Shown piece by piece: positions 1-64,000 of a stretch of DNA of 64,000 bases (position 1 is the first letter of the stretch; every line of letters begins with the position of its first letter). The translations under genes and the position numbers were made by a program. Below the pieces are notes generated by a model. The model saw only the letters and a program-made list of their open reading frames with translations. It searched no databases and was not told where the DNA came from. Source of the stretch: Candidatus Competibacter phosphatis (GTDB lineage: Bacteria > Pseudomonadota > Gammaproteobacteria > Competibacterales > Competibacteraceae); the NCBI RefSeq assembly GCF_012939995.1, contig NZ_SPMZ01000028.1, positions 1 to 64,000 of the forward strand, in the 5' to 3' direction.

Positions 1-303
1 CTGATCCAGAGTGATGCCGGTTCGGACTTTACTTCCGACCACTTCCAGCAGGTTTGCCGAAGCATCGGACAGTGGGTCCGTTGTCGCGTCGCCCAGGTCG
101 GCGGCATGGGCATCCTGGAGCGCTTGAACCGCACCTTCAAGCACGAATTCGTCTTTCGTCACGAGGTCAGTACCCTGGCTGATCTCAAGACCCTGTTACC
201 TGGATTCCAGTATTGGTATAACGAGCGCCGGTTGCACAGCCATTTGGAGTATCGTCCGCCCGCCACCGTTTTGGCCGACGAGGTGGCCGCTATACTCTCT
301 TAA
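1..303 (+). mobile_element. IS3-like transposase, C-terminal fragment (integrase core)
   Basis: The frame is open from base 1, so the 5' part lies outside the window. About 100 residues of a DDE integrase core are visible: an Asp in LIQSDAGSDFTS, the catalytic Glu in GILERLNRTFK about 35 residues later, and the typical end YNERRLHSHLEYRPP. This is the IS3-family OrfB or a related IS481-type arrangement. The stop is TAA at 301-303. No terminal inverted repeat or target duplication was recognised after the stop, so the right end of the element is not defined. Whether the off-window part is intact cannot be seen. Confidence 0.8.
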
Positions 304-365
304 CTATCGGAAGTCTTTTTTTGGGGCAGTACAACCCTTACCCATCGCATTCAGTCGAGGCCTCC

Positions 366-2613
366 ATGAGACGAACTCCGTTCGCCCTGTTCGCCGCCGT
401 GCTCACCGCCCTGTCCCTGGCGGCATCCTGGATCTCGACCGCCGCCGATCTCGCCCCCCCCGCGCCATCCGCGCATCGGCCTGGTGTTGAGCGGGGGCGG
501 AGCTCGGGGCTCGGCCCATATCGGGGTGCTCAAGGTCCTGGAGGAGTTGCGCATTCCCATCCATGTGGTGGTGGGAACCAGCATGGGCTCCCTGGTGGGC
601 GGCTCCTACGCGGCCGGACTGACGCCGGAGATCCTGGAGCAGCGGGTCACCCAAGTCGACTGGAATACCCTCTTCAACGACGACCCGCCCCGCAAGGACT
701 GGCCGGCCCGCCGCAAGCAGGCGTCCGAGGCCCCAACCTTCGACTTTACCGTGGGGGTACGGGACGGTCAGCTCAAGCTGCCCAAGGGAGCCATTTCGGG
801 TCAGCAGGTCCAGTTGTTCTTCAACGATCTGGTCAAGGGCGCGGAAACTGTCCAAAATTTCAACGACTTGCCGATCCCCTTCCGGGCCGTGGCCACCAAC
901 CTGGAGAACGGCGAGATGGCGGTCTTCGATCACGGGCCGCTGCCAGTGGCCATGCGTGCCAGCATGTCCGTGCCGGGATTGTTCGCGCCCATGGAATGGG
1001 ACGACCACATCTACGTGGACGGAGGCTTGGTCCGCAACCTGCCCATCGACGTGGCCCGACACATGGGCGTGGACGTCATCATCGCCGTCAATCTGGGGTC
1101 CGGGTACCTCCCTCGCGATCAGCTCGGCAACATCCTCGGCGTCACCGGCCAGATGATTGCGATTCTGACCGAGCAGAACGTCCAGGCCTCGCTCAAGCAG
1201 ATCGACCCCAAGCGCGACGTGCTGATCGTCCCGGATTTGGGTGACATCACCTCCAGCGATTTTGCCCGTGCCCCGGAAGCCATCGCCACCGGCGTGGCGG
1301 CTGCCCGCAAGGCGGCTCCCCAGTTGGTTCGCTACAGCCTGAGCGAAACCGAGTACGCCGCCTGGCAGCGCGGGCGCTTCGGTCCGGGTCATCCGGCACG
1401 ACAGGTGGGTGAGGTGCAAATCGCTGGCCTGGAGCGAGTCAATCCCGGGGTCTTCGACACTCTGGTCGAGGCCCAAAAGGGCAAGCCACTGGATCGTCTT
1501 CGGTTGGAAGAGGATATCCAGAATGCCTACGGTCACGGCGACTACGAACGCATCAGTTACCATTTCCAGCCCCGGTCCGATGGCAGCGACCTGCTTATCG
1601 TCAACGCGGTGGAAAAGGCCTGGGGTCCAGGGTATCTGGGTTTCGGATTGGGCCTTTTGGCCGATAACAAGGGCGACAGCCGATTCGGCCTGCGCGCCAC
1701 CTATGACCAAACTTGGATCAACCCGCTCGGGGCCGAATTTGGCGCCGAGCTGACCCTGGGCAATGCCCCGAACCTGCACACCGAGTTTTACCAGCCCTTG
1801 AGTCTCGACCGGGCGGCTTTCGTCGCCCCCTATCTGGACTATGGCTTGAGCCCGGACAGTGTCTTTCTCGACGACCAGCGGGTCGCGCGCTACAACGTGA
1901 TACGCGGGCGCCTCGGCGTGGATCTGGGCACGACGCGACGCGGAACCGAGTTGCGGATCGGACCCTATTACGGGCAGACCAACGTCAACCTCGATACCGG
2001 TTCGCCCGAACTCCCGGTGGGGCGGATCACCGACACCGGGGTTCGCGCCCGGCTCCTCTACGATACCCTCGACAGCGCCGCTGTCCCGCGCTCGGGGACC
2101 CGCGTCTTGCTGGAGGTGTTAAACCCGCTTGAAGCCCTGGGGGCCGACGTTCAATACACCCGGGCCTTCCTCAGTGCCACCACCGCCTACAGCTTCGGAC
2201 CCAACACCCTGGCCTTTAAACTCAAGGGGGGCAGCAGTTTCGGCGAGCAGATGCCCTATTACGACCAATTCCCCTTGGGCGGCTTCCTCAATCTCTCCGG
2301 TTACGCCAACGAGCAGTTCCGCGGCAATGATATGGCTTTTGCCGGCCTGGCCTATTATCGCCAGATCGCCGCGCTGCCCCCGCCCATTGGCCGTGGCCTC
2401 TACCTGGGTGCCTCCCTGGAGGCTGGTTGGCTGTCGGAGGGCGTGATCCGCAACCCCGACACGGGTCAGAACGTGACCTTGAGTCCCGAGCAGAACGGTT
2501 ACGGCGGAAGCGTCTTCTTCGGCTCGGACACCTGGATCGGCCCGGCCTTCCTGGGGTTCGGAGTGTCGGGGTCGGGCGAGAGCGCCATCTATGTGCTGAT
2601 CGGTCAGCCCTGA
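366..2613 (+). CDS. Patatin-like phospholipase with POTRA and Omp85-type barrel (PlpD-like, type Vd), frameshifted
   Basis: The ATG at 366 follows GAGG and starts a signal peptide (MRRTPFALFAAVLTALSLAA). The reading frame then breaks in a run of eight C (454-461). With seven C the frame runs straight into the patatin domain, giving about 748 residues, close to PlpD of Pseudomonas. The patatin part has the oxyanion loop SGGGARGSAHIGVL, the nucleophile motif GTSMG and the DGG of the Ser-Asp dyad. A POTRA-like segment follows (VGEVQIAGLERVNPGVF) and then a C-terminal surface-antigen beta-barrel. The family anchors or secretes a lipase through its own outer-membrane barrel. The extra C is probably a sequencing error, but a C8 tract between signal peptide and enzyme could also act as an on/off switch. 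Confidence 0.85.
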
Positions 2614-2703
2614 AACAGATTGGTGATCCATTGATAAGCACGTTTGAACTCCCCATTCGCATCTGAAGCGCTATCCATGCCTGAGTCGCCACCGGAGAAA
2701 ACC

Positions 2704-3483
2704 ATGCCTTTGATACTGACCGAAATCAGGGACACGATTGGCACCATCGTGATGAACCACCCACAAAAGCGCAATGCGCTCAGCGAGGCGCTGATCGACG
2801 AAATCACCGCCGCGCTGGAGTCTTTTCGGAAACAAAATATTCGTGCCGCCGTGCTGCGCGCGCCCGCCGGGGTAAAGGTCTGGTCCGCCGGTCACGATGT
2901 CAGCGAACTGCCCGACCGTGGTCGTGACCCGCTCGGCTGGAGCGATTCGCTGCGGGTTCTGGTCCGCGCCATTCAGGAATTTCCCGCGCCGGTCATCGCC
3001 CTGATCGAAGGCGGCGTCTGGGGCGGCGGTTGTGAAGTGGCGATGGCCTGCGATCTGCTGGTGGCGACGCCGGAGGCAACTTTCGCCATCACCCCGGCGA
3101 AGCTGGGCGTTCCCTATAACCTGGGCGGCATCTTGACGCTGATGAACATGATCCCGTTGCCAGTGGCCAAGGAAATGCTGTTCACGGCGCAACCCATTCC
3201 CGCCGCGCAGGCGCTCAATCTCGGCGTCATCAATTACATCAAGCCCGTCGAGGACATCGAGAGTTTCGTTTACGGCCTCGCCACCCACGTTGCCGCCAAT
3301 TCGCCCTTGAGCATCGCGGTGATGAAGGAAGAGCTGCGACTGCTCGCCAGCGCCCACGCCATCACGCCCGAGTTGTTCGAACGAATGCAGGGCCTCCGCC
3401 GTATCGTGTATGACAGCCACGACTACCAGGAAGGATTGAACGCGTTTCGGGAAAAGCGCAAGCCAGTATTCAAAGGCAAATAA
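2704..3483 (+). CDS. scpB: Methylmalonyl-CoA decarboxylase, enoyl-CoA hydratase/isomerase superfamily
   Basis: The 259-residue crotonase-fold protein matches E. coli ScpB (YgfG) from memory throughout: NHPQKRNALSEALIDEI, SAGHDVSELP, the oxyanion-hole region EGGVWGGGCEVAMACDL, TPAKLGVPYNLGG, and the end DYQEGLNAFREKRKP. The family decarboxylates methylmalonyl-CoA to propionyl-CoA. I chose the ATG at 2704 because GGAG lies a few bases upstream and the protein then starts where ScpB does. In-frame ATGs at 2644 and 2677 would add up to 20 unconserved residues. No mutase or CoA-transferase gene lies beside it, so the usual succinate-to-propionate cluster is not here. Propionyl-CoA for odd-chain polyhydroxyalkanoate is a possible use, by inference only. 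Confidence 0.85.
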   Translation: MPLILTEIRDTIGTIVMNHPQKRNALSEALIDEITAALESFRKQNIRAAVLRAPAGVKVWSAGHDVSELPDRGRDPLGWSDSLRVLVRAIQEFPAPVIALIEGGVWGGGCEVAMACDLLVATPEATFAITPAKLGVPYNLGGILTLMNMIPLPVAKEMLFTAQPIPAAQALNLGVINYIKPVEDIESFVYGLATHVAANSPLSIAVMKEELRLLASAHAITPELFERMQGLRRIVYDSHDYQEGLNAFREKRKPVFKGK

Positions 3484-3579
3484 ATGGCGTTTTATAAGCA
3501 AAATTGGGATCGATCGAGCCGTCGTGAGCCCTCTTATCCCGTTCACCACGGATTCAATCCACACACCGAGTATCGAAAC

Positions 3580-4203
3580 ATGCGCAATATAGGAAAAGTT
3601 TCCGATCTGGGCGTACTGATTGCGTCATTCCGTAAGTTCATGGCATCGTTGATGGTTGTCATGGGGCTCATCGGTTTGCAGGCCTGTTCGACGGCGCCCA
3701 TGTCCCAATATCAGGTTGACGAGCAACGCGCCTCGGTTCGCGAGATGGCCGACCAGACCTTGGAACGGCTTTACCAGCAATACCCCGATGCCCGCCGGCG
3801 GATCGAACGAGCGGCCGGCTACGCGGTGTTCAGCAACTTTGGGCTGAAGATCCTGTTCATGGGGAGCGCCACCGGGGAGGGAATCGCCGTCAACAACGCC
3901 ACGCGGCGGGAAACCTTCATGCGGATGGTCGAGTTGCAGCCCGGCTACGGTTTCGGAGTGCAGCGGTTCCGATTGGTGTTCGTGTTTGAAGACTCCCAAG
4001 CTTTCGACCAGTTCGTGTATTCGGGCTGGGAGTTCGGAGCGAATGCGATGGCGTCGGCGCGGACCAGCACCCAGCAGATGGGGAATCAGTTGGGCGTATC
4101 GGTATCGCCGGGCGTGCTGATGTACCAAGTCAGCGAGGAGGGCGCCATCGTCGGAGTCAGCATCACCGGCGCCAAATACTATCCGGATCCCGATTTGAAC
4201 TGA
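3580..4203 (+). CDS. SYLF (Ysc84-type) domain lipoprotein
   Basis: A hydrophobic signal segment ends in a lipobox (GLIGLQAC), predicting an acylated Cys. The rest is a SYLF/Ysc84 domain: RRRIERAAGYAVFSNFGLKI, a glycine-rich stretch, and the end VSITGAKYYPDPDLN. In eukaryotes such domains bind phospholipids; bacterial members are mostly uncharacterised envelope proteins. The ATG at 3580 gives a basic n-region (RNIGKV...FRK). A closer ATG at 3640 would leave a very short n-region. Neither has a convincing Shine-Dalgarno site, so the start is uncertain. Confidence 0.75.
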   Translation: MRNIGKVSDLGVLIASFRKFMASLMVVMGLIGLQACSTAPMSQYQVDEQRASVREMADQTLERLYQQYPDARRRIERAAGYAVFSNFGLKILFMGSATGEGIAVNNATRRETFMRMVELQPGYGFGVQRFRLVFVFEDSQAFDQFVYSGWEFGANAMASARTSTQQMGNQLGVSVSPGVLMYQVSEEGAIVGVSITGAKYYPDPDLN

Positions 4204-4276
4204 CGCCATCCGATTTGCCGGCTCCAGCGGCGCCCACGCCCTGCACGGCCACTGCGGGAGCCGGTATGATGGGCGG

Positions 4277-5305
4277 ATGAAAAAGCATGGCTTTCTTTGG
4301 ACGATCATCGCGCTGGGTTTGCTGGCGGCCGGCGGTTTCTGGGCATGGCGATGGTTTGGCCCGATCACCGTGGAGGTCGGGCAGCCGACCCGAGGTCCGG
4401 CGGTGCGGGCGGTTTACGCCACCGGCACCGTGGAGCCGACCGTCATGCTGCCCATCGCCCCGCGCAATTCCGGCCGTCTGGTGGAACTCAAGGCCGACGA
4501 AGGTGACCGAGTCCGCCAGGATCAGGTGCTGGCCCGACTGGAAGACGCCGATTTGCAGCGCTCGGTCGATGAGTTGGAGGCGCGGGCGCGCTTCGCGAAA
4601 TCGCAATTCGACCGTGCCCAGACACTTTATGAACGCAAGCTGGGCTCGCTGCTGGAGCGCGACCAGGCGCGGTCCGAATGGCAGGTGGCGGAAGCGAGCC
4701 TGGCCCGTGCACGCGCCTTGCGCGGCTTCATGACCCTGACCGCGCCGGCCGATGGTCAGATCCTGCAACGCGATGGCGAGATCGGACAGTTGATTCCCGC
4801 CAACCAACCGATTTTCTACTTCTCCTGCTGCGCGCCGTTGCGGATCGAGGCCGAGGTCGATGAGGAAGACATTCTGCTGGTGCGGCCCGGACAGCGGACA
4901 CTGATCCGCGCGCCGGCCTTGCCGGACCAAGTGCTGGAGGGCGAGGTCACGGAAATCACCCCGAAGGGCAACCCGGTCACGCGCAGTTATCGAGTGCGCA
5001 TCGGTTTCAAGGGCGACACACCACTGCGGATCGGGATGACCACCGAGATCAACATCGTGGTGGATCGGCGAGAGAATGCGCTGCTGGTGCCGGCGACCGC
5101 CGTGGTCGAAGGTCAAATCTGGGTCGTGCGCGACGGCCGCTTGCATCGCCAGCCGGTCGAAACCGGTATCCACGGCGAGTTGAAGACGGAGATCCGGTCC
5201 GGCCTGACCGAGACCGACCGCATCGTGATCCATCCCTCCGCTGGACTGGAGGAGGGACACCGGGTGCGCGCCACCGTCATCGATCAAGTGCCCGCCGCCG
5301 GATAA
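4277..5305 (+). CDS. HlyD/MacA-like periplasmic adaptor of an ABC exporter
   Basis: The 342-residue protein has an N-terminal anchor (residues 8-27), a first lipoyl half (SGRLVELKADEGDRVRQDQV), a short coiled-coil hairpin (about 95-150), a second lipoyl half (LTAPADGQILQRDGEIGQL), and beta-barrel and membrane-proximal domains. This is the layout of MacA-type membrane fusion proteins. The FtsX-like permease and ATPase genes follow at 3-bp spacing and with an overlapping stop/start, so the three form a tripartite ABC exporter operon. Substrate unknown. A TATGAT hexamer lies at 4265-4270, just before the ATG at 4277, but no good -35 box is visible. Confidence 0.85.
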   Translation: MKKHGFLWTIIALGLLAAGGFWAWRWFGPITVEVGQPTRGPAVRAVYATGTVEPTVMLPIAPRNSGRLVELKADEGDRVRQDQVLARLEDADLQRSVDELEARARFAKSQFDRAQTLYERKLGSLLERDQARSEWQVAEASLARARALRGFMTLTAPADGQILQRDGEIGQLIPANQPIFYFSCCAPLRIEAEVDEEDILLVRPGQRTLIRAPALPDQVLEGEVTEITPKGNPVTRSYRVRIGFKGDTPLRIGMTTEINIVVDRRENALLVPATAVVEGQIWVVRDGRLHRQPVETGIHGELKTEIRSGLTETDRIVIHPSAGLEEGHRVRATVIDQVPAAG

Positions 5306-5308
5306 GCC

Positions 5309-6552
5309 GTGTCGCTGCAACTCTCCATCGCCGTCACCCAACTGATCAGCCGCCGTCGGCCCACCCTGGTGTCATTGACCGGCATCGCGCTGGGGGTGGC
5401 ATTCTTTCTAGCGGTGTCCTCGCTGATGCGCGGTTCCGAACGGGATTTCATCAAGCGGTTGATCGACAATAGCCCGCACATCACCGTCTCCGACGAATAC
5501 CGCAAGGCCCAGAGGCAACCGGCCGCCGAGCAGTGGCCGGACGGCGCGGTCGAAGTGCGGCGGGTCAAGCCGCTGACCGAGGTGCGCGGCATTCGCGGCC
5601 ACGCGCAAAAGCTGGTCTTCGTCGAATCGCTGCCCGGCCTGCGCGCCGCGCCGGTGCTGATGGGGTCGGTGGTGCTGACCTTTGCCGGGCGCAACGAAGG
5701 CGTCACCCTCAACGGCATCATCCCAGCGAAGATGAAGGGGGTGTCCACCATCGAGGAAAAACTGACTCAGGGCTCGCTGGAGGCGCTGGCCGCCAATCCG
5801 AACGGTATCGTCATCGGCGAAGGGCTGGCCAAGAAGTTTGGCCTGAGCATGGGCAGCGTGATGAACGCCGCCTCGCCGGGTGGGGAGGTACGTACCCTGA
5901 AGGTGGTCGGCATCTTCCGCACCGGCAATGCCAGCTACGACGAGAACCAGACTTTTTCCCTGCTCAAGCGGGTGCAAGGCTTGTTGGACCGGGCCGACCG
6001 GGTCAACCGTTTCATCATCCAGCTCGACGATCCCTACGCCGCCCGCGATGTCGCCGCCGTCATCGAACGGCAGGTCGGCTACAAGGCGGTGTCCTGGCAG
6101 GAATCGGCCGAAGATCTGATGAGCGTGCTGCTGGTGCGCAACCTGATCATGTACAGCGTGGTCTCGGCGATTCTGGTGGTGGCCTCGTTCGGTATCTACA
6201 ACACCATTTCCACCATCGTCATGGAAAAAATCCACGACATCGCCATTCTCAAGTCGATGGGCTTCCACGCCCGCGACGTCCGTCGGATCTTTCTGGCGGA
6301 AGGCGTGATTCTCGGCGCGCTCGGCAGCCTGTTCGGCGTGACTTTGGGCATGGGGCTGATGTGGTTGCTGGCCCAGGTCGAGATCAAGCCGCCCGGCGCA
6401 GCGATCTGGTGCATCTGCCGATCTACTGGGGTTGGGAGCAGTATCTGCTGGCGGTGGGGTTCGCGCTGGTCTCGGCGGTGGGGGCGGCCTACCTGCCGGC
6501 GCGCAAGGCCGGGCGAGTGCAGCCGGTGGCGATCCTGCGAGGTCTGGCGTGA
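5309..6552 (+). CDS. FtsX/MacB-like ABC transporter permease, frameshifted
   Basis: GTG at 5309, 3 bp after the adaptor stop. The N-terminal membrane helix (TLVSLTGIALGVAFFLAVSS) is followed by a large periplasmic MacB_PCD-type domain and the FtsX core (VASFGIYNTISTIVMEKIHD, ILKSMGFHARDVRRIFLAEG). At about 6395-6400 (GGCGCA) one base appears to be missing: the last helix and tail (DLVHLPIYWGWEQYLLAVGF ... [13 protein letters not shown]) continue one frame over to TGA at 6552. Adding one base gives about 414 residues with the usual four helices. Without repair the frame runs on uselessly into antisense of the RND gene. LolC/E-like by topology; substrate unknown. Confidence 0.8.
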
Positions 6553-7235
6553 CCCCGATCCTAGCGGCCGAGCGGCTCGGGCGGGTGTTGGCCGGCGAGG
6601 TGCCGGTGACCTTGGTGCGGGATATCGACCTGGAGGTCGGTCGCGGCGAATTCCTGGTCATCATGGGACCGTCCGGGTCCGGCAAATCGTCCCTGCTGTA
6701 TCTGCTGGGCCTGCTCGATACCCCGACCTCGGGCCGGATTCTGCTGGACGGACAGGACACCTCGGGTTACGGCGAGGACCAGTTGGCGGCGACCCGCTTG
6801 CGCAAGCTCGGCTTCGTGTTCCAGTTCCATTTCCTGCTGGCCGAATTCACGGTGCTGGACAATGTGCTGCTGCCGATGCGCCGACTGGGCGTCCTCGACG
6901 AGAATGCCGCCCGGCGGCGGGCCGAGGATCTACTCAATCAGTTCGGCCTGCGGGAACACGCTCGCAAGCATCCGCACCAACTCTCCGGTGGCCAGCGCCA
7001 GCGGGTGGCGATTGTCCGGGCGTTGGCCAACGACCCGCTGATCATTCTGGCCGACGAGCCTACCGGCAATCTGGATACTCACGCCTCGGCCAACGTCCGG
7101 CAAATCCTGCACGATCTGACCCGCCAACTAGGGACCACCGTCATTGCCGTCACTCACGACGTCACTTTCGCCAACGCCGCCGATCGGCGCATTGGTATCG
7201 TCGATGGCCAGATCGATCCAGAATGGCAAATGTAG
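6549..7235 (+). CDS. ABC transporter ATP-binding protein (LolD/MacB type)
   Basis: The GTG start at 6549 overlaps the TGA of the permease (GTGA), which implies translational coupling. The 228-residue protein has Walker A (GPSGSGKS), a Q-loop region ([19 protein letters not shown]), signature LSGGQRQR, Walker B ([10 protein letters not shown]) and the switch His (VIAVTHD). Length and motifs fit the MacB/LolD/FtsE group that works with FtsX-fold permeases as mechanotransmission exporters. It forms one operon with the upstream adaptor and permease genes. Confidence 0.9.
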
Positions 7236-7279
7236 GTGGGATGATTTTGCCTGATTCCGGCACAGCCTTTTCTTCAGAA

Positions 7280-7299
7280 TCAAGGCAACGGAGCCTTGA
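7280..7299. terminator. Hairpin between converging ABC and RND genes
   Basis: Perfect 7-bp inverted repeat, TCAAGGC and GCCTTGA, with a 6-nt loop. It lies in the 113-bp gap between the converging ATPase (+) and RND transporter (-) genes. A-rich or T-rich stretches flank it on both sides but no clean U-tract follows, so a bidirectional terminator is only probable. Confidence 0.4.
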
Positions 7300-7348
7300 A
7301 ATTTCCGTCCCATTGTTGCGGGTGTACAGCATCCGCGGTAATGCCTTG

Positions 7349-10300
7349 CTAACCGAGGCTTTCCCGCTCACGTCCTTCCCTCACTGCGCTAACGATATCT
7401 TCCCTCGTCACATCGAGCTCAATGTCCTTCACCACCGCCGCCGCCTGTTCGGCGTCGCGGTCGTGAGCGTGATCCTTGGCGATCAGGATGTACAACGCCG
7501 GCACGATGAACAGGGTGAACAGGGTACCGATCGCCATGCCGCCCACCAGCACCAGACCGATGGAGTTACGGGCGGCGGCGCCGGCGCCGCTCACCAGCGT
7601 CAACGGCAGATGGCCAGCGATGGTGGCGGCGGTGGTCATCAGGATCGGCCGCAGCCGGGTCAGGGCGGCGTCCCGCACCGCGTCGAGCTTGGAGAGGCCC
7701 GCGAACTGGCGCTTATTGGCGAATTCCACGATCAGGATGCCGTTCTTGGCGATCAGGCCGATCAACGTGACCAAGCCCACCTTGGAATAAATGTTCAGCG
7801 TGGTGGTCCAGCCGGCGGTCAGCGCGAAGGGGATGTTTGGATTGGGCATCTTCAGAAAGGTGAACAGCAGCGCGCCGAACATCGCGAACGGTACCGAACC
7901 GAGCAGGATGATGAACGGGTCGCGGAAGCTGTTGAACTGCGCGGCCAGCACCAGAAAGATCAGGATGATGGCGAAACCCATGGTGGTGAAGAACTTGCCG
8001 CCGCCCTCCAGCCGGAGCTGGCGCGATTCGCCGGTGTAATCGATCACATAACCTTGCGGCATCAGCTTGGTGGCCTCGTCTTCCAGAAAACGCAGCGCCT
8101 CATCGAGCGGGCGGATCGCCACTCCACTGATCTTGACCGCGTTCAACTGCTGAAAGCGATTGAGCGAACGCGGTTCGGTGCTGTTGCGCAGGGAAGCGAC
8201 GGTGCTCAGCGGGATCAGTTGATTGTTCGGTCCGGTGACGTAGATGTCGTTCAGTTGGTCGGGATTGAGCCGGCCCGCCCGCTGCACCTGGGGGATGACC
8301 TTGTAGCTACGGCCAGCGATGTTGAAGCGATTGACGAAATTGCCGCCCACCGCCGCGCTGAGGTCGGCGCCGACCTGCTGCAAGTTGAGGCCGAGATCGG
8401 CGACCTTGTCGCGGTCGATGACGATCTCGGTCTGCGGCTGGTCGATCTTGACGTCGATCAACGGCGGGAAGGCGAATAGACCGCTTTGCATCGCCTTCAA
8501 TTGCACCTGTTTGGCGATGTCGAGGATTTGCTGGGTGTCGGCGGTCGAGGCAATGATGAACTCCACTGGAAACTGACCGCCGCCGGGCAGCGCCGGCGGT
8601 GTGACCGGGAACATCTGGATGCCGGGGATATGTTGCAGTTTCTGCTGGATCTCGGGCAGGATTTGAAAGACGGTGCGTTCGCGCTCGTTCCAGGGTTTGG
8701 TCACCATGCCGCCGAAGCCCGAGGTGGGAAAGGTGATCTGAAAGGTGAACTCGGTTTCGGGGATGCTCTGAAAAGCGTCGTTGGCGGCGGCGGCGAAGGC
8801 GCTGGTCTGATCCAGGGTGGCGTTGGCGGAGGCATCGACGATGCCGAAGATCACCCCCTGATCCTCGGACGGCGCCAGTTCCTCCGGCGAGAACATCCAC
8901 ATCGGCACCACCACCAAAAACAACGCGCCCCAGACCAGATAGGCCGCCGGGCGCGCGCTCAGGGCGCCGTCGAGCAGCCGGCCGTAGAATCGCTTCAATC
9001 GTTCGAATGCGGCATTGATGTGAGCGGGCAGCCAATGCCGTTCGTCTTCCGCGCTCAGCAGCTTGGACGACATCATCGGCGACAGGGTCAGCGCCACCAC
9101 GCCGGAGATGGTCACCGAACCGGCCAGGGTGAAGGCGAATTCACGGAACAGTGCGCCGGTCAGCCCACCCTGCAAGCCGATCGGGGTGTAGACCGCGATC
9201 AGGGTGAGCGTCATGGCAATGATGGGGCCGACCAGCTCGCGTGCCCCCAAAATCGCCGCGTCGAAGGGACTCTGGCCCTCGCGCAGATGACGCTCGACGT
9301 TTTCCACCACCACGATGGCATCATCCACCACCAGACCGACCGACAGCACGATGGCCAGCAGAGTCAACAGGTTGATGGTGAAACCGAAAACCTGCATCAG
9401 GAAAATGCCGCCGATCAACGAGAGCGGGATGGCGATTACCGGCACCAGCACCGAGCGCACCGAACCGAGAAACAGGAAGATGATGATCACCACGATCAAC
9501 AAGGTCTCGCCCAGGGTCTTGATCACCTCCCTGATCGCGTTGTTGATGTAGTCGGTGGCATCGTAGGCGACTCGCGCCGCCAGACCGGTGGGTAAATCTT
9601 TTTGGATCAAGGCCATCTCGGCGCGGACCCGGCCGATGACGTCGATGGCGTTGGCGTTGGGCAGCGGAAAGATGCCCATGAACACGGCGGTCTGCCCGGA
9701 GAAGCGGACCTCGGCGTCATAGTCCTCGGCACCGAGCGCGACATCGGCGATGTCCCGCAGTCGCACCAGAGTGCCGCCCTGTTCGCGGATCACCAGATTC
9801 CTGAATTCCTCGACCGAACGCAGATCGGTGTTGGCCGTCAGGTTGACCTGGATCAACGCCCCCTTGGTACGACCGATGGCGGCCAGATAGTTGTTGGCGG
9901 CCAGTGCCTGGCGTACCTGCGCCGGGCTGATGTTGAGCGCGGCCATCTTGTCCGGTTTCAGCCAAACCCGCATGGCGAAGGTGCGCGCGCCCAGAATTTC
10001 GGCGCGCTGCACACCTTCCAACGCCGACAGTCGCGGCTGCACCGCCCGCACCAGATAATCGGTGATTTCGTTCTGTTGCAGGATGTCCGAGCTGAAGCTC
10101 AGGTAGGCCGAAGCGAACTCGCTGTCGGCCGATTCGATGTTGAGTACCGGCACTTCGGCCTCGGGCGGCAGATCGCCGCGCACCTGATCGACCTTGGAAC
10201 CGATCTCAGCCAGCGCCTTGGTCGGGTCTTGGTTGAGCTTGAGGCGGGCGGTGATGGTCGATAGGCCCTGAGTGCTCTGCGACTCCAGATAATCGATGCC

Positions 10301-10528
10301 GTCGGCGGCGGCGATGGCGCGCTCCAGCGGCGTGGTGATGAAGCCACGCACCAGATCCGCGCTGGCGCCGACGTAGACGGTGGTGACCTTGACGCTGGCG
10401 TTGTCGCTGCGCGGGTACTGCCGCACGTTGAGGGTGAAGATGGCCTGGATGCCGGCGATGATGATCACCAGATTGACCACGATCGCCAGCACGGGGCGGG
10501 TGATGAACAGATCGGTGAAGGATTTCAT
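7349..10528 (-). CDS. RND efflux transporter, HAE1 (AcrB/MexF-like) inner-membrane pump
   Basis: The 1059-residue protein has typical AcrB-type length and topology: a first membrane helix at residues 13-30, a large porter domain, a helix bundle, a second porter loop and a final helix bundle. The proton-relay pair of helix 4 is present (GLVVDDAIVVVENVERHL). The N-terminus MKSFTDLFITRPVLAIVVN and the start of the porter domain, NVRQYPRSDNASVKVTTVY, are characteristic. The adaptor gene lies 13 bp upstream and there is no outer-membrane channel gene, so the pump must borrow a TolC/OprM elsewhere. Substrate unknown, probably lipophilic compounds. Confidence 0.92.
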   Translation of the reverse strand: MKSFTDLFITRPVLAIVVNLVIIIAGIQAIFTLNVRQYPRSDNASVKVTTVYVGASADLVRGFITTPLERAIAAADGIDYLESQSTQGLSTITARLKLNQDPTKALAEIGSKVDQVRGDLPPEAEVPVLNIESADSEFASAYLSFSSDILQQNEITDYLVRAVQPRLSALEGVQRAEILGARTFAMRVWLKPDKMAALNISPAQVRQALAANNYLAAIGRTKGALIQVNLTANTDLRSVEEFRNLVIREQGGTLVRLRDIADVALGAEDYDAEVRFSGQTAVFMGIFPLPNANAIDVIGRVRAEMALIQKDLPTGLAARVAYDATDYINNAIREVIKTLGETLLIVVIIIFLFLGSVRSVLVPVIAIPLSLIGGIFLMQVFGFTINLLTLLAIVLSVGLVVDDAIVVVENVERHLREGQSPFDAAILGARELVGPIIAMTLTLIAVYTPIGLQGGLTGALFREFAFTLAGSVTISGVVALTLSPMMSSKLLSAEDERHWLPAHINAAFERLKRFYGRLLDGALSARPAAYLVWGALFLVVVPMWMFSPEELAPSEDQGVIFGIVDASANATLDQTSAFAAAANDAFQSIPETEFTFQITFPTSGFGGMVTKPWNERERTVFQILPEIQQKLQHIPGIQMFPVTPPALPGGGQFPVEFIIASTADTQQILDIAKQVQLKAMQSGLFAFPPLIDVKIDQPQTEIVIDRDKVADLGLNLQQVGADLSAAVGGNFVNRFNIAGRSYKVIPQVQRAGRLNPDQLNDIYVTGPNNQLIPLSTVASLRNSTEPRSLNRFQQLNAVKISGVAIRPLDEALRFLEDEATKLMPQGYVIDYTGESRQLRLEGGGKFFTTMGFAIILIFLVLAAQFNSFRDPFIILLGSVPFAMFGALLFTFLKMPNPNIPFALTAGWTTTLNIYSKVGLVTLIGLIAKNGILIVEFANKRQFAGLSKLDAVRDAALTRLRPILMTTAATIAGHLPLTLVSGAGAAARNSIGLVLVGGMAIGTLFTLFIVPALYILIAKDHAHDRDAEQAAAVVKDIELDVTREDIVSAVREGRERESLG

Positions 10529-10541
10529 GATGGGCTCGGCA

Positions 10542-11672
10542 TCAGGAGTCGGTGGGTTTAGGGTTGATTTGGAAGTCGGGAGCCAGCTTGTTGTCGATCA
10601 CCACCGCCATGCCGTTGCGCAGCTTGAAGAGCCCGGTGGTGACGATGGTTTGCCCGGCGCTCAGTCCCGAATCGACCACCACGAAATCGCCGCGGGTCTT
10701 GCCGAGCCGCACGAACTGCTGGTTCAGCACCTTGTCGACCGCGCCGGTCTTTTCATCCTTCTTGTCCTCGACCACGAACACCGAATCGCCGTAGGGTGCG
10801 TACAGCACCGCCGTGGCGGGAATCATCAGCACCTGTTCGGTGGCCGGCAGCACGGCGGCGACATCGACGTACATGCCGGGTCGCAGCAGGCCCGATGGGT
10901 TCGCCAGCGTGGCCTGCATGCGCACGTTGCGGGTGACCGTTTCGACTTCGGGGTTGATCGCGGTCAATTTGCCTTCGAAATCCCGGTCGGGAAAGGCGTC
11001 GGTGGTCACCCGCACCGTCAGGCCCGTCTTGAGCTGGGCGAGGCGTTGCTGAGGCAGGGAAAAGTTCACGTACACCGGATCGAGCGATTGCAACGTGACG
11101 ATGGAGGTGCCGGTGTCGAGGAACTGGCCGAGGTTGACCTGGCGGATGCCGGCGCGGCCGGCGAAGGGCGCGCGGATCGTCTTCTTTTCGATGACGGCGC
11201 GGATGTTGTCGATCTGGGCGTCGGCCTGCTTGGCCTGGGCGTTGGCGCTATCGAGGTCGGCCTGGGACACCATGTTCTTGCCGCGCAGGTCGCGCGCGCG
11301 CACCAGGTTGGCGCGGGCCAGTTCGGCGCTGGCGACGACCGAACGCAGTTGGGCCTGCTCGACGCCGCTGTCGAGTTCCACCAGCAGCTCGCCGGCCCGC
11401 ACGTTCGCCCCGGATTCGAAAGCGATCTGTTTGACCGTGCCCGCCACCTCGGCGCTGAGCATGACACCCTGAACCGGGGCGATCGAGCCGACGGCGGTCA
11501 ATGTCGGCTGCCAGGTATCCCGCGTCACTTCGGCGGTGGTCACCGTCTCCGGCGGCGGCGTGAAATTGGCCCCTTGCGCGAACATGGTCTGAAACTGCAA
11601 GACCTTGAGGCCGGCGAGCGATCCCACCAGCAACAGCACGCCGATCAGGGCGAGGATGATTTTCTTGGCCAT
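10542..11672 (-). CDS. RND efflux periplasmic adaptor (MexE/AcrA-like)
   Basis: The 376-residue membrane fusion protein has an N-terminal helix (residues 4-22), lipoyl halves (EVAGTVKQIAFESGANVRAG and RAPFAGRAGIRQVNLGQFLD), an intervening helical hairpin and beta-barrel domains. It is first in a two-gene operon with the RND pump and ties that pump to an outer-membrane channel. The 147 bp upstream, shared with the end of the GGDEF gene, should carry the promoter, but no clear -35/-10 pair or regulator gene is visible there. Confidence 0.9.
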   Translation of the reverse strand: MAKKIILALIGVLLLVGSLAGLKVLQFQTMFAQGANFTPPPETVTTAEVTRDTWQPTLTAVGSIAPVQGVMLSAEVAGTVKQIAFESGANVRAGELLVELDSGVEQAQLRSVVASAELARANLVRARDLRGKNMVSQADLDSANAQAKQADAQIDNIRAVIEKKTIRAPFAGRAGIRQVNLGQFLDTGTSIVTLQSLDPVYVNFSLPQQRLAQLKTGLTVRVTTDAFPDRDFEGKLTAINPEVETVTRNVRMQATLANPSGLLRPGMYVDVAAVLPATEQVLMIPATAVLYAPYGDSVFVVEDKKDEKTGAVDKVLNQQFVRLGKTRGDFVVVDSGLSAGQTIVTTGLFKLRNGMAVVIDNKLAPDFQINPKPTDS

Positions 11673-11819
11673 ACGCTAAGGCTGTCCTTGACCGAATATT
11701 CATCGGTGATACTGGATGTTGATTTGAGGGGATTGAGCGCGAGCGTCCGAATCGTCCGCCAGCCGCAACCACTCGCGCCTACTGGGTCTTGAGCTCTGAA
11801 CAGGGGTACGATCTGGCGA

Positions 11820-12773
11820 TCAGGTCAAATCTCCGATCTGGGCTGCATTCGGATCTCCCAGAACCCGGTTTCTCCCCGCTTGTTTTGCCTGATACAAACG
11901 ATGATCGGCGCTCTCGATCAAGGTCTGGGGTTCCATATGCGGATCGGGCCGCAAGGTCGCCACGCCCATGCTGACGGTGACGAATGGACAAACCGGCGAG
12001 AGCGGGTGATCGCTCCGCCGAGATGCGACTCGTTCCCGCAACCGTTCCGCTATCGCCATGGCGCCGGTGTGATCGGTCGCCGGCAACACACAGGCGAATT
12101 CCTCGCCGCCGTAACGGGCCACCAAATCGGTGCGCCGCGACAATCCTTCCGCCAGTGTTTGCGCCACGGTTTTCAAGCATCGGTCGCCAGCGGGGTGGCC
12201 ATAATGGTCGTTGTAGGCCTTGAAGTAGTCCACATCCGCCAAAATCAGCGAAAGCGGTCTCCCAGTACGAGCCGCGCACAACCATTCGCTCTTTAGGAAC
12301 TCATCGAAGCGGCGGCGGTTGGGGATTCCGGTCAGGCAGTCGGTCAGCGAGAGCGTGGCCAGAAAATCCCGGTAGCGTTTCAATTCCAGATGAATGCCAA
12401 CCCGCAGTTTGACAATGCCGGGGCGCACCGGTTTGGTCAGATAATCGACGGCGCCCAGTTGCAGGCCGATCTCCTCGTCTTCCTCTTGATCCTTGGCGGT
12501 CACGAAGATGACCGGTATTTCCCGAGTGTCTGGATTTTGTTTCAGTCGAACGCAGACTTCGCGTCCATCCATCTCCGGCATGAGGACGTCCAAGAGGATC
12601 AGATCCGGTAACTGCTCCCGCGCCACGGCCAGCGCGTCCGAACCATTGGTGGCGAAGAGAACTCGATAATGATCGGACAGCACATTGTTCAAGATTTCAA
12701 TGTTTTCGATCATATCGTCGACCACCAGAAGGGTCGCTCGCTGTTCACCGAGCAGGGTCATCTTCTCTTCCAT
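11820..12773 (-). CDS. Response regulator with GGDEF output (diguanylate cyclase)
   Basis: The 317-residue protein has an N-terminal receiver with phosphoacceptor Asp62 (LILLDVLMPEMDG) and conserved Lys114 (YLTKP), a short linker, then a GGDEF domain. The active-site motif is GGEEF (222-226), competent for c-di-GMP synthesis. RxxD at 213-216, five residues before it, is an intact inhibitory I-site. The layout resembles a PleD/WspR-type cyclase with one receiver. The start overlaps the end of the upstream hybrid kinase gene by 29 bp (an ATG at 12761 is an alternative), so the kinase is its likely phosphodonor. Last gene of a four-gene operon. Confidence 0.9.
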   Translation of the reverse strand: MEEKMTLLGEQRATLLVVDDMIENIEILNNVLSDHYRVLFATNGSDALAVAREQLPDLILLDVLMPEMDGREVCVRLKQNPDTREIPVIFVTAKDQEEDEEIGLQLGAVDYLTKPVRPGIVKLRVGIHLELKRYRDFLATLSLTDCLTGIPNRRRFDEFLKSEWLCAARTGRPLSLILADVDYFKAYNDHYGHPAGDRCLKTVAQTLAEGLSRRTDLVARYGGEEFACVLPATDHTGAMAIAERLRERVASRRSDHPLSPVCPFVTVSMGVATLRPDPHMEPQTLIESADHRLYQAKQAGRNRVLGDPNAAQIGDLT

Positions 12774-15249
12774 CGAGCACGATTCCCAGGGAGTTGGCCA
12801 TGCAGGTCAGGACCCGCAGCGCCTCGGTAAAATTTAGTCGTTCAATCTGCTGACCGACTTCGTGCAATTGATGTCGGGTTGCAAGGTCCACGGCCTGAGC
12901 CGCCACCTCGCCAAACAGCTTTCTCGCCCGAAGATCGCGCGCTGCAAGCAATTTCGCCAAATCATTCAGCATCTTCGCCCACTGTTGACGGCCAAGCGGC
13001 GGTTCGGTCGCCGATCGCGGAAGTATCGCCGGGTCCGCCGTCGGATTCAGCGCCAGTTCCTGGATGCTTGTCAGTGCCTCGCGCAACGCCACTTCCGCTT
13101 GTGTCAGGCATCGGGGAACGTCATCGGTCCCATCGTTTAGCGCCCGTTCCAAGCTCCGCATCGCCTGTTCCAAGGATACGGCGGAAAGATTTGCCGCTAC
13201 TCCGGTCAAGGCATGCGCCCGATGTATCGCCTGTTTCCAGTCGTCGGCATCCAGGGCTATCCGGATTTCCGCCAGCATGTTGCCGTAGTGGTCGGGAAAG
13301 CGCGCCAAAAGCCGCCGGTGGAGCGCTTCGTTACCGCCAAATCGCCGCTGGCTGGCCACCAGGTCGAAACCCGGCATTGCGGCGGGTAAGGAGGATGCGG
13401 CGGCGGTGTTGGGCGACGCTTCGGCTCCGGGTTCCGCGCCCGAATGGGTGACCGGTTGCGCGGATGTGACCGCCGCCTTCTTAATCCAACGCTGCAAGGT
13501 CCGGTACAAGATCGGGACATTGATCGGCTTGGCCAGATAATCGTTCATGCCGGCGGCCAAGCAGCGTTCTCGTTCCCCAGCCAGCACATTGGCGGTCATC
13601 GCGATCACCGGCAGCTCGGCATGGCGCGGATCGGCTCGCAGCCGCCGAGTGGCTTCGTAACCGTCCAGCACCGGCATCTGCAAGTCCATCAGTACGACAT
13701 CGAATCCGCTGGGATTGGCTCGTACCTGGTCTAGCGCTTCCTGGCCATTGTCGGCCATCCACACCAGCAATCCAGCCTGACGCAGAATATCCCCGGCCAC
13801 TTCCTGATTGATGGGTTGATCCTCCACCAGCAGCACCCGAGCCCCACGCAATTGAGTCGCTTCTTCAAGCGAACGGACCGGCCGTTGGGTGGATTCCGTT
13901 TGGGACGGTTCGGCGTGGCCGAAAGTGGCGGTAAAACGAAAGACGCTGCCTTGGCCCAGGGTGCTGGTCACTTCGATCCGCCCACCCATCATTTCCACCA
14001 ACCGTTGGCTGATCGCCAAGCCTAGCCCGGTGCCGCCGAAGCGCCGGGTGATCGAGGAGTCCGCCTGACTGAACACTTGAAAAAGCCGAGCCTGTTGTTC
14101 CGGTGTAATGCCGATGCCGGTGTCCCGCACCGCGAATTCCAAAATGGTTTGTTCCGAGGAACTCTCCATCATTCGGATAAAAACCTCAACCTCGCCGTGT
14201 TCGGTGAACTTGATCGCGTTTCCCGCCAGGTTCAGCAGTACTTGCCCCAAGCGACCGGGGTCGCCGCGCAGATACTTCGGCACCCGTTCATCCTCATGAA
14301 ACTTGAGTTTCAGTCCCTTCTCGATGGCTTGAAATCCCAGCGCGCTGCGAATTTGGTCCAAGACCGCGCACAAATCGAAGGATACGACCTCAAGCTCCAA
14401 ATGTTCGGCTTCGATCTTGGAGAAGTCCAGGGTATCGTTGACGAGTGTCAGCAGTGTATGCGCCGAGTGTTCCATTTTTCTTAACCGATCATCCAGCCTT
14501 GGTGGCGGCTGGTCTTGCCGGGCCAGGTGGAGCAACCCTTGAATGGCGTTGATCGGAGTACGGATTTCATGACTCATGTTGGCTAGAAACTGACTCTTGG
14601 CCCGATTGGCTTCATGTGCCTCCTGTTCAGCCCGCTGCCGTTCCAGCACCTCGCAGCGCAGGCGATGACCCAAGGCAAGCACCCATCGCCAGACCACCAG
14701 CAGCAGCACCAGAATCAATAGGGACTCGGCGATCAAGGTCCGACGAATGTCTAGCTTCAGCGTCTGAAAAAACAGGGGGCTGACATAAAACCGGGCAATG
14801 CCCAGCAGTTCATCGGTTAAGGGGGCATAAAGTGGGACTTCGACTCGAAAATAGTCTTGGCGATCCATGTGTCCTCGTCCCAAATCCAACGTTCCCTTGG
14901 CGGCGGGTATGACTTCGTAGTCCAACTCCAGCATCAGCCCAACGATAAGAGGCTGACCGGTGGCCGGATCGGTGACGAGCAGAATTTTATCCATTGCCGC
15001 AATCACCTCGTTGACGGAAATCGTATCGCCGCGCGGTTGCAATACTTCCGCCAGAGGAACCGCCTGCGCTTGGGCCAGCAGTTTGGCGTTGGCATCCGCC
15101 GCCAGAAATAAGCGGGGTTGCAGCAAGACGAACCAGTAAACCGCCGTTACGCCCGCTACCGCTAGCACCAGCGACATGAATGACAGCGTGAGCTGGAAAA
15201 CGATCCGGTCGGCTTGCCGCCTGGCATGATGACCGGCGCCTTTAGTCAT
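12745..15249 (-). CDS. Hybrid histidine kinase (periplasmic sensor, HisKA, HATPase, REC, HPt)
   Basis: The 834-residue protein has a membrane helix at about 18-40, a periplasmic sensor of about 125 residues, a second helix at about 172-192, a coiled coil, and HisKA with His227 (MSHEIRTPINAI). The ATPase domain shows its N, G1 and G2 boxes (NLAGNAIKFT, DTGIGI, GGTGLGLAI). A receiver (VLMDLQMPVLDG) and an HPt domain with AIHRAHALTGVAANL follow. It is a full His-Asp-His phosphorelay lacking only the final receiver, which the next gene supplies. The sensor looks like the LapD/CHASE-like regions found beside YfiR-type proteins. The start overlaps the YfiR-like gene by 8 bp. Confidence 0.9.
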   Translation of the reverse strand: MTKGAGHHARRQADRIVFQLTLSFMSLVLAVAGVTAVYWFVLLQPRLFLAADANAKLLAQAQAVPLAEVLQPRGDTISVNEVIAAMDKILLVTDPATGQPLIVGLMLELDYEVIPAAKGTLDLGRGHMDRQDYFRVEVPLYAPLTDELLGIARFYVSPLFFQTLKLDIRRTLIAESLLILVLLLVVWRWVLALGHRLRCEVLERQRAEQEAHEANRAKSQFLANMSHEIRTPINAIQGLLHLARQDQPPPRLDDRLRKMEHSAHTLLTLVNDTLDFSKIEAEHLELEVVSFDLCAVLDQIRSALGFQAIEKGLKLKFHEDERVPKYLRGDPGRLGQVLLNLAGNAIKFTEHGEVEVFIRMMESSSEQTILEFAVRDTGIGITPEQQARLFQVFSQADSSITRRFGGTGLGLAISQRLVEMMGGRIEVTSTLGQGSVFRFTATFGHAEPSQTESTQRPVRSLEEATQLRGARVLLVEDQPINQEVAGDILRQAGLLVWMADNGQEALDQVRANPSGFDVVLMDLQMPVLDGYEATRRLRADPRHAELPVIAMTANVLAGERERCLAAGMNDYLAKPINVPILYRTLQRWIKKAAVTSAQPVTHSGAEPGAEASPNTAAASSLPAAMPGFDLVASQRRFGGNEALHRRLLARFPDHYGNMLAEIRIALDADDWKQAIHRAHALTGVAANLSAVSLEQAMRSLERALNDGTDDVPRCLTQAEVALREALTSIQELALNPTADPAILPRSATEPPLGRQQWAKMLNDLAKLLAARDLRARKLFGEVAAQAVDLATRHQLHEVGQQIERLNFTEALRVLTCMANSLGIVLDGREDDPAR

Positions 15250-15832
15250 GAATCTTGGCTACTTTGAGCAAGAGACTGTTCAGCCGGATACCGGACTGCT
15301 TCAAAGTGGTCTCGTTGATATAGGGCATGACCCGCACCTCGATGGCTAAGCCGGCCAAGGTTCCCTTTTCCACCTGCCCCGCGAACGGGGAAAATACGAT
15401 TCGCTGGTGATCGATGCCATACCGAATGATCGCCTCCAAAGCAGGGTCCGGTAGCGGCTGCACCAGATAAATGGCTGCTGGCGTTCGCTGCCGCAACTCC
15501 TTGAGATGAGCGAGATCGGTGAGAGTGATCTGGATGGGAAAATTTCTGATCTTGCCTTGCTCGCTACCGCGACCCGATTCTTGCAGCGCCGTGGCGAATT
15601 GCTCGGCCTGGGTCCGATCATCCTGATAGACCAAGGCCAATTCCAACCGGCCTTCGGCATTCACTTTCTCCGCCAAATCCCGATCCGCCGCCAGCATGGT
15701 GCGAAACAGGCGCAGCCCGATCTGAACCCGTTGTTCCTGCGGACCGCCCAACGCCCCATGCAAAACGCTCAGGAAGCCCAGCAGGATTCCCAACAACAAT
15801 GACAGATGGTTCGGCGAGCGAGAACCGGGCAT
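15242..15832 (-). CDS. YfiR/DUF4154-like periplasmic protein
   Basis: About 196 residues from the ATG at 15832, with a signal peptide (LSLLLGILLGFLSVLHGALG). An in-frame ATG at 15874 overlaps the TonB receptor gene but would put 14 polar residues before the signal. The mature domain ends IEVRVMPYINETTLKQSGI and NSLLLKVAKI, which fits the YfiR (DUF4154) family ending. YfiR proteins restrain a membrane partner that controls c-di-GMP. Here the partner would be the neighbouring hybrid kinase instead of a membrane cyclase. Family assignment is by pattern, not by a search. Confidence 0.65.
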   Translation of the reverse strand: MPGSRSPNHLSLLLGILLGFLSVLHGALGGPQEQRVQIGLRLFRTMLAADRDLAEKVNAEGRLELALVYQDDRTQAEQFATALQESGRGSEQGKIRNFPIQITLTDLAHLKELRQRTPAAIYLVQPLPDPALEAIIRYGIDHQRIVFSPFAGQVEKGTLAGLAIEVRVMPYINETTLKQSGIRLNSLLLKVAKIHD

Positions 15833-15870
15833 TGTGCAACGATTACTCCAGCCATTCCGGGCGGGCGGCA

Positions 15871-17769
15871 TCAAAAGTCATACGAAATCTGTCCCCAGAT
15901 CAGGCTATCGGGAAAATCGGAAGTGATCACGCGGAGCGGACCTCCGATCAGGGAGCGCTGATCCGCCTGCAAAAGATTGCGCACCCCCAGCCGCAGCGTC
16001 AGTCCTTTTGTCCAGATATCGAACAGGTTCAGGGTGACGGCGACCCGGTGTTCCGCTGCGGAATCCACGCTCGCGGCATGGCGTTCGCCTATATAGTTCC
16101 AATAAGCAGTGAGCAGCATTCGGTCGGTGGGCCGGTAGAACAAGGCCAGGTTCCCTAGCCAATCGGTGGTACCAGGATCTTGGTTATTGGTTCTTTCGCC
16201 GGGAGGTAGCATGCGACCGTCTCGGCTATCGCTGTAAGAGAGATTGAACGAGGACTTGAACTGAGGGGACCATTGTTGTTCCCATTCCAGTTCCACGCCC
16301 GCTGTCCGTGATGAACCGACGTTGCCAAAATCGAAACTGGGCGATCCCAAAGGGGTGATATGATTTTCCATCTGGGAATGAAACAGTGTCAGCCGCAGCA
16401 CCCGATCCGCTAGGCGATTGATGTAGCTGAGTTCGGTGGTTGCCACGGTTTCCGGCTCCAGATCAATCTGGGTATTGTTCGGAAATAGCTCCCAGAATGT
16501 CGGTGCTCTGTAGCCTTCGGCATACTGGGCTTTCAGAATATGGACATCCGAGAGTCGCCACACGGCGGCCAAACGAGGGGTGAGGAGATTCAGATCAAGA
16601 TCGTCGCGATGGTCGAAACGCAGACCGGCGGTGATCGACAGCCGGTCGGACGCCTCATACTGATCCTGTAGGCTGATACCGTAGTAACGCCAGTTTACAT
16701 CGCTCTGATTCACCGCCGGAGGTCGGGGGTTGTTGGAGGGAGGACTGGGTGACGCTTTAAAAGCTTCCTCGATACGAGTGTCTGCATACGAGAACTGCGC
16801 TAACCAGCGATGACGTTCCATCCCCCGCCAGGAAAGTTCCCCGCGCCCTTCCCAGGTGTGCCCCAGAAAGTGCTGACCCCTTGTCTCAAAATCATTATCC
16901 AGGTAAGAACCATACAGGTTCGCGGTGGTGTTCGCCGTCAGTTCGAAGGTTTGACGCGCCTCGAAGGCCTCGGTGCGTTCGTTGTAGCCTACCCCCTGGT
17001 CATTTTGATAGTCGCGATGAATGGCCTGAGCGGTGAGTTGGAATCCCCGATGCGCAAAGATGGCGATACCGGATGGTTGGTCGTCCTGAGCGTGGAGGCC
17101 GACCTGGGCTTCCACCGAATTACCGGTTAGACCGGCAATATTGAGACTGAACCGGGTGGCGTCGTCCTCACTTCGATAAGCATACTGTCCTCCGAGCGTG
17201 GTCGTGCCATGTTCGTCCACCCGCGCGAATGTTCGAGTATTCTCTTTGCGGGTCAGAATATTGAGTACCCCATTATAGGCATAGTCGCCGTACAGGATCG
17301 CGCCAGGACCCCGGATAAACTCGATGCGATCCACCTGCTCGATCGGCAGGGATAATGCTTGGGAGGAAAGCCCAGAATTGTCTCGACTCATTGGCACCGA
17401 GTTCAACAGCACCTTGATATTGCCGGAGTTAAACGGAGCGCTGAATCCTCGGACCGCCACCAGCAAACCTCCCTGACCTCCCTGGTTGATCATTACGCCG
17501 GGAATCAGGGCCAGCGCGTCCCAGACCGTGCGCATGCCCAGTGCTTCCAAATCCCGGCCTTGCAAAACCGTCACCATGCCTGGCACATAATCGGCGTTCA
17601 GTCGGTTTTTGGTGGCGATTTCGGTGCTTTCGTCCAACACCTGCATTAGTTCCCTCAACCATTGTTCGTCTTCGCTGGCTGGGACAGCGGCCAAATCAGC
17701 GGAAGCTTCCTCGGCCAATGATGGGATACTAATGCTCAGCGAGAACGTTGTTGCCAGCACCCATTTCAT
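15871..17769 (-). CDS. TonB-dependent outer-membrane receptor
   Basis: About 632 residues from the ATG at 17769, chosen because it gives a clean signal peptide (MKWVLATTFSLSISIPSLAE). A plug domain follows (VPGMVTVLQGRDLEALG, ALALIPGVMINQ, RIEFIRGPGAILYGDYAYNG), then a beta-barrel ending in aromatic residues (LIWGQISYDF). The TonB box is not obvious; EIATKNRL is the nearest candidate. It is first in an operon with YfiR-like, hybrid kinase and GGDEF genes, so it more likely works as a ligand gate for signalling than as a simple importer. The ligand cannot be read from sequence, and no siderophore or cobalamin genes lie nearby. Confidence 0.88.
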   Translation of the reverse strand: MKWVLATTFSLSISIPSLAEEASADLAAVPASEDEQWLRELMQVLDESTEIATKNRLNADYVPGMVTVLQGRDLEALGMRTVWDALALIPGVMINQGGQGGLLVAVRGFSAPFNSGNIKVLLNSVPMSRDNSGLSSQALSLPIEQVDRIEFIRGPGAILYGDYAYNGVLNILTRKENTRTFARVDEHGTTTLGGQYAYRSEDDATRFSLNIAGLTGNSVEAQVGLHAQDDQPSGIAIFAHRGFQLTAQAIHRDYQNDQGVGYNERTEAFEARQTFELTANTTANLYGSYLDNDFETRGQHFLGHTWEGRGELSWRGMERHRWLAQFSYADTRIEEAFKASPSPPSNNPRPPAVNQSDVNWRYYGISLQDQYEASDRLSITAGLRFDHRDDLDLNLLTPRLAAVWRLSDVHILKAQYAEGYRAPTFWELFPNNTQIDLEPETVATTELSYINRLADRVLRLTLFHSQMENHITPLGSPSFDFGNVGSSRTAGVELEWEQQWSPQFKSSFNLSYSDSRDGRMLPPGERTNNQDPGTTDWLGNLALFYRPTDRMLLTAYWNYIGERHAASVDSAAEHRVAVTLNLFDIWTKGLTLRLGVRNLLQADQRSLIGGPLRVITSDFPDSLIWGQISYDF

Positions 17770-18283
17770 CCAACATCTTGGCCTGTCACTATGGTTTATC
17801 ACATCACGGGTGATTTCAATTTTCCGGCGGGCACGGCAGATGGTCACCATTTCATGGATCATCATCGTGTTTTACTCCGGTTCACCATATCTCGACTATT
17901 GCCATTCGATTTCATGAAAAATCAACTGGTCACGGATACCCATCCACAACTTTCATTATTAAGCAAAGTCAAATGACCAGACAAAATTTTCCAGGTTGGT
18001 GGCCAAACAGTTAATGTTAGGCCATGGTGTTCCTCTCTGATTGACGGAATCGCCATTTCGAGTGACCCCGGTGCTCTGTGTCGCTTCTCTTGGTCAAGAA
18101 TGAAAAGCCACAATTCGAAAAGAATTGCCATGGTGTCGACCAGTAGTGGCGGATGGTCGAGCCTGAGTTTGTCCGACAGTCTGAGAGTCGACCAAAATCT
18201 GGGTTGGATCGAGACTGGACGTGCATGTATCCCCCGCCGAAATCGAGGATGCGGGGAAGGTCGTTGGATGGCGAGGAGAAACC
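17770..18283. other. 514-bp gap between divergent TonB-receptor operon and phosphatase gene
   Basis: No convincing gene is seen. The stretch is less GC-rich than its surroundings and should hold both divergent promoters. Visible items are a direct repeat GTCGACCA at 18135-18142 and 18187-18194, and a good ribosome site (GAGGAG) before the ATG at 18284. Short open frames here lack a ribosome site and any recognisable family. Confidence 0.5.
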
Positions 18284-18910
18284 ATGAAGCACCCGCAATC
18301 TTTAACCGCATGGTCCTGGCGCCTGAACTGGGACACGATCCGACACGATCTGACGATCGGTAGCTGCCCGCGTGGCCCGGCCGATCTCGATCGACTCCAG
18401 GCCGAAGCCCGGATTTCGGCGGTGCTGTCGTTGCAGCACGACGAGTGCCTGGAAAAATTGGAAATCGATTATCCGCGACTCGCGCGTCACGGCCGTGCCC
18501 AGGGTCTGCGCATGGAACGCAGCCCGATGCGCGATTTCGAGCCCGAGGACCAGCGCCGCCGCTTGCCCGAGGCCGTTCGGATTCTGCACGATCTACTCAG
18601 CCAGGGTCATCGGGTTTATTTGCACTGCACCGCCGGCATCAACCGTTCGTCGCTGGTGGCGGTGGCCTATCTGACCTGGATCGAAGGCCAGTCGCTGGAC
18701 GACGCCATGGCCCTGCTGCAAGGCGCCCGACCGGAAGTCAGTCCTTACTGGGACGCTTACGAAGGATGCGGGCAGGATCTGATTGCCCGCCATGCCGACC
18801 AAATTCGTCAGCGCATCGCCGAACTGAGCCGCCAAGACCCTGGACGGAGCGCCAAAATCCACCGGTCGCGGGCGGAACGGGAAATAATCCGGACCGTGCT
18901 GATCGGCTGA
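18284..18910 (+). CDS. Dual-specificity phosphatase resembling plant glucan phosphatases SEX4/LSF2
   Basis: The ATG at 18284 has GAGGAG just upstream. The 208-residue phosphatase domain has the signature HCTAGINRS (Cys115, Arg121) and general acid Asp84 (MRDFEPED). It begins with GSCPRGPADLDRL, and the sequence LSLQHDECLEKLEIDYPRL follows. Those features, with the CTAGxxR loop and the R-LPEAV helix, are the layout I recall for SEX4 and LSF2, which dephosphorylate starch. No carbohydrate-binding module is present, so it is closer to LSF2. Glycogen phosphate removal is a reasonable inference; a protein or RNA phosphatase role is not excluded. No glycogen genes lie nearby. Confidence 0.75.
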   Translation: MKHPQSLTAWSWRLNWDTIRHDLTIGSCPRGPADLDRLQAEARISAVLSLQHDECLEKLEIDYPRLARHGRAQGLRMERSPMRDFEPEDQRRRLPEAVRILHDLLSQGHRVYLHCTAGINRSSLVAVAYLTWIEGQSLDDAMALLQGARPEVSPYWDAYEGCGQDLIARHADQIRQRIAELSRQDPGRSAKIHRSRAEREIIRTVLIG

Positions 18911-19017
18911 TGGCATCAGGCGTGCTTTGCTGATCGCCGTTCGTTCGGAAGATGATTAGTTCGTGGTGAGGGGCGGAGCTTGAATCGATACCGCTCATCC
19001 TTGACTCGCGGGGGAAT

Positions 19018-20010
19018 TCACCCCTCGTCGTGATCGATATCGACCGCCGGTGGGGAAGGGTCTTGTCCTACTTTTGAAACGATCAGCGCATGGCTTTCAT
19101 GAACCAACGTGGCGGTATGCAGTTCGCCGTAGTCGGCGGTCACGAAAAAGCCGCGAACCGAACCGCTGACGGGTAGGTTGTGCTGGAACTCCAGCAATGC
19201 CTTACAGAAAAATCGGTTGCAGAGATCCGAACGCATCTCCCGAAGCAAAGCGCAACCATCGGCCTGATGATAGAGGCAGGAATCTCGATAGGTCCGAGAG
19301 CCCACACGGCCCAAGTAGGCGGCGGTCACGGCGGAAGCGTCCTGTTCCGGATGCGCCGCCCGATAAGCGCGCAGGGTCTCGACGTCGAGATAGGCGTGAT
19401 CCCCACCACCCTGACAGCAGAAACCTCGGCAGCGCGCGCAGGCTTGTTCCAGTACCGTCCGGACGCGGGGTTCCGGCTCGGGTGGCCGCGTCGATGGGCG
19501 CTCCGGCGGTTCGACGGGCGCTGGGGATGGGTCGAAGGCTTGCTCGACCAGCGCCGTCAAGCTCGCCCGGAAAACCTCTTTGCGCTGCTCCGGCAGCGGG
19601 GCGAGCCCCGCCGTCACGGAGGGCGTCACCACCAGGGGAAAGGAGTCCGGCTCGCGGATGCCGAAAGCGGCCAATACCCGGTCGCGCAACCGCGTGGCAT
19701 CTTCGATCTCCCGCCGCAGCAGAGCCGTGTAACGAGCTTGGTTGCGCTCGTACACCTGAACCGCATAGTCCTTGACCGCCGCCCGCTGGCACGTCGCGGT
19801 GGCGCAGGTTTGGGTCGGCTGCTCCCGCGCCGACAGCGGGCGACCGCAAACCCGGCAGACTTGGCCCCGCCGTTGTAGCAGCGAATAGCGTTGGTGACAC
19901 TCCGCACGTACGCAAAGTGAGCGGGGCCGCGCCGGACCGAAAGGCAGCGGAGCCTGGCAGATCAGGCAGATGGATGCCGTCGGGCTCTGGAGATCGGGCG
20001 GGACCAGCAT
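19018..20010 (-). CDS. Cysteine-rich protein with zinc-ribbon-like N-terminus and YkgJ-like CxxCxxxCC domain
   Basis: The 330-residue protein is predicted cytosolic. The N-terminus has paired CxxC knuckles (CLICQ, CVRAEC, CRVCG, CATATC), so two zinc ribbons are likely. A charged helix, a proline-rich linker and a C-terminal domain follow. That domain has CARCRGFCC and later cysteines (SCLYH, CALL, LCNRFFCKALL), which fits the YkgJ/FliB-like metal-chelating family. Function unknown. It is the last gene of a possible long minus-strand operon of signalling genes. Confidence 0.7.
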   Translation of the reverse strand: MLVPPDLQSPTASICLICQAPLPFGPARPRSLCVRAECHQRYSLLQRRGQVCRVCGRPLSAREQPTQTCATATCQRAAVKDYAVQVYERNQARYTALLRREIEDATRLRDRVLAAFGIREPDSFPLVVTPSVTAGLAPLPEQRKEVFRASLTALVEQAFDPSPAPVEPPERPSTRPPEPEPRVRTVLEQACARCRGFCCQGGGDHAYLDVETLRAYRAAHPEQDASAVTAAYLGRVGSRTYRDSCLYHQADGCALLREMRSDLCNRFFCKALLEFQHNLPVSGSVRGFFVTADYGELHTATLVHESHALIVSKVGQDPSPPAVDIDHDEG

Positions 20011-20092
20011 GACAGTTTACCGGGGTTGGGGTGTTCGACCACCAACAATCGGGATACCCGCACGCTTCGCATGGAGTGGCCTGACGGTTCGG

Positions 20093-20413
20093 CTAGCCGA
20101 TGTTGCGAGCCGACGGCGGCGTCTGCAAGTCCGACTCGATCTTCGGACGGCTGCTGATGGGTTCGTTGGGGGTGCCCAGTCGTCGCAATCGTTCGGTGGC
20201 CTGCAATTGTTGTTGCTGGACCGAGGCGGCCAGCGAGCCCAGCGCCAGATGGGCGAAAGCGGCCAGCGACCGCGCCCGGGCGGCGGCGCCGTCGGCGAGG
20301 GCGTCGGTGATAGCCTCGTTCAACGCAGCGGCATAAGCCTCCAGGGCGTCAAGCAGCGCGTCGTGGCGCTGGGCCAGGGGAGTGAGACGATGCGCGGCGG
20401 GTGCGTCGGTCAT
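20093..20413 (-). CDS. Hypothetical small alpha-helical protein
   Basis: The 106-residue protein is Ala-rich and probably helical (LDALEAYAAALNEAITDALA), followed by a Gln-rich stretch (SVQQQQLQATERLRRLG) and a polar tail. No signal peptide or membrane segment. A GAGG ribosome site lies 8 bp before the ATG at 20413. It starts 27 bp after the histidine kinase stop, so co-transcription is likely. No family recognised. Confidence 0.55.
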   Translation of the reverse strand: MTDAPAAHRLTPLAQRHDALLDALEAYAAALNEAITDALADGAAARARSLAAFAHLALGSLAASVQQQQLQATERLRRLGTPNEPISSRPKIESDLQTPPSARNIG

Positions 20414-20440
20414 TTGGAGGTCCTCAAGCGATGCGTCATC

Positions 20441-22214
20441 CTATGGTTCCGTCGGGATTTCGCCATCACCCATCGCATCGCGCAGGCATTGCGTTAGCGC
20501 GTTCAGGGTATAGGGTTTTTGCAGAAACCCGAATAGTGGCTTGCCCGCGAACTGCGGGGCGATTTCGGCTTCGGTGTAGCCGCTTGAGATCGCCACCCGC
20601 ACCTTGGCGTCGATTCGCCGCAGTTCGTGCAGGGTTGCCTCGCCGTCCATCTGCGGCATGGTCAGATCGAGCAGGATCAGCGCGATCTCGTCGCGCCGCT
20701 TGCGGTAGATGTCCAGCGCCTCCTGTCCATCCGCGGCGACCAATACCTTGAACCCGATCCGCTCCAGCATGCGGGTCCCCAAGGTCCGAACCGATTCCTC
20801 ATCGTCCACCAACAGGATGGTGCCAGCACCTTTCCAGTTCCAGGTGCCGGCTTTCGGAGCGGCGCCCTGTTCGGCGGAAAATTTGCCTTCCGCCAAAGCG
20901 GGGAACAACACCTTGACCGTGGTACCCTTGCCTGGTTTGCTGTACACCTTGAGCGCGCCCTTATGGCCGCGCACAATGCCCAGCACGGCCGACAGGCCCA
21001 GGCCTCGGCCAGTGAATTTGGTGGTAAAAAACGGTTCGAAGATGCGCCGCTGAGTTTCCTGGTCCATGCCGGTGCCCGTATCCGAGACTTCGAACCAGAC
21101 ATACAGGCCTTCGGCCAGGTTTTCGTAGAGATAAGGCTCGCAAAGATATTCACGCGAGCACTGCATCAGGCCGGTCGAGATCGTGATGACCCCGCCGCGG
21201 TCGCCGATGGCTTCCGAGGCGTTGGTCACCAAATTCATGATGACTTGGCGGATCTGGCCGGGATCACCGTGCAACGGCGGCAGCGGTTCCTTCAGATTCA
21301 GGTTGAGCGTGGCTTTCTTCGAAATGGAGGACTGCAACAGGGAGAACATGTCCCCGACCAGATTGCCCAGCCGGATGTCGTCGATGACGAAACGGCCCTT
21401 GCCGGAATAAGCCAGAATCTGGCGGCAGAGTTCTGCGGCGCGCAGCGAGGTTTTCTCGATGGTCAGCAGGCTTTCGCCCGCCGGAGACAATGGCGGTAGG
21501 TCGTCCAGCGCCAGGCTGGTGTTACCCAGGATAATGGTCAGGAGATTGTTGAAGTCGTGGGCGATACCGCCGGCTAGCACACCCAGGCTTTCCAGTTTCT
21601 GGGTCTGCTGCATCTGTCGTTCCAGTTGCAGGCGTCTTTCCTCGGCCCGCTTGCGCTCGCTGATGTCGGTGATCGTCAACAGCAGTAGGGGTTGGTTATC
21701 GCGCTGCGGACGTCCCATGGGCGTGGCGATGATCGTTCCTTCCATGTGTGCGTGAAACGCCGCATCTGGACCACTCGGGATCAACGCTTCCAGGTTTTTG
21801 CCGATCGGATTCTTGAAAAAATGCCCGATAGCGCGAGAGAAACACGCTGCGGTCGTCACCCTCCAGGCAATCCGCAAACGGGCTGCCCAGCAATTGATTC
21901 CGGTTGCGGCCCACCATCCGGCAGAACGTTTCGTTGGCTTCGTGAATCAATCCGACATCGTCCAGCGCCAGATAGCCGATCGGTGCTTGGTGAAACAGAA
22001 TGGAGAACTGATTGCGGGATTGCTCCAATTCCGTCATCAGGCGGCGCAGTTCTTCGTTCTGCAATTCCAGCTCGATCTGGTGGACTTGCAATTCGTGAAC
22101 CAGCTTGCGGATTTGCTCGATGGAGAGATCCGATATTTCCGCTTGGTGTTCCGCAACGCTGGCTTCGGCTTTTTCCCTAAGATGCTTCATGCCCTCCTGG
22201 TTATGTTGCGTCAT
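20441..22214 (-). CDS. PAS histidine kinase with C-terminal receiver, frameshifted
   Basis: Two frames join at an A6 run (21816-21821). Removing one A restores RYRAFFKNPIGKNLEALIPSG and a protein of about 590 residues. The N-terminus is a coiled coil (VHQIELELQNEELRRLMTEL), then a PAS domain (HQAPIGYLALDDVGLIHEAN) with PAC, and a kinase core of the GGIAHDFNNLLT type. The ATPase boxes are NLVTNASEAI, DTGTGMD and GRGLGLSAV. The receiver has VDDEES, LLDLTMPQMDG and FLQKPY. It is a soluble hybrid kinase with no membrane helix. It follows the CheB-CheR-PAS gene by 79 bp and may share its sensory input. The indel is probably a sequencing error. Confidence 0.85.
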
Positions 22215-22293
22215 GTGGCCCTTCTCCGTTGAATCGTGACAGGCGGGCCCGGCACGTTGCGGTGCGTTGGACCATTCAGCGCCTGTGGCTTTT

Positions 22294-25200
22294 TTATTGT
22301 CGCGGTTGTTCGCCCGTTGCGGTGGCGCCCGTGCATTCGTGAATCACAATGACGCGCATCGGCCCGTCGCCGGGCAAACCGGTGGCACGCCTGACCAGCG
22401 TGCATTGTTCCGACCATGCCCGACAGGACGAGTCGTGCTGGATGAAGCGCGGGCGCGTTCCAGCGAGCACGGCACGGATTCCCACGGCAAAGTCGGACGC
22501 TTTCTCGGTGGCGGCATCTTGCGGGCACTCGCAGGCTTGCAGGTAGTTGCTCCCCTCCAGTAGGCCGGCCAATGGCCCCGAACTCGCGCGGGCAAGATCG
22601 CGCCAAGCTTTGTTCACTATTAGGATAGTCCCGTTTTCGTCAAGGATGGCGACGCAAGCCGAGACGGCGTCCAACGCCGCTCGCGCGAAGCGTTCCGATT
22701 CGCGCAATTCGTCTTGAATGCGCTTCAGCTCGCGCTTTGCCTCCAACCTGGCGGTGATGTCGTTGAAGGTGGCATAAACCTGCGTGGGCTTGGATGTGCC
22801 CGGTTCGAACAGAGGAATGGCGTTGACCCGGAGCCAGCGGGTATGTTCGAGCGCGGCATTGTGTACGCCCATCACGGTGGCCGTCACCGGCTGGCCCGTC
22901 CGCAGGGCGATCATGGACGGATGTTGGTCGGGAGGTAAAACCGTACCGTCCTCGCGGAGCGCTTGCCACTGGGGATCGGCGGAGGTCCACCCCGAGATCC
23001 GGTCGGCCGGTAGGCCGAGAATACGCTCGGCGGCCGGGTTGACCGAAACGATTTCGCCACGCTCGTTCTGATATACCACCCCTTCCGCCATGGTGTTGAA
23101 CAGTTGCCGGAAACGCTCCTCACTGGCCTGCGCGCGCGCCACCGCCTTGCGGTGCGTGGAGAGATCCAGCACGGTGAAGATCGCGCCCTCTTCCGAGTTG
23201 TCCGGATTCAGCGCCGAGGCGTTGAGCAGGATCGGCAGGGGCGTGCCGTCCTTACGCTGCCAGCAGGTTTCCACCGTCCCCACTCCGTGCAGCCGGATCT
23301 GTTCGTATAGATCCTTGCCGACGCGCTCGAATTCCTGGAGTGAGGAATACATCAGACGCGCGCTCTGACCGACCAACTCGGCACGGGAGTATCCGAACAA
23401 TTGGCATAGCTGGTCGTTGAGTTCCAGGAATATCCGGTTGGCGACTCGACCGATTCCCACCGGCGTGGCCCGGTAGAGGCTGGATAGCCGAGTTTCGCGC
23501 TCGTTCAGCGCATCGCGGGTGGTCTTCAGCAGGTTGATGTCGATGAAGGCCAGCACCACCCCGGCGATGGTGCGCACCCCGACATAATAGGGTAGCACCC
23601 GCATCAGAAACCAAGCGCCATCCTCGGTGCGGACTTCCCGTTCCTGCTCGACGGCGGTTTCGGCCACTTCCTTGATGACCCCGAACAAGTCGATATCCAG
23701 ATTGTGCAGCAGATGATTGATCGGGCGGCCGATGTCACCGTCCAGAATCTTGAAGATGCGTCGGATCGCGGGCGTGAACCGGCGAATGGCCAGGTTTTCA
23801 TCAAGGAACAGGGTCGCGATCCGGGTGCTAGCCATCAGGTTGTCCAGATCGTTGGTCAGCTCAGTCAATTCGATGATCTTGCTCTGGTGCTCGGCGTTGA
23901 CCGTATGTAGTTCCTCGTTGACCGATTGCAATTCCTCGTTGGTGCTTTGCAATTCCTCGTTACTGGCCAGCAATTCCTCGTTGGTGGCTTGCAGTTCCTC
24001 GTTGGCCGTTTCCAACTCCTCGATGGTGGCTTGCAGGTTTTCCCGGGTGAATTGCAGCTCCTGCTCCAGGTCGTGGAGGCGTTGTTCAACTTCCAGACCG
24101 AGGTCGTATACCTGCGCCTCGTTGCCGCTGCTCCTGTCTTCGAGCCGTGCGGCTAGATCTTCGATGAAGATCGCCGCCAGCAGCTCCTGCCCGCGTTTCC
24201 CCGGTAGTGGGCGGATGCGAATCTGTACCGTTTTGGTTTCATCGCGCCATTTGGTGCGGATGCTGGTGTATTTCAGCTCCTCGCCGGACTTGAACACTTT
24301 TTGCAAGCCGGTGGCCAGCGGGATGGCGAGATCCTTGGAGGCAATCTTGGTGATGTCGTTGATCAGTTTGCCGGAGGGCAAGCGGAGGTAACCTTCCGGG
24401 TCGCCGAAGATGTGCAGTACTTCCAGTTGCTCGTTGACTATCACCACCAGTGGCAGGTAATCGCCGACCAGCGCCTGCAGGAAGCGGCTGAGCAGGCGCT
24501 CTTCCTCCTGAGCACGGGACAGGCGGCCACTGCCGGCCGCTGGTTGGCCACGGTCCTGTGTAAATCGAGGTTCCTGGAAAAGGGTAAAATTCGGTTTTTC
24601 GGCATTTGGGCGGCGTTTGCCCTTGGAGGCGTAAATTTTGTATTTCTGGTGCAGGGAATCGAATAGGTCGGCCATTTCGCCGGTCGTTTCGCTGGTACCC
24701 AGCAGCAGAACGCCCTGCGGATTGAGCGAGAAGTTCATCATCTCCATCGCCTTGCGCTGCAATACCGGCTGCAGGTAGATCAGCAGGTTGCGGCAACTGA
24801 CCAGTTCGATGTTGGTGAACGGCGGGTCCTTGATCAGATTGTGCTGCGCGAACACCACCATTTCGCGGATGGAGCGGTCGATCTGATAGCGGTCTTCCTT
24901 GTAGTGAAAATACTTGGTCATGAGCTTCGGCGGCAGGTCGGCGACGATACCATCCGAATAAATGCCGCTGCTGGCGCGCAGGATGGCGTCGCGGTCGATG
25001 TCGGTGGCAAAGATTTTGACCTCCAATCGTTTCCCCATTTGTTCCAACACTTCGCGGCTCAACATGGCCAGCGAATAGGCTTCCTCGCCAGTGGAACAAC
25101 CGGCCACCCAGAAGCGTGCCTCCTGATTGTTCGCCCGCTCGAACAAGCGCGGCAAATGCTGCGTTTCCAGTTCGTCGAACACCTCGCGGTCGCGAAAAAA

Positions 25201-26056
25201 AGCTGGTGACTCCGATCAGCAGTTCGCGGTAGAGCGTGTTCACTTCGCTCGGATTGGCTTCCATGTAGCGCACGTAATCCCGCAGATCTTGGAGTTGGTA
25301 GATTGCGATGCGCCGTTCGATGCGTCGGGCCACGGTGCTGGGTTTGTAATAGGTGAAATCCACTCGCGTGCGCTCGCGCAGCAGGGCGAAGATGCGCATC
25401 AGATTATCTTCGTCCGTCAACAGCACGGGTGGGCGATCGGTCTTGGCGGCGTAGGGGTGGCGGGCGAAGGACAGCAGCTTTTCCGGCATTTCGTCCGGGG
25501 GCAGGATGCAGTCGGTCAGTCCGGTGGAGATGGCCGACCGCGGCATGCCGTCGAAGCGGGCGGATTCCTCGCTTTGCACCATCACCATCCCGCCGGCTTC
25601 CTTGATCGCCCGGATGCCGCGCACCCCGTCGCTGCCGGTACCCGAGAGGATGATGCCGATCGCCTTGTCGGCCTGATCGTCGGCCAGCGAGCGCAGGAAT
25701 ACGTCGATGGGTAGATTCAGCCCGCGCGAGCGATCCGATTCGCTCAGCAGCAGCTTGCCGTGGAAGATGGATAGATTTTTCTTGGGCGGGATCAGATAAA
25801 CCGAGTTGGCCTCGACCCGCATGCCTTCCTCGGCCCGTTGCACCGGCATGGCGGTGCGCTTGGAGAGCAGTTCGACCATCATGCTCTTGTAGTCGGGCGA
25901 GAGGTGCTGGATGACAATGAAGGCCATCCCGCTGTCGGCCGCCATGTGCGAGAAAAACGCCTCCAGCGCCTCCAGGCCGCCGGCCGAGGCGCCAACCCCG
26001 ACATAGTAGATCGGGTTGGAGGAGGTGGTGCCGTGCTGGAAGGAAGACTCTTGCAT
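22294..26056 (-). CDS. CheB-CheR-PAS hybrid (methylesterase/methyltransferase fusion), frameshifted
   Basis: The frame breaks in an A7 run (25195-25201). With six [19 protein letters not shown] reads through and the protein is about 1253 residues. The CheB domain carries the Ser, His and Asp triad ([27 protein letters not shown]). CheR follows with an SAM pocket ([17 protein letters not shown]) and [12 protein letters not shown]. Next comes a heptad-repeat coiled coil (NEELQ units) and then at least three PAS domains with PAC motifs. The protein ends after the last PAS with no kinase domain. The kinase genes on either side are likely outputs. No CheA, CheW or chemoreceptor is nearby, so this is not a flagellar chemotaxis cluster. 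Confidence 0.88.
23911..24036. repeat. 21-bp tandem repeat encoding coiled-coil heptads
   Basis: The 9-mer TTCCTCGTT recurs exactly every 21 bp at 23911, 23932, 23953, 23974 and 23995, with a degenerate sixth unit at 24016. On the coding (minus) strand each unit encodes a heptad containing NEEL. It forms the linker between the CheR and PAS parts of the hybrid protein. This linker is common in CheB-CheR-PAS proteins, but the near-perfect period makes copy number potentially variable. Confidence 0.85.
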
Positions 26057-26137
26057 GGATTCGGCCCTAACGGGTCAATGGATGATGCTGGATTGGGATA
26101 TGGATGCGCGGCCGTGGCGGCGTGGTGGCACGCCTCT

Positions 26138-26509
26138 TCAGCCTTCGCCCAGCACTTCGCGCAGTTTGGCCAACCGGATCGGCTTGGTCAGGGTGATCAC
26201 CGAACGCAAGCCCTTGAATTCCGCCAGCAGGCGGGCGTCCTTGGCGTAGTCGGGGCTGTAGCCGGTGATGATGATCAGACTGGCCTCGTAGTTTTGCTCC
26301 ACCAGCCACAACACCAGTTCGTTGCCGTCCATTTCCGGCATCACCATGTCCATGACGATCAGGGTGGGGTGCAGTTCGAAATACGCTTGTTGGAAAGCGC
26401 GGCCGTCGGTGACGACCCGTACTTGATAACCGAGATCGGAAGCCACCTTGCTGACGAGTTCGCCGAATTCCGGTTCGTCGTCGACCACTAGAAGCCGTTT
26501 TTCACTCAT
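26138..26509 (-). CDS. Single-domain response regulator
   Basis: The 123-residue stand-alone receiver has the acidic pair VVDDEPE, phosphoacceptor VMDMVMPEMDG, Thr in IIITGYS and Lys in LTKPI. No output domain, so it works as a CheY/Spo0F-like shuttle or a phosphate sink. It lies between the PatZ-like and CheB-CheR-PAS genes on the same strand (23 bp and 81 bp gaps). A likely partner is the nearby PAS histidine kinase. Confidence 0.9.
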   Translation of the reverse strand: MSEKRLLVVDDEPEFGELVSKVASDLGYQVRVVTDGRAFQQAYFELHPTLIVMDMVMPEMDGNELVLWLVEQNYEASLIIITGYSPDYAKDARLLAEFKGLRSVITLTKPIRLAKLREVLGEG

Positions 26510-26532
26510 TTCGTTCTTTTTCGCTCATGAAA

Positions 26533-29179
26533 TTATCCCGCGGACGAGCCGATACAGTGCAGTTTCAGAATAACATGCTTTACGCTGGGATCATCGTGAT
26601 CGGTATGGATGGCGAAACCCAGCGCGCGATCCAATTGCAGCATGGGTTTGTTTTCCTGCAATACTTCCCCCGTAGATTTCGCCGATGCCGCGCCGGCGCG
26701 CATAATCGATGATGCGCCGCATCAGCAGATTGCCCAGACCCAGTCGCATCATCGCTCGATCGACGATGATCGAATATTCCGCCCGCTCGCCGTTCGGGTC
26801 GGCGCTGAGGTTGACGATCCCGTAAATCTCCGCCTTGCCGGGCAGTCCGGGGCCGACCGCCACCAATGCCATCTCCCGATGGTAGTCGATTTGGGTCAGC
26901 GCCGCCGCCATCTGATGCGACAACTCGCGGATCGGCTGGAAGAAGCGCAAGCGCAGGTCTTCGGGCGAGGCGCGCGATACCAGCGCTTGCAACGACGGTT
27001 CGTCCTCCGGCAGCACTGGGCGCAGCAGCAGTTCCTTTTCGTCGTTCGGCGAGAGCGTTTCCTCAAGCTCCTTCGGATAGGGGCGAATCGCCAGACGGTG
27101 GGCCGGCGCCTTGGGGGCGAGCTGCACTCGGGCGTCCAGCGCCACCACGCCCCGGGCGTTGAGCCGCAACGGGTTGATATCCAGTTCGACCAGTTCACCC
27201 AGGTCGATCACCATCTGCGAGACTTTGACCAGGGTCAGCGCCACGGCGTTAAGGTCGGCGCGGCGCAGCAAGCTGTAGCGCAGACGCTGATAGAGGCGGG
27301 TCTGCGCCATGATCTCGCGCGCCAGGTGCATGTTGAGCGGCGGCAGGCCATAGGCCATGTCGTTGATGATCTCGGCTTCCGTCCCGCCTTGGCCAAAGCA
27401 GATTACCGGTCCAAATCGCTCGCCGGAGCGCACGCCCAGAGCGATTTCGTAGGCACCCTCCCGAGGGATGATGGGCTGGAGCGCAAAACCGTCGAATTTG
27501 GCCGCCGGGGCCACGGCGTGCAGTTGCGCGAGCATGGCGGCGGCGGCTTGGCCGACCGCCTCGGGAGTGTTCAGATAACGCACGACTCCGCCGATCTGCG
27601 ATTTCGCGCCGATGTCCGGCGACATGATCTTCAGGGCCACGGGCTGGCTCAGATCGGCGGCGGCGGCGGCGGCGGCGGCCGGCGAATCGGCGAACCGGGT
27701 TTCCGCGACCGGAATGCAGTAGGCGGCCAGCAGTTGCATGGCCTCGTACTCGTTAAGGTAGCGACGGCCGCTGGCCAACGAATCGGCGATCAGGGCTCGC
27801 GCCGCGGCGACGTCGGCGGTGAACTCCTCCGGCAGCGAAGGTGGGGTTTCCATCAGCAGCGATTGATTACGCTTGTATTGCACGATCCGCATGAAGGCTC
27901 GCACCGCGCCGCTGGCGGTTTCGTAGGTCGGGACCTGTCGTTCCAGCAGATGTCGCCGCGCTTCCTGCCCGGTGATTGGGCCGGGAAAGCTGGCGATGAC
28001 ACAACAGCGCTGATTAGGTAGGCGCTGGATCAGCGCGTCGGCCACCGCCGTGGCGTCGCTGAGCGCGCTGGGTGTCTTGATGACCAGCACGCCATCCACT
28101 CCTGGGTCCGCCAGCAGGAGATCCAAGGCTTGCTGATAGGCTTTGACATCGGCCTGATCGCCGAGATCGACTGGGTTGGGCGGGGCATTGGGTTCGATCA
28201 GCTTTTCCAAGCCCTGCTGGGTGGCCTCGGAAAATTGTGCCAGTCGCCCGCCGAAGTGATAGAGCGTATCGGTGGCCAGCAGGCTCATGCTGGAACTGTT
28301 GCCGAGGATGGCCAGACGGTCGTTGTGCAGCAACTTGGCCGCTTTCAGCACCTCGACCATCTGCAGCAACTCGTCGTTGTCTTCCACCCGCAGCAGACCG
28401 GCGCGGCGAAAAGCGGCGTCGTACACGGCGTCGTCGGGCTCCTCGGGATGGCGGCGCGGTTTCAGCACGATGACGGGTTTGACGCGTGCCGCGTGCCGTG
28501 CCGCCGACATGAACTTGCGAGCATCGCCGATGTTTTCCAGGTACAGCAGGATCGCTCGGGTCCGATAATCCCCGGCCAAATAGTCGAGGATGTCGGCCAG
28601 GTCCACATCGAGGCTGTCGCCCAAGTGGATGAGATGGCTGAATCCGAAACCGTAGTGATTGCCGATGTCGAGCGCGGTTTGCGCGATGGTGCCGGACTCG
28701 GTGACAAAGGCGATCTGGCCAGGCAACAACGATTGGCGGTTCAGACTGACGTTGAGATTGGACAGCGGCACGCTGAACCCTTGGGAAGCGGGTCCCAGCA
28801 CGCGCAGTAGATAAGGTTCGGCGGCGTCCAGAATCGCCTGGAACAGCGTTTCGCGTTCGGTTTGCGGGATGCCGCGGGTTTCGCTGATGAGCACCGCCGC
28901 CCGTGCGCCGCGTTCGCCCAACTGCTGGATCAGCACCGGCACTTCCTTGAGTGGCCGGGCGATGATGGCCAACGCTGGAGCCAGGGGCAGACTGGCGATA
29001 TCGCGATAGGCGAGGGCGCCCGCCAATGCCCAGCGTTTGGTGTCCACCGGCATGATCGGCCCAGTGAAACCGCCGTTCATCAAGTTACGGATGATGATGG
29101 CTTCGCTGTCGCCGTTGCCACCGCAAATCAAGGCGATCGTGTCTGGTTTGAACAGGTAATCAAGGTTTCGGATAGTCAT
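26533..29179 (-). CDS. PatZ-like protein acetyltransferase (ADP-forming acyl-CoA synthetase fold plus GNAT), frameshifted near the end
   Basis: The N-terminal 700 residues are an acyl-CoA synthetase (NDP-forming) fold: CoA-binding domain (LFKPDTIALICGG), succinyl-CoA ligase-like flavodoxin domain, and ATP-grasp (GGRRYLNEYEAMQLLAAY-like start, SQPVALKIMSPDI). A C-terminal GNAT domain follows (YSIIVDRAMMRLGLGNLLM). Near the end a C5 run (26667-26671) puts the frame into an early stop at 26591. With four C it reads EVLQENKPMLQLDRALGF and ends at TAA 26533, giving about 881 residues, close to E. coli PatZ (886). The family acetylates lysines, for example on acetyl-CoA synthetase. The indel is probably a sequencing error. 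Confidence 0.85.
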
Positions 29180-29281
29180 GACGACAGGGTTCGAGCAGGT
29201 GCGGAGACCGGTTCGGTTTTCGGCGAGCCGGCGGGTTTCGTAAATGAAAGGTGGGTATCGTAGGCGGGGGCGGATGATCGA

Positions 29282-29824
29282 TCAAGCAGCGGAAGATCCC
29301 AATTGGAGGGCGAAACCGTCGGGGTGATGGAAATCCGGTGGACCTGATGGATGGCGAAGCGCCCAGTACGACAAGCCGCCGTCCCGTGCTTCGACGACGG
29401 TGGCCACGGCGAGCCGCCGCGCCGCGCCCGCCGGCAGCCCGTCGAGATGCACGATCGCTTGCAGCTCGAATCGATCTGGATGGATCCACGAGTTTATCCT
29501 CGGCGACGGATTCGCGACGGCGGGGTTCATCCCCGCGCGGTAGCCGGTAAACCGATAGCATGCCCAGGCGGTCGAGGGGGAAAAATTAAATTCGTAATAG
29601 CCCGGTTGACCGTCCACCGCGAGGAATGCTTCGCAGCAGGTATGGCGCCAGAGCCCATCGGTGCGATGGGGCTCGCTAGGGGCAGGAAGTAGCAGGCCGC
29701 TCGGATCGCCCTCGATCCGGTAATCCAGCACAAGCCGTGCCCCGCGCCGCCGGACCCGCGCCTCCACGCGCCAAAGGGACGGATGCGGCGTGGTGGGATG
29801 AGGAGTCAACAGGATGAAGGACAT
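29282..29824 (-). CDS. DOMON-like domain protein
   Basis: The 180-residue protein shows a beta-rich domain: LVLDYRIEGD, LPAPSEPHRTDGLWRHTCCE, FLAVDGQPGYYEFNFSPSTA and WALRHPSGPPDFHHPDGF. This pattern matches the bacterial DOMON-like family, thought to bind heme or sugars; the function is unproven. No signal peptide. The ATG at 29824 is chosen; a GTG at 29842 adds six residues, and neither has a clear ribosome site. It lies 102 bp upstream of the PatZ-like gene on the same strand. Confidence 0.65.
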   Translation of the reverse strand: MSFILLTPHPTTPHPSLWRVEARVRRRGARLVLDYRIEGDPSGLLLPAPSEPHRTDGLWRHTCCEAFLAVDGQPGYYEFNFSPSTAWACYRFTGYRAGMNPAVANPSPRINSWIHPDRFELQAIVHLDGLPAGAARRLAVATVVEARDGGLSYWALRHPSGPPDFHHPDGFALQLGSSAA

Positions 29825-29957
29825 TTCGTTCGCTGTCACCACGGTTCACACTCGATGCGGTGGTGACGCCCCTGGATGATTTGGGTGGTGTCGCATTGGC
29901 GGAGAAATGCTCCAGTTCGGTAAACCACGCGCCCATGCGCGAGATCGCCCGCTGGTG

Positions 29958-31196
29958 TCATTTCCCCACCGGCAGAATGCGCAGCAGCGCCCCATCGTCC
30001 TCATCGGTCAGCACGTACAGGTAGCCGTCCGGTCCTTGCCGCACGTCCCGCACCCGCTGGCCGATGGTCAGTTTCTCCTCGCCGACGACCCGAGTACCAT
30101 TCAGTTTGAGATGGCGGATCTGGCGGAACTTGAGCGCGCCGCTGAACAGGTCGCCCTTCCAGCCTGGATAGACCTCGCCGGTGTAGAACGTCAGTCCACT
30201 GGGCGCCTTGGATGGGGTCCAAACCAGAATGGGATCGGTGATACCGGGGCGACTGGTTTCATCCGAGATCTTCGGACCCCAGTATTCGATGCTGTAAGTC
30301 ACCACCGGCCAGCCGTAGTTGTGACCGCCCTCGATGACATTCAGCTCGTCGCCACCGCGCGAACCATGCTCGTTGGCCCAGATGCGTCCGCTGACCGGAT
30401 CGCGGGTCATGCCCTGGATGTTGCGATGGCCAAGAGTCCAGATTTCCGGCTTTGCGCCCGGCTGACCGACGAACGGATTGTCCGGCGCGGGTGTGCCGTC
30501 GTCTTTCAACCGCAACACCTTGCCGAAATGCGTACCCGGATTCTGAGCTTGGTTACGGATGTTCTCGCCATTGAAGCTGAGCGGCGGATTGCCGCCGTCG
30601 CTGACGTTCAAGAGTAGAGTTTTGTCCGGTAGCCAGACGATGCGGGAACCGAAGTGCTGACCACCGGACTTCGGGTCGGCGTTCCTAAAGATCACCTCGG
30701 TATCGCGTAGCGCGTGGCCGTCGAAGCGTCCGCGCGCCAGCGCCGTGCGATTCGCTTCCGGGGTGCCGGTGACGAAGGACAGATAGACGAGGTGGTTGTC
30801 GGCGAAATCCGGATGCAGTGCGACATCCAGCAATCCGCCTTGGCCAAAAGCCAACACCGGCGGCAGGCCGACTATGGGTTCCGGGTCAAGCTTGCCATCG
30901 CGGATCAGGCGCAGGCGACCGGCGCGCTCGGTCACCAGCGCCGACCCGTCCGGCAACCAAGCGATGGACCAGGGATGATCCAGACCCCCGACCACCACTT
31001 CCGCGCGCCAACCCGTGGCCTCCGGGACATCCCCGCTGATCGGCGCCGGTCCGGTCCGGGCCGTGCAACTCACGGTCATCATGGCCAACAGCCCACAGAA
31101 GAAGAGACGCGCGCGCCATTTCCGCGCCGTAAAATTGGCAAGCGCGCTCGATCGACAAAACGGAAGGTGGCGGAACATGATGAAAGGGTTTTTCAT
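29958..31196 (-). CDS. PQQ-dependent sugar dehydrogenase-like lipoprotein (YliI/Asd type)
   Basis: A lipoprotein signal (LFFCGLLAMMTVSC) precedes a six-bladed propeller: LDHPWSIAWLPDGSALVTER, GQGGLLDVALHPDF, GGQHFGSRIVWLPDKTLLLN, LGHRNIQGM, NEHGSRGGDELNVIEGGHNY and RDVRQGPDGYLYVLTDEDDG. These motifs define the soluble aldose dehydrogenase (YliI) family, which oxidises sugars with PQQ in the periplasm. Starts at 31220, 31196 and 31178 are all possible; none has a strong ribosome site. The open frame extends back into the GalT-like gene, but that part is not coding. It follows that gene on the same strand. Confidence 0.85.
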   Translation of the reverse strand: MKNPFIMFRHLPFCRSSALANFTARKWRARLFFCGLLAMMTVSCTARTGPAPISGDVPEATGWRAEVVVGGLDHPWSIAWLPDGSALVTERAGRLRLIRDGKLDPEPIVGLPPVLAFGQGGLLDVALHPDFADNHLVYLSFVTGTPEANRTALARGRFDGHALRDTEVIFRNADPKSGGQHFGSRIVWLPDKTLLLNVSDGGNPPLSFNGENIRNQAQNPGTHFGKVLRLKDDGTPAPDNPFVGQPGAKPEIWTLGHRNIQGMTRDPVSGRIWANEHGSRGGDELNVIEGGHNYGWPVVTYSIEYWGPKISDETSRPGITDPILVWTPSKAPSGLTFYTGEVYPGWKGDLFSGALKFRQIRHLKLNGTRVVGEEKLTIGQRVRDVRQGPDGYLYVLTDEDDGALLRILPVGK

Positions 31197-31285
31197 GAGG
31201 GTGATTTCGCAAATGCTCATGGGACCAAGCCGAGGCGAATAGACTTCAGTGTGGACGACACCTGGAATCCATTCGACCGATACGG

Positions 31286-32680
31286 TCAACCCTCCCGAGA
31301 CGGGCCATTCGTCAGCGGCGGGAATTCGGGATGGGCGGACTCTTGGCGGCGCACGGCGGGGTTGTAGCGCAGGCAGTTGGGCACGCAATCGCACTCGAAG
31401 GCGATCTTCATCGGCGCGATCCGGCCCTCGTTCTTGAGTTGGAACAAGCGCGGCACCACTCGATCGCGCAGGGTTTCCGGGTCGATGGTGTTGACGTAGA
31501 TCTTGGTGCCGCCCTCGAAACCGGCCGGGGTCGATACCCGCCACTTGATCAGCACCCGCCACGGCATGGGCACATCCACGTCGGGCGGCTTGTAATACCA
31601 CTCCTCGTTGCAGGGGATGTCGGAACCGGCGGCGGCGTGGCAGGCGTGGACCAGATCGGACATCCCGCGCAGTTCCTCCGGCGCGTGGTTCCAGGGCTGG
31701 CTGCGTTCGCTCTTGGAGAAGATCTCCAAGGTCGGGTAGCGATGGCCGAAGCCGGCGTAGGCGATGGCGTGATCGTTCTCGGCCACCACCAGGTTGCGAT
31801 AGGCGGCGAAGTTGACGGCGGCCTCGTTATAGAGGTTGGGGTTGGCCCGCACCCGTTGCAGTTCGATGTCGTTCTGGACCCCACGCTCGTCGATGGCCAC
31901 CAACTGCTTGTGCAGGTGGTCGAAGGAGGCCCCGGCCGGCTTCAACCAGTTCTGAAAGACCGCGACATAACGCACGTAGCGATTGTGAACGTACAGTTCG
32001 CGCGCGGCATCGATGGTGAAGCGCAGATATTGGTAGTGCTCCTCCGGGGTTAGGGTGCCAGAAGAAGCGAGCCGATCGTTGTGAGTAGCACCATCGGCGT
32101 AGTGGCGCCGGGCGACGATCACCTCGTGGCCGCCGCCGAAAAAGGCGCTGGCCATCTGTAGCTTCTCTTCCTGGGACAGTCGATTGCGTGCCGCCTCATC
32201 CAGGCCGGACGCTTTCAGCCGTTGTTCCACGACTTGCAGGACGTGGTGGCGACCCGCTTCCGAGGCCAGATAGTCGCGTTGGTGGGCGGCGATGGCGTCG
32301 GGCACTCGGTAGTCGAAATTCTTTTGCCAGTAATCGAAAGACACGATTTCGAACAGGTTGGGAACGCGGCGAAACTCGGCCACCGTATCGAACAGCGCCT
32401 CGGCGTGCAGGTGGCGCAGGGTGGCGAAACCATTGCCGGTACGGATCAAGCGCGCCTTCTCCGGCGGCGTCTCCAGATAACGCCGGGCGCAGAACGCGCA
32501 GTGGGCGTCGTGCTGATCGGGATTGAGGGGAGCGGGCGCGAGTGGACCGACCCCCAGCGGCCGGTTGCCGCGACCAGGCACGGTCCACACTTCCGTGCCG
32601 GTAAACGGGTTGACTTGCTTGATGGTCCCGTCGGCCATCCGCATCAGATAGTTGGATTCGGGAATGAGTTGTGGCTGCAT
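31286..32680 (-). CDS. GalT-like protein of the DUF4921 type (HIT superfamily)
   Basis: The 464-residue protein has a CAFC knuckle near residue 60-65, paralleling the zinc site of galactose-1-phosphate uridylyltransferase. The HIT-like region FDHLHKQLVAID corresponds to the GalT nucleophile HxHxQ motif in altered form. The C-terminal conserved parts are NEEWYYKPPDVDVP and EGGTKIYVNTIDPETLRDRV, with a final Cys pair (ECDCVPNC). Likely a nucleotidyltransferase or phosphorylase acting on a sugar phosphate; substrate unknown. The PQQ-type sugar dehydrogenase gene downstream is on the same strand. Confidence 0.65.
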   Translation of the reverse strand: MQPQLIPESNYLMRMADGTIKQVNPFTGTEVWTVPGRGNRPLGVGPLAPAPLNPDQHDAHCAFCARRYLETPPEKARLIRTGNGFATLRHLHAEALFDTVAEFRRVPNLFEIVSFDYWQKNFDYRVPDAIAAHQRDYLASEAGRHHVLQVVEQRLKASGLDEAARNRLSQEEKLQMASAFFGGGHEVIVARRHYADGATHNDRLASSGTLTPEEHYQYLRFTIDAARELYVHNRYVRYVAVFQNWLKPAGASFDHLHKQLVAIDERGVQNDIELQRVRANPNLYNEAAVNFAAYRNLVVAENDHAIAYAGFGHRYPTLEIFSKSERSQPWNHAPEELRGMSDLVHACHAAAGSDIPCNEEWYYKPPDVDVPMPWRVLIKWRVSTPAGFEGGTKIYVNTIDPETLRDRVVPRLFQLKNEGRIAPMKIAFECDCVPNCLRYNPAVRRQESAHPEFPPLTNGPSREG

Positions 32681-32755
32681 CCGGGTCTTGCCTCACCGTT
32701 GTGGATGTCTCTTGCTATGGGAAAAGTGGTTTTGAACGGTCGGCGCCGGGATTTG

Positions 32756-34300
32756 CTAGCGCACGCCGGCGACCGGTCGCATTTGAGTATCGCAGCGATC
32801 ACCCACGGTGACCGTCCGCGTGCCGCCACCGCCCTGGCACTGCTTGCCTTGGTCGTGGACGTGGCAGGTCAACGCCAGCGGTTGGCCCGAGTGCAGCCAG
32901 GAGGGCGTTTTTCGATAGCGTCCAACGGTGCCGAATCGGCAGCCGCGCGGAATGCCGTAGGGCGCGCAGTGACTCGCCGCCCGCAACGACACCTTGCGTC
33001 CATCGATGACGAAGCCGGGATAGCGGTCGACGATCCGCACCACATCCCGGTCTTCGTCCTCCTGGAACAGGAAATCCTGGAAAAAATACCCGCCCCGCGT
33101 CGGTTGCTCGATCCGAATGCGGGTGTTGGCGATCAGCGCGAAATCTTGCCCTTTGCTGGCCACCGCTCCGGTGATGTACTCCACTCGATCATGGTGGGGG
33201 AAGCATTTGCCCATCGCCGGCGCATGATAGTAGTGGCGCAGGCTTTTCAGCTCCCCCACGGAGACATTGGGAAAAACCGTCCGCAGGTCCTGATCGCCGC
33301 CGAATAAAATGCGTTGCATCGAATCCAGATTTTGCGCATACATGCTTTGCAGCTTGTGGTAATACCGCACGTTATGACCGTCGCCCACGGTCGCTTGGTT
33401 CCCGCCCAGGTCGGCGCGCAGAAAACACGAGGTCAACCCGGAAACCTGTGTCAGGTATTCATCCCAGATATTGTATTGGGAAACCCGGCTGGCCACGCCC
33501 TGAAAATCGCCCGGAAACCGGCAGCCCTGATGGCGAGAACAGCTTTCCCGTCCCCGGTTGCGGATCGACAGGGCGATGATGTTGCGCTCGCAAGCGCCGT
33601 AGGCGTTGCAGCCTCGGTCGAGATGCCCCTCGAAGATCGCGGTGCGCATGGTGTAGTCCAGATGCTTGGCCTGCCGTAGAGACTGCTCGGACCAGCGATT
33701 TCGATGGGTGCGAATGAAAGAATCCCAGGCGTTTTGCAAGGAAGCGCGCCGTCCGATCAGATGGCGATTGGCGGCCTCGCACTGAGGGGACTGGTGAAAG
33801 GCGCGCACGATGCGGTCCAGCTCGCCGCTGGACGCGCGAGGGGCCGTGCGAGTTCTGGCTGGACGCGGGGGGTCGAAAAACGGTGCCTTATTCAGCGCAT
33901 ACAATTTACGGATGCTGATCACATGCCGGACTCCGGCACCGCAGTGGTGGTTGGTTACCGTGAGGGATTGGCGCTGCCGCCACGCGGCTTTGAAGCGTTC
34001 GGTCGAGGCCGGCGTAGCCGTGCGCGAATTCACCACGATCTGAAACCCCACATACGGCGTACCGTTGCGGTCGGTCAGCGGTCTACCGTCTCGCATCACC
34101 AGGCAAGGGATCAAAGACGTACCCTGGGTCAGGAAGCCGGCTGGCGAAGCAGGGCCGGAGCGGCGAAAGGATTCGACTTCGTAATAGGGGATTTCGAGCT
34201 TGCCGTTGAACTGATACAGCGTCATGACCGGCGTGGCGGGGATGCCGGCCCATGCGGGTACGGCGGCGATGAATACGAGCAGAAACAAACATTTTTTCAT
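32756..34300 (-). CDS. Exported cysteine-rich protein of unknown function
   Basis: The ATG at 34300 gives a clean signal peptide (MKKCLFLLVFIAAVPAWAG). The 514-residue protein has a long mature region with about twenty cysteines (for example CLVMRDG, NHHCGAG, GCNAYGACERN, SCSRHQGCRFPG, ASHCAPYGIPRGC and HVHDQGKQC), so disulfide bonds in the periplasm are likely. Histidine clusters (LRHYYHAPAMGKCFPHH) could bind metal. A frame extension to 34408 is not needed. No family recognised. It is divergent from the SH3/anchor protein gene. Confidence 0.75.
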   Translation of the reverse strand: MKKCLFLLVFIAAVPAWAGIPATPVMTLYQFNGKLEIPYYEVESFRRSGPASPAGFLTQGTSLIPCLVMRDGRPLTDRNGTPYVGFQIVVNSRTATPASTERFKAAWRQRQSLTVTNHHCGAGVRHVISIRKLYALNKAPFFDPPRPARTRTAPRASSGELDRIVRAFHQSPQCEAANRHLIGRRASLQNAWDSFIRTHRNRWSEQSLRQAKHLDYTMRTAIFEGHLDRGCNAYGACERNIIALSIRNRGRESCSRHQGCRFPGDFQGVASRVSQYNIWDEYLTQVSGLTSCFLRADLGGNQATVGDGHNVRYYHKLQSMYAQNLDSMQRILFGGDQDLRTVFPNVSVGELKSLRHYYHAPAMGKCFPHHDRVEYITGAVASKGQDFALIANTRIRIEQPTRGGYFFQDFLFQEDEDRDVVRIVDRYPGFVIDGRKVSLRAASHCAPYGIPRGCRFGTVGRYRKTPSWLHSGQPLALTCHVHDQGKQCQGGGGTRTVTVGDRCDTQMRPVAGVR

Positions 34301-34582
34301 GTCGCGCTTTATCTTGGACGGCTGGCGGGTTTCGATCCAGCAACCGGGTTGCGGGCCGGAAAGGCGGCAAACGAGGGCGGGGCCAGAGGATGATCGAATC
34401 CAATTCAAGGGGAGTCCGCGACTGATGTCAACCCAATCAGTCGCGCCGCAGCTTCGACCCAGCGGTCACGGATCGGTGGTCGATCGGGCGTGATCAAGAG
34501 GCCGATCTCGGTGCGTGGGGGTTGGCAGCCCGACCCCGACGCATTTAAAGTTGTATATTCGCCGCCCCACCATGGAACCCGC

Positions 34583-35226
34583 ATGAAGCGATTGTCGCCA
34601 TTGTTTCCACTTTTGATCACCGGCGCGCTGGCAGGCCCCGTCCATGCCGAAACCGGCTATGTGACCGATTCCTGCACCATCCCGATCCGACGCGGCATGT
34701 CCACCCAGTACAAGATTCTGAACATGGCGCCCAGCGGTACGCCACTGCAGATCCTGGAAACCAACGGCACCGAAGGCTACACCAAGGTCAAGACTCCGGA
34801 AGGGACCGTCGGTGGATACTGACCCGCTATCTGATGGATCAACCCGCCCCTCGTGATCAGGTGACGCAACTCGAATCGCGCATCACCACGCTGGATGAAG
34901 AAAATCGCGGCTTGCGGGGCGAAGTCGAAGCGTTGAACACCAACCGAGCCGCCCTGGCCCGTTGCGGTGAGGAACTGGCGGAAATCCGCCGCGCCGCCGC
35001 ACAAACCCTGGCCATCGAACAGGAAAATCGTAATCTACAGCAGGAAACCGCGCTGGCTCGCGAACAGGTCGCTCACCTCGAACGGGAGAATGCCTCGCTG
35101 CGGAAGAAATCCCAACGCGACTGGTTTCTGGCTGGCGCGGGTGTCGGCTTTGGGGGGCTATTGTTGGGGCTGATCATTCCCATTCTCCCTTGGCGACGCC
35201 AGCGCCGACGCTGGGATCAATTCTGA
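34583..35226 (+). CDS. SH3-domain and membrane-anchor protein (TIGR04211 type), frameshifted
   Basis: The 5' frame starts at ATG 34583 with a signal peptide (LSPLFPLLITGALAGPVHAE) and an SH3b domain (TDSCTIPIRRGMSTQYKILN, VKTPEGT). It stops early because a base is missing around 34811-34815. Adding one T in GGTGG gives GWILTRYLMDQPAPRDQ and continuous reading to TGA 35226, about 214 residues. After SH3 comes a long coiled coil and a C-terminal helix (AGVGFGGLLLGLIIPILPW) ending in basic residues. The layout fits the proteobacterial SH3/anchor family found in most gammaproteobacteria, of unclear role. Confidence 0.8.
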
Positions 35227-35267
35227 GCGCCGAGGATGAATCGGTCAGGAATTCTGTGTTCGTGAGC

Positions 35268-35389
35268 CATGCTGCCTCCCGTAAGGGAAGGAGCATGCAT
35301 GGTAATTCGCCATCCGGTTTGGCGAGCGATTTACACTAACAGCCCCTTTTGGGCGCTTTCCTCAAGCCACCCGCCATGCGGTGGGTAGC
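35268..35389. other. Structured intergenic region with several hairpins
   Basis: In the 219-bp gap after the SH3/anchor gene, four imperfect hairpins can be drawn: 35268-35297 (13-bp arms, two mismatches, GTAA loop), 35307-35325 (TCGCCA and TGGCGA), 35342-35354 (GCCC and GGGC with a CTTTT loop), and 35367-35385 (CCACC-C-GC and GCGGTGG, nested inside a GGGC/GCCC pair). No T-tract follows. It may hold a terminator, a leader for the next gene or a small RNA. Confidence 0.35.
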
Positions 35390-35445
35390 CCGTGATCAAT
35401 GACACGTCCTAAACTAGAAAGACCACGTTCCTTCGAGAAATACCC

Positions 35446-36111
35446 ATGGCCGATCCCGTGCTGCCCGCTGCCTACAACAACCTTCCCGCGTCGCTCAAAC
35501 AAACCCTTGTCCAATCACATCAGGAATACGTCAAAGGCTGGCCCGGTCGGCTCTTTGCCGATTACATCAATGATTTGGATACGGGCGGTCACTTGGCGGT
35601 CATCAGCGCCGTGTACGCGCGTTGCGGCAAGGAATCCAAGTTGTGGCCTTTTATCCAAGCGATCATCGGTCCTTGGAACTATGCCCAAGGCCATCAAATT
35701 TCGCAGGGCTTCAATTTTCTCTGCGACAAACCGGACGATTTGCTCAAACTCCTGCGGGGCTCCTCGCTCTTTTGCGAGGACGATCCGACGACAACCGTGC
35801 ATGGCCCTCGCGACTGCTTTCGCGAGTTGATCACCAGTGGTCCAGGCTTGCACGTCTGCGTGGTTCGATCCAGTTCGCGATCCACCCACCGGCACGATAT
35901 TCACATCGACAAATCTCAAACGGTTTGCACGCGCCAGAATGACGGTTTCTGCGACTACCACTATTTAAACACCAACTTTGTCAATCATATGAAAGACGTA
36001 GTGCCTTGGTTCATCACTGACGTCGCCCCGAAGAAGATCGGCGAAGCCGTTGGCGACGCCGTTCGCGACTACGGCGAGCGCGAAAGCAAAGGCCACGGTC
36101 CGAAGTGGTAA
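35446..36111 (+). CDS. Hypothetical protein, no recognised family
   Basis: The 221-residue protein has no signal peptide or membrane segment. Mixed composition with seven cysteines (ARCGKES, FLCDK, LFCED, RDCFREL, HVCVVR, TVCTRQ and FCDYHY) and a central HRHDIHIDKSQTV. The ribosome site is weak (GAGAAAT just before the ATG). It stands alone between the structured gap and the DsbA-like gene. The coding side is supported only by length and by the absence of a better frame. Confidence 0.5.
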   Translation: MADPVLPAAYNNLPASLKQTLVQSHQEYVKGWPGRLFADYINDLDTGGHLAVISAVYARCGKESKLWPFIQAIIGPWNYAQGHQISQGFNFLCDKPDDLLKLLRGSSLFCEDDPTTTVHGPRDCFRELITSGPGLHVCVVRSSSRSTHRHDIHIDKSQTVCTRQNDGFCDYHYLNTNFVNHMKDVVPWFITDVAPKKIGEAVGDAVRDYGERESKGHGPKW

Positions 36112-36249
36112 CCGTGGCCGCTCGCTTGATCGAGCCGAGAGGACGGGAGGCTTTGCGCGGGGCGTGACCGACCTCCTCGGCGCAACGGTCGAGGTGGCGA
36201 AACGGAATGAGATGCATCCCTTCATGCTTCTATCCAAAGGAAATCGACC

Positions 36250-36840
36250 ATGCAATTCTGGTTCGAATTCGCCAGCACCTATTCCTATCCAGCCGCCCTG
36301 CGGGTGGAAGCGCTGGCCCGTCGGCATGGGGTCCCGCTGGAATGGAAGGCTTTTCTGCTCGGTCCAATCTTCCAGGCCCAGGGTTGGAACGATTCGCCGT
36401 TCAATCTTTTTCCGGTTCAGGGGCGCTATATGTGGCGGGATCTGGAGCGCATCTGCGCCGATCTGGAACTGCCCTTCCGCCGACCCGATCGATTCCCGCA
36501 ACATAGCGTGCTCGCCGCGCGGATCGCCTGCCGGTTCGCGTCGGAACCGTGGCTGCCGGATTTCGTGCGCGCCGTGTTCCGAGCCAATTTCGCCGAGGAC
36601 CGAGATATCGCCCAACCGGAGGTGCTGGAGCAGTGTCTGAACCGCTTGGACCTGCCGGGAGCCGAACTGCTGCAACAAGCGCAATCGCCCGAGAGCAAGG
36701 CGTTGCTGCGGGCGCAAACCGAACGGGCCGTGGCCCTGGGGATCTTCGGTGCCCCCACCTTCATCGTCGGCGACGAGCTGTTTTGGGGCAACGATCGTCT
36801 GGAAGCCGCGCTGGCCTGGGCAACGCGACGGCTTGCTTGA
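36250..36840 (+). CDS. DsbA-family oxidoreductase, 2-hydroxychromene-2-carboxylate isomerase-like
   Basis: The 196-residue protein starts at an ATG preceded by AAGGAAA. Motifs are FWFEFASTYSYPAALRVE with Ser9 in place of the redox Cys, LGPIFQAQGWND, RPDRFPQHS and the end GIFGAPTFIVGDELFWGNDR. Those are the hallmarks of the HCCA isomerase/kappa GST group, which uses glutathione. Substrate not shown by context. Convergent with the LysR gene. Confidence 0.85.
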   Translation: MQFWFEFASTYSYPAALRVEALARRHGVPLEWKAFLLGPIFQAQGWNDSPFNLFPVQGRYMWRDLERICADLELPFRRPDRFPQHSVLAARIACRFASEPWLPDFVRAVFRANFAEDRDIAQPEVLEQCLNRLDLPGAELLQQAQSPESKALLRAQTERAVALGIFGAPTFIVGDELFWGNDRLEAALAWATRRLA

Positions 36841-36866
36841 AGAGACGGGCGGTATTGCCCTCAAGC
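36835..36866. terminator. Putative convergent terminator stem
   Basis: GCTTGA (36835-36840) pairs with TCAAGC (36861-36866), and inside it GGGC (36847-36850) pairs with GCCC (36857-36860), with a 6-nt bulge. It spans both stop regions of converging genes. No T-tract; weak. Confidence 0.3.
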
Positions 36867-37760
36867 CAGGATCGCCGGGTTGCCCGAGGACATCGACGAA
36901 GACAGCGCCTCGGCCGCGAAGCCTTCGCGCATGTAACCGGCCAGACATTCCGCCACCGCCGAAACCGAACCGCCACGATGCAGCGTGATGCTGGCCGGCG
37001 GCAATGGCGGGAATCCCTCCGCCGCGCCGAGAGGGCGGACGCCGGCCGGCAGCACGCTGCGGCCGAGCACCGTCACCGCCAACCCGGCGGTCACCGCCGC
37101 CAGAACGCCGCTGATGCTGGCGCTGGTATAGGCAATGCGATACGGGCGGCCCAGTCCGCTCAGACCGGCCAGCGCCCAGTCGCGAAACGGACAACCGGCC
37201 TGGAACAGCGCCAGCGGCAGCGGTTCGTCCTCGTGAGCGAGATGGCGCTCGGCGGTCGCCCACACAGTCGGTTCCCGACGTAGCACCTCGCCGGTTTCCG
37301 CGCCCGGCGTACAGGTGATCAGCGCCAAGTCGAGCCGATCCTCGGCCAGCAAGCGCCGCAGGTTGACGCTGGGCTCGCAATGCACTTCCACCTGAACGCG
37401 CGGAAAGGCGCGGGCGAAGCGGACCAGGATGTCGGGCAGAAACCGTCCCACGTAATCGTCCGGCGTGCCCAGCCGCACCAGGCCGGACAGATCCGGTCGA
37501 GCCAGCACCGCCAGGGCTTCGTCGTGCAGCTTCAATAAACGACGCGCATAACCAAGCATCGCTTCGCCATCCGGCGTGAGCTGCACACCGCGCCCCTCGC
37601 GCTGGAACAATGCCCGATCCAGTAGGGTTTCCAGCCGTCGTACCTGCATCGATACGGCGGATTGAGTGCGATGTACCTGCTGCGCGGCGGCGGTGAAGCC
37701 ACCCGCATCGACGATGGCGACAAAGGTGCGCAGGAGATCCGGGTCGAGTTGGGTGGACAT
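36861..37760 (-). CDS. LysR-family transcriptional regulator
   Basis: The 299-residue protein has an N-terminal HTH (DLLRTFVAIVDAGGFTAAAQ, HRTQSAVSMQVRRLE) and a C-terminal effector-binding domain starting LVRLGTPDDYVGRFLPDIL, as in LrhA/HexA-like regulators. It is divergent from the DUF1127 and GST genes, with two dyads in the shared promoter region. A GGGAG ribosome site is 7 bp before the ATG. It probably represses or activates the divergent genes and itself. Confidence 0.9.
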   Translation of the reverse strand: MSTQLDPDLLRTFVAIVDAGGFTAAAQQVHRTQSAVSMQVRRLETLLDRALFQREGRGVQLTPDGEAMLGYARRLLKLHDEALAVLARPDLSGLVRLGTPDDYVGRFLPDILVRFARAFPRVQVEVHCEPSVNLRRLLAEDRLDLALITCTPGAETGEVLRREPTVWATAERHLAHEDEPLPLALFQAGCPFRDWALAGLSGLGRPYRIAYTSASISGVLAAVTAGLAVTVLGRSVLPAGVRPLGAAEGFPPLPPASITLHRGGSVSAVAECLAGYMREGFAAEALSSSMSSGNPAILA

Positions 37761-37776
37761 GAAAACACTCCCGATT

Positions 37777-37793
37777 CATCACGAAAAATGATG
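37777..37793. promoter_or_regulatory. Inverted repeat upstream of lysR-type gene
   Basis: CATCA and TGATG arms around a 7-nt spacer (CGAAAAA), in the AT-rich gap between the divergent LysR and DUF1127 genes. LysR proteins bind such short dyads, so this may be an autoregulatory site. It lies only 17 bp before the regulator start. Confidence 0.35.
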
Positions 37794-37808
37794 TGTCATA
37801 TAAAACTT

Positions 37809-37823
37809 ATTCGTTGGATGAAT
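37809..37823. promoter_or_regulatory. LysR-type operator-like dyad (ATTC-N7-GAAT)
   Basis: ATTC GTTGGAT GAAT fits the usual T-N11-A LysR box geometry. It sits 57 bp before the DUF1127 start and 49 bp before the regulator gene, so it could serve the divergent promoters. Confidence 0.4.
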
Positions 37824-37879
37824 CAATAGGCGTTCTTCATGATAGCTCGCGACCCCTTGAGACTCTGGAGGACCCGAAC

Positions 37880-38098
37880 ATGATCCATAATGCGACTCTG
37901 TGCCTGGAACGTCCCGCCAATCGTCGTCCTGGCCTTGGCATCCTGCTTGTCGGCATGCTCGCGTGGCTGCGCGATCGCCATGCGGTTTATCGTCAGCGCC
38001 GCGAACTGCTCGCCCTTGACGACAGGATGCTGAAGGATATCGGGCTCAGCCGCGCCGACGCCTTCCGGGAAGGCAGTAAACCGTTCTGGCGCCCATGA
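37880..38098 (+). CDS. DUF1127 small protein
   Basis: The 72-residue protein has the conserved DUF1127 core LLALDDRMLKDIGLSRADA after a basic helix. The ATG at 37880 follows GGAGG by 8 bp; a longer frame from 37793 overlaps the regulatory dyads. DUF1127 proteins are small RNA-binding or regulatory factors in proteobacteria. It is the first gene of the unit with the GST gene and divergent from the LysR gene. Confidence 0.8.
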   Translation: MIHNATLCLERPANRRPGLGILLVGMLAWLRDRHAVYRQRRELLALDDRMLKDIGLSRADAFREGSKPFWRP

Positions 38099-38140
38099 AG
38101 GCTCGTTCACTTCGATGATTCACCCATAAGGAGTTTCTCC

Positions 38141-38812
38141 ATGATATCCGCCCTCACCCTGGTTATCGGCAATAAAACCTACTCGTCTTGGTCGTTGCGT
38201 CCCTGGTTGTTGCTGAGGCATCTGGGGGTGACATTTCAGGAGATTTCCGTTCCTCTGCATGCGCCGGACACCGCGACTCAGATTGCCCGCTATTCCCCCT
38301 CCGGCCGGGTTCCGGTCCTGCTGGACGGTGATCGGGTGATTTGGGAGTCGCTGGCGATCGGCGAATATCTGGCCGAACGGTATCCGGCGGTCTGGCCGGT
38401 CGATGTGCATGAGCGGGCGCTGGCTCGTTCGGCGGCCAGCGAGATGCATGCGGGTTTCGCCGCGCTGCGTGAGGAATTGCCTTTCAATTGCCGTAGCCGA
38501 CGCGCGGGCGTCGTGCCCTCGCTAGCAGCTCAGACGGAAATCGAGCGGGTGGTGGCTCTTTGGAGCACCTGTCGTCAGGCGATCGGCGACGATGAGGAGG
38601 GGCCTTGGCTGTTCGGGCGTTTCACCTGCGCCGATGCCATGTTCGCGCCGGTGGCGCTGCGCTTTCATACCTATGGCATCGCTCTGCCGGAACTGGCCAC
38701 GCGCTATGTCGATACCGTCCGTCAGGATATCCACGTACAGGCCTGGATTCATGCGGCATGCGCGGAGACCGCCATCATCCCCGAGGAAGAACGCGGCGAA
38801 CCGATGGATTAA
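38141..38812 (+). CDS. Glutathione S-transferase family protein
   Basis: The 223-residue protein starts after AAGGAG. The thioredoxin-fold half has GNKTYSSWSLRPWLLLRHLG, the cis-Pro motif GRVPVLLDGDRVIWESLAIGE, and a helical C-terminal half ending PWLFGRFTCADAMFAPVALR. It resembles the zeta/YfcF-like bacterial GSTs with Ser in the active region. It lies 42 bp after the DUF1127 gene on the same strand; both are probably controlled by the divergent LysR protein. Substrate unknown. Confidence 0.88.
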   Translation: MISALTLVIGNKTYSSWSLRPWLLLRHLGVTFQEISVPLHAPDTATQIARYSPSGRVPVLLDGDRVIWESLAIGEYLAERYPAVWPVDVHERALARSAASEMHAGFAALREELPFNCRSRRAGVVPSLAAQTEIERVVALWSTCRQAIGDDEEGPWLFGRFTCADAMFAPVALRFHTYGIALPELATRYVDTVRQDIHVQAWIHAACAETAIIPEEERGEPMD

Positions 38813-38833
38813 GAAGGTCGCGCCTCCACGGCG

Positions 38834-38857
38834 AACCCGCCGACCATGGCGGGTTTT
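38834..38857 (+). terminator. Rho-independent terminator after the GST gene
   Basis: Perfect 8-bp stem AACCCGCC/GGCGGGTT with a 6-nt loop (GACCAT) followed by TT, 22 bp after the GST stop. The stem is GC-rich and the T-tract is short, but geometry and position are right. It could also act on the converging phosphatase gene. Confidence 0.65.
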
Positions 38858-38879
38858 GCCCGTGGGTCGAGGCGCCGGG

Positions 38880-39362
38880 TTAGCTGGCTGGAGCAGGCGC
38901 GAAGGCCGCGATCCGTTCGGTTTCCGGTTGCAGCTCATCGACCAGTCGTTCGACCAGTCGGGTCATTTTTTCGAGGGCGTGAGCCGGCGTTTCCAGCGGC
39001 AGGTCGCCGACCTCCCAATATTCGACCAGCGGTCCGTAAGTCGGGAAGAATCGTTCCACCATGGGCTGATGCTCATGGCGGCTCAGGGCAACGATGCGAT
39101 CCGCCCGAGCCAGATCGGCGCTCTGCACGGATCGGGGATAACGTAGCGATGCACCGGGACTGGCGCCCAACTCGGTCAGCCTCTGAAGGGTTGCCGGCGA
39201 AATGGGTCCGGGATTGCGAAAGACATCGACATCTGGCGCCAGCCCCCGGGAATCCGCCCGCCACGGCAGCCCCAGATACCGGGCTCGATGATTGAAGTAT
39301 TCTTCGCAAAACCGGCTCCGGTAATAGTTGCCGGTGCACAGGAAAAGAATAGGGTTGGTCAT
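38880..39362 (-). CDS. Low-molecular-weight protein tyrosine phosphatase-like protein
   Basis: The 160-residue protein starts at ATG 39362 with the P-loop LFLCTGNYYRSRF (C-x5-R-S) and has a late Asp in the YGPLVEYWEVGDLP region. The longer frame from 39506 lacks homology. It resembles LMW phosphatases with a YY-containing P-loop found in cyanobacteria and proteobacteria. Target unknown. It lies 10 bp after the DUF4019 gene. Confidence 0.75.
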   Translation of the reverse strand: MTNPILFLCTGNYYRSRFCEEYFNHRARYLGLPWRADSRGLAPDVDVFRNPGPISPATLQRLTELGASPGASLRYPRSVQSADLARADRIVALSRHEHQPMVERFFPTYGPLVEYWEVGDLPLETPAHALEKMTRLVERLVDELQPETERIAAFAPAPAS

Positions 39363-39372
39363 GGACTTGGAC

Positions 39373-39792
39373 CTATCGGATGTAGTAACCGGACACTTTC
39401 CATGCCCCGTCTTTTTGCCGCATCGGCGTAACGGTTTCAACCGCCGCCGCCTTGTTCTCGAACCGGGTATCGAACTGGATGACGACGTACTCGCCATCCG
39501 GCGCACCGGGCAAGCTGCGGGTAAAGGTGGCGGTCTTGAAGGTTCGCGACTTCAGGGCGCCCAGCGGTGCGCGCGTCGACTGAACCGCCTTCATCCATTC
39601 CTGCTTGGTCACGGCGCTCTTGAACAGCGTTGCGGCTTCGTCCCAGCTCTGCCCATACTGGGCCGCGTCCACCAACGCCAGCCAGGAATTAGCCGACTTC
39701 CGCGCCTGGTTCACCGCCTCGGTATCCGCCGCATGGACACCGGATACAGCGAGTACGAAGGCGAGGAACAGGAAGCGTAGCGTTGTTTTCAT
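39373..39792 (-). CDS. DUF4019-type exported protein
   Basis: The 139-residue protein starts at ATG 39792, preceded by AAGGAG. Signal peptide MKTTLRFLFLAFVLAVSGVH-A. The mature domain carries SWLALVDAAQYGQSWDEAA, EWMKAVQSTRAPLG and the end DGAWKVSGYYIR, matching DUF4019. Periplasmic; function unknown. It follows the ornithine decarboxylase gene on the same strand with a 62-bp gap. Confidence 0.75.
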   Translation of the reverse strand: MKTTLRFLFLAFVLAVSGVHAADTEAVNQARKSANSWLALVDAAQYGQSWDEAATLFKSAVTKQEWMKAVQSTRAPLGALKSRTFKTATFTRSLPGAPDGEYVVIQFDTRFENKAAAVETVTPMRQKDGAWKVSGYYIR

Positions 39793-39854
39793 GCAGGGGC
39801 TCCTTGCGGGATCGACGGTTGGCTGGTGCAACGGGCGGGATGGGCCGGCCGGGT

Positions 39855-41009
39855 TTACAGGTAATAGGTTTTCAGCGGTGGAAAGCCGTTGAATTCGATG
39901 GCGCTGTAGGAGGCCGTGTAAGCCCCGGTGGAGAGCCAGAAAATCCGGTCGCCAATCTCCAGCGACAGCGGCAGTTGATACTTGTAATGCTCGTACATGA
40001 TGTCCAGGCTGTCGCAGGTCGGCCCGGCCAGGATCACATCCCCGGTTTCGCCGGTTTTCTCGGTGTAAGCCGGGTATTTAATCGATTCGTCGACGGTCTC
40101 CATCAGACCGTTGAAGATGCCGACATCGGTATAGACCCAGCGTTTCAAATCGGTTTTCGATTTCTTGGCGATCGAAACCACTTCGCTGACCAGCACCCCC
40201 GCTTCGCCCACCAACCCGCGTCCGGGCTCCAGATAGATGGCCGGGACGGAGTCGCCGAAATGCAGGTCGAGATAGCGGTTGATTTCCTCCGCATACACGG
40301 AGAGCGGGTTGCTTTTCACCAGGTAATCGGCCGGGAAACCGCCCCCCATGTTCATCGCCTTCATGTAGATGCCGGCGCTCTCGATCTGGTCGTACAAGTC
40401 GCGAACTTGGGCGATCGCCGCGTCCCAGGCCGGGATTTCGCGTTGTTGCGAGCCGACGTGAAACGAAATGCCATACGGTTCCAGACCGAGATCGGCGGCC
40501 AATGACACCAGTTCCGTCAACATTCGCGGCTGGCAACCGAACTTGCGCGACAGCGGCCAATCGGAATCGGAGGTGACCGCATCCATCAACAGCCGAAAGA
40601 ATATCCGCGAACCGGGCGCTTCCTTGGCGAGGTGGCGGACATCCGCCTCGCTGTCGCTGGCGAAAAGCCGGATGCCCTTGTCGTAGGCTTCCCGGACATG
40701 CCGCGCTTTCTTGATGGTATTGCCGAAGCTGAGGCGATCGGGCGTCACGCCGAGGTCGAGCATTTGATCGAGTTCGTAAACCGAAGCGATGTCGAAGCAA
40801 GAACCCAGATCCCGCAGCAAAGCCAGCACTTCCTTCCCGGGGTTCGCCTTGACCGCGTAATAGATCTTCGCGTTGGGAAAATGGGTGCGGAACGCCTGGA
40901 ATTTCTGTCGGACTCGATCCAGCGAGACCAGCAGAAAGGGGGTCTCCTTAGTGGCCGAAAACGCGACAATTTTTTCCCATTCAGCCGGGGAATAAGCATT
41001 CGGATGCAT
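39855..41009 (-). CDS. speC: Type III PLP-dependent ornithine decarboxylase
   Basis: The ATG at 41009 has GAGGAAG upstream and gives 384 residues, close to SpeC of Pseudomonas. PLP Lys is in YYAVKANPGKEV; other sites are SFGNTIKK, SFHVGSQ, NMGGGFPADY, EPGRGLVGEAG and the catalytic Cys region GPTCDSLDIMYE. The fold-III enzymes decarboxylate ornithine (some also lysine) to putrescine. The frame extends 15 residues upstream without support. Substrate preference cannot be read. Confidence 0.88.
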   Translation of the reverse strand: MHPNAYSPAEWEKIVAFSATKETPFLLVSLDRVRQKFQAFRTHFPNAKIYYAVKANPGKEVLALLRDLGSCFDIASVYELDQMLDLGVTPDRLSFGNTIKKARHVREAYDKGIRLFASDSEADVRHLAKEAPGSRIFFRLLMDAVTSDSDWPLSRKFGCQPRMLTELVSLAADLGLEPYGISFHVGSQQREIPAWDAAIAQVRDLYDQIESAGIYMKAMNMGGGFPADYLVKSNPLSVYAEEINRYLDLHFGDSVPAIYLEPGRGLVGEAGVLVSEVVSIAKKSKTDLKRWVYTDVGIFNGLMETVDESIKYPAYTEKTGETGDVILAGPTCDSLDIMYEHYKYQLPLSLEIGDRIFWLSTGAYTASYSAIEFNGFPPLKTYYL

Positions 41010-41094
41010 CGGTTGCTTCCTCAGGTGGTGGATGGTCCGCGAAATGCGGCGCAACGATACTGCGATCCGGGCGTGCTTGAAAGCCCTGTCGTCA

Positions 41095-42309
41095 TCATCC
41101 GCAAGGCATCAGCTCCCCGCTCGGACCGAAGCCGAGCAACGGCCGATCCAGACCCACCGCTTCCGTCGCCGCCGCCACGAAGGTTTCCAGCGAAGATCGA
41201 TACTGGATGCCTCCCCGATAGTAACGCGCCGCTTCGCCGTCGAGTTGATCCAGGCAGGTGATGGCCAGACCCGCGTTCACGGTCAAGGCCGGATAGGCGG
41301 CCGCGTCGCTCAGATCCTCATGGATGGCGCGTCCCAGCAGATCCAGATCCAGCCAAGCGAACCGCAAGGTACCCTGATGTTCGTTGGGAATGTTCGTCGT
41401 ATCGACGATTCCCGGATAAGGCTTTTCGGGTCGCTCGCGCGGCAGCGGGCCGGCGCCATGCCGGGTCAGATAGGCGCGAGTGACGTAGGTCACGTCCAGT
41501 CGCTCCAGACCCAGTTCGTCGGCCAGGGCGAGTACGTTGCGCAGCCCGGTGTTGGAGCGAGTGACGTGGGGGAAGCAACCGCGATCTTGATCGAGCAGCA
41601 GACCCTGGGCGCCTTCGAAAACCAGGGGTCGATCCCGAATCGCCGCCCGTGCCTCGGTCGTGATCGTGACATCCAGAAAGTGCCTCGCGTCCTCGACGTA
41701 GTGTTCCAAGATGGCGTCCGACCGAAACAAATCGGCGTTGGCTTCGAAGGTGTGCGCGACACCCAACCGGGCCAGTCGGGCCGGCGCGTACTCGCGGCGG
41801 ATGGCGTCGAGACGGTTGGTCAACATCGATGGATCCGCCAAATCGGCGACGGTCAGCGCGAAACGGCCATCCAGGTTGCGTTCCAGGGTTTCGCCGAAAC
41901 CGATGCCGCAACTGCCGTGCCGATCGGCTCCCCGTTCCCGCTCGACGATTTGGTTGATCATCATGTCGTAGGGGGTGGTCACCGGGCTGGCGGGATCGAC
42001 GTAGACCGTTGGCGTGACGCCTTGGGCCGCCAACAAGTCCAGTTCCTTCAGGAACAGGATGGGATTGGCGACGAAAAAGCGCGATAGATAGGTGGCGGCG
42101 CCGGCCAGCGCGCCGCTGCCGACATGGCTGAATACGTGGCGCCGGCCATCCGGGGCGACCACCGTGTGGCCGGCCTGCGCGCCGCCGTTGAAGCGAACCA
42201 CGATCGCATCGTCACCGATTTCCATCACATGATGAGCGGTCAGTCGACCCTTGCCCTCGTCGCCGAACTGGGCACCGATCACGACCCGAGCGGTTTTGTT
42301 GAGATGCAT
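41095..42309 (-). CDS. Divergent adenylosuccinate synthetase (PurA) paralogue
   Basis: The ATG at 42309 has GGAGGAG 9 bp upstream; a GTG at 42327 would put that site inside the gene. The 404-residue protein keeps the PurA P-loop (GAQFGDEGKGR, with Asp17, Lys20), catalytic His48 (NGGAQAGHT), FEGAQGLLLDQDRG, FPHVTRSNT and GAGPLP. The loop that in E. coli reads TTGRRRRTGWLD is here GTLRFAWLD, so most arginines that hold aspartate and IMP are lost. The TKLD guanine motif is TCLD, and the C-terminal GPDRTE is GPSGE. It is about 30 residues shorter than housekeeping PurA. It likely joins a different amine or nucleotide. Third gene of a J-domain/VWA/PurA-like operon. Confidence 0.8.
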   Translation of the reverse strand: MHLNKTARVVIGAQFGDEGKGRLTAHHVMEIGDDAIVVRFNGGAQAGHTVVAPDGRRHVFSHVGSGALAGAATYLSRFFVANPILFLKELDLLAAQGVTPTVYVDPASPVTTPYDMMINQIVERERGADRHGSCGIGFGETLERNLDGRFALTVADLADPSMLTNRLDAIRREYAPARLARLGVAHTFEANADLFRSDAILEHYVEDARHFLDVTITTEARAAIRDRPLVFEGAQGLLLDQDRGCFPHVTRSNTGLRNVLALADELGLERLDVTYVTRAYLTRHGAGPLPRERPEKPYPGIVDTTNIPNEHQGTLRFAWLDLDLLGRAIHEDLSDAAAYPALTVNAGLAITCLDQLDGEAARYYRGGIQYRSSLETFVAAATEAVGLDRPLLGFGPSGELMPCG

Positions 42310-42336
42310 GGCGATGAACTCCTCCACATCCGTTCG

Positions 42337-43254
42337 TCAGAACCGCACCACGCCAGCCGCCGGGCCGGGGGAGGGTGTCAGCCCGCCCACGGCGCGCTGT
42401 ACCACCAGGGCGGTCTGCCGCGATGACCAGCTTTTCGCCACCCGATCGCGGTCGCGGCCTTCGTTGACTTCGATCGCCGACACGATGACCTCCGCCAGCT
42501 TGGTGTGATCGGACAGGCCGATCACCCTCTGTCCGAGCAGATCGACCCAGCGGCTCCGTACCCCGTGCGGGTCGCGGCGTGCGTGCGAACCTTCCTCGAC
42601 GATGACGTGGAAAACGTGGTACATGCGGCTGACCATGGTCAGCAATTCGTGGGAGCTGAAATCGCGTTGCGGCCGGTCGCCGATGAAGCGGGCGATGGCC
42701 TTGGCCGGCAAATCGCGCGGCGGCTCTTCGTCGCCGACCGTGAACAGATAGCCTTTCTTGCCGCGCTTCTCGAAACAATCGATCGAGGTATGCAGCGCCG
42801 CGAAGTACCACGGCAGGGTGTAGGACTCGCAGGAATTGCCGCCGCCGCCTTTTTCCAGCCAGATTTTTTCCAACTGGCGGGCGATACGAATGTCGGCCTC
42901 GAATTGCGTCACTTGCAACGGCGCCCGATCGTACAGCACATCGCCGATGCCGGCGCACAGGATGTGGGGATCGGACACCGGTTTACGGGCCAGAATCTCC
43001 TCGACCATGGTGCCCAGCCCCTTGCGGGCCAAGGCGTCGGCGATCATGCCCATCGAGCCGGTCACGTCCAGCCCGACCACGATGGCGGTCGATGCCGGGT
43101 TCAAATCCGAATCCCGCGATTCGCGCATGACCGCTCCCAAGGGGTCGAGAACCTTGTCCATGCCTCGCGAGGCGAACACGGCGTCGGTGGTCTTGTGGGC
43201 AGTCGATTTAGCGTAGCTTGTCCAATCACTTGGATTCCAGCGAGCGGTTCCCAT
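42337..43254 (-). CDS. VWA-like protein with MIDAS motif
   Basis: The 305-residue protein is predicted cytosolic. It has a MIDAS motif D63-x-T65-x-S67 in IVVGLDVTGSMGMIADAL and a later acidic site in LFTVGDEEPP (Asp175). A glycine-rich turn (EKGGGGNSCESYTLPWYFAA) lies between them. This is a VWA fold able to bind a divalent cation and a partner protein. An AAGGAGA ribosome site lies before the ATG. Middle gene of the operon: 18 bp after the J-domain gene, 27 bp before the PurA-like gene. No signal peptide, no transmembrane segment. Role unknown. Confidence 0.8.
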   Translation of the reverse strand: MGTARWNPSDWTSYAKSTAHKTTDAVFASRGMDKVLDPLGAVMRESRDSDLNPASTAIVVGLDVTGSMGMIADALARKGLGTMVEEILARKPVSDPHILCAGIGDVLYDRAPLQVTQFEADIRIARQLEKIWLEKGGGGNSCESYTLPWYFAALHTSIDCFEKRGKKGYLFTVGDEEPPRDLPAKAIARFIGDRPQRDFSSHELLTMVSRMYHVFHVIVEEGSHARRDPHGVRSRWVDLLGQRVIGLSDHTKLAEVIVSAIEVNEGRDRDRVAKSWSSRQTALVVQRAVGGLTPSPGPAAGVVRF

Positions 43255-43272
43255 GGCGTTCTCCTTCTCAGG

Positions 43273-44319
43273 TCAGTAGAGGTCTTGACGGGTCAAATCC
43301 AGCTCGACGAAACGGCGTTCGTCGAAGCTGGCGGGTAATACCTGGCGCTGCCAGGTCTGGTAATCGTCGAGGGCGCAAGCGCCGGCCGGCAGCCGTAGCC
43401 AGTCGATCATCGGCGGCGGCGCGGCCTTTTCGCGCGCCAGCCGCGATCCGGTGATATCGCCCAGCAGTTCCCGGCCCAGCGCCCGGATCGACTCCAGGTC
43501 GATGCGATGATCGCCCCGCCGGTGAGTCATGACGTCGATAGGGGCGTACTGGATGGTGGCGGCCGGCGCGGCGCGCAGCGGTTCTCCTTGCCGGACCGCA
43601 TACCACCAACCGCCGAGCAGGGCGCCGCTGTGCGCTGGCGGCGAGATGTAATAGGTTTCGGTCGAAATGGCGTTGTGGACGATGCCGGCATAATCGAGAT
43701 AGCAGGCCAGATTGAGCAGCGAGCTGACGATCCAGGCCACATGACGGGGGTCCAATCGGCCATCGTAGTGGTCGAGCACCTCCCGCAGCGGCAACAGGTC
43801 CGGCGTTTTCCGCACGACCAGTACTTGGCCGGCACCGATTTCGAAACAGCGGATAATCTCGGGCAGGCAGCGCCCGACTTCCGCCGCCATGCGGGCGTCG
43901 GCGCAGGGCAGGCGACCGATGGCGACGAGCGCGTTCGGGAACAGGTCGGCGTGCGCTCGATCCACCAGAGTGGTCACGATGTCGTCGCCGACGAACACCC
44001 GGCCCAATTCGAATTCGCGTTCCCGGTGGTAGCGAACGCGAAACTCCGTTTCGTCGGTCGCGCGTAACCGCAGCAAACCGGGCGTTTGCCAGATGCCGTC
44101 ACGCAGCTTTCCGAGCGCCGCCTCGTACAACCGACCGAGATGTTGAAACACCTCGGTCGCCTCGAGCCGCGAGCACCGATCCGGATGCCAGATCGAAGCC
44201 AGCGCCCGAAATTCCTGGCGGGCAGTCTCCGGGTCGCCGCTGAACAGCCGTTCCGGTTCGGTCGGCGGGATCGCCAGCAGCGTCGCGGCGGACAGGGTTG
44301 GGTTAGTCGTCGTGTTCAT
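43273..44319 (-). CDS. J-domain protein fused to a degenerate kinase-like domain
   Basis: The 348-residue protein has an N-terminal J domain (ETARQEFRALASIWHPDR, HPD at 45-47) flanked by helices. The later part resembles a kinase C-lobe: VAWIVSSLLNLACYLDYAG, then IVHNAISTETYYI where a kinase has HRDLKPEN. The catalytic Asp is missing (HNA) and no DFG is seen, so this is a pseudokinase if the match holds. GGAGGT precedes the ATG. First gene of the operon, directly behind the 38-bp dyad. A recruiting role for Hsp70 is implied by the HPD. Confidence 0.7.
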   Translation of the reverse strand: MNTTTNPTLSAATLLAIPPTEPERLFSGDPETARQEFRALASIWHPDRCSRLEATEVFQHLGRLYEAALGKLRDGIWQTPGLLRLRATDETEFRVRYHREREFELGRVFVGDDIVTTLVDRAHADLFPNALVAIGRLPCADARMAAEVGRCLPEIIRCFEIGAGQVLVVRKTPDLLPLREVLDHYDGRLDPRHVAWIVSSLLNLACYLDYAGIVHNAISTETYYISPPAHSGALLGGWWYAVRQGEPLRAAPAATIQYAPIDVMTHRRGDHRIDLESIRALGRELLGDITGSRLAREKAAPPPMIDWLRLPAGACALDDYQTWQRQVLPASFDERRFVELDLTRQDLY

Positions 44320-44342
44320 CGCGCACCTCCATGGGCGAAGAT

Positions 44343-44380
44343 ATTAACATGATATTTGTATTTTACAATTATCATTTAAT
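44343..44380. promoter_or_regulatory. Long AT-rich operator-like dyad before the J-domain/VWA/PurA-like operon
   Basis: ATGATATTTGTA (44349-44360), TTT, TACAATTATCAT (44364-44375) form 12-bp arms with one mismatch. Adding ATTAA (44343-44347, then a one-base bulge) and TTAAT (44376-44380) extends each arm to 17 bp. It starts 24 bp before the J-domain start codon. On the minus strand a weak -35 (TTGTAA) and -10 (TAATAT) pair lies in and beside it. The region is strikingly AT-rich in a GC-rich genome. An operator is the best reading. Confidence 0.6.
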
Positions 44381-44431
44381 TAATTTCCAAAACGACATCG
44401 CATCCAACATGACCGAGAACGAATCAGTCGC

Positions 44432-45517
44432 TCAGGGCGTTTCGTGCCCAAAAATTTCCAGGGCCGATTCGATCAACCCTCGCACGGCGGAATTTGCCAT
44501 GGTTTTGGTTTCCAAACCGCTGTCGTCCGACGCCGCTTTGGCCAGGGTGGCGGTGCTGTCCCGGACGATGCTGCCCTGATAAGTCGCCGCGCAGTTGTAG
44601 TACGGACAACTGCCGAAATACTCATAGTGGGTGGTGATGGTCACCGTTTGGCTGGAGAAATCGCCTTGATAACCAAAGTAAGTCTCGCCCCGACAGTTCG
44701 CCGATGACGTTTGCGTCAACCGTTCGGACTGGAGGGAAAACAGGCCCTGCGCATCCACCGTGCCGGATACCGCCAGGGTCCCGCCCGAATTTTCCGTGCC
44801 ACTCAACTGGGAGCCGGTTTGGTTCAGTTTCAACTCGCTATTGACCTGCTGGTTAACCGCGAACGGGCAACTGTTGCTGCTCTGCGAGGCTTGGGATTGG
44901 TAGGTACCGCTGAAGTCGTCGGTGGGCGGATCGCCGGCCGTACTGATCCGGGTGATGGCAAAGCCCTGGGCTTCCGTGCGCCATTCCAGCCGGATGTCGT
45001 AAGTCTTGCCCTCGGCGGTAACGTTTTGCAACAGGAACGATCCGCTATTGAACGTCGCGGAGGCGCCGCTCAGGCTGACGCTCGCCGGGTCGGCAATATA
45101 GGCGTTGGGGAAGCGGGTGACGTTGAAATCGACCGCTGCGTCCTTGAGCGCGCCTTCCCGGTCAATCGCCCGGATCAGGATGGCGTGCGAGCCGGCGAGC
45201 AGGCTCGAATAGTTGAACGCCATCGAAAATCCGGCGTTGGCGGCATTGGGATAGTTCGGATAGGCGTCGCCCACATCGGAACGCCGACCGCCGGTGGGGA
45301 TGGGCGTGAGGAGCGCGCCATCCACGTACAGTTCGACCCGGTCGATGCCCGCCGAGCCGACGACCCAACCGCGAATATTGGCCACGCCGGAATAGGTGTC
45401 GCCAGCGGACGGCTCCTCGACCGTCAGCACAATATCACCAGCCCAGACGCTCGAAAGGGACGCCACGCTCGAACCGAACAGCAGCGCGGACAGCAAGCTC
45501 TTGCAAATCGGATTCAC
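44432..45517 (-). CDS. Secreted protein with Ig-like domain
   Basis: GTG start at 45517 after GGAGG. The 361-residue protein has a signal peptide (SLLSALLFGSSVASLSSVWA), then an Ig-like segment (YSGVANIRGWVVGSAGIDRV, ELYVDGALLTPI, ANAGFSMAFNYSSLLAGSH) and a Ser/Thr/Gly-rich C-terminal part with cysteines. No enzyme motif. Probably a cell-surface or secreted adhesin-like protein. It precedes the AT-rich dyad region on the same strand as the J-domain operon. Confidence 0.65.
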   Translation of the reverse strand: MNPICKSLLSALLFGSSVASLSSVWAGDIVLTVEEPSAGDTYSGVANIRGWVVGSAGIDRVELYVDGALLTPIPTGGRRSDVGDAYPNYPNAANAGFSMAFNYSSLLAGSHAILIRAIDREGALKDAAVDFNVTRFPNAYIADPASVSLSGASATFNSGSFLLQNVTAEGKTYDIRLEWRTEAQGFAITRISTAGDPPTDDFSGTYQSQASQSSNSCPFAVNQQVNSELKLNQTGSQLSGTENSGGTLAVSGTVDAQGLFSLQSERLTQTSSANCRGETYFGYQGDFSSQTVTITTHYEYFGSCPYYNCAATYQGSIVRDSTATLAKAASDDSGLETKTMANSAVRGLIESALEIFGHETP

Positions 45518-45599
45518 GGCAAACCTCCAGGCAAACGCAATCGATCAGGCCGTCGATTCTAAATCCCCAAGGCGCGCGAGGCTCTACATCTTTTTTTTT

Positions 45600-45629
45600 G
45601 TTACACTTTATGCTTGCACACAGTCTAAT
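45600..45629 (+). promoter_or_regulatory. Sigma-70-like promoter for the thioesterase gene
   Basis: -35 GTTACA (45600-45605), 18-bp spacer, -10 TCTAAT (45624-45629, five of six). The sequence TTACACTTTATGCTT is the same as in the E. coli lac promoter. A T9 run lies just upstream (45591-45599). The start codon at 45648 leaves a short leader. Confidence 0.5.
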
Positions 45630-45647
45630 CATGAGCGAGACCAGCCG

Positions 45648-46139
45648 ATGAATCAGAATCAACAAGCCTTTCAGGACTTCTATCCCGACGAACTCAGCCA
45701 TTGCTACGGTTGCGGCCGGCTGAACGAACAGGGATTGCAACTCAAAAGCTACTGGGACGGCGAGGAAACCGTGGCCCACTTGGAACCGCGACCCCATTAC
45801 ATCGCGATCCCCGGTTACGTGTACGGCGGCTTGATCGCTTCGCTGATCGATTGCCACGGCACCGGCACGGCTTCGGCGGCGGCCTATCGCGCGGCCGGAC
45901 GCGAACTGGGCAGCGAACCCCCGTTTCGCTTCGTGACCGCATCGCTGCAGGTGGACTACCTGCGGCCGACTCCGCTGGGGGTATCGCTCGAAATTCGCGG
46001 CCGGATCGAAGAAATCAAAGGTCGCAAGGTGGTGGTGAGCGCGACGGTGACGGCGGCGGGCGAGGTCTGCGCGCGCGGTCGGGTCGTGGCGGTGCAGATG
46101 CCGGAAAACATGTTGCCGCCAGCCGGCGGGGCAGGTTGA
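45648..46139 (+). CDS. PaaI-type hotdog thioesterase
   Basis: The 163-residue protein starts at ATG 45648. Motifs are CYGCGRLNEQGLQLKSYWDG, the HxxxPGYVYGGLIASLIDCHG pattern (catalytic Asp in the IDCHGTG helix), LQVDYLRPTPLG and VVVSATVTAAGEVCARGR. This is the 4HBT fold of acyl-CoA thioesterases with unknown acyl substrate. The conserved N-terminal CYGCG may bind zinc. Convergent with the PilZ gene (13 bp gap). Confidence 0.85.
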   Translation: MNQNQQAFQDFYPDELSHCYGCGRLNEQGLQLKSYWDGEETVAHLEPRPHYIAIPGYVYGGLIASLIDCHGTGTASAAAYRAAGRELGSEPPFRFVTASLQVDYLRPTPLGVSLEIRGRIEEIKGRKVVVSATVTAAGEVCARGRVVAVQMPENMLPPAGGAG

Positions 46140-46152
46140 CCGCCCGCGCGGG

Positions 46153-46560
46153 TTAACCTGGAAAATCCCGCGCGAATCTGGCCACCCACTCCATCGCTGC
46201 TTCCTCGCCCGAAAGCTGCCGTCCTTCCCGTTCCAGGATCTGCCTCTGGTAGTGATTGATGTGGCAAATTTGCTCGATCATGCGAACCGCGAATTCGGTG
46301 TTCTCGTCGGCAAAGCGCACGCCCACCTCGAAATGACGGTTGGTCTTGCGACACCAGACAATGGTGCCGGTGACGGTGAACTCCGGTTCCCGGATCGGAA
46401 TCGCGATGTGGATCACGCAACCCCGTTCGATGGAGGTGTCGGCGCGAAAACACAATCCACCCCGACTGATATTCCGTAGCCGGTTTTTCCAGCAGCTTCC
46501 GACATGGGCGACGCTGTACGTGATGGGAATGTCCGAGGGGTGGCGAATGAATTGTCGCAT
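46153..46560 (-). CDS. PilZ-domain protein
   Basis: The 135-residue protein starts at ATG 46560. c-di-GMP binding motifs RQFIRHPSD (RxxxR) and NISRGGLCF ([DN]xSxxG) are intact. A C-terminal helical tail (YQRQILEREGRQLSGEEAAM) follows. Stand-alone PilZ effectors receive c-di-GMP, for example from the GGDEF protein at 11.8-12.8 kb. Target unknown. The longer frame to 46596 has no support. Confidence 0.85.
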   Translation of the reverse strand: MRQFIRHPSDIPITYSVAHVGSCWKNRLRNISRGGLCFRADTSIERGCVIHIAIPIREPEFTVTGTIVWCRKTNRHFEVGVRFADENTEFAVRMIEQICHINHYQRQILEREGRQLSGEEAAMEWVARFARDFPG

Positions 46561-46772
46561 CGGCCGCACTCCACGCCGCGAGGTTGAGTGGCCCACTCAT
46601 CCGCGCCGGCGGCGGGCGAGTGCTTTGATAGTTCAATTATAGACACCAGCATTTGCACCGTATCCGCCATCCATCCTCGTGTACCCGATGGCGGTCCAAG
46701 GGCGTCGCGGTTCGATTTGCCCGCCCGAGGGAACCCGAACTCCGTCATGACCGACAAGGCGGACAGGAGCGG

Positions 46773-47057
46773 CTACCGTTCGGTATCCGGCGGTTGGACT
46801 TCCTGGTTCTGCCCATCGGCTGGCGGCGAAATCTCTTGTCCCATGGTAACAATGTGCGGATCCGCGGCGGGGATTCCAGCCTGCCCGGTAAACGGGCGGT
46901 TGATGTTCAGGCTCATGTCGCCGCCGCGCGAGCTGGCCGGACACGGGTCGGCCTGGTAGCTGATTCGGCCGCTGGGATCGACGCACTTGTTGGCCGCCAG
47001 CACCGGCGTCGCGAGCAGGCTCAGCATGATCAATCCAGATCCAGTGGGACATTTCAT
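46773..47057 (-). CDS. DUF4124-type small exported protein
   Basis: The 94-residue protein has GGAGAA before the ATG, a signal peptide (GLIMLSLLATPVLA), and the DUF4124 pattern NKCVDPSGRISYQADPCP. The rest is polar and Pro/Gln-rich. A periplasmic protein of unknown role common in gammaproteobacteria. Confidence 0.75.
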   Translation of the reverse strand: MKCPTGSGLIMLSLLATPVLAANKCVDPSGRISYQADPCPASSRGGDMSLNINRPFTGQAGIPAADPHIVTMGQEISPPADGQNQEVQPPDTER

Positions 47058-47151
47058 GGCGTTCTCCGGTTTCGAAATGGCTCCGAGCGGACGATTCTAA
47101 CCCGATCAAGCAGTTGTGGACGGAGTTTCGACCAGCCGCGATGATGGTCGT

Positions 47152-48261
47152 TTAATACATCCGATGACGAAACAGCCAGCCGGCCAGGATCAGGCTGACC
47201 AGGCCGATGAGCGCCATAGGCCAGTATTGATCCATCAGCAAGGCGTAAGAGTCGCCTTGCAGGAATACCCCGCGCAGCACGATGAGAAAATAGCGTAGAG
47301 GATTGATGTAGGTCAGCCACTGCACCGCTTCCGGCATGTTGGCGATGGGGGTGGCAAAGCCGGACAGGATTATCGCCGGCACCATGAACAGAAAGGCGCC
47401 GAGCAAGCCCTGCTGCTGGGTCACCGCCAGCGACGAGATCATCAGACCGACCCCCACCGCCGACAGCAGGAACAACGCCATCCCCAAGTACAGCGCGCCG
47501 ACCGAACCGCGCAGCGGGATACCGAAACCATGGACCGCGATGGCCACGATCAGACTGCCTTGCAGCAAGCCGATCAACAAACCGGGAATGGACTTGCCGA
47601 TCAGAATTTCCACCGGTCGCAGCGGCGTCACCAGCAACTGATCGAAGGTGCCGGCCTCGCGTTCTCGCGCCACCGACAGGGCGGTCACGATCAGGGTCAC
47701 CACCAGGGTCAGCAGGCCGACGATGCCCGGCACCACGAACCAACGTGATTCCAGGTTGGCGTTGTACCAGGGGCGGATTTCGAGATGCGCCGGTGGCCCG
47801 GATCGACCGTGACGCGCTGCCCAGGTATCGTTGAAGTCGGTGACGATGCCGCGCGTGTAGTTCAGCGCCAGCATGGCGGTGTTGGAATTGCGCCCATCCA
47901 GGATCACCTGCACCGAACCGCTGCCGCCGCTCAGGATTTCCTGGCTGAAACGAGGATCGATGCGCAGAACCAGCAGCGCCTGGCGGTCATCGATCAGGGG
48001 CGCGACTTGGGCATCGTGATCGATCCGCGCCACCACCTCGAAGTTGCGCGAGCCCTCGAAGCGCGCGATCAGCTCCCGGGCGGCGGCGCCCTGGTCCTGG
48101 TCGTAAATGGCGATGGAAGCGTTTTGCAGGTCGAAGGTGGCGGCGAAGCCGAACACCAGCAATTGAGCGATGGGCGGGCCGATCAGCACGAAGCGGCTGC
48201 GCTTATCCCTGAGCAGGGCCAGCAACTCCTTCAAGGCCAGGGCGAGGATGTGTTGCAGCAT
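47152..48261 (-). CDS. ABC-2 type permease (YbhR-like)
   Basis: The 369-residue protein has an N-terminal helix (SRFVLIGPPIAQLLVFGFAA), a large periplasmic domain and about five C-terminal helices (WFVVPGIVGLLTLVVTLIVT, FLLSAVGVGLMISSLAV, FMVPAIILSGFATPI, PMALIGLVSLILAGW). The ABC-2 motif VAREREAGTFDQLLVTPLRP is present. Last gene in a YbhGFSR-like operon; starts 3 bp after the previous permease stop. Confidence 0.85.
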   Translation of the reverse strand: MLQHILALALKELLALLRDKRSRFVLIGPPIAQLLVFGFAATFDLQNASIAIYDQDQGAAARELIARFEGSRNFEVVARIDHDAQVAPLIDDRQALLVLRIDPRFSQEILSGGSGSVQVILDGRNSNTAMLALNYTRGIVTDFNDTWAARHGRSGPPAHLEIRPWYNANLESRWFVVPGIVGLLTLVVTLIVTALSVAREREAGTFDQLLVTPLRPVEILIGKSIPGLLIGLLQGSLIVAIAVHGFGIPLRGSVGALYLGMALFLLSAVGVGLMISSLAVTQQQGLLGAFLFMVPAIILSGFATPIANMPEAVQWLTYINPLRYFLIVLRGVFLQGDSYALLMDQYWPMALIGLVSLILAGWLFRHRMY

Positions 48262-48264
48262 GGA

Positions 48265-49395
48265 TTACTCCAGGCGCTTGCGAGCCTTGCGACCCAGCAC
48301 CGCGAAGAAGATCAGCATCATCAGCAGCAGGGCGGCGGCGTTGCCCAGCACCACCGGCCAGACATCGCCGGCCAAAAACAGGGTTTGCAAAATGGCGACG
48401 AAATAGCGCGCCGGCACCACATGGGTGATGAACTGAATCGGCGCCGGCATCGAGCCGATGTCGAAAATGAAGCCCGACAGAATGAAGGCCGGGAGGAAGG
48501 TGACGAGGATCGCGATCTGCCCGGCCACGAACTGGTTGCGGGCCACGGTGGAAATCAGCAGTCCCATGCCCAGCGCGACCAGCATGAACAGCGTCGAGGT
48601 TGCCAGCAATAGCCAGAACGAGCCGGCCAGAGGTACCCCGAACTGCCAGCGGGCCATGGCCACGCTCAGCAGCATGCCGCCCATGCCCAGCACGAAGTAG
48701 GGCAGCAGCTTGCCGAGCAGCAATTCGCCGATGCGGATCGGGGTGACCATCAGTGCTTCCATGGTGCCCCGCTCCCATTCCCGCGCCACCACCAGCGCGG
48801 TCAGCAAAGCGCCAATCAGGGTCATGATCACCGCCACCAGGCCGGGAACCAGAAAGTTGCGGCTGCGCAGGGCCGGATTGAACCAGACCCGTTGTTCCAC
48901 CGCCGCCGGCAGGGTCAGCTCCTGACCGTGGCTGCTCGCGTAGGCTTGCAGCCAGCTTTGCCAGGCTCCTTGGATGTAGCCCGAGGCGATGCGCGCCTGG
49001 TTGGCATCGACGCCGTTCAGAATCACCCCGACCGGTGCGTCGCCGGCGGCCAGCAGGCGGCGGCTGAAATCGCCGCGTAACCAGACGATGCCGTCCACTT
49101 GCCGCTCCCGCAGGGCCTGCTCGGCGTCCTGGATGCTGTCGAAGCGGCGCGGACTGAAGTATTCGGATTGCTGGAAGGCGGCGGCGAAACTGGCGCTGTT
49201 GGCGTCCGGGCGTTCGATAACCATCGCCAATGGAATGTGCTGGGCATCCAACGAGACGCCATAGCCGAACAACAGCAGCAGCACCACCGGCATGACGAAG
49301 GCAATGGCGATACTGGACGGGTCGCGAAGGATTTGCAGACTTTCCTTGCGCACCATCCCACGCAGACGCATCAGGGCGCCACCTCGTGCGTTCAT
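48265..49395 (-). CDS. ABC-2 type permease (YbhS-like)
   Basis: The 376-residue protein has an N-terminal helix (SIAIAFVMPVVLLLLFGYGV), a periplasmic domain and a C-terminal helix set including VAREWERGTMEALMVTPIRI, the usual ABC-2 signature. The start ATG overlaps the ATPase stop by 4 bp (ATGA). With YbhR-like it forms a heterodimeric pore. Confidence 0.85.
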   Translation of the reverse strand: MNARGGALMRLRGMVRKESLQILRDPSSIAIAFVMPVVLLLLFGYGVSLDAQHIPLAMVIERPDANSASFAAAFQQSEYFSPRRFDSIQDAEQALRERQVDGIVWLRGDFSRRLLAAGDAPVGVILNGVDANQARIASGYIQGAWQSWLQAYASSHGQELTLPAAVEQRVWFNPALRSRNFLVPGLVAVIMTLIGALLTALVVAREWERGTMEALMVTPIRIGELLLGKLLPYFVLGMGGMLLSVAMARWQFGVPLAGSFWLLLATSTLFMLVALGMGLLISTVARNQFVAGQIAILVTFLPAFILSGFIFDIGSMPAPIQFITHVVPARYFVAILQTLFLAGDVWPVVLGNAAALLLMMLIFFAVLGRKARKRLE

Positions 49396-51158
49396 GCCGG
49401 TTCTCCAGCAGTTTGCGCCCGCTGCTCGATCAGCGCGATGAAGGCGTCTTCCATGGTCGGGTCCGATCGTTCGGCGTCGCGAAAGCGTGCCTTCGTTTCC
49501 GCTGGGGTGCCCTGGGCGAGCACCTCGCCGTCGGCCATGATCACCAGCCGATCGCAGTAATTAGCCTCGTCCATGAAGTGGGTGGTCACCAGCACGGTAA
49601 CCCCCTGTTCCGCCAGCAGGTTGATGCGATGCCAGAATTCCCGCCGCGCCAGCGGGTCCACCCCGGAGGTCGGCTCGTCCAGGAACAGGATGTCCGGTTC
49701 GTGCATCAGGGCAGCGGCCATGGCCAAACGCTGTTTATAGCCCAGCGGGAGATCGCCGCTGGCCATATCGGCGTAGCGTTCCAGGTCGAAGCCGTCCAGC
49801 GCCCAGCGGATGCGTTCCCGCCGCCGCTGGCCCGTCAAGCCGTAGGCGCTGGCGAAAAAACGTAGGTTCTGCGCCACCGTCAGGTTGCCATAGAGGGAAA
49901 AACGCTGGGCCATGTAACCGATGCGGCCACGGGCCTGAGCCGCCGCGTGGCGCAGGTCGTGCCCGGCTACTTCGAGCTGCCCCCCGGAAGCTGGCAGCAA
50001 GCCGCACAACATGCGAAAGGTGGTGGATTTGCCGGCGCCGTTCGCACCCAGCAGGCCGAAGATTTCGCCCCGCCGCACCTCGAAGCTGACGTCCTTGACC
50101 GCGTAAAACTCGCCGAAACGACGCTGGACCCGATCCACCCGGATGACCGCCGCGTCATCGTTGGCCATGGTCGCCGCCATGGGCAGAGGAGGCGATTCCT
50201 CCGTGGTTGCGTCGTGCTCCCCCTGTAGGCGGATGATGAAGGCGTCCTCGAAGTTGGGCACCACCGGGCGGATTTCGACGCCCGCCGGTCCCGCGTCCAA
50301 GCTCGATAGATCGAGTGGCCCGACCGCGCGGGCGACCACCCGCACGCTCTCGCCCTGAATGATGGCGTCCGCCACGGCCGGCAACGCGGTCAGCCGCATT
50401 TGCAGGCGACGCTTGGGGATGGTCGGCGCGTTCACCAGGTAGCAACGACCGGTCAACGGCTCGCTGAAGCTGGCGGGCGTTCCCTGACCCAGCAAGCGAC
50501 CCTGATGCAGCAGGATCACTTCGTCGCAGCGTTCCGCCTCGTCCAGGTAGGCGGTGCTGAGCAGCACGCTGACGCCTTCTTCCCGCACCAGGCGTTGGAC
50601 GATGGCCCACAGTTCGCGCCGCGACACCGGATCGACGCCGACCGTGGGTTCGTCCAGCAGCAGCAACCGAGGCGGTCGCACCAGGGTACAGGCCAGCCCG
50701 AGCTTTTGTTTCATGCCGCCGGACAGCCGTCCCGCCAGTCGCGCGGTGAAGCGCGCCAAACCGACCATGTGCAACAGTTCGGCGTAGCGTCCGCGTCGTT
50801 CGACAGCCAGCACGCCTTGCAGATCGGCGTATAGATCCAGATTTTCCTGGACGCTCAAATCCTCGTACAGACCGAAGCGCTGCGGCATGTAGCCGATGAC
50901 CGACTGTACCGCCAGCGGCTCGCGGCTTACGTCCAGATCCAGCACCCGCAATTCGCCGGCATCGGCCCGCAGCAACCCGGCGGCCAGTCGCATCAGCGTG
51001 GTTTTGCCGGCGCCGTCGGGACCGATCAGGCCGGTGATTCGGCCCGGCGTAACCGTCAGGTCGATGCCATCCAAAGCCTGAATGACGCGGCTGCCGCTGC
51101 TAAACGTCTTGCCGAGGCCGTGGCAAGCGAGCGCGGCTGGGGAGCCAGCGTTGACCAC
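49392..51158 (-). CDS. ybhF: Tandem ABC ATPase (YbhF-like), two nucleotide-binding domains
   Basis: GTG start at 51158 with GGAG upstream. The 588-residue protein has two NBDs. NBD1: GPDGAGKTT, LSGGMKQKLG, LLLLDEPTVG. NBD2: GANGAGKSTT, degenerate signature LPLGYKQRLAM, ILFLDEPTSG. In E. coli YbhF the two NBDs are also fused and work with YbhS and YbhR. The exporter handles tetracycline, Na+/Li+ or drug-like molecules in E. coli; here the substrate is not shown. Confidence 0.88.
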   Translation of the reverse strand: MVNAGSPAALACHGLGKTFSSGSRVIQALDGIDLTVTPGRITGLIGPDGAGKTTLMRLAAGLLRADAGELRVLDLDVSREPLAVQSVIGYMPQRFGLYEDLSVQENLDLYADLQGVLAVERRGRYAELLHMVGLARFTARLAGRLSGGMKQKLGLACTLVRPPRLLLLDEPTVGVDPVSRRELWAIVQRLVREEGVSVLLSTAYLDEAERCDEVILLHQGRLLGQGTPASFSEPLTGRCYLVNAPTIPKRRLQMRLTALPAVADAIIQGESVRVVARAVGPLDLSSLDAGPAGVEIRPVVPNFEDAFIIRLQGEHDATTEESPPLPMAATMANDDAAVIRVDRVQRRFGEFYAVKDVSFEVRRGEIFGLLGANGAGKSTTFRMLCGLLPASGGQLEVAGHDLRHAAAQARGRIGYMAQRFSLYGNLTVAQNLRFFASAYGLTGQRRRERIRWALDGFDLERYADMASGDLPLGYKQRLAMAAALMHEPDILFLDEPTSGVDPLARREFWHRINLLAEQGVTVLVTTHFMDEANYCDRLVIMADGEVLAQGTPAETKARFRDAERSDPTMEDAFIALIEQRAQTAGEPA

Positions 51159-51162
51159 CGTG

Positions 51163-52197
51163 TTACTCCGCGCAGCGCTGGGGCGATTCGGCGGCCTGAT
51201 CGGGCGGGCGGTCCAGCGAAAGAGTCACCGTGGCCGGCATGCCCAGGCGCAATTCGTTCTGGGGGTTGCAGACGAAGATCCGCGCCTGATAGACCAGACG
51301 AGTACGCAGATCCGAGGTTTCCACGTTCTTCGGGGTGAATTCGGCAGTGGGCGACAGGAAGCCGACCCAGCCGTGGTAGGTTTTGTCCGGATAGCTATCG
51401 GTGTGGACTTCGGCGGCCATGCCCAGCCGGATACGGCCCAGCTCCGATTCCGGCACGTAGGTTCGCACCCAGAGCGGATCGTTGAGGGCCAGAGTCAGCA
51501 CCGGCGTCTGCGGCGAGGCCATATCACCTGGTTCCAGAATGCGGTCGCGCACGATACCTGACGCCGGGGCCAGCAAGGTCGCGTCGTCCAACCGTTCCCG
51601 CGCCAGCGCCAGCTCCGCCCGTCGCGCCGCCAGCCCGGCTTCGGCGCTGGCGATGTCCTCGGCGCGTGGGCCGGCAACAGCCAGGGCGTAGGCTTCCTCG
51701 GCGGCGCGGGCCTCGGCCTCCGCCGCGTCGGCGGTGGCGCGAGCCTGGTCGATTTCTTCTGGCGCGGCAAGCCGTTTCTGGCCCAGTTTCAGCAAGCGGG
51801 CGTGGCTGATTTGCGCCAGCCGGGCCTTGGCGACGAGGGCATCGGCCTGGGCGCGGGCCTGGCGGATTTCCTGCGGGCGGTTGCCGGCCTTGAGTTTGGC
51901 CAGCGCCTGTTCCTGAGCCGCCACGGTAGCCTGGGCCGCCGCCAGCGCCGCTTCTAGCTTGTCCGGTTGCAGACGTGCCAACACTTGCCCCGGTTGCACG
52001 CGGTCGCCTTCCTGGACCCGGATTTCGGTGACGTGCCCGCTGGCGTCGAACGCCAGATCCGCTTCGCGGATATCGACATTGCCGTACAGGGTAAGCCGCG
52101 ATGTATCTTGCGGTCGCTCCTGCTTTTGCCACCACCAATAGGCGCCGCCGCCAACCGCGAGCAGTATCGGTATCAGCAACAACGGTTTTTTGTTCAT
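51163..52197 (-). CDS. HlyD-family adaptor (YbhG-like)
   Basis: The 344-residue protein has an N-terminal helix (PLLLIPILLAVGGGAYWWW), lipoyl halves (SGHVTEIRVQEGDRVQPGQV and LAPASGIVRDRILEPGD) and a long coiled coil (about 80-210). It is the first gene of the YbhGFSR-like operon in the same order as E. coli, without the TetR gene that precedes it there. Confidence 0.88.
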   Translation of the reverse strand: MNKKPLLLIPILLAVGGGAYWWWQKQERPQDTSRLTLYGNVDIREADLAFDASGHVTEIRVQEGDRVQPGQVLARLQPDKLEAALAAAQATVAAQEQALAKLKAGNRPQEIRQARAQADALVAKARLAQISHARLLKLGQKRLAAPEEIDQARATADAAEAEARAAEEAYALAVAGPRAEDIASAEAGLAARRAELALARERLDDATLLAPASGIVRDRILEPGDMASPQTPVLTLALNDPLWVRTYVPESELGRIRLGMAAEVHTDSYPDKTYHGWVGFLSPTAEFTPKNVETSDLRTRLVYQARIFVCNPQNELRLGMPATVTLSLDRPPDQAAESPQRCAE

Positions 52198-52344
52198 GCC
52201 TGGGTCCTATTCCTTGATTGAGTCTGGCCGCCAACCGACGCGAACCCAGTATAAACTTGATCGAACGAGGCCGGCTTTTCACTTTGAGTCGGCCAACCTT
52301 TCCTCGGTCGGGTTTCGGGATCACCCTATTTTTGGAGCAACGCG

Positions 52345-52638
52345 ATGCGGCAATTCATGATGAAAGTTCTGTTCAAGCACGAATGGATCACCTTCATCTG
52401 GATGGGCGTGTTCTTTGTGGCCTTCGGCGTCAGTTCCCTCAATCTGTTCATGCTGTTCAAGGCCAATTTCGATTTGTACCTGGAGCACGGCGCGATGGTG
52501 ATCGACGACGGCGCCTTGCGGCAGTTGCTCGAACTGATCGCTTACGGTTATCTGAGCCTGCTGTTTTACCTGCTGTTCAAGGCGTGCGAACGGGTTCTGG
52601 TCGAGCGTCTGACCCAGGGCGGGCGCTCCGAGCGGTGA
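52345..52638 (+). CDS. Small membrane protein, hypothetical
   Basis: The 97-residue protein has GGAG 8 bp before the ATG. Two likely membrane helices are FIWMGVFFVAFGVSSLNLFM and ELIAYGYLSLLFYLLFKA, and the ends are basic. It starts 147 bp from the divergent YbhG-like gene, so it could share its promoter region. No family recognised. Confidence 0.6.
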   Translation: MRQFMMKVLFKHEWITFIWMGVFFVAFGVSSLNLFMLFKANFDLYLEHGAMVIDDGALRQLLELIAYGYLSLLFYLLFKACERVLVERLTQGGRSER

Positions 52639-52713
52639 ACCCGGCGCGACGCGGGCAGGTCCATTAAGCAAGCCGGCCACGGGCCGAGTCATTCACGGCG
52701 GGGAGATCGAGCA

Positions 52714-53454
52714 ATGAGAAACTGGATAACCGCGACGTTGTTGAGTTTGACGCCGCTGCTGGCGCTGGGCGCCACCGGCCAAGCCGTGACCTATACGGTC
52801 AACGGTCAGCCCTACGAGGGTTATTACGTCAGCCCGAATGCACAGGCGCCGCTGGTGCTGTTGATTCACGACTGGGACGGCCTGACCGATTACGAGATCA
52901 AGCGCGCCGACATGCTGGCCGAAAAGGGTTATGCGGTGTTTGCGGCGGATCTGTTCGGCAAGGGTGTGCGGCCGACCGAAATGACCGACAAGCGCCAGCA
53001 CACCGGCGAGCTCTACAAGGACCGCGAGAAAATGCGCGCCTTGATGATGGGAGCGCTCGATACCGCCCGCGCCAAGGGCGCGAACACCGGCAACACGGTC
53101 GTCATGGGTTACTGCTTCGGGGGCGCGGCGGTGCTGGAATTGGCACGTTCCGGCGCCGACCTGAAAGGTTTCGCGACCTTTCACGGTGGTCTCGAAACCC
53201 CGGCGGGGCAGGATTACACCCAGACCAAGGGCGAAATCCTGGTGATGCACGGCACCGCCGACACCGCCGTCACCATGGATCAGTTCGCCGCGCTGGCCAA
53301 GGCATTGGAGGCGGCGGGCGTCAAGCATGAGATGGTGACCTACGGCGGCGCCCCCCACGCCTTCACGATATTCGGTGACGAGCGCTATCGGGAAGACGCC
53401 GATCGCAAGTCTTGGGCGCTGTTCAACGAGTTTTTGACCCGGTTGCTGAAATAG
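52714..53454 (+). CDS. Dienelactone hydrolase family protein, exported
   Basis: The 246-residue protein has GGGGAG before the ATG and a signal peptide (TATLLSLTPLLALGATGQA). The alpha/beta-hydrolase fold uses the DLH nucleophile Cys in VMGYCFGGAA, Asp in HGTADTAVTMD, His in GAPHAFTIFGD. The family hydrolyses lactones or esters; the exported form points to a periplasmic substrate. No catechol-degradation genes nearby. Confidence 0.85.
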   Translation: MRNWITATLLSLTPLLALGATGQAVTYTVNGQPYEGYYVSPNAQAPLVLLIHDWDGLTDYEIKRADMLAEKGYAVFAADLFGKGVRPTEMTDKRQHTGELYKDREKMRALMMGALDTARAKGANTGNTVVMGYCFGGAAVLELARSGADLKGFATFHGGLETPAGQDYTQTKGEILVMHGTADTAVTMDQFAALAKALEAAGVKHEMVTYGGAPHAFTIFGDERYREDADRKSWALFNEFLTRLLK

Positions 53455-53477
53455 CGGTCCGGCGCGCGGCGGGCGTG

Positions 53478-53496
53478 GCGCGGGAAGCTCCCGCGC
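53478..53496. terminator. GC-rich hairpin after the dienelactone hydrolase gene
   Basis: Perfect 8-bp stem GCGCGGGA/TCCCGCGC with AGC loop, 23 bp past the stop and between converging genes. No T-tract, so factor-assisted termination or a simple structural barrier is possible. Confidence 0.4.
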
Positions 53497-53589
53497 GGGA
53501 GTGCCTGTCGACGCGTGGCGGATCCGGTGCCGGGTGAAGGCGGCGGCGGGAGTTTCGAGGAATCGCCAGTCCGCGCCGCCGGACCGTGG

Positions 53590-53802
53590 TCACTCCGCTT
53601 GTCTTTCGACCCGCGCCCCTTCCATCTCGCTGGACCATTCCGTGTCCAGCACGGCGCTCAGCATATCTGGAAACGTCTGGCAATCGCCCAGCGGCGTCGC
53701 GGCGCCATCCGCGCGGATCAACTGATAATCGCCGGCCCCGGTCCAGTTGGTCTCGATCGTCACTTTGCAATCGTCGGCGTAAAAATCGATGGACCCGTTC
53801 AT
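53590..53802 (-). CDS. Hypothetical small acidic protein
   Basis: The 70-residue protein starts at ATG 53802 with GAGGAA 9 bp upstream. No signal peptide or known motif; sequence MNGSIDFYADDCKVTIETNW onward is plausible as a small beta protein. Convergent with the dienelactone hydrolase gene. Confidence 0.45.
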   Translation of the reverse strand: MNGSIDFYADDCKVTIETNWTGAGDYQLIRADGAATPLGDCQTFPDMLSAVLDTEWSSEMEGARVERQAE

Positions 53803-54225
53803 GACAGCCTGTTCCTCGTCGTGGAAAAAGTAGGGTGCCGCTCTTGACCTGCAAGCCAGGGCGAGCGAGCTACGGACCATGGACCTTGAGCAGAATCCAT
53901 GCCATTCGGTCTCGGTTCGCGTGAAGCAAGGCCAGTGTTTGAACGAGCGCGGCTGGGAGCCATGCCCTGGCCGATCGGTCTGTCGCCGCGCCGATGGCCC
54001 GAAACGGTGACGACGACAGCCAACCGTTCGCATTGACCGGCCCACAGGTTCAGATTGGTGGGGTCGGGCCGCGTTGCCGCGCGTCGAGCCAGTGCTTTCC
54101 CCCGGTATTTCAGTTCGGCTCGCGACGACAAGGCGGCAATGCCGCTAAACCATTGCCGAGTTTCGCTCTGGCACGGATTTTATGATAGCGTCGAATCCAT
54201 CCGCCATCGCTCACCAGGTGACCGC
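53803..54225. other. 423-bp gap, no convincing gene
   Basis: Short frames here look like non-coding. A TATGAT (54181-54186) lies 40 bp before the hemerythrin-like start, but no -35 box fits the spacing. It should hold both promoters of the divergent small genes. Confidence 0.4.
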
Positions 54226-54639
54226 ATGAGTTCCGATCCCTACTCGAACAACACCGACGCCGAGCATCATGTACAACTCAGCTTGGCGCAAACCTTGTGC
54301 GAAGCCGCCAGCACCGGCGTGGACACGGCTCTGGCCCGCGAAATCCTCGATCAACTGGTTGCGTACAGCGACGTGCATTTCCTGTCCGAACAACTGTTGA
54401 TGCGTTTATGCAGCTATCCAGATTACGATGATCACCTGTCGGACCACGATCGCCTGATGCTGAAACTGGAAGCGGCCAGGCAACGCGACGGCGAAGAGCA
54501 GACTCTCACCCCACCCGCAGCAGAAGCTATTCTGGCGTTGTTGGCTCAGCACATCAGCACGCGGGATCGGCGTTTCGTCGATTTTTTTCGGGACTGGTCC
54601 CGGCACGCCGCCAAACCGGAATCGCCGCCGATTACCTGA
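54226..54639 (+). CDS. Hemerythrin-like protein
   Basis: The ATG at 54226 has AGGTGA upstream. The 137-residue helical protein shows the hemerythrin metal-ligand pattern: a first His (DAEHH), HFLSEQLLM (His, Glu), YDDHLSDH, and LAQHISTRDRRFVDFF (His, Asp). The set is complete for a di-iron O2- or NO-binding site. Cytosolic; may be an O2 sensor or scavenger, possibly for the GGDEF system. Function unproven. Confidence 0.75.
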   Translation: MSSDPYSNNTDAEHHVQLSLAQTLCEAASTGVDTALAREILDQLVAYSDVHFLSEQLLMRLCSYPDYDDHLSDHDRLMLKLEAARQRDGEEQTLTPPAAEAILALLAQHISTRDRRFVDFFRDWSRHAAKPESPPIT

Positions 54640-54675
54640 TCCGTGGCCGGTGATATCGGATGGCTGTCCGCGTTG

Positions 54676-55251
54676 TCATGGAGAAGAAAGCGGCGCGAGA
54701 TCGGCGGGCGTATCGATATCCTTGAGGATGCCGGAGTCCTCGCAAGCCAGCCACCGCACCTGCTCGGCATGATCGCGCAGGATCGACCGGGCGCCTTCAT
54801 CGCCTGTCAGTTGCGTTAGCCGCTCGAAATACGCTCGGCCAAACCCGACCGGATGCCCTCGCCGCCCGTGAAACACGGGGGCAGCCAGCGTCGTAGGTCG
54901 TTCGATGGCATCGGCGACTTGGGCGATGGTTTCGGATCGAATGAAAGGCATATCGGCCAACGCCACGATCCAGGCAGACGCTTGTGGAGTCTGGCGCACC
55001 GCCCAGGCAAGACTGGTTCCCATGCCATCTTCCGCCCGAGGACAGACCGTGACCGGAAACCCGTCCTCGGCTAACAATCGGGCCAGCAACGGATCGCCGG
55101 GATTGACGACCGCCAGCACGTTGGGCACGGCGGCACGCAAATGGCGAGCGGCGATCAGCGCCATGGGAATGCCATCGGCCAACGGTTGCAACAATTTGTT
55201 CGCGCCGAAACGCCGAGAAAAGCCCGCTGCGAGCAGAATGCCCTGCTTCAC
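54676..55251 (-). CDS. mocA: Molybdenum cofactor cytidylyltransferase
   Basis: The GTG start (GTGA) overlaps the XdhC stop by 4 bp, implying coupling. The 191-residue MobA-fold transferase has LAAGFSRRFGANKLL (nucleotide loop), ALADMPF (Mg site) and FHGRRGHPVGFG. MocA makes MCD for xanthine-dehydrogenase-family enzymes, fitting the hydroxylase operon. Confidence 0.85.
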   Translation of the reverse strand: MKQGILLAAGFSRRFGANKLLQPLADGIPMALIAARHLRAAVPNVLAVVNPGDPLLARLLAEDGFPVTVCPRAEDGMGTSLAWAVRQTPQASAWIVALADMPFIRSETIAQVADAIERPTTLAAPVFHGRRGHPVGFGRAYFERLTQLTGDEGARSILRDHAEQVRWLACEDSGILKDIDTPADLAPLSSP

Positions 55252-56243
55252 GATGCAGCGACGCCACTGGCCGCCGTGATGGCAGATCGGGGTCGAACAG
55301 GTGCCAGTTCAATGCCATGGCGCAGCGCGGTCAGTTCGGCCAGGATGGCAATCGCGATCTCCGGCGGGGTGCGACTACCGATCGGCAGACCGACCGGACC
55401 GCGCAGGCGGGCCAGCTCCTCGGGCGTCACGTCAAGTAGCGCCAGACGTTCGCGGCGTCGCGCCGTGGTGGTGGCCGAACCGAGCGCGCCGACGTAGAAC
55501 GCATCGGTTTTCAGCGCCTCCATTAAAGCCATGTCGTCCAATCTCGGATCGTGAGTGAGAGCGACGATGGCGGTGCGCCGGTCGGGCACGATGGCGCGTA
55601 CCACGTCGTCGGGCATCCCCGGCAACAGCTCCGCGCCAGCCACGGTCCATTCCCGCACGTACTCGGCGCGCGGATCGCAGACCAGCACCCGGTAATCGAG
55701 CGCTTGCGCCATGGACGCCAAATAAAACGAAATCTGGCCGGCGCCGATGAGCAGCAGGCGCCAGCGCGGGCCAAAAATCTGGGTCAGCACCTTACCATCG
55801 AAGGTCGGCGAATCCTCCGGCGTCGCCGGTTGGAAACTCGTCGCGCCGTCGGCGAGCTGCACCCGCCGTGCCAGTAATTCGCCGCGCTCCAGCGCCGCCA
55901 ATGCCGGTCGCAGGGTCTCGACGCCGGCTAGCGGCTCTACCACCAGTTGCAGCGTCCCACCGCAGGGTAGGCCGAAGCGGCGCGCATCCTCGGCCGTCAC
56001 CCCGTATTTCACTACCTCGCAAGTGCTGGGAAAGCGAGCGCGGAGTCGGGTGGCGAGATCATCCTCGACGCAGCCACCCGATACCGAACCGCACGGCTGC
56101 CCGTCCTCGTCGAGCGCCAGCAGCGCCCCGACCGGACGCGGCGCCGAACCCCAGGTGGCGACCACCGTGACCAGCGCCACCCGCCGCCCCGCTTCCAGCC
56201 AATCGATGGCCCGCCGCAGAACAGCGATATCCAAACTGTCCAC
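55248..56243 (-). CDS. xdhC: XdhC-family Moco insertion factor
   Basis: GTG start at 56243. The 331-residue protein has [20 protein letters not shown], the conserved [11 protein letters not shown] motif, and a C-terminal Rossmann domain ([20 protein letters not shown]). XdhC/CoxF proteins bind Moco and add the sulfido ligand to hydroxylases. Starts 3 bp after the large-subunit stop. Confidence 0.85.
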
Positions 56244-56246
56244 GGT

Positions 56247-58427
56247 TCAGGCTTTGAGCGCTGCTGGATCGATGGGCAGGTCGCGCACCCGCTTGCCGGT
56301 GGCAGCATACAGCGCGTTGGCTACCGCTGGCGCAATCGGCGGCACGCCCGGCTCACCGACGCCGGTGGGGTGCGCTTCGCTCGGCACGATATGGACCTCG
56401 ATCTTCGGCATTTCTCCGATGCGCAACAGCGGATAATCGGCGTAGTTGCTTTGCTCCACTCGACCGTCCTTGAGGGTGATTTTGCCGTGCAGCGCCGCCG
56501 TCAGCCCAAAACCGATGCCGCCTTGCATCTGGGCCTCGATCACGTTCGGGTTGACCGCGACCCCGCAATCCACGGCACAGACCACGCGATCCACCTTGAA
56601 ATTTCCGTCTGGCTGCACGGTCACTTCGGCGACCTCGGCGACGAAGGAGTCGAACGATTCGTGCACGGCGATGCCCAGACCTCGACCTTTGGGCAGCGGC
56701 GAACCCCAACCGGCTTTTTCGGCTGCCAGTTCCAACACCACCCGATGGCGCGGATGGTCGGCCAGCAAGGCGCGGCGATATTCGTAGGGATCCTGACCGG
56801 CAGCGGCGGCCAGCTCGTCGATGAAAACTTCGACGGCGAAAGCGGTGTGCGTGTGGCCGACGCTGCGCCACCACAAGACCGGAATGCCGTTTTGAGTGCT
56901 ATGCAGTTCCACACGCAGGTTAGGAACGGCGTAGGACAAGTTGGACGCGCCTTCGACCGACGTGAAGTCGATCCCATCCTTTATCATCCCCCCGAACGGC
57001 GTGCCGGCCAGAATGGATTGACCGACGATGCGTTGCAGCCAAGCCGCTGGCTTGCCCTGGGCGTCCAAACTAGCGGCGATGCGATGTACGAACAAGGGTC
57101 GATAGTAACCGCCCTTGATGTCGTCCTCGCGCGTCCACATCAGTCGGATCGGCGCGTTCAACTCGCGGGTTGCTTTGGCGGTCGCCACTGCCTCGGCGAT
57201 GTAATCCGAGGTGGGATTGGCGTGGCGACCGAAGCTGCCGCCAGCCAAGGTAGTATGAATCGTGACCTGCTCCGGCTGGAGGCCGGCGATTTTCGCGGCA
57301 ATGGCTTGATCGAGCGTCTGCAACTGGGAACCCGCCCAAATCTCGCAGGCATCATCCTTCAACTGCACCACGCAGACTAGAGGTTCCATCGGAGCGTGGG
57401 CGAGATAGGGAAACGTGAAAGTGGCTTCCAGCGTCTTCGCCGCTTTGCTCAGCGCTTGCGCGGCATCGCCGTGATCGGCAGCGACTTTGCCCGCCGTCTT
57501 GGCGAGCGCGAGATACTGCTCGCGCAAGGCGTCGCTCGATACCTTGGCCGCGTCGGTTTCGTCCCATTCGACGATCAAAGCGTCCCGCCCTTTCTTGGCT
57601 GCCCAGAAATCGCGAGCGACCACCGCTACGCCTTGCGGAATCTGCACCACCGCCTTGACGCCCGGCACCGCGCGAGCGGTGTCAGCCTTGATGCTTTTCA
57701 CCTTGACGCCGAACAGCGGCGGGCGGACCACCAGCGCCGTCAACAGGCCGGGCAATTTGAGGTCTCCGGCGAACTGGGCTTGTCCGGTGGCTTTCGTTTG
57801 ACCGTCCTTGCGCGGCAGGCTCTTGCCGATGATTTTCCACTCGGCGGGCGCTTTCAGCTTCACGCTTTGCGGCGGCGTCAATTCGGCGGCCTTGGCGACC
57901 AGTTCGCCGTACGTGGCCCGGCGTTGGGATTGGAGATGGACGACACTGCCGCTCTCGGCCTTAAGAGCACTCGGTTCCACTGTCCAAAGGGCGGCGGCGG
58001 CGGCGATCAGCATCTCGCGCGCGGCGGCGCCCGCTTGGCGCAACTGGTCCCAGGAATTGTTGAGGCTGGTGCTGCCGCCGGTTCCCTGCGCGGTTCCACC
58101 CCAAGCCAAGTTGCCGTAGAGCTTGGCGTCGGCCGGTGCGGATTCGACCCGAATCTGCTCCCACGGGACTTCCAGTTCCTCGGCGACCAGCATCGGCAGG
58201 CCGGTGTAGACGCCTTGCCCCATTTCCAAGTGTTTCACCAGCACAGTGACGGTGTTGTCCGGCGCGATGCGAAGAAAGGCATTGGGAGCGAACGAGGCGG
58301 CCGTGGAAGCGGCGGTTTGCCGGGCGGCGCGGCCGGGCGACAGATAAAAACCGAGGGTCAGTCCGGCGCCGAGCGCAGCGCCGGCTTTCAGAAAAGTCCG
58401 GCGGCCAGGATTGTCGATCGCGTGCAT
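56247..58427 (-). CDS. Molybdenum hydroxylase large subunit (IorB-like), Tat-exported
   Basis: The 726-residue protein has a Tat signal ([20 protein letters not shown]). Moco-binding features: [92 protein letters not shown] and [20 protein letters not shown]. The isoquinoline 1-oxidoreductase beta type is periplasmic and uses cytochrome c. With the 2Fe-2S subunit but no FAD subunit, electrons go to c-type cytochromes. Substrate: aldehyde or N-heterocycle, not determined. Confidence 0.88.
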
Positions 58428-58430
58428 GGC

Positions 58431-58889
58431 TCAGGCTCCCAAGGTTTTGGCCGCGTCGTGAACGGCGGCGCGAATCCGGGCGTAGGTGGCGCAACGGCAC
58501 AGGTTGCCGGACAAAGCTGCGTCGATGTCGGCGTCGGTCGGGCGCGGGTTGCTGGCCAACAGCGCCGCCGCGCTCAGGATCTGGCCCGGCTGGCAATAGC
58601 CGCACTGGGACACTTCCTGCTGGACCCACGCCTGCTGTAGCGCCTGAACGACCGAATTTTCGGCGGTTTCGATGGTGGTGATCCGGCTGCCGACGACCGC
58701 CGAGACGGGCAGTACGCAGGAACGCATCGGGTTGCCGTTGACGTGGACGGTGCAGGCACCACAAACGGCCACGCCGCAGCCATACTTGGTGCCGGTGAGT
58801 CCCAGGGTGTCGCGCAACACCCACAACAACGGGGTATCGGGCGGCGCGTCAACCTCGTACTTGTGGCCATTCACAGTGAGTTCGGTCAT
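58431..58889 (-). CDS. 2Fe-2S subunit of the molybdenum hydroxylase (IorA-like)
   Basis: The 152-residue protein has a GAGAGGAA ribosome site. The N-terminal plant-type 2Fe-2S cluster ([18 protein letters not shown]) and the C-terminal cluster (CGYCQPG...CRC, in [13 protein letters not shown]) are complete. It has no signal peptide and is probably exported with the Tat-carrying partner. First gene of the operon; stop 3 bp before the large-subunit start. Confidence 0.9.
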
Positions 58890-59484
58890 GTCGGGTTCCT
58901 CTCTAGAAGCACGGCAACAGTCGAAACGGGTTTGGAATGGAGCGGACGGTGGCCCGGCGGTTGAACCATTGGCGCATCCGATGACGGGGTTTGAGATGCC
59001 GGTAATTTTATACCCGAACTCATTGCATTATATCGGAGTCCATGGCTATGAATTGGACCGGTCCATGTTGATCCGGGTTGACCGGACCAATCCGATCCGA
59101 TATCTATTCTTGAAAATCCATGTCCGTGTTCGGTGTATTGAGAATCAATCCCGTCATCTTGTTCCCTTGCTTTACTCGCCGGGACTGACCCGCGCCCTGC
59201 CATTGGCGCTGGGCGACGTGTCCTGCTGTTCAATGCGGCGTTGTACGGTCTAATCCTGCTTCGCCGCTTGCGCCGGAACAGGCGAAGGGATTGAAAAACC
59301 CTCCGTTTCCGCCCGGTGGCGAAATCCTGGACAGCCGTCCAAATCCCGTGGTCTCGCGAAAAACAAGGATTTGCTCCAAAGACTGGTTTATTGGTCGCTG
59401 GAGCAGGGTTGCTTGACACCCCCTCCCCGACACGGGAAGGGGGATGAACGCATACGATGGAGAAAGGCTTGAGGATAGGAATGG
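58890..59484. other. 595-bp gap with palindromes and a hairpin
   Basis: No convincing gene. On the minus strand a TATAAT (plus ATTATA at 59027-59032) could be a -10 for the hydroxylase operon, about 140 bp before its start, but no -35 is clear. GGACCGGTCC at 59055-59064 is a perfect palindrome, with a partial copy at 59080. A long hairpin lies at 59419-59443. Confidence 0.4.
59419..59443. repeat. C-rich/G-rich hairpin
   Basis: Arms CCCCCTCCCC (59419-59428) and GGGAAGGGGG (59434-59443) with one mismatch and a short GACAC loop. Position between the small hypothetical gene (stop at 59485 on the minus strand) and the hydroxylase operon. It may be a terminator for the former, though no T-tract follows, or a short repeat unit. 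Confidence 0.35.
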
Positions 59485-59760
59485 TTACGTTCTGAAAACC
59501 GGACAGCTATTTTCGGGTATGGGGCGGTGCATTTCACACAGGCGCTCTTCCCAACGGCGGACATCGTTCTCCATGGAACCCAAGGTGAAGAGTTGGCCGG
59601 TGATGTAATCGCCGAAGGTGCCCAGACGCGAGTTCTGGTTAGCCAGGGACGCGCCCAGGTGTGGGTCTTCACGAATCAATAATGCGATCTCCCGAGTGGA
59701 ATCGATCGCGGTTTGCAGTGCCGCGTGCAGATCGGACAAATGGTGTTGCAAGTCGCTCAT
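59485..59760 (-). CDS. Hypothetical protein
   Basis: The ATG at 59760 has GGGGAG 7 bp upstream and gives 91 residues, mostly helical (LHAALQTAIDSTREIALLIR, SLANQNSRLGTFGDYITGQL) and polar. A frame extension to 59862 adds 34 residues. No family recognised. It lies downstream of the glutamate dehydrogenase gene (165 bp gap). Confidence 0.5.
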   Translation of the reverse strand: MSDLQHHLSDLHAALQTAIDSTREIALLIREDPHLGASLANQNSRLGTFGDYITGQLFTLGSMENDVRRWEERLCEMHRPIPENSCPVFRT

Positions 59761-59925
59761 GCCAGCGCTCCCCAGCAGGTTGGCCATTACTCCAAGGCTC
59801 CACCTTGGCGGAGTTGGGTGGGATAACCGTCCGATGGTAAAGCGGTTCATCGTTTTTTTCACCTCCCCCGCTTGCCTGCGATCGCGGGAAGAACGGTTGC
59901 CATGTTTGACCGCGGCCTCGTCGAA

Positions 59926-62900
59926 TCAGTCCTCGCTCCGCCGCACCAGACTCGCCATCTCCCTTAACGCGACCGACAACATCGCCAAATCCGGTTGGCC
60001 CGCCGCCCGCAGGTCGGCGAACACGCCCCGGCAGCGCTCGACACCGGCCTGATTGTGCGCCAGCCAGCTTTCCAGCCGTTCCTCCGGGGTTTGCGCGTTG
60101 GCGGTCGAGCGCAGCACATCCAGGGTCAACACTCGGCCCTGGTCGTACAGGATGTCGAGCAGCGCCGCTCGCGAGCGGTTCTGCCAGTGATTGGCCACCG
60201 GCAAATCGAGGATGCTTTGCCGTAGCCAGTTCAGCGTCAGCCGATTGGTCAGGCCGAAATACACAGTCGCCACCACGGTTTCGGGTAGTGCCGTCTGCGT
60301 CGCCACCTCGATCAGGTCCAGCGCCGAGAACAGCGCCCCCAAGCTTGCCGCCCAGTGTGCCAGCTCGGCCGGCGCCCCCGCCGCCGTCAGTTCTCGGCAG
60401 GCCGACTGAAAGGCTTCCCGTTCGTCCGTTTGCAGCAGATTCGGCAGTTCGACCATCAAGGTCGTCACTCCGGGATTGAACTGTTTGACCACCGCCTCGA
60501 TCGCCAGCGGCGGTCGGCGATGCCGCAACAACCACAGGCTGGCGCGTTCCAGCAATCGCTGGCTGTAGCCGATCATGGTGGTTTGCACGGATGCGAGCAC
60601 TTGATTATCCAATGCCTCGATGGCGCTCCATAATCGCCGGGCCTCGAAGATTTCCCGCGCGGCGCTGTAGGCGCGGGCAATGGTTGGATAGGTCTCGCCG
60701 GTTTCCTCCCACAGCCGGAACGCGAAGGTACTGCCCATGCGGTTCAGCGTACTGTTGGTGATGTAGGTGGCGATGATCTCGCGCCGCAGCGGATGATCCC
60801 GCATCTGCTCGACAAAGCGCGCCTGCAACGGCCGGGGAAAATACATCAGCAGCTCGTTCTGCAAATACGCGTCTTCCGGCACGTCGGAGGCCAACAGTTC
60901 CTCGTACAGCGCGATCTTGCCATAGGCCAGCAGTACCGCGAGTTCCGGCGGCGTCAGCCCCTCGCGGGCCGTTTCCCGCTCCACCAGCTCCTCGTCGTCG
61001 GGCAGGAATTCCAGGGCGCGGTTCAGCTTTCCGGCCTTTTCCAGGGAGCGCATGACCCGAATGTGGTCGCCCAGCGACTCCGCCGCCTGGGCACGGGTCA
61101 GGCTGATGGCCTGGGGTTGCAGATAGTTTTGCCGCAACACCAGTTCTCCCACTTCGTCGGTCATGTCGGCCAGCAACTGGTTGCGTTGCTTCTCGGTCAT
61201 GTCGCCGCTGACGACCACCTGGTTCAACAGAATCTTGATGTTGACCTCGTGATCCGAGCAGTTGACGCCGCCGGAGTTGTCGATGGCGTCGGTGAGCACC
61301 TGGCCCCCGCCGCGCGCGAATTCGATCCGGCCCAGTTGGGTCAGGCCCAGATTGCCGCCTTCCCCCACCACCTTGCAGCGCAGTTCGTCGCCGTTGATGC
61401 GTACCGCGTCGTTAGCGCGGTCGCCGACTTCGGAATCGTTTTCCCGCCGGGCCTTGACGTAGGTGCCGATACCGCCGTTCCACAGCAGATCGACCGGCGC
61501 CTTCAACAGGTTGCGAACCAGTTCATTGGGCGTCAGCCGCTCGGCCCGGATGTCGAGCGCTGCGCGCGCTTCCGGGCTGAGCACGATGGACTTGGCGGCG
61601 CGAGGGTATACCGCCCCACCCGCCGACAACAGGGATTTGTCGTAGTCGTCCCAGGAGGAGCGGGGCAGGGCGAACAGGCGTTCCCGCTCGCGGAAGCTGA
61701 TTTCGGGATTGGGATTCGGATCGATGAACACATGCAGGTGATTGAAGGCCGCCAGCACCTTGAGGTGACGCGACAGCAACATGCCGTTGCCGAACACGTC
61801 CCCGGACATGTCGCCGATGCCGACCACGGTGATGTCGTCGCGGGTCTGGATGTCCTTGCCCATTTCCCGGAAATGGCGTTTGACCGACTCCCAGGCGCCG
61901 CGCGCGGTGATGCCCATTTTCTTGTGATCGTAGCCGGCGGATCCCCCGGACGCGAAGGCGTCGCCCAGCCAGAAGCCGTAATCGGCGGAAATGCCGTTGG
62001 CGATATCGGAAAACGTGGCGGTGCCCTTATCCGCCGCGACCACCAGATAGGGATCGTCGCGGTCGTAGCGGACCACTCGCGGCGGCGCGACGACATGGCC
62101 GGCGACTCGGTTGTCGCTGATGTCCAGCAAACCGCGAATGAAGGTTTGGTAACAGGCGATGGCTTCCCGCTGCAAGTCTTCCCGTTTGGTCGGGGGTTGC
62201 TTGAGCACGAAACCGCCCTTGGCGCCGACCGGCACGATCACGGCGTTTTTCACCATCTGCGCCTTCATCAGGCCCAGCACCTCGGTGCGAAAATCCTCGC
62301 GCCGATCCGACCAGCGCAGACCGCCGCGCGCCACCGGCCCGCCGCGCAGGTGCACCGCTTCCACCCGAGGCGAGTACACGAAAATCTCGAACATCGGGCG
62401 CGGCAGCGGCAATTCGTCGATGCGGGTGGGATCGAATTTGAAGGACAGATAATCCTTGGGTCGTCCCTGAGGGTCGGTCTGGAAGAAATTGGTGCGCAAG
62501 GTGGCCTGGATGATGTTCAGGAACCGCCGCAGAATGCGATCCTCATCCAGACTGCTGACCTTTTCCAGCGCCTCCTCGATGGTCACCAGCAGGGCGGTGG
62601 CGTGCCGTTCGGCGCCGTCGCGGGCCTCGGGCGCGAACCGGGCGTGGAACAGATCCACCAGCATGCGGGCGATCGACGAATGATCGCTCAGGGTGCGTTC
62701 CATGTAAGCCTGGCTGAACGGGATGCGGGTTTGCAGCAAATACCGGCAATAGGCTCGCAACATCGCCACGTCGCGCCATGGCAGCCGCGCCGCCAGCACC
62801 AGCCGGTTGAAACCGTCGTTTTCCGCCTCGCCGGTCCAGAGCCGGGCAAAGGCATCCTGGAAAATATCCTTGACCTGAGGGGCATCCACCTGAATGCCGA

Positions 62901-64000
62901 CATCCTCGCGCATGTTGAAATCCAGCACCCACAGTCGAGCGCCGTCGCGAGTGGCGATTTCGTAGGGACGCGCGGTCAGCACTCGCAGACCCATCCGCTC
63001 CAGCATCGGCAGCACGTCGGACAGCGGAATTGGCTGTTCGGGGCCGAAGACCTTGAAGCGCAAGAGTCCTTCCGGGTCTTCCAGGGGTCGATACAACCGC
63101 ATGTCCAGCGGGTAGGTGGCGCAAATCCGGTCCAGTCGCAGAATGTCGCTCACCGCAGTGCGGGCGGTGAAATCTTCCTTATAAGCGGTGGGAAAGGCTT
63201 GGCCGTAGCGTTGGAACAGAGTGTTGCCCTGTTCCTCGCCGCATTGTTCCAGCAGGGCGCGCTGCAATTCTTCCTCCCAGGATTGCGTGGCCTCGCGCAA
63301 CTGAGCTTCCAGCTCCGATATGGAATTCTCGGGAATCTTTCCGGGCTTGGCGCGAATGGAAAACCAGAGCTGCGCCATGACCGATTCGTTGAACTGGGTG
63401 GTGAAAGTGGAAGATTCACCGTTGAAAGCCTGCATCAGGATGTTTTGGATCCGCAGCCGTACTTCGGTGTTGTATTTTTCCCGATGCACATAGACCAGAC
63501 AGGAAACGAAGCGGTCGAACGGGTCCTTGCGGGCGAACAATCGCAACCGCTGCCGTTCCTTGAGGTGCAGGATGCCGGTGGCGATGTCGAGCAACTCGTC
63601 GTCCGTGGCCTGAAACAGATCGTCGCGGGGGAAGGTCTCCAAAATGTTCTGCAGGGCCTTGCCGGCGTGGCCCTTGGGCGAAATGCCGGAACGGGCCAAT
63701 ACCCGTTCGATCTTGCCGCGCAGCAGCGGGATTCGTCGCGGATTGGTGTTGTAGACCTGAGCGGTGAACAGACCCAGAACCAGTTGTTCGCCGACGATCT
63801 GACCGTCGGCATTGAAGCGTTTGATCCCCAGATAATCCAGCGGCACCGGGCGGTGGACGGTGGAACGGGCGCCGGCCTTGGCGATGATCAGCGGTTTGGC
63901 GAACTGGGACGAGCGACCCAGTTCCAGCGGCAGCATGGCCAGATCGCGGGAAATATCGCTGTCGTCGCTGCGCAGCAAGCCGAGACCGGAACGGGGCACG
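59926..64000 (-). CDS. gdhB: NAD-dependent glutamate dehydrogenase, 180-kDa class, 5' end missing
   Basis: The frame is open to the right edge, so the N-terminal part (about 250-300 residues of roughly 1,600) is missing. Seen here are 1357 residues. Features: VEAVHLRGGPVARGGLRWSD, VPVGAKGGFVLKQP (catalytic Lys), KMGITARGAWESVKRHFREM, the Rossmann motif VVGIGDMSGDVFGNGMLLS and VVGEGGNLGLTQLGR. The enzyme converts glutamate to 2-oxoglutarate with NAD and is widespread in proteobacteria. Last domain is helical; ends ALREMASLVRRSED. Confidence 0.92.
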   Translation of the reverse strand, partial: VPRSGLGLLRSDDSDISRDLAMLPLELGRSSQFAKPLIIAKAGARSTVHRPVPLDYLGIKRFNADGQIVGEQLVLGLFTAQVYNTNPRRIPLLRGKIERVLARSGISPKGHAGKALQNILETFPRDDLFQATDDELLDIATGILHLKERQRLRLFARKDPFDRFVSCLVYVHREKYNTEVRLRIQNILMQAFNGESSTFTTQFNESVMAQLWFSIRAKPGKIPENSISELEAQLREATQSWEEELQRALLEQCGEEQGNTLFQRYGQAFPTAYKEDFTARTAVSDILRLDRICATYPLDMRLYRPLEDPEGLLRFKVFGPEQPIPLSDVLPMLERMGLRVLTARPYEIATRDGARLWVLDFNMREDVGIQVDAPQVKDIFQDAFARLWTGEAENDGFNRLVLAARLPWRDVAMLRAYCRYLLQTRIPFSQAYMERTLSDHSSIARMLVDLFHARFAPEARDGAERHATALLVTIEEALEKVSSLDEDRILRRFLNIIQATLRTNFFQTDPQGRPKDYLSFKFDPTRIDELPLPRPMFEIFVYSPRVEAVHLRGGPVARGGLRWSDRREDFRTEVLGLMKAQMVKNAVIVPVGAKGGFVLKQPPTKREDLQREAIACYQTFIRGLLDISDNRVAGHVVAPPRVVRYDRDDPYLVVAADKGTATFSDIANGISADYGFWLGDAFASGGSAGYDHKKMGITARGAWESVKRHFREMGKDIQTRDDITVVGIGDMSGDVFGNGMLLSRHLKVLAAFNHLHVFIDPNPNPEISFRERERLFALPRSSWDDYDKSLLSAGGAVYPRAAKSIVLSPEARAALDIRAERLTPNELVRNLLKAPVDLLWNGGIGTYVKARRENDSEVGDRANDAVRINGDELRCKVVGEGGNLGLTQLGRIEFARGGGQVLTDAIDNSGGVNCSDHEVNIKILLNQVVVSGDMTEKQRNQLLADMTDEVGELVLRQNYLQPQAISLTRAQAAESLGDHIRVMRSLEKAGKLNRALEFLPDDEELVERETAREGLTPPELAVLLAYGKIALYEELLASDVPEDAYLQNELLMYFPRPLQARFVEQMRDHPLRREIIATYITNSTLNRMGSTFAFRLWEETGETYPTIARAYSAAREIFEARRLWSAIEALDNQVLASVQTTMIGYSQRLLERASLWLLRHRRPPLAIEAVVKQFNPGVTTLMVELPNLLQTDEREAFQSACRELTAAGAPAELAHWAASLGALFSALDLIEVATQTALPETVVATVYFGLTNRLTLNWLRQSILDLPVANHWQNRSRAALLDILYDQGRVLTLDVLRSTANAQTPEERLESWLAHNQAGVERCRGVFADLRAAGQPDLAMLSVALREMASLVRRSED

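Follow-up and report, generated by a model that had tools for sequence, protein, structure and literature searches.

A bacterial dual-specificity phosphatase of likely LSF2/SEX4 lineage in Candidatus Competibacter phosphatis

The window, the 64,000-nucleotide stretch of Candidatus Competibacter phosphatis DNA analysed here, carries on its forward strand an open reading frame of 208 codons plus a stop, exactly where an earlier note made from the sequence alone had placed a glucan phosphatase gene (Table 1). The gene is real and under purifying selection. Its product is 53-86% identical to its near relatives, and dN and dS are 0.07 and 0.44 against the nearest orthologue and 0.23 and 1.49 against a third orthologue, values that show selection maintaining the protein. 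The gene seems to stand alone. Its neighbours on both sides are encoded on the opposite strand: upstream a TonB receptor, a 210-aa protein with no assigned Pfam family and a hybrid histidine kinase, downstream a 330-aa protein, likewise with no Pfam family, and another histidine kinase. The upstream genes form a block of about 6.4 kb (11790-18180) that separates the phosphatase from sequence resembling the upstream flank in two relatives (L022 and L023). In these the flank lies only about 0.5-1 kb from the phosphatase, so the block looks either inserted in the window or deleted in the relatives. No conserved glycogen operon surrounds the phosphatase, whose neighbours differ from genus to genus; a GH57 plus GH63-like gene near one Contendobacter copy only, and a nucleotidyl transferase adjoining another copy, are isolated cases. 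Phage, plasmid and viral-contig origins were considered and rejected: there was no phage match, plasmids gave just three weak DSP matches and none for two of the wider homologues, and viral contigs held only distant DSPs (27-30% identity).

Table 1. Position and basis of the phosphatase gene and its features in the window
Feature	Position	Strand	Basis
LSF2/SEX4-like dual-specificity phosphatase gene	18284..18910	+	Translation, Pfam DSPc, PDB ranking, model
Ribosome-binding site GAGGAG, few bases 5' of ATG 18284	18270..18283	+	Sequence
Residues 10-16, WSWRLNW: N-terminal aromatic segment that may correspond to LSF2 Y83/Y85 (alignable only with a gap)	18311..18331	+	Alignment, PMC5779698 list, inference
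Residues 49-63, SLQHDECLEKLEIDY: recognition loop, K58/L59 at the positions of LSF2 Y135/W136	18428..18472	+	Alignment
Residues 84-85, DF: predicted general acid D84 (LSF2 D161) and F85 (LSF2 F162, aromatic channel)	18533..18538	+	Role inferred from LSF2/OsttaDSP
Residues 114-121, HCTAGINR: phosphate-binding loop with nucleophile C115 and R121	18623..18646	+	Translation, alignment
Residues 168-208: C-terminal helical extension of LSF2-like length, without significant sequence similarity to LSF2	18785..18907	+	Model, fold match, shuffle test

The protein falls among the DSPc cysteine phosphatases, as it scores 58.8 bits against PF00782 (6.4e-16; cut-off 33.5) and contains the HCx5R motif in the form HCTAGINR. 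The same Pfam scan also matches the bacterial family Tc-R-P and detects no carbohydrate-binding module. All the motifs quoted in the earlier note, GSCPRGPADLDRL, LQHDECLEKLEIDYPRL, CTAGINR and RRRLPEAV, are found in the translation. CTAGINR had been taken there as a plant-like signature; the loop is indeed present, but it departs at one position from the CxAGxGR of LSF2, SEX4, laforin and OsttaDSP, N120 replacing the glycine. H114, C115, G118 and R121 are invariant in the family, D84 is likewise invariant among near relatives, and the sequence indicates that the protein is probably an active phosphatase. Taking residue roles from LSF2 and SEX4 (PMC5779698, PMC6243121), we envisage a cytosolic, cysteine-dependent phosphatase of dual-specificity fold. 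By the chemistry of the family, nucleophilic attack on the phosphate would come from C115, with R121 and the amides of the loop keeping it in place, and D84 would protonate the leaving group.

What are the closest relatives of this protein? In a sequence ranking of the whole PDB the list is headed by LSF2 (1e-25), SEX4 (1.5e-19), LSF1 (1e-14) and laforin (7e-13), and the first phosphatase that does not act on glucan follows at 4.6e-9. A profile of 12 family sequences returns the same order (1e-34, 4.5e-31, 1.5e-23 and 3.9e-20), with glucan phosphatase matches down to 3e-19 and the next phosphatase at 3e-13; in bits, the glucan phosphatases run from 123 to 73 and the next phosphatase reaches 53. 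Local alignment with LSF2 scores 254, with 37% identity across 154 columns, and the best of 300 shuffles scores 49, so the likeness is not a product of chance. Three ordinary bacterial DSPs of other subfamilies, used as controls, gave top PDB matches to MKP3, PTPMT1 or a bacterial DSP, and neither LSF2 nor SEX4 is among their matches. With LSF2 as query, SEX4 is found at 3e-40 and LSF1 at 4.5e-27, and with laforin as query LSF2 is found at 9e-9; compared with these values, 1e-25 places the window phosphatase roughly as near to LSF2 as LSF1, and much nearer than laforin. The AlphaFold model (pLDDT 91.1, pTM 0.87) has LSF2 as its closest fold (Z 24.7 over 180 residues, rmsd 3.0), then SEX4 (23.7) and laforin (22.1/20.2), with Tk-PTP as the best other phosphatase (19.1) and PTPMT1 among the next best folds; Foldseek gives an order that agrees with the Z scores. 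The fold match extends to LSF2 residue 278, and beyond the general acid the two proteins have in common DF, then R and LP. Sequence homology of the C-terminal tail to LSF2 was considered and set aside (shuffle p 0.65). The profile search and structure model that the earlier note had suggested thus both place the glucan phosphatases above all other phosphatases, and PTP or DUSP families without glucan sites, which the note had named as the outcome that would tell against it, are not the best matches.

Homologues were sought in samples of 369 Gammaproteobacteria genomes and 398 Pseudomonadota genomes. The first sample yielded strong homologues in 9 genomes of three further families (here f191, f223 and f227) and one weak match, the second two weak DSP matches only. 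For the strong homologues, too, LSF2 is the best PDB match (1.7e-34). In maximum-likelihood trees the family of the window phosphatase joins f227 (support 96/94 and 98/96), the bacterial homologues group with LSF2, SEX4 and LSF1, laforin comes next and ordinary DSPs stand apart. Support for the deeper branches is only about 83-86: the clade of glucan phosphatases and bacterial homologues receives 83/81 (86/80 in an initial tree), short of the starred level and with a weakly supported inner order, and neither a plant plus laforin clade (AU p 0.31) nor a purely bacterial clade is rejected. The use of laforin as an outgroup for ancestral glucan function was abandoned because the tree is too weak for it. 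The claim that the protein is closer to plant starch phosphatases than to ordinary bacterial DSPs is therefore borne out by sequence, profile and fold, and moderately by phylogeny, and the window phosphatase is likely a bacterial branch of the LSF2/SEX4 lineage. Its relatives in named genomes belong to Candidatus Competibacter, Contendobacter and other Competibacteraceae MAGs, with a patchy distribution: a clear copy occurs in 13 of 37 Competibacteraceae genomes, and in a 97% complete genome of the window's genus the sole match is a weak one, to a DSP that looks unrelated. The gene is thus not needed for glycogen turnover as such. A Competibacter-type copy of about 80% identity also lies on a contig labelled Phycisphaerales bacterium GAO1 (L029, JACSSB010000371.1, 5485-5769); what appears to be the same fragment is present in a genome of the window's genus (G004), so the label is probably wrong. 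The window's own genome encodes a second, weaker DSP-like protein of 231 aa with the motif VHCHMGRSRS (C14:230838-230981; L002 1321-2016); next to it, on the same strand, lies a 337-aa ORF.

How might such an enzyme hold a glucan? The aromatic channel of LSF2 is made up of Y83, Y85, Y135, W136 and F162 (PMC5779698). In the alignment only F162 is surely kept; Y83 and Y85 have no gap-free aromatic counterpart, W10 and W12 being possible, unaligned candidates. We conjecture that W10, W12 and the conserved Y63, which is W in most other bacterial families of the lineage, could play a channel-like part. R153 of the LSF2 site SBS2 is retained and M155, R157 and W180 are not; SBS3 is not alignable. 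The active enzyme OsttaDSP likewise retains only R153 of SBS2 unchanged (PMC5779698), so that the missing SBS2 weighs little against glucan binding. The LSF2 channel is thus for the most part not conserved in the window phosphatase, and since the defining binding features tested are not there we do not file the protein among the glucan phosphatases proper.

The Candidatus Competibacter group are glycogen-accumulating organisms of activated sludge. The window's own genome contains a glycogen phosphorylase and eight CBM48 domains in seven frames, in keeping with the earlier note's suggestion that the enzyme fits a glycogen-storing bacterium. A profile search of this genome placed no CBM48, phosphorylase or Glyco_transf_5 match on the window's contig, which agrees with the note's remark that glycogen genes are missing from the window. 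The only Glyco_transf_5 (GlgA-type) match in the genome is weak (E 1.8e-8; C95:78423-78671, L041), odd for a glycogen accumulator, and may reflect another route of glycogen synthesis or a missing contig. In each of nine further Competibacteraceae genomes that bear the DSP there are 6-9 CBM48 domains, and phosphorylase and a CBM48 protein both occur in the sister group f227. In three f191 genomes with a homologue (92-94% complete) neither phosphorylase nor CBM48 enzymes were detected; in three f223 genomes with a homologue phosphorylase was not detected, and each has one long CBM48 protein. The lineage at large is thus not bound to glycogen. No glucan, water dikinase was found in the window's own genome, where the sole PF01326 (PPDK_N) protein looks like pyruvate, phosphate dikinase and was rejected as a candidate; the genome is 94% complete, so the enzyme may have been missed. 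For mammalian glycogen, too, no phosphorylating agent is known (PMC13011383).

What, then, would the enzyme do in the cell? Phosphoglycogen is the leading hypothesis for a single substrate, and our preferred explanation, to which we assign a probability of roughly 0.4, is that a phosphatase of the LSF2/SEX4 lineage clears phosphate from glycogen or malto-oligosaccharide. The most likely single substrate would be glycogen or malto-oligosaccharide bearing phosphate monoesters in the glycogen-accumulating host, and removal of the phosphate would let phosphorylase and debranching enzymes pass. The lineage, the glycogen-based host, F85 at the position of LSF2 F162 and the co-occurrence of phosphorylase and CBM48 in f227 make this the best single guess. 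Against it stand the replacement of Y135/W136 by K58/L59, the CTAGINR loop, the lack of a CBM (shared with LSF2), the dikinase that was not seen, the patchy distribution, the lack of a conserved glycogen operon and, most telling, the f191 and f223 homologues in hosts without detectable phosphorylase.

These last homologues, together with the largely missing channel aromatics, also favour a phosphatase of the LSF2 lineage acting on phosphoproteins (Tyr/Ser/Thr), whose plant likeness would reflect ancestry before or without glucan specialization. The two histidine kinases near the gene fit such a role, and a tree in which a plant plus laforin clade survives cannot set glucan function at the common node; every glucan phosphatase is nevertheless closer in sequence and fold than any protein phosphatase of known structure, and we consider this unlikely, though deserving serious attention. 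Action on some other phosphorylated sugar or lipid (a sugar phosphate, exopolysaccharide, phosphatidylglycerophosphate or glycerophospho compound) seems improbable. Such a reading would draw on PTPMT1 among the next best folds, on the nucleotidyl transferase beside one relative's copy and on f191, where the homologue is followed in the same order in two genomes (L077 9652-13708, L078 9250-13448) by an FGGY sugar kinase, a glycerophosphodiester phosphodiesterase and an FAD-dependent oxidoreductase, which may hint at another substrate in that family; however, gene context is not conserved between families and PTPMT1 is a clearly weaker match than LSF2. That the protein is catalytically weak or a scaffold, like plant LSF1 with its likewise deviant loop CTTGFDR and its description as inactive (PMC13011383), is very improbable given that H114, C115, R121 and D84 are all in place.

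With the glycogen reading kept as the preferred one, we advance with more reserve a bolder proposal, namely that glycogen-accumulating bacteria have phosphorylated glycogen and that this would be the first bacterial glucan phosphatase, an LSF2-type enzyme that removes the phosphate by gripping the glucan through residues other than those of plants, and that the plant enzymes descend from, or share a root with, the bacterial family. A 2009 paper judged the existence of bacterial glucan phosphatases unlikely, and one from 2025 continues to describe laforin as the sole glycogen phosphatase known (PMC12834914). The accessible part of a 2024 review of prokaryotic alpha-glucan enzymes contains none of the terms glucan phosphatase, laforin and water dikinase (PMC11046441). 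In the literature searched, the phrase 'bacterial glucan phosphatase' did not turn up in any paper, and within that literature this branch of the LSF2/SEX4 lineage looks undescribed. Should glycogen indeed be dephosphorylated, the enzyme would be the first of its kind in bacteria. An LSF2-like family in glycogen-cycling hosts makes storage-glucan dephosphorylation in bacteria directly testable and bears on the origin of the plant starch phosphatases, and its hosts compete with phosphate-accumulating bacteria in wastewater treatment.

Set beside known systems, the window phosphatase shares the cysteine phosphatase fold and chemistry with bacterial and archaeal DSPs (Tk-PTP, ShufPTP, PRK12361 and Pfam Tc-R-P), but these are clearly weaker matches and do not have the recognition-loop and post-acid features common to LSF2, SEX4 and the window phosphatase. 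Human laforin (PDB 4r30/4rkk; fold Z 20-22) shares the GSCPR start, the QAV/EAV helix and the HCxAGxxRS loop, but identity is 28%, its CBM20 has no counterpart here and its general-acid loop, DMSTEGR, is unlike that of the window phosphatase. Arabidopsis SEX4 (PDB 3nme/4pyh) is 32% identical in the DSP domain and has a similar recognition loop pattern (LQ-D--LE); in SEX4 a CBM48, absent from the window phosphatase, shapes the substrate pocket. Arabidopsis LSF2 is a C3-specific starch phosphatase without a CBM. It differs in its loop, CSAGLGR as against CTAGINR, in Y135/W136, which give way to K/L, and in the SBS residues checked, which are mostly not kept; with its DSP-only architecture, similar length, C-terminal extension, F162 and catalytic C, R and D, LSF2 (PDB 4kyq) is the best match to the bacterial protein in sequence and fold.
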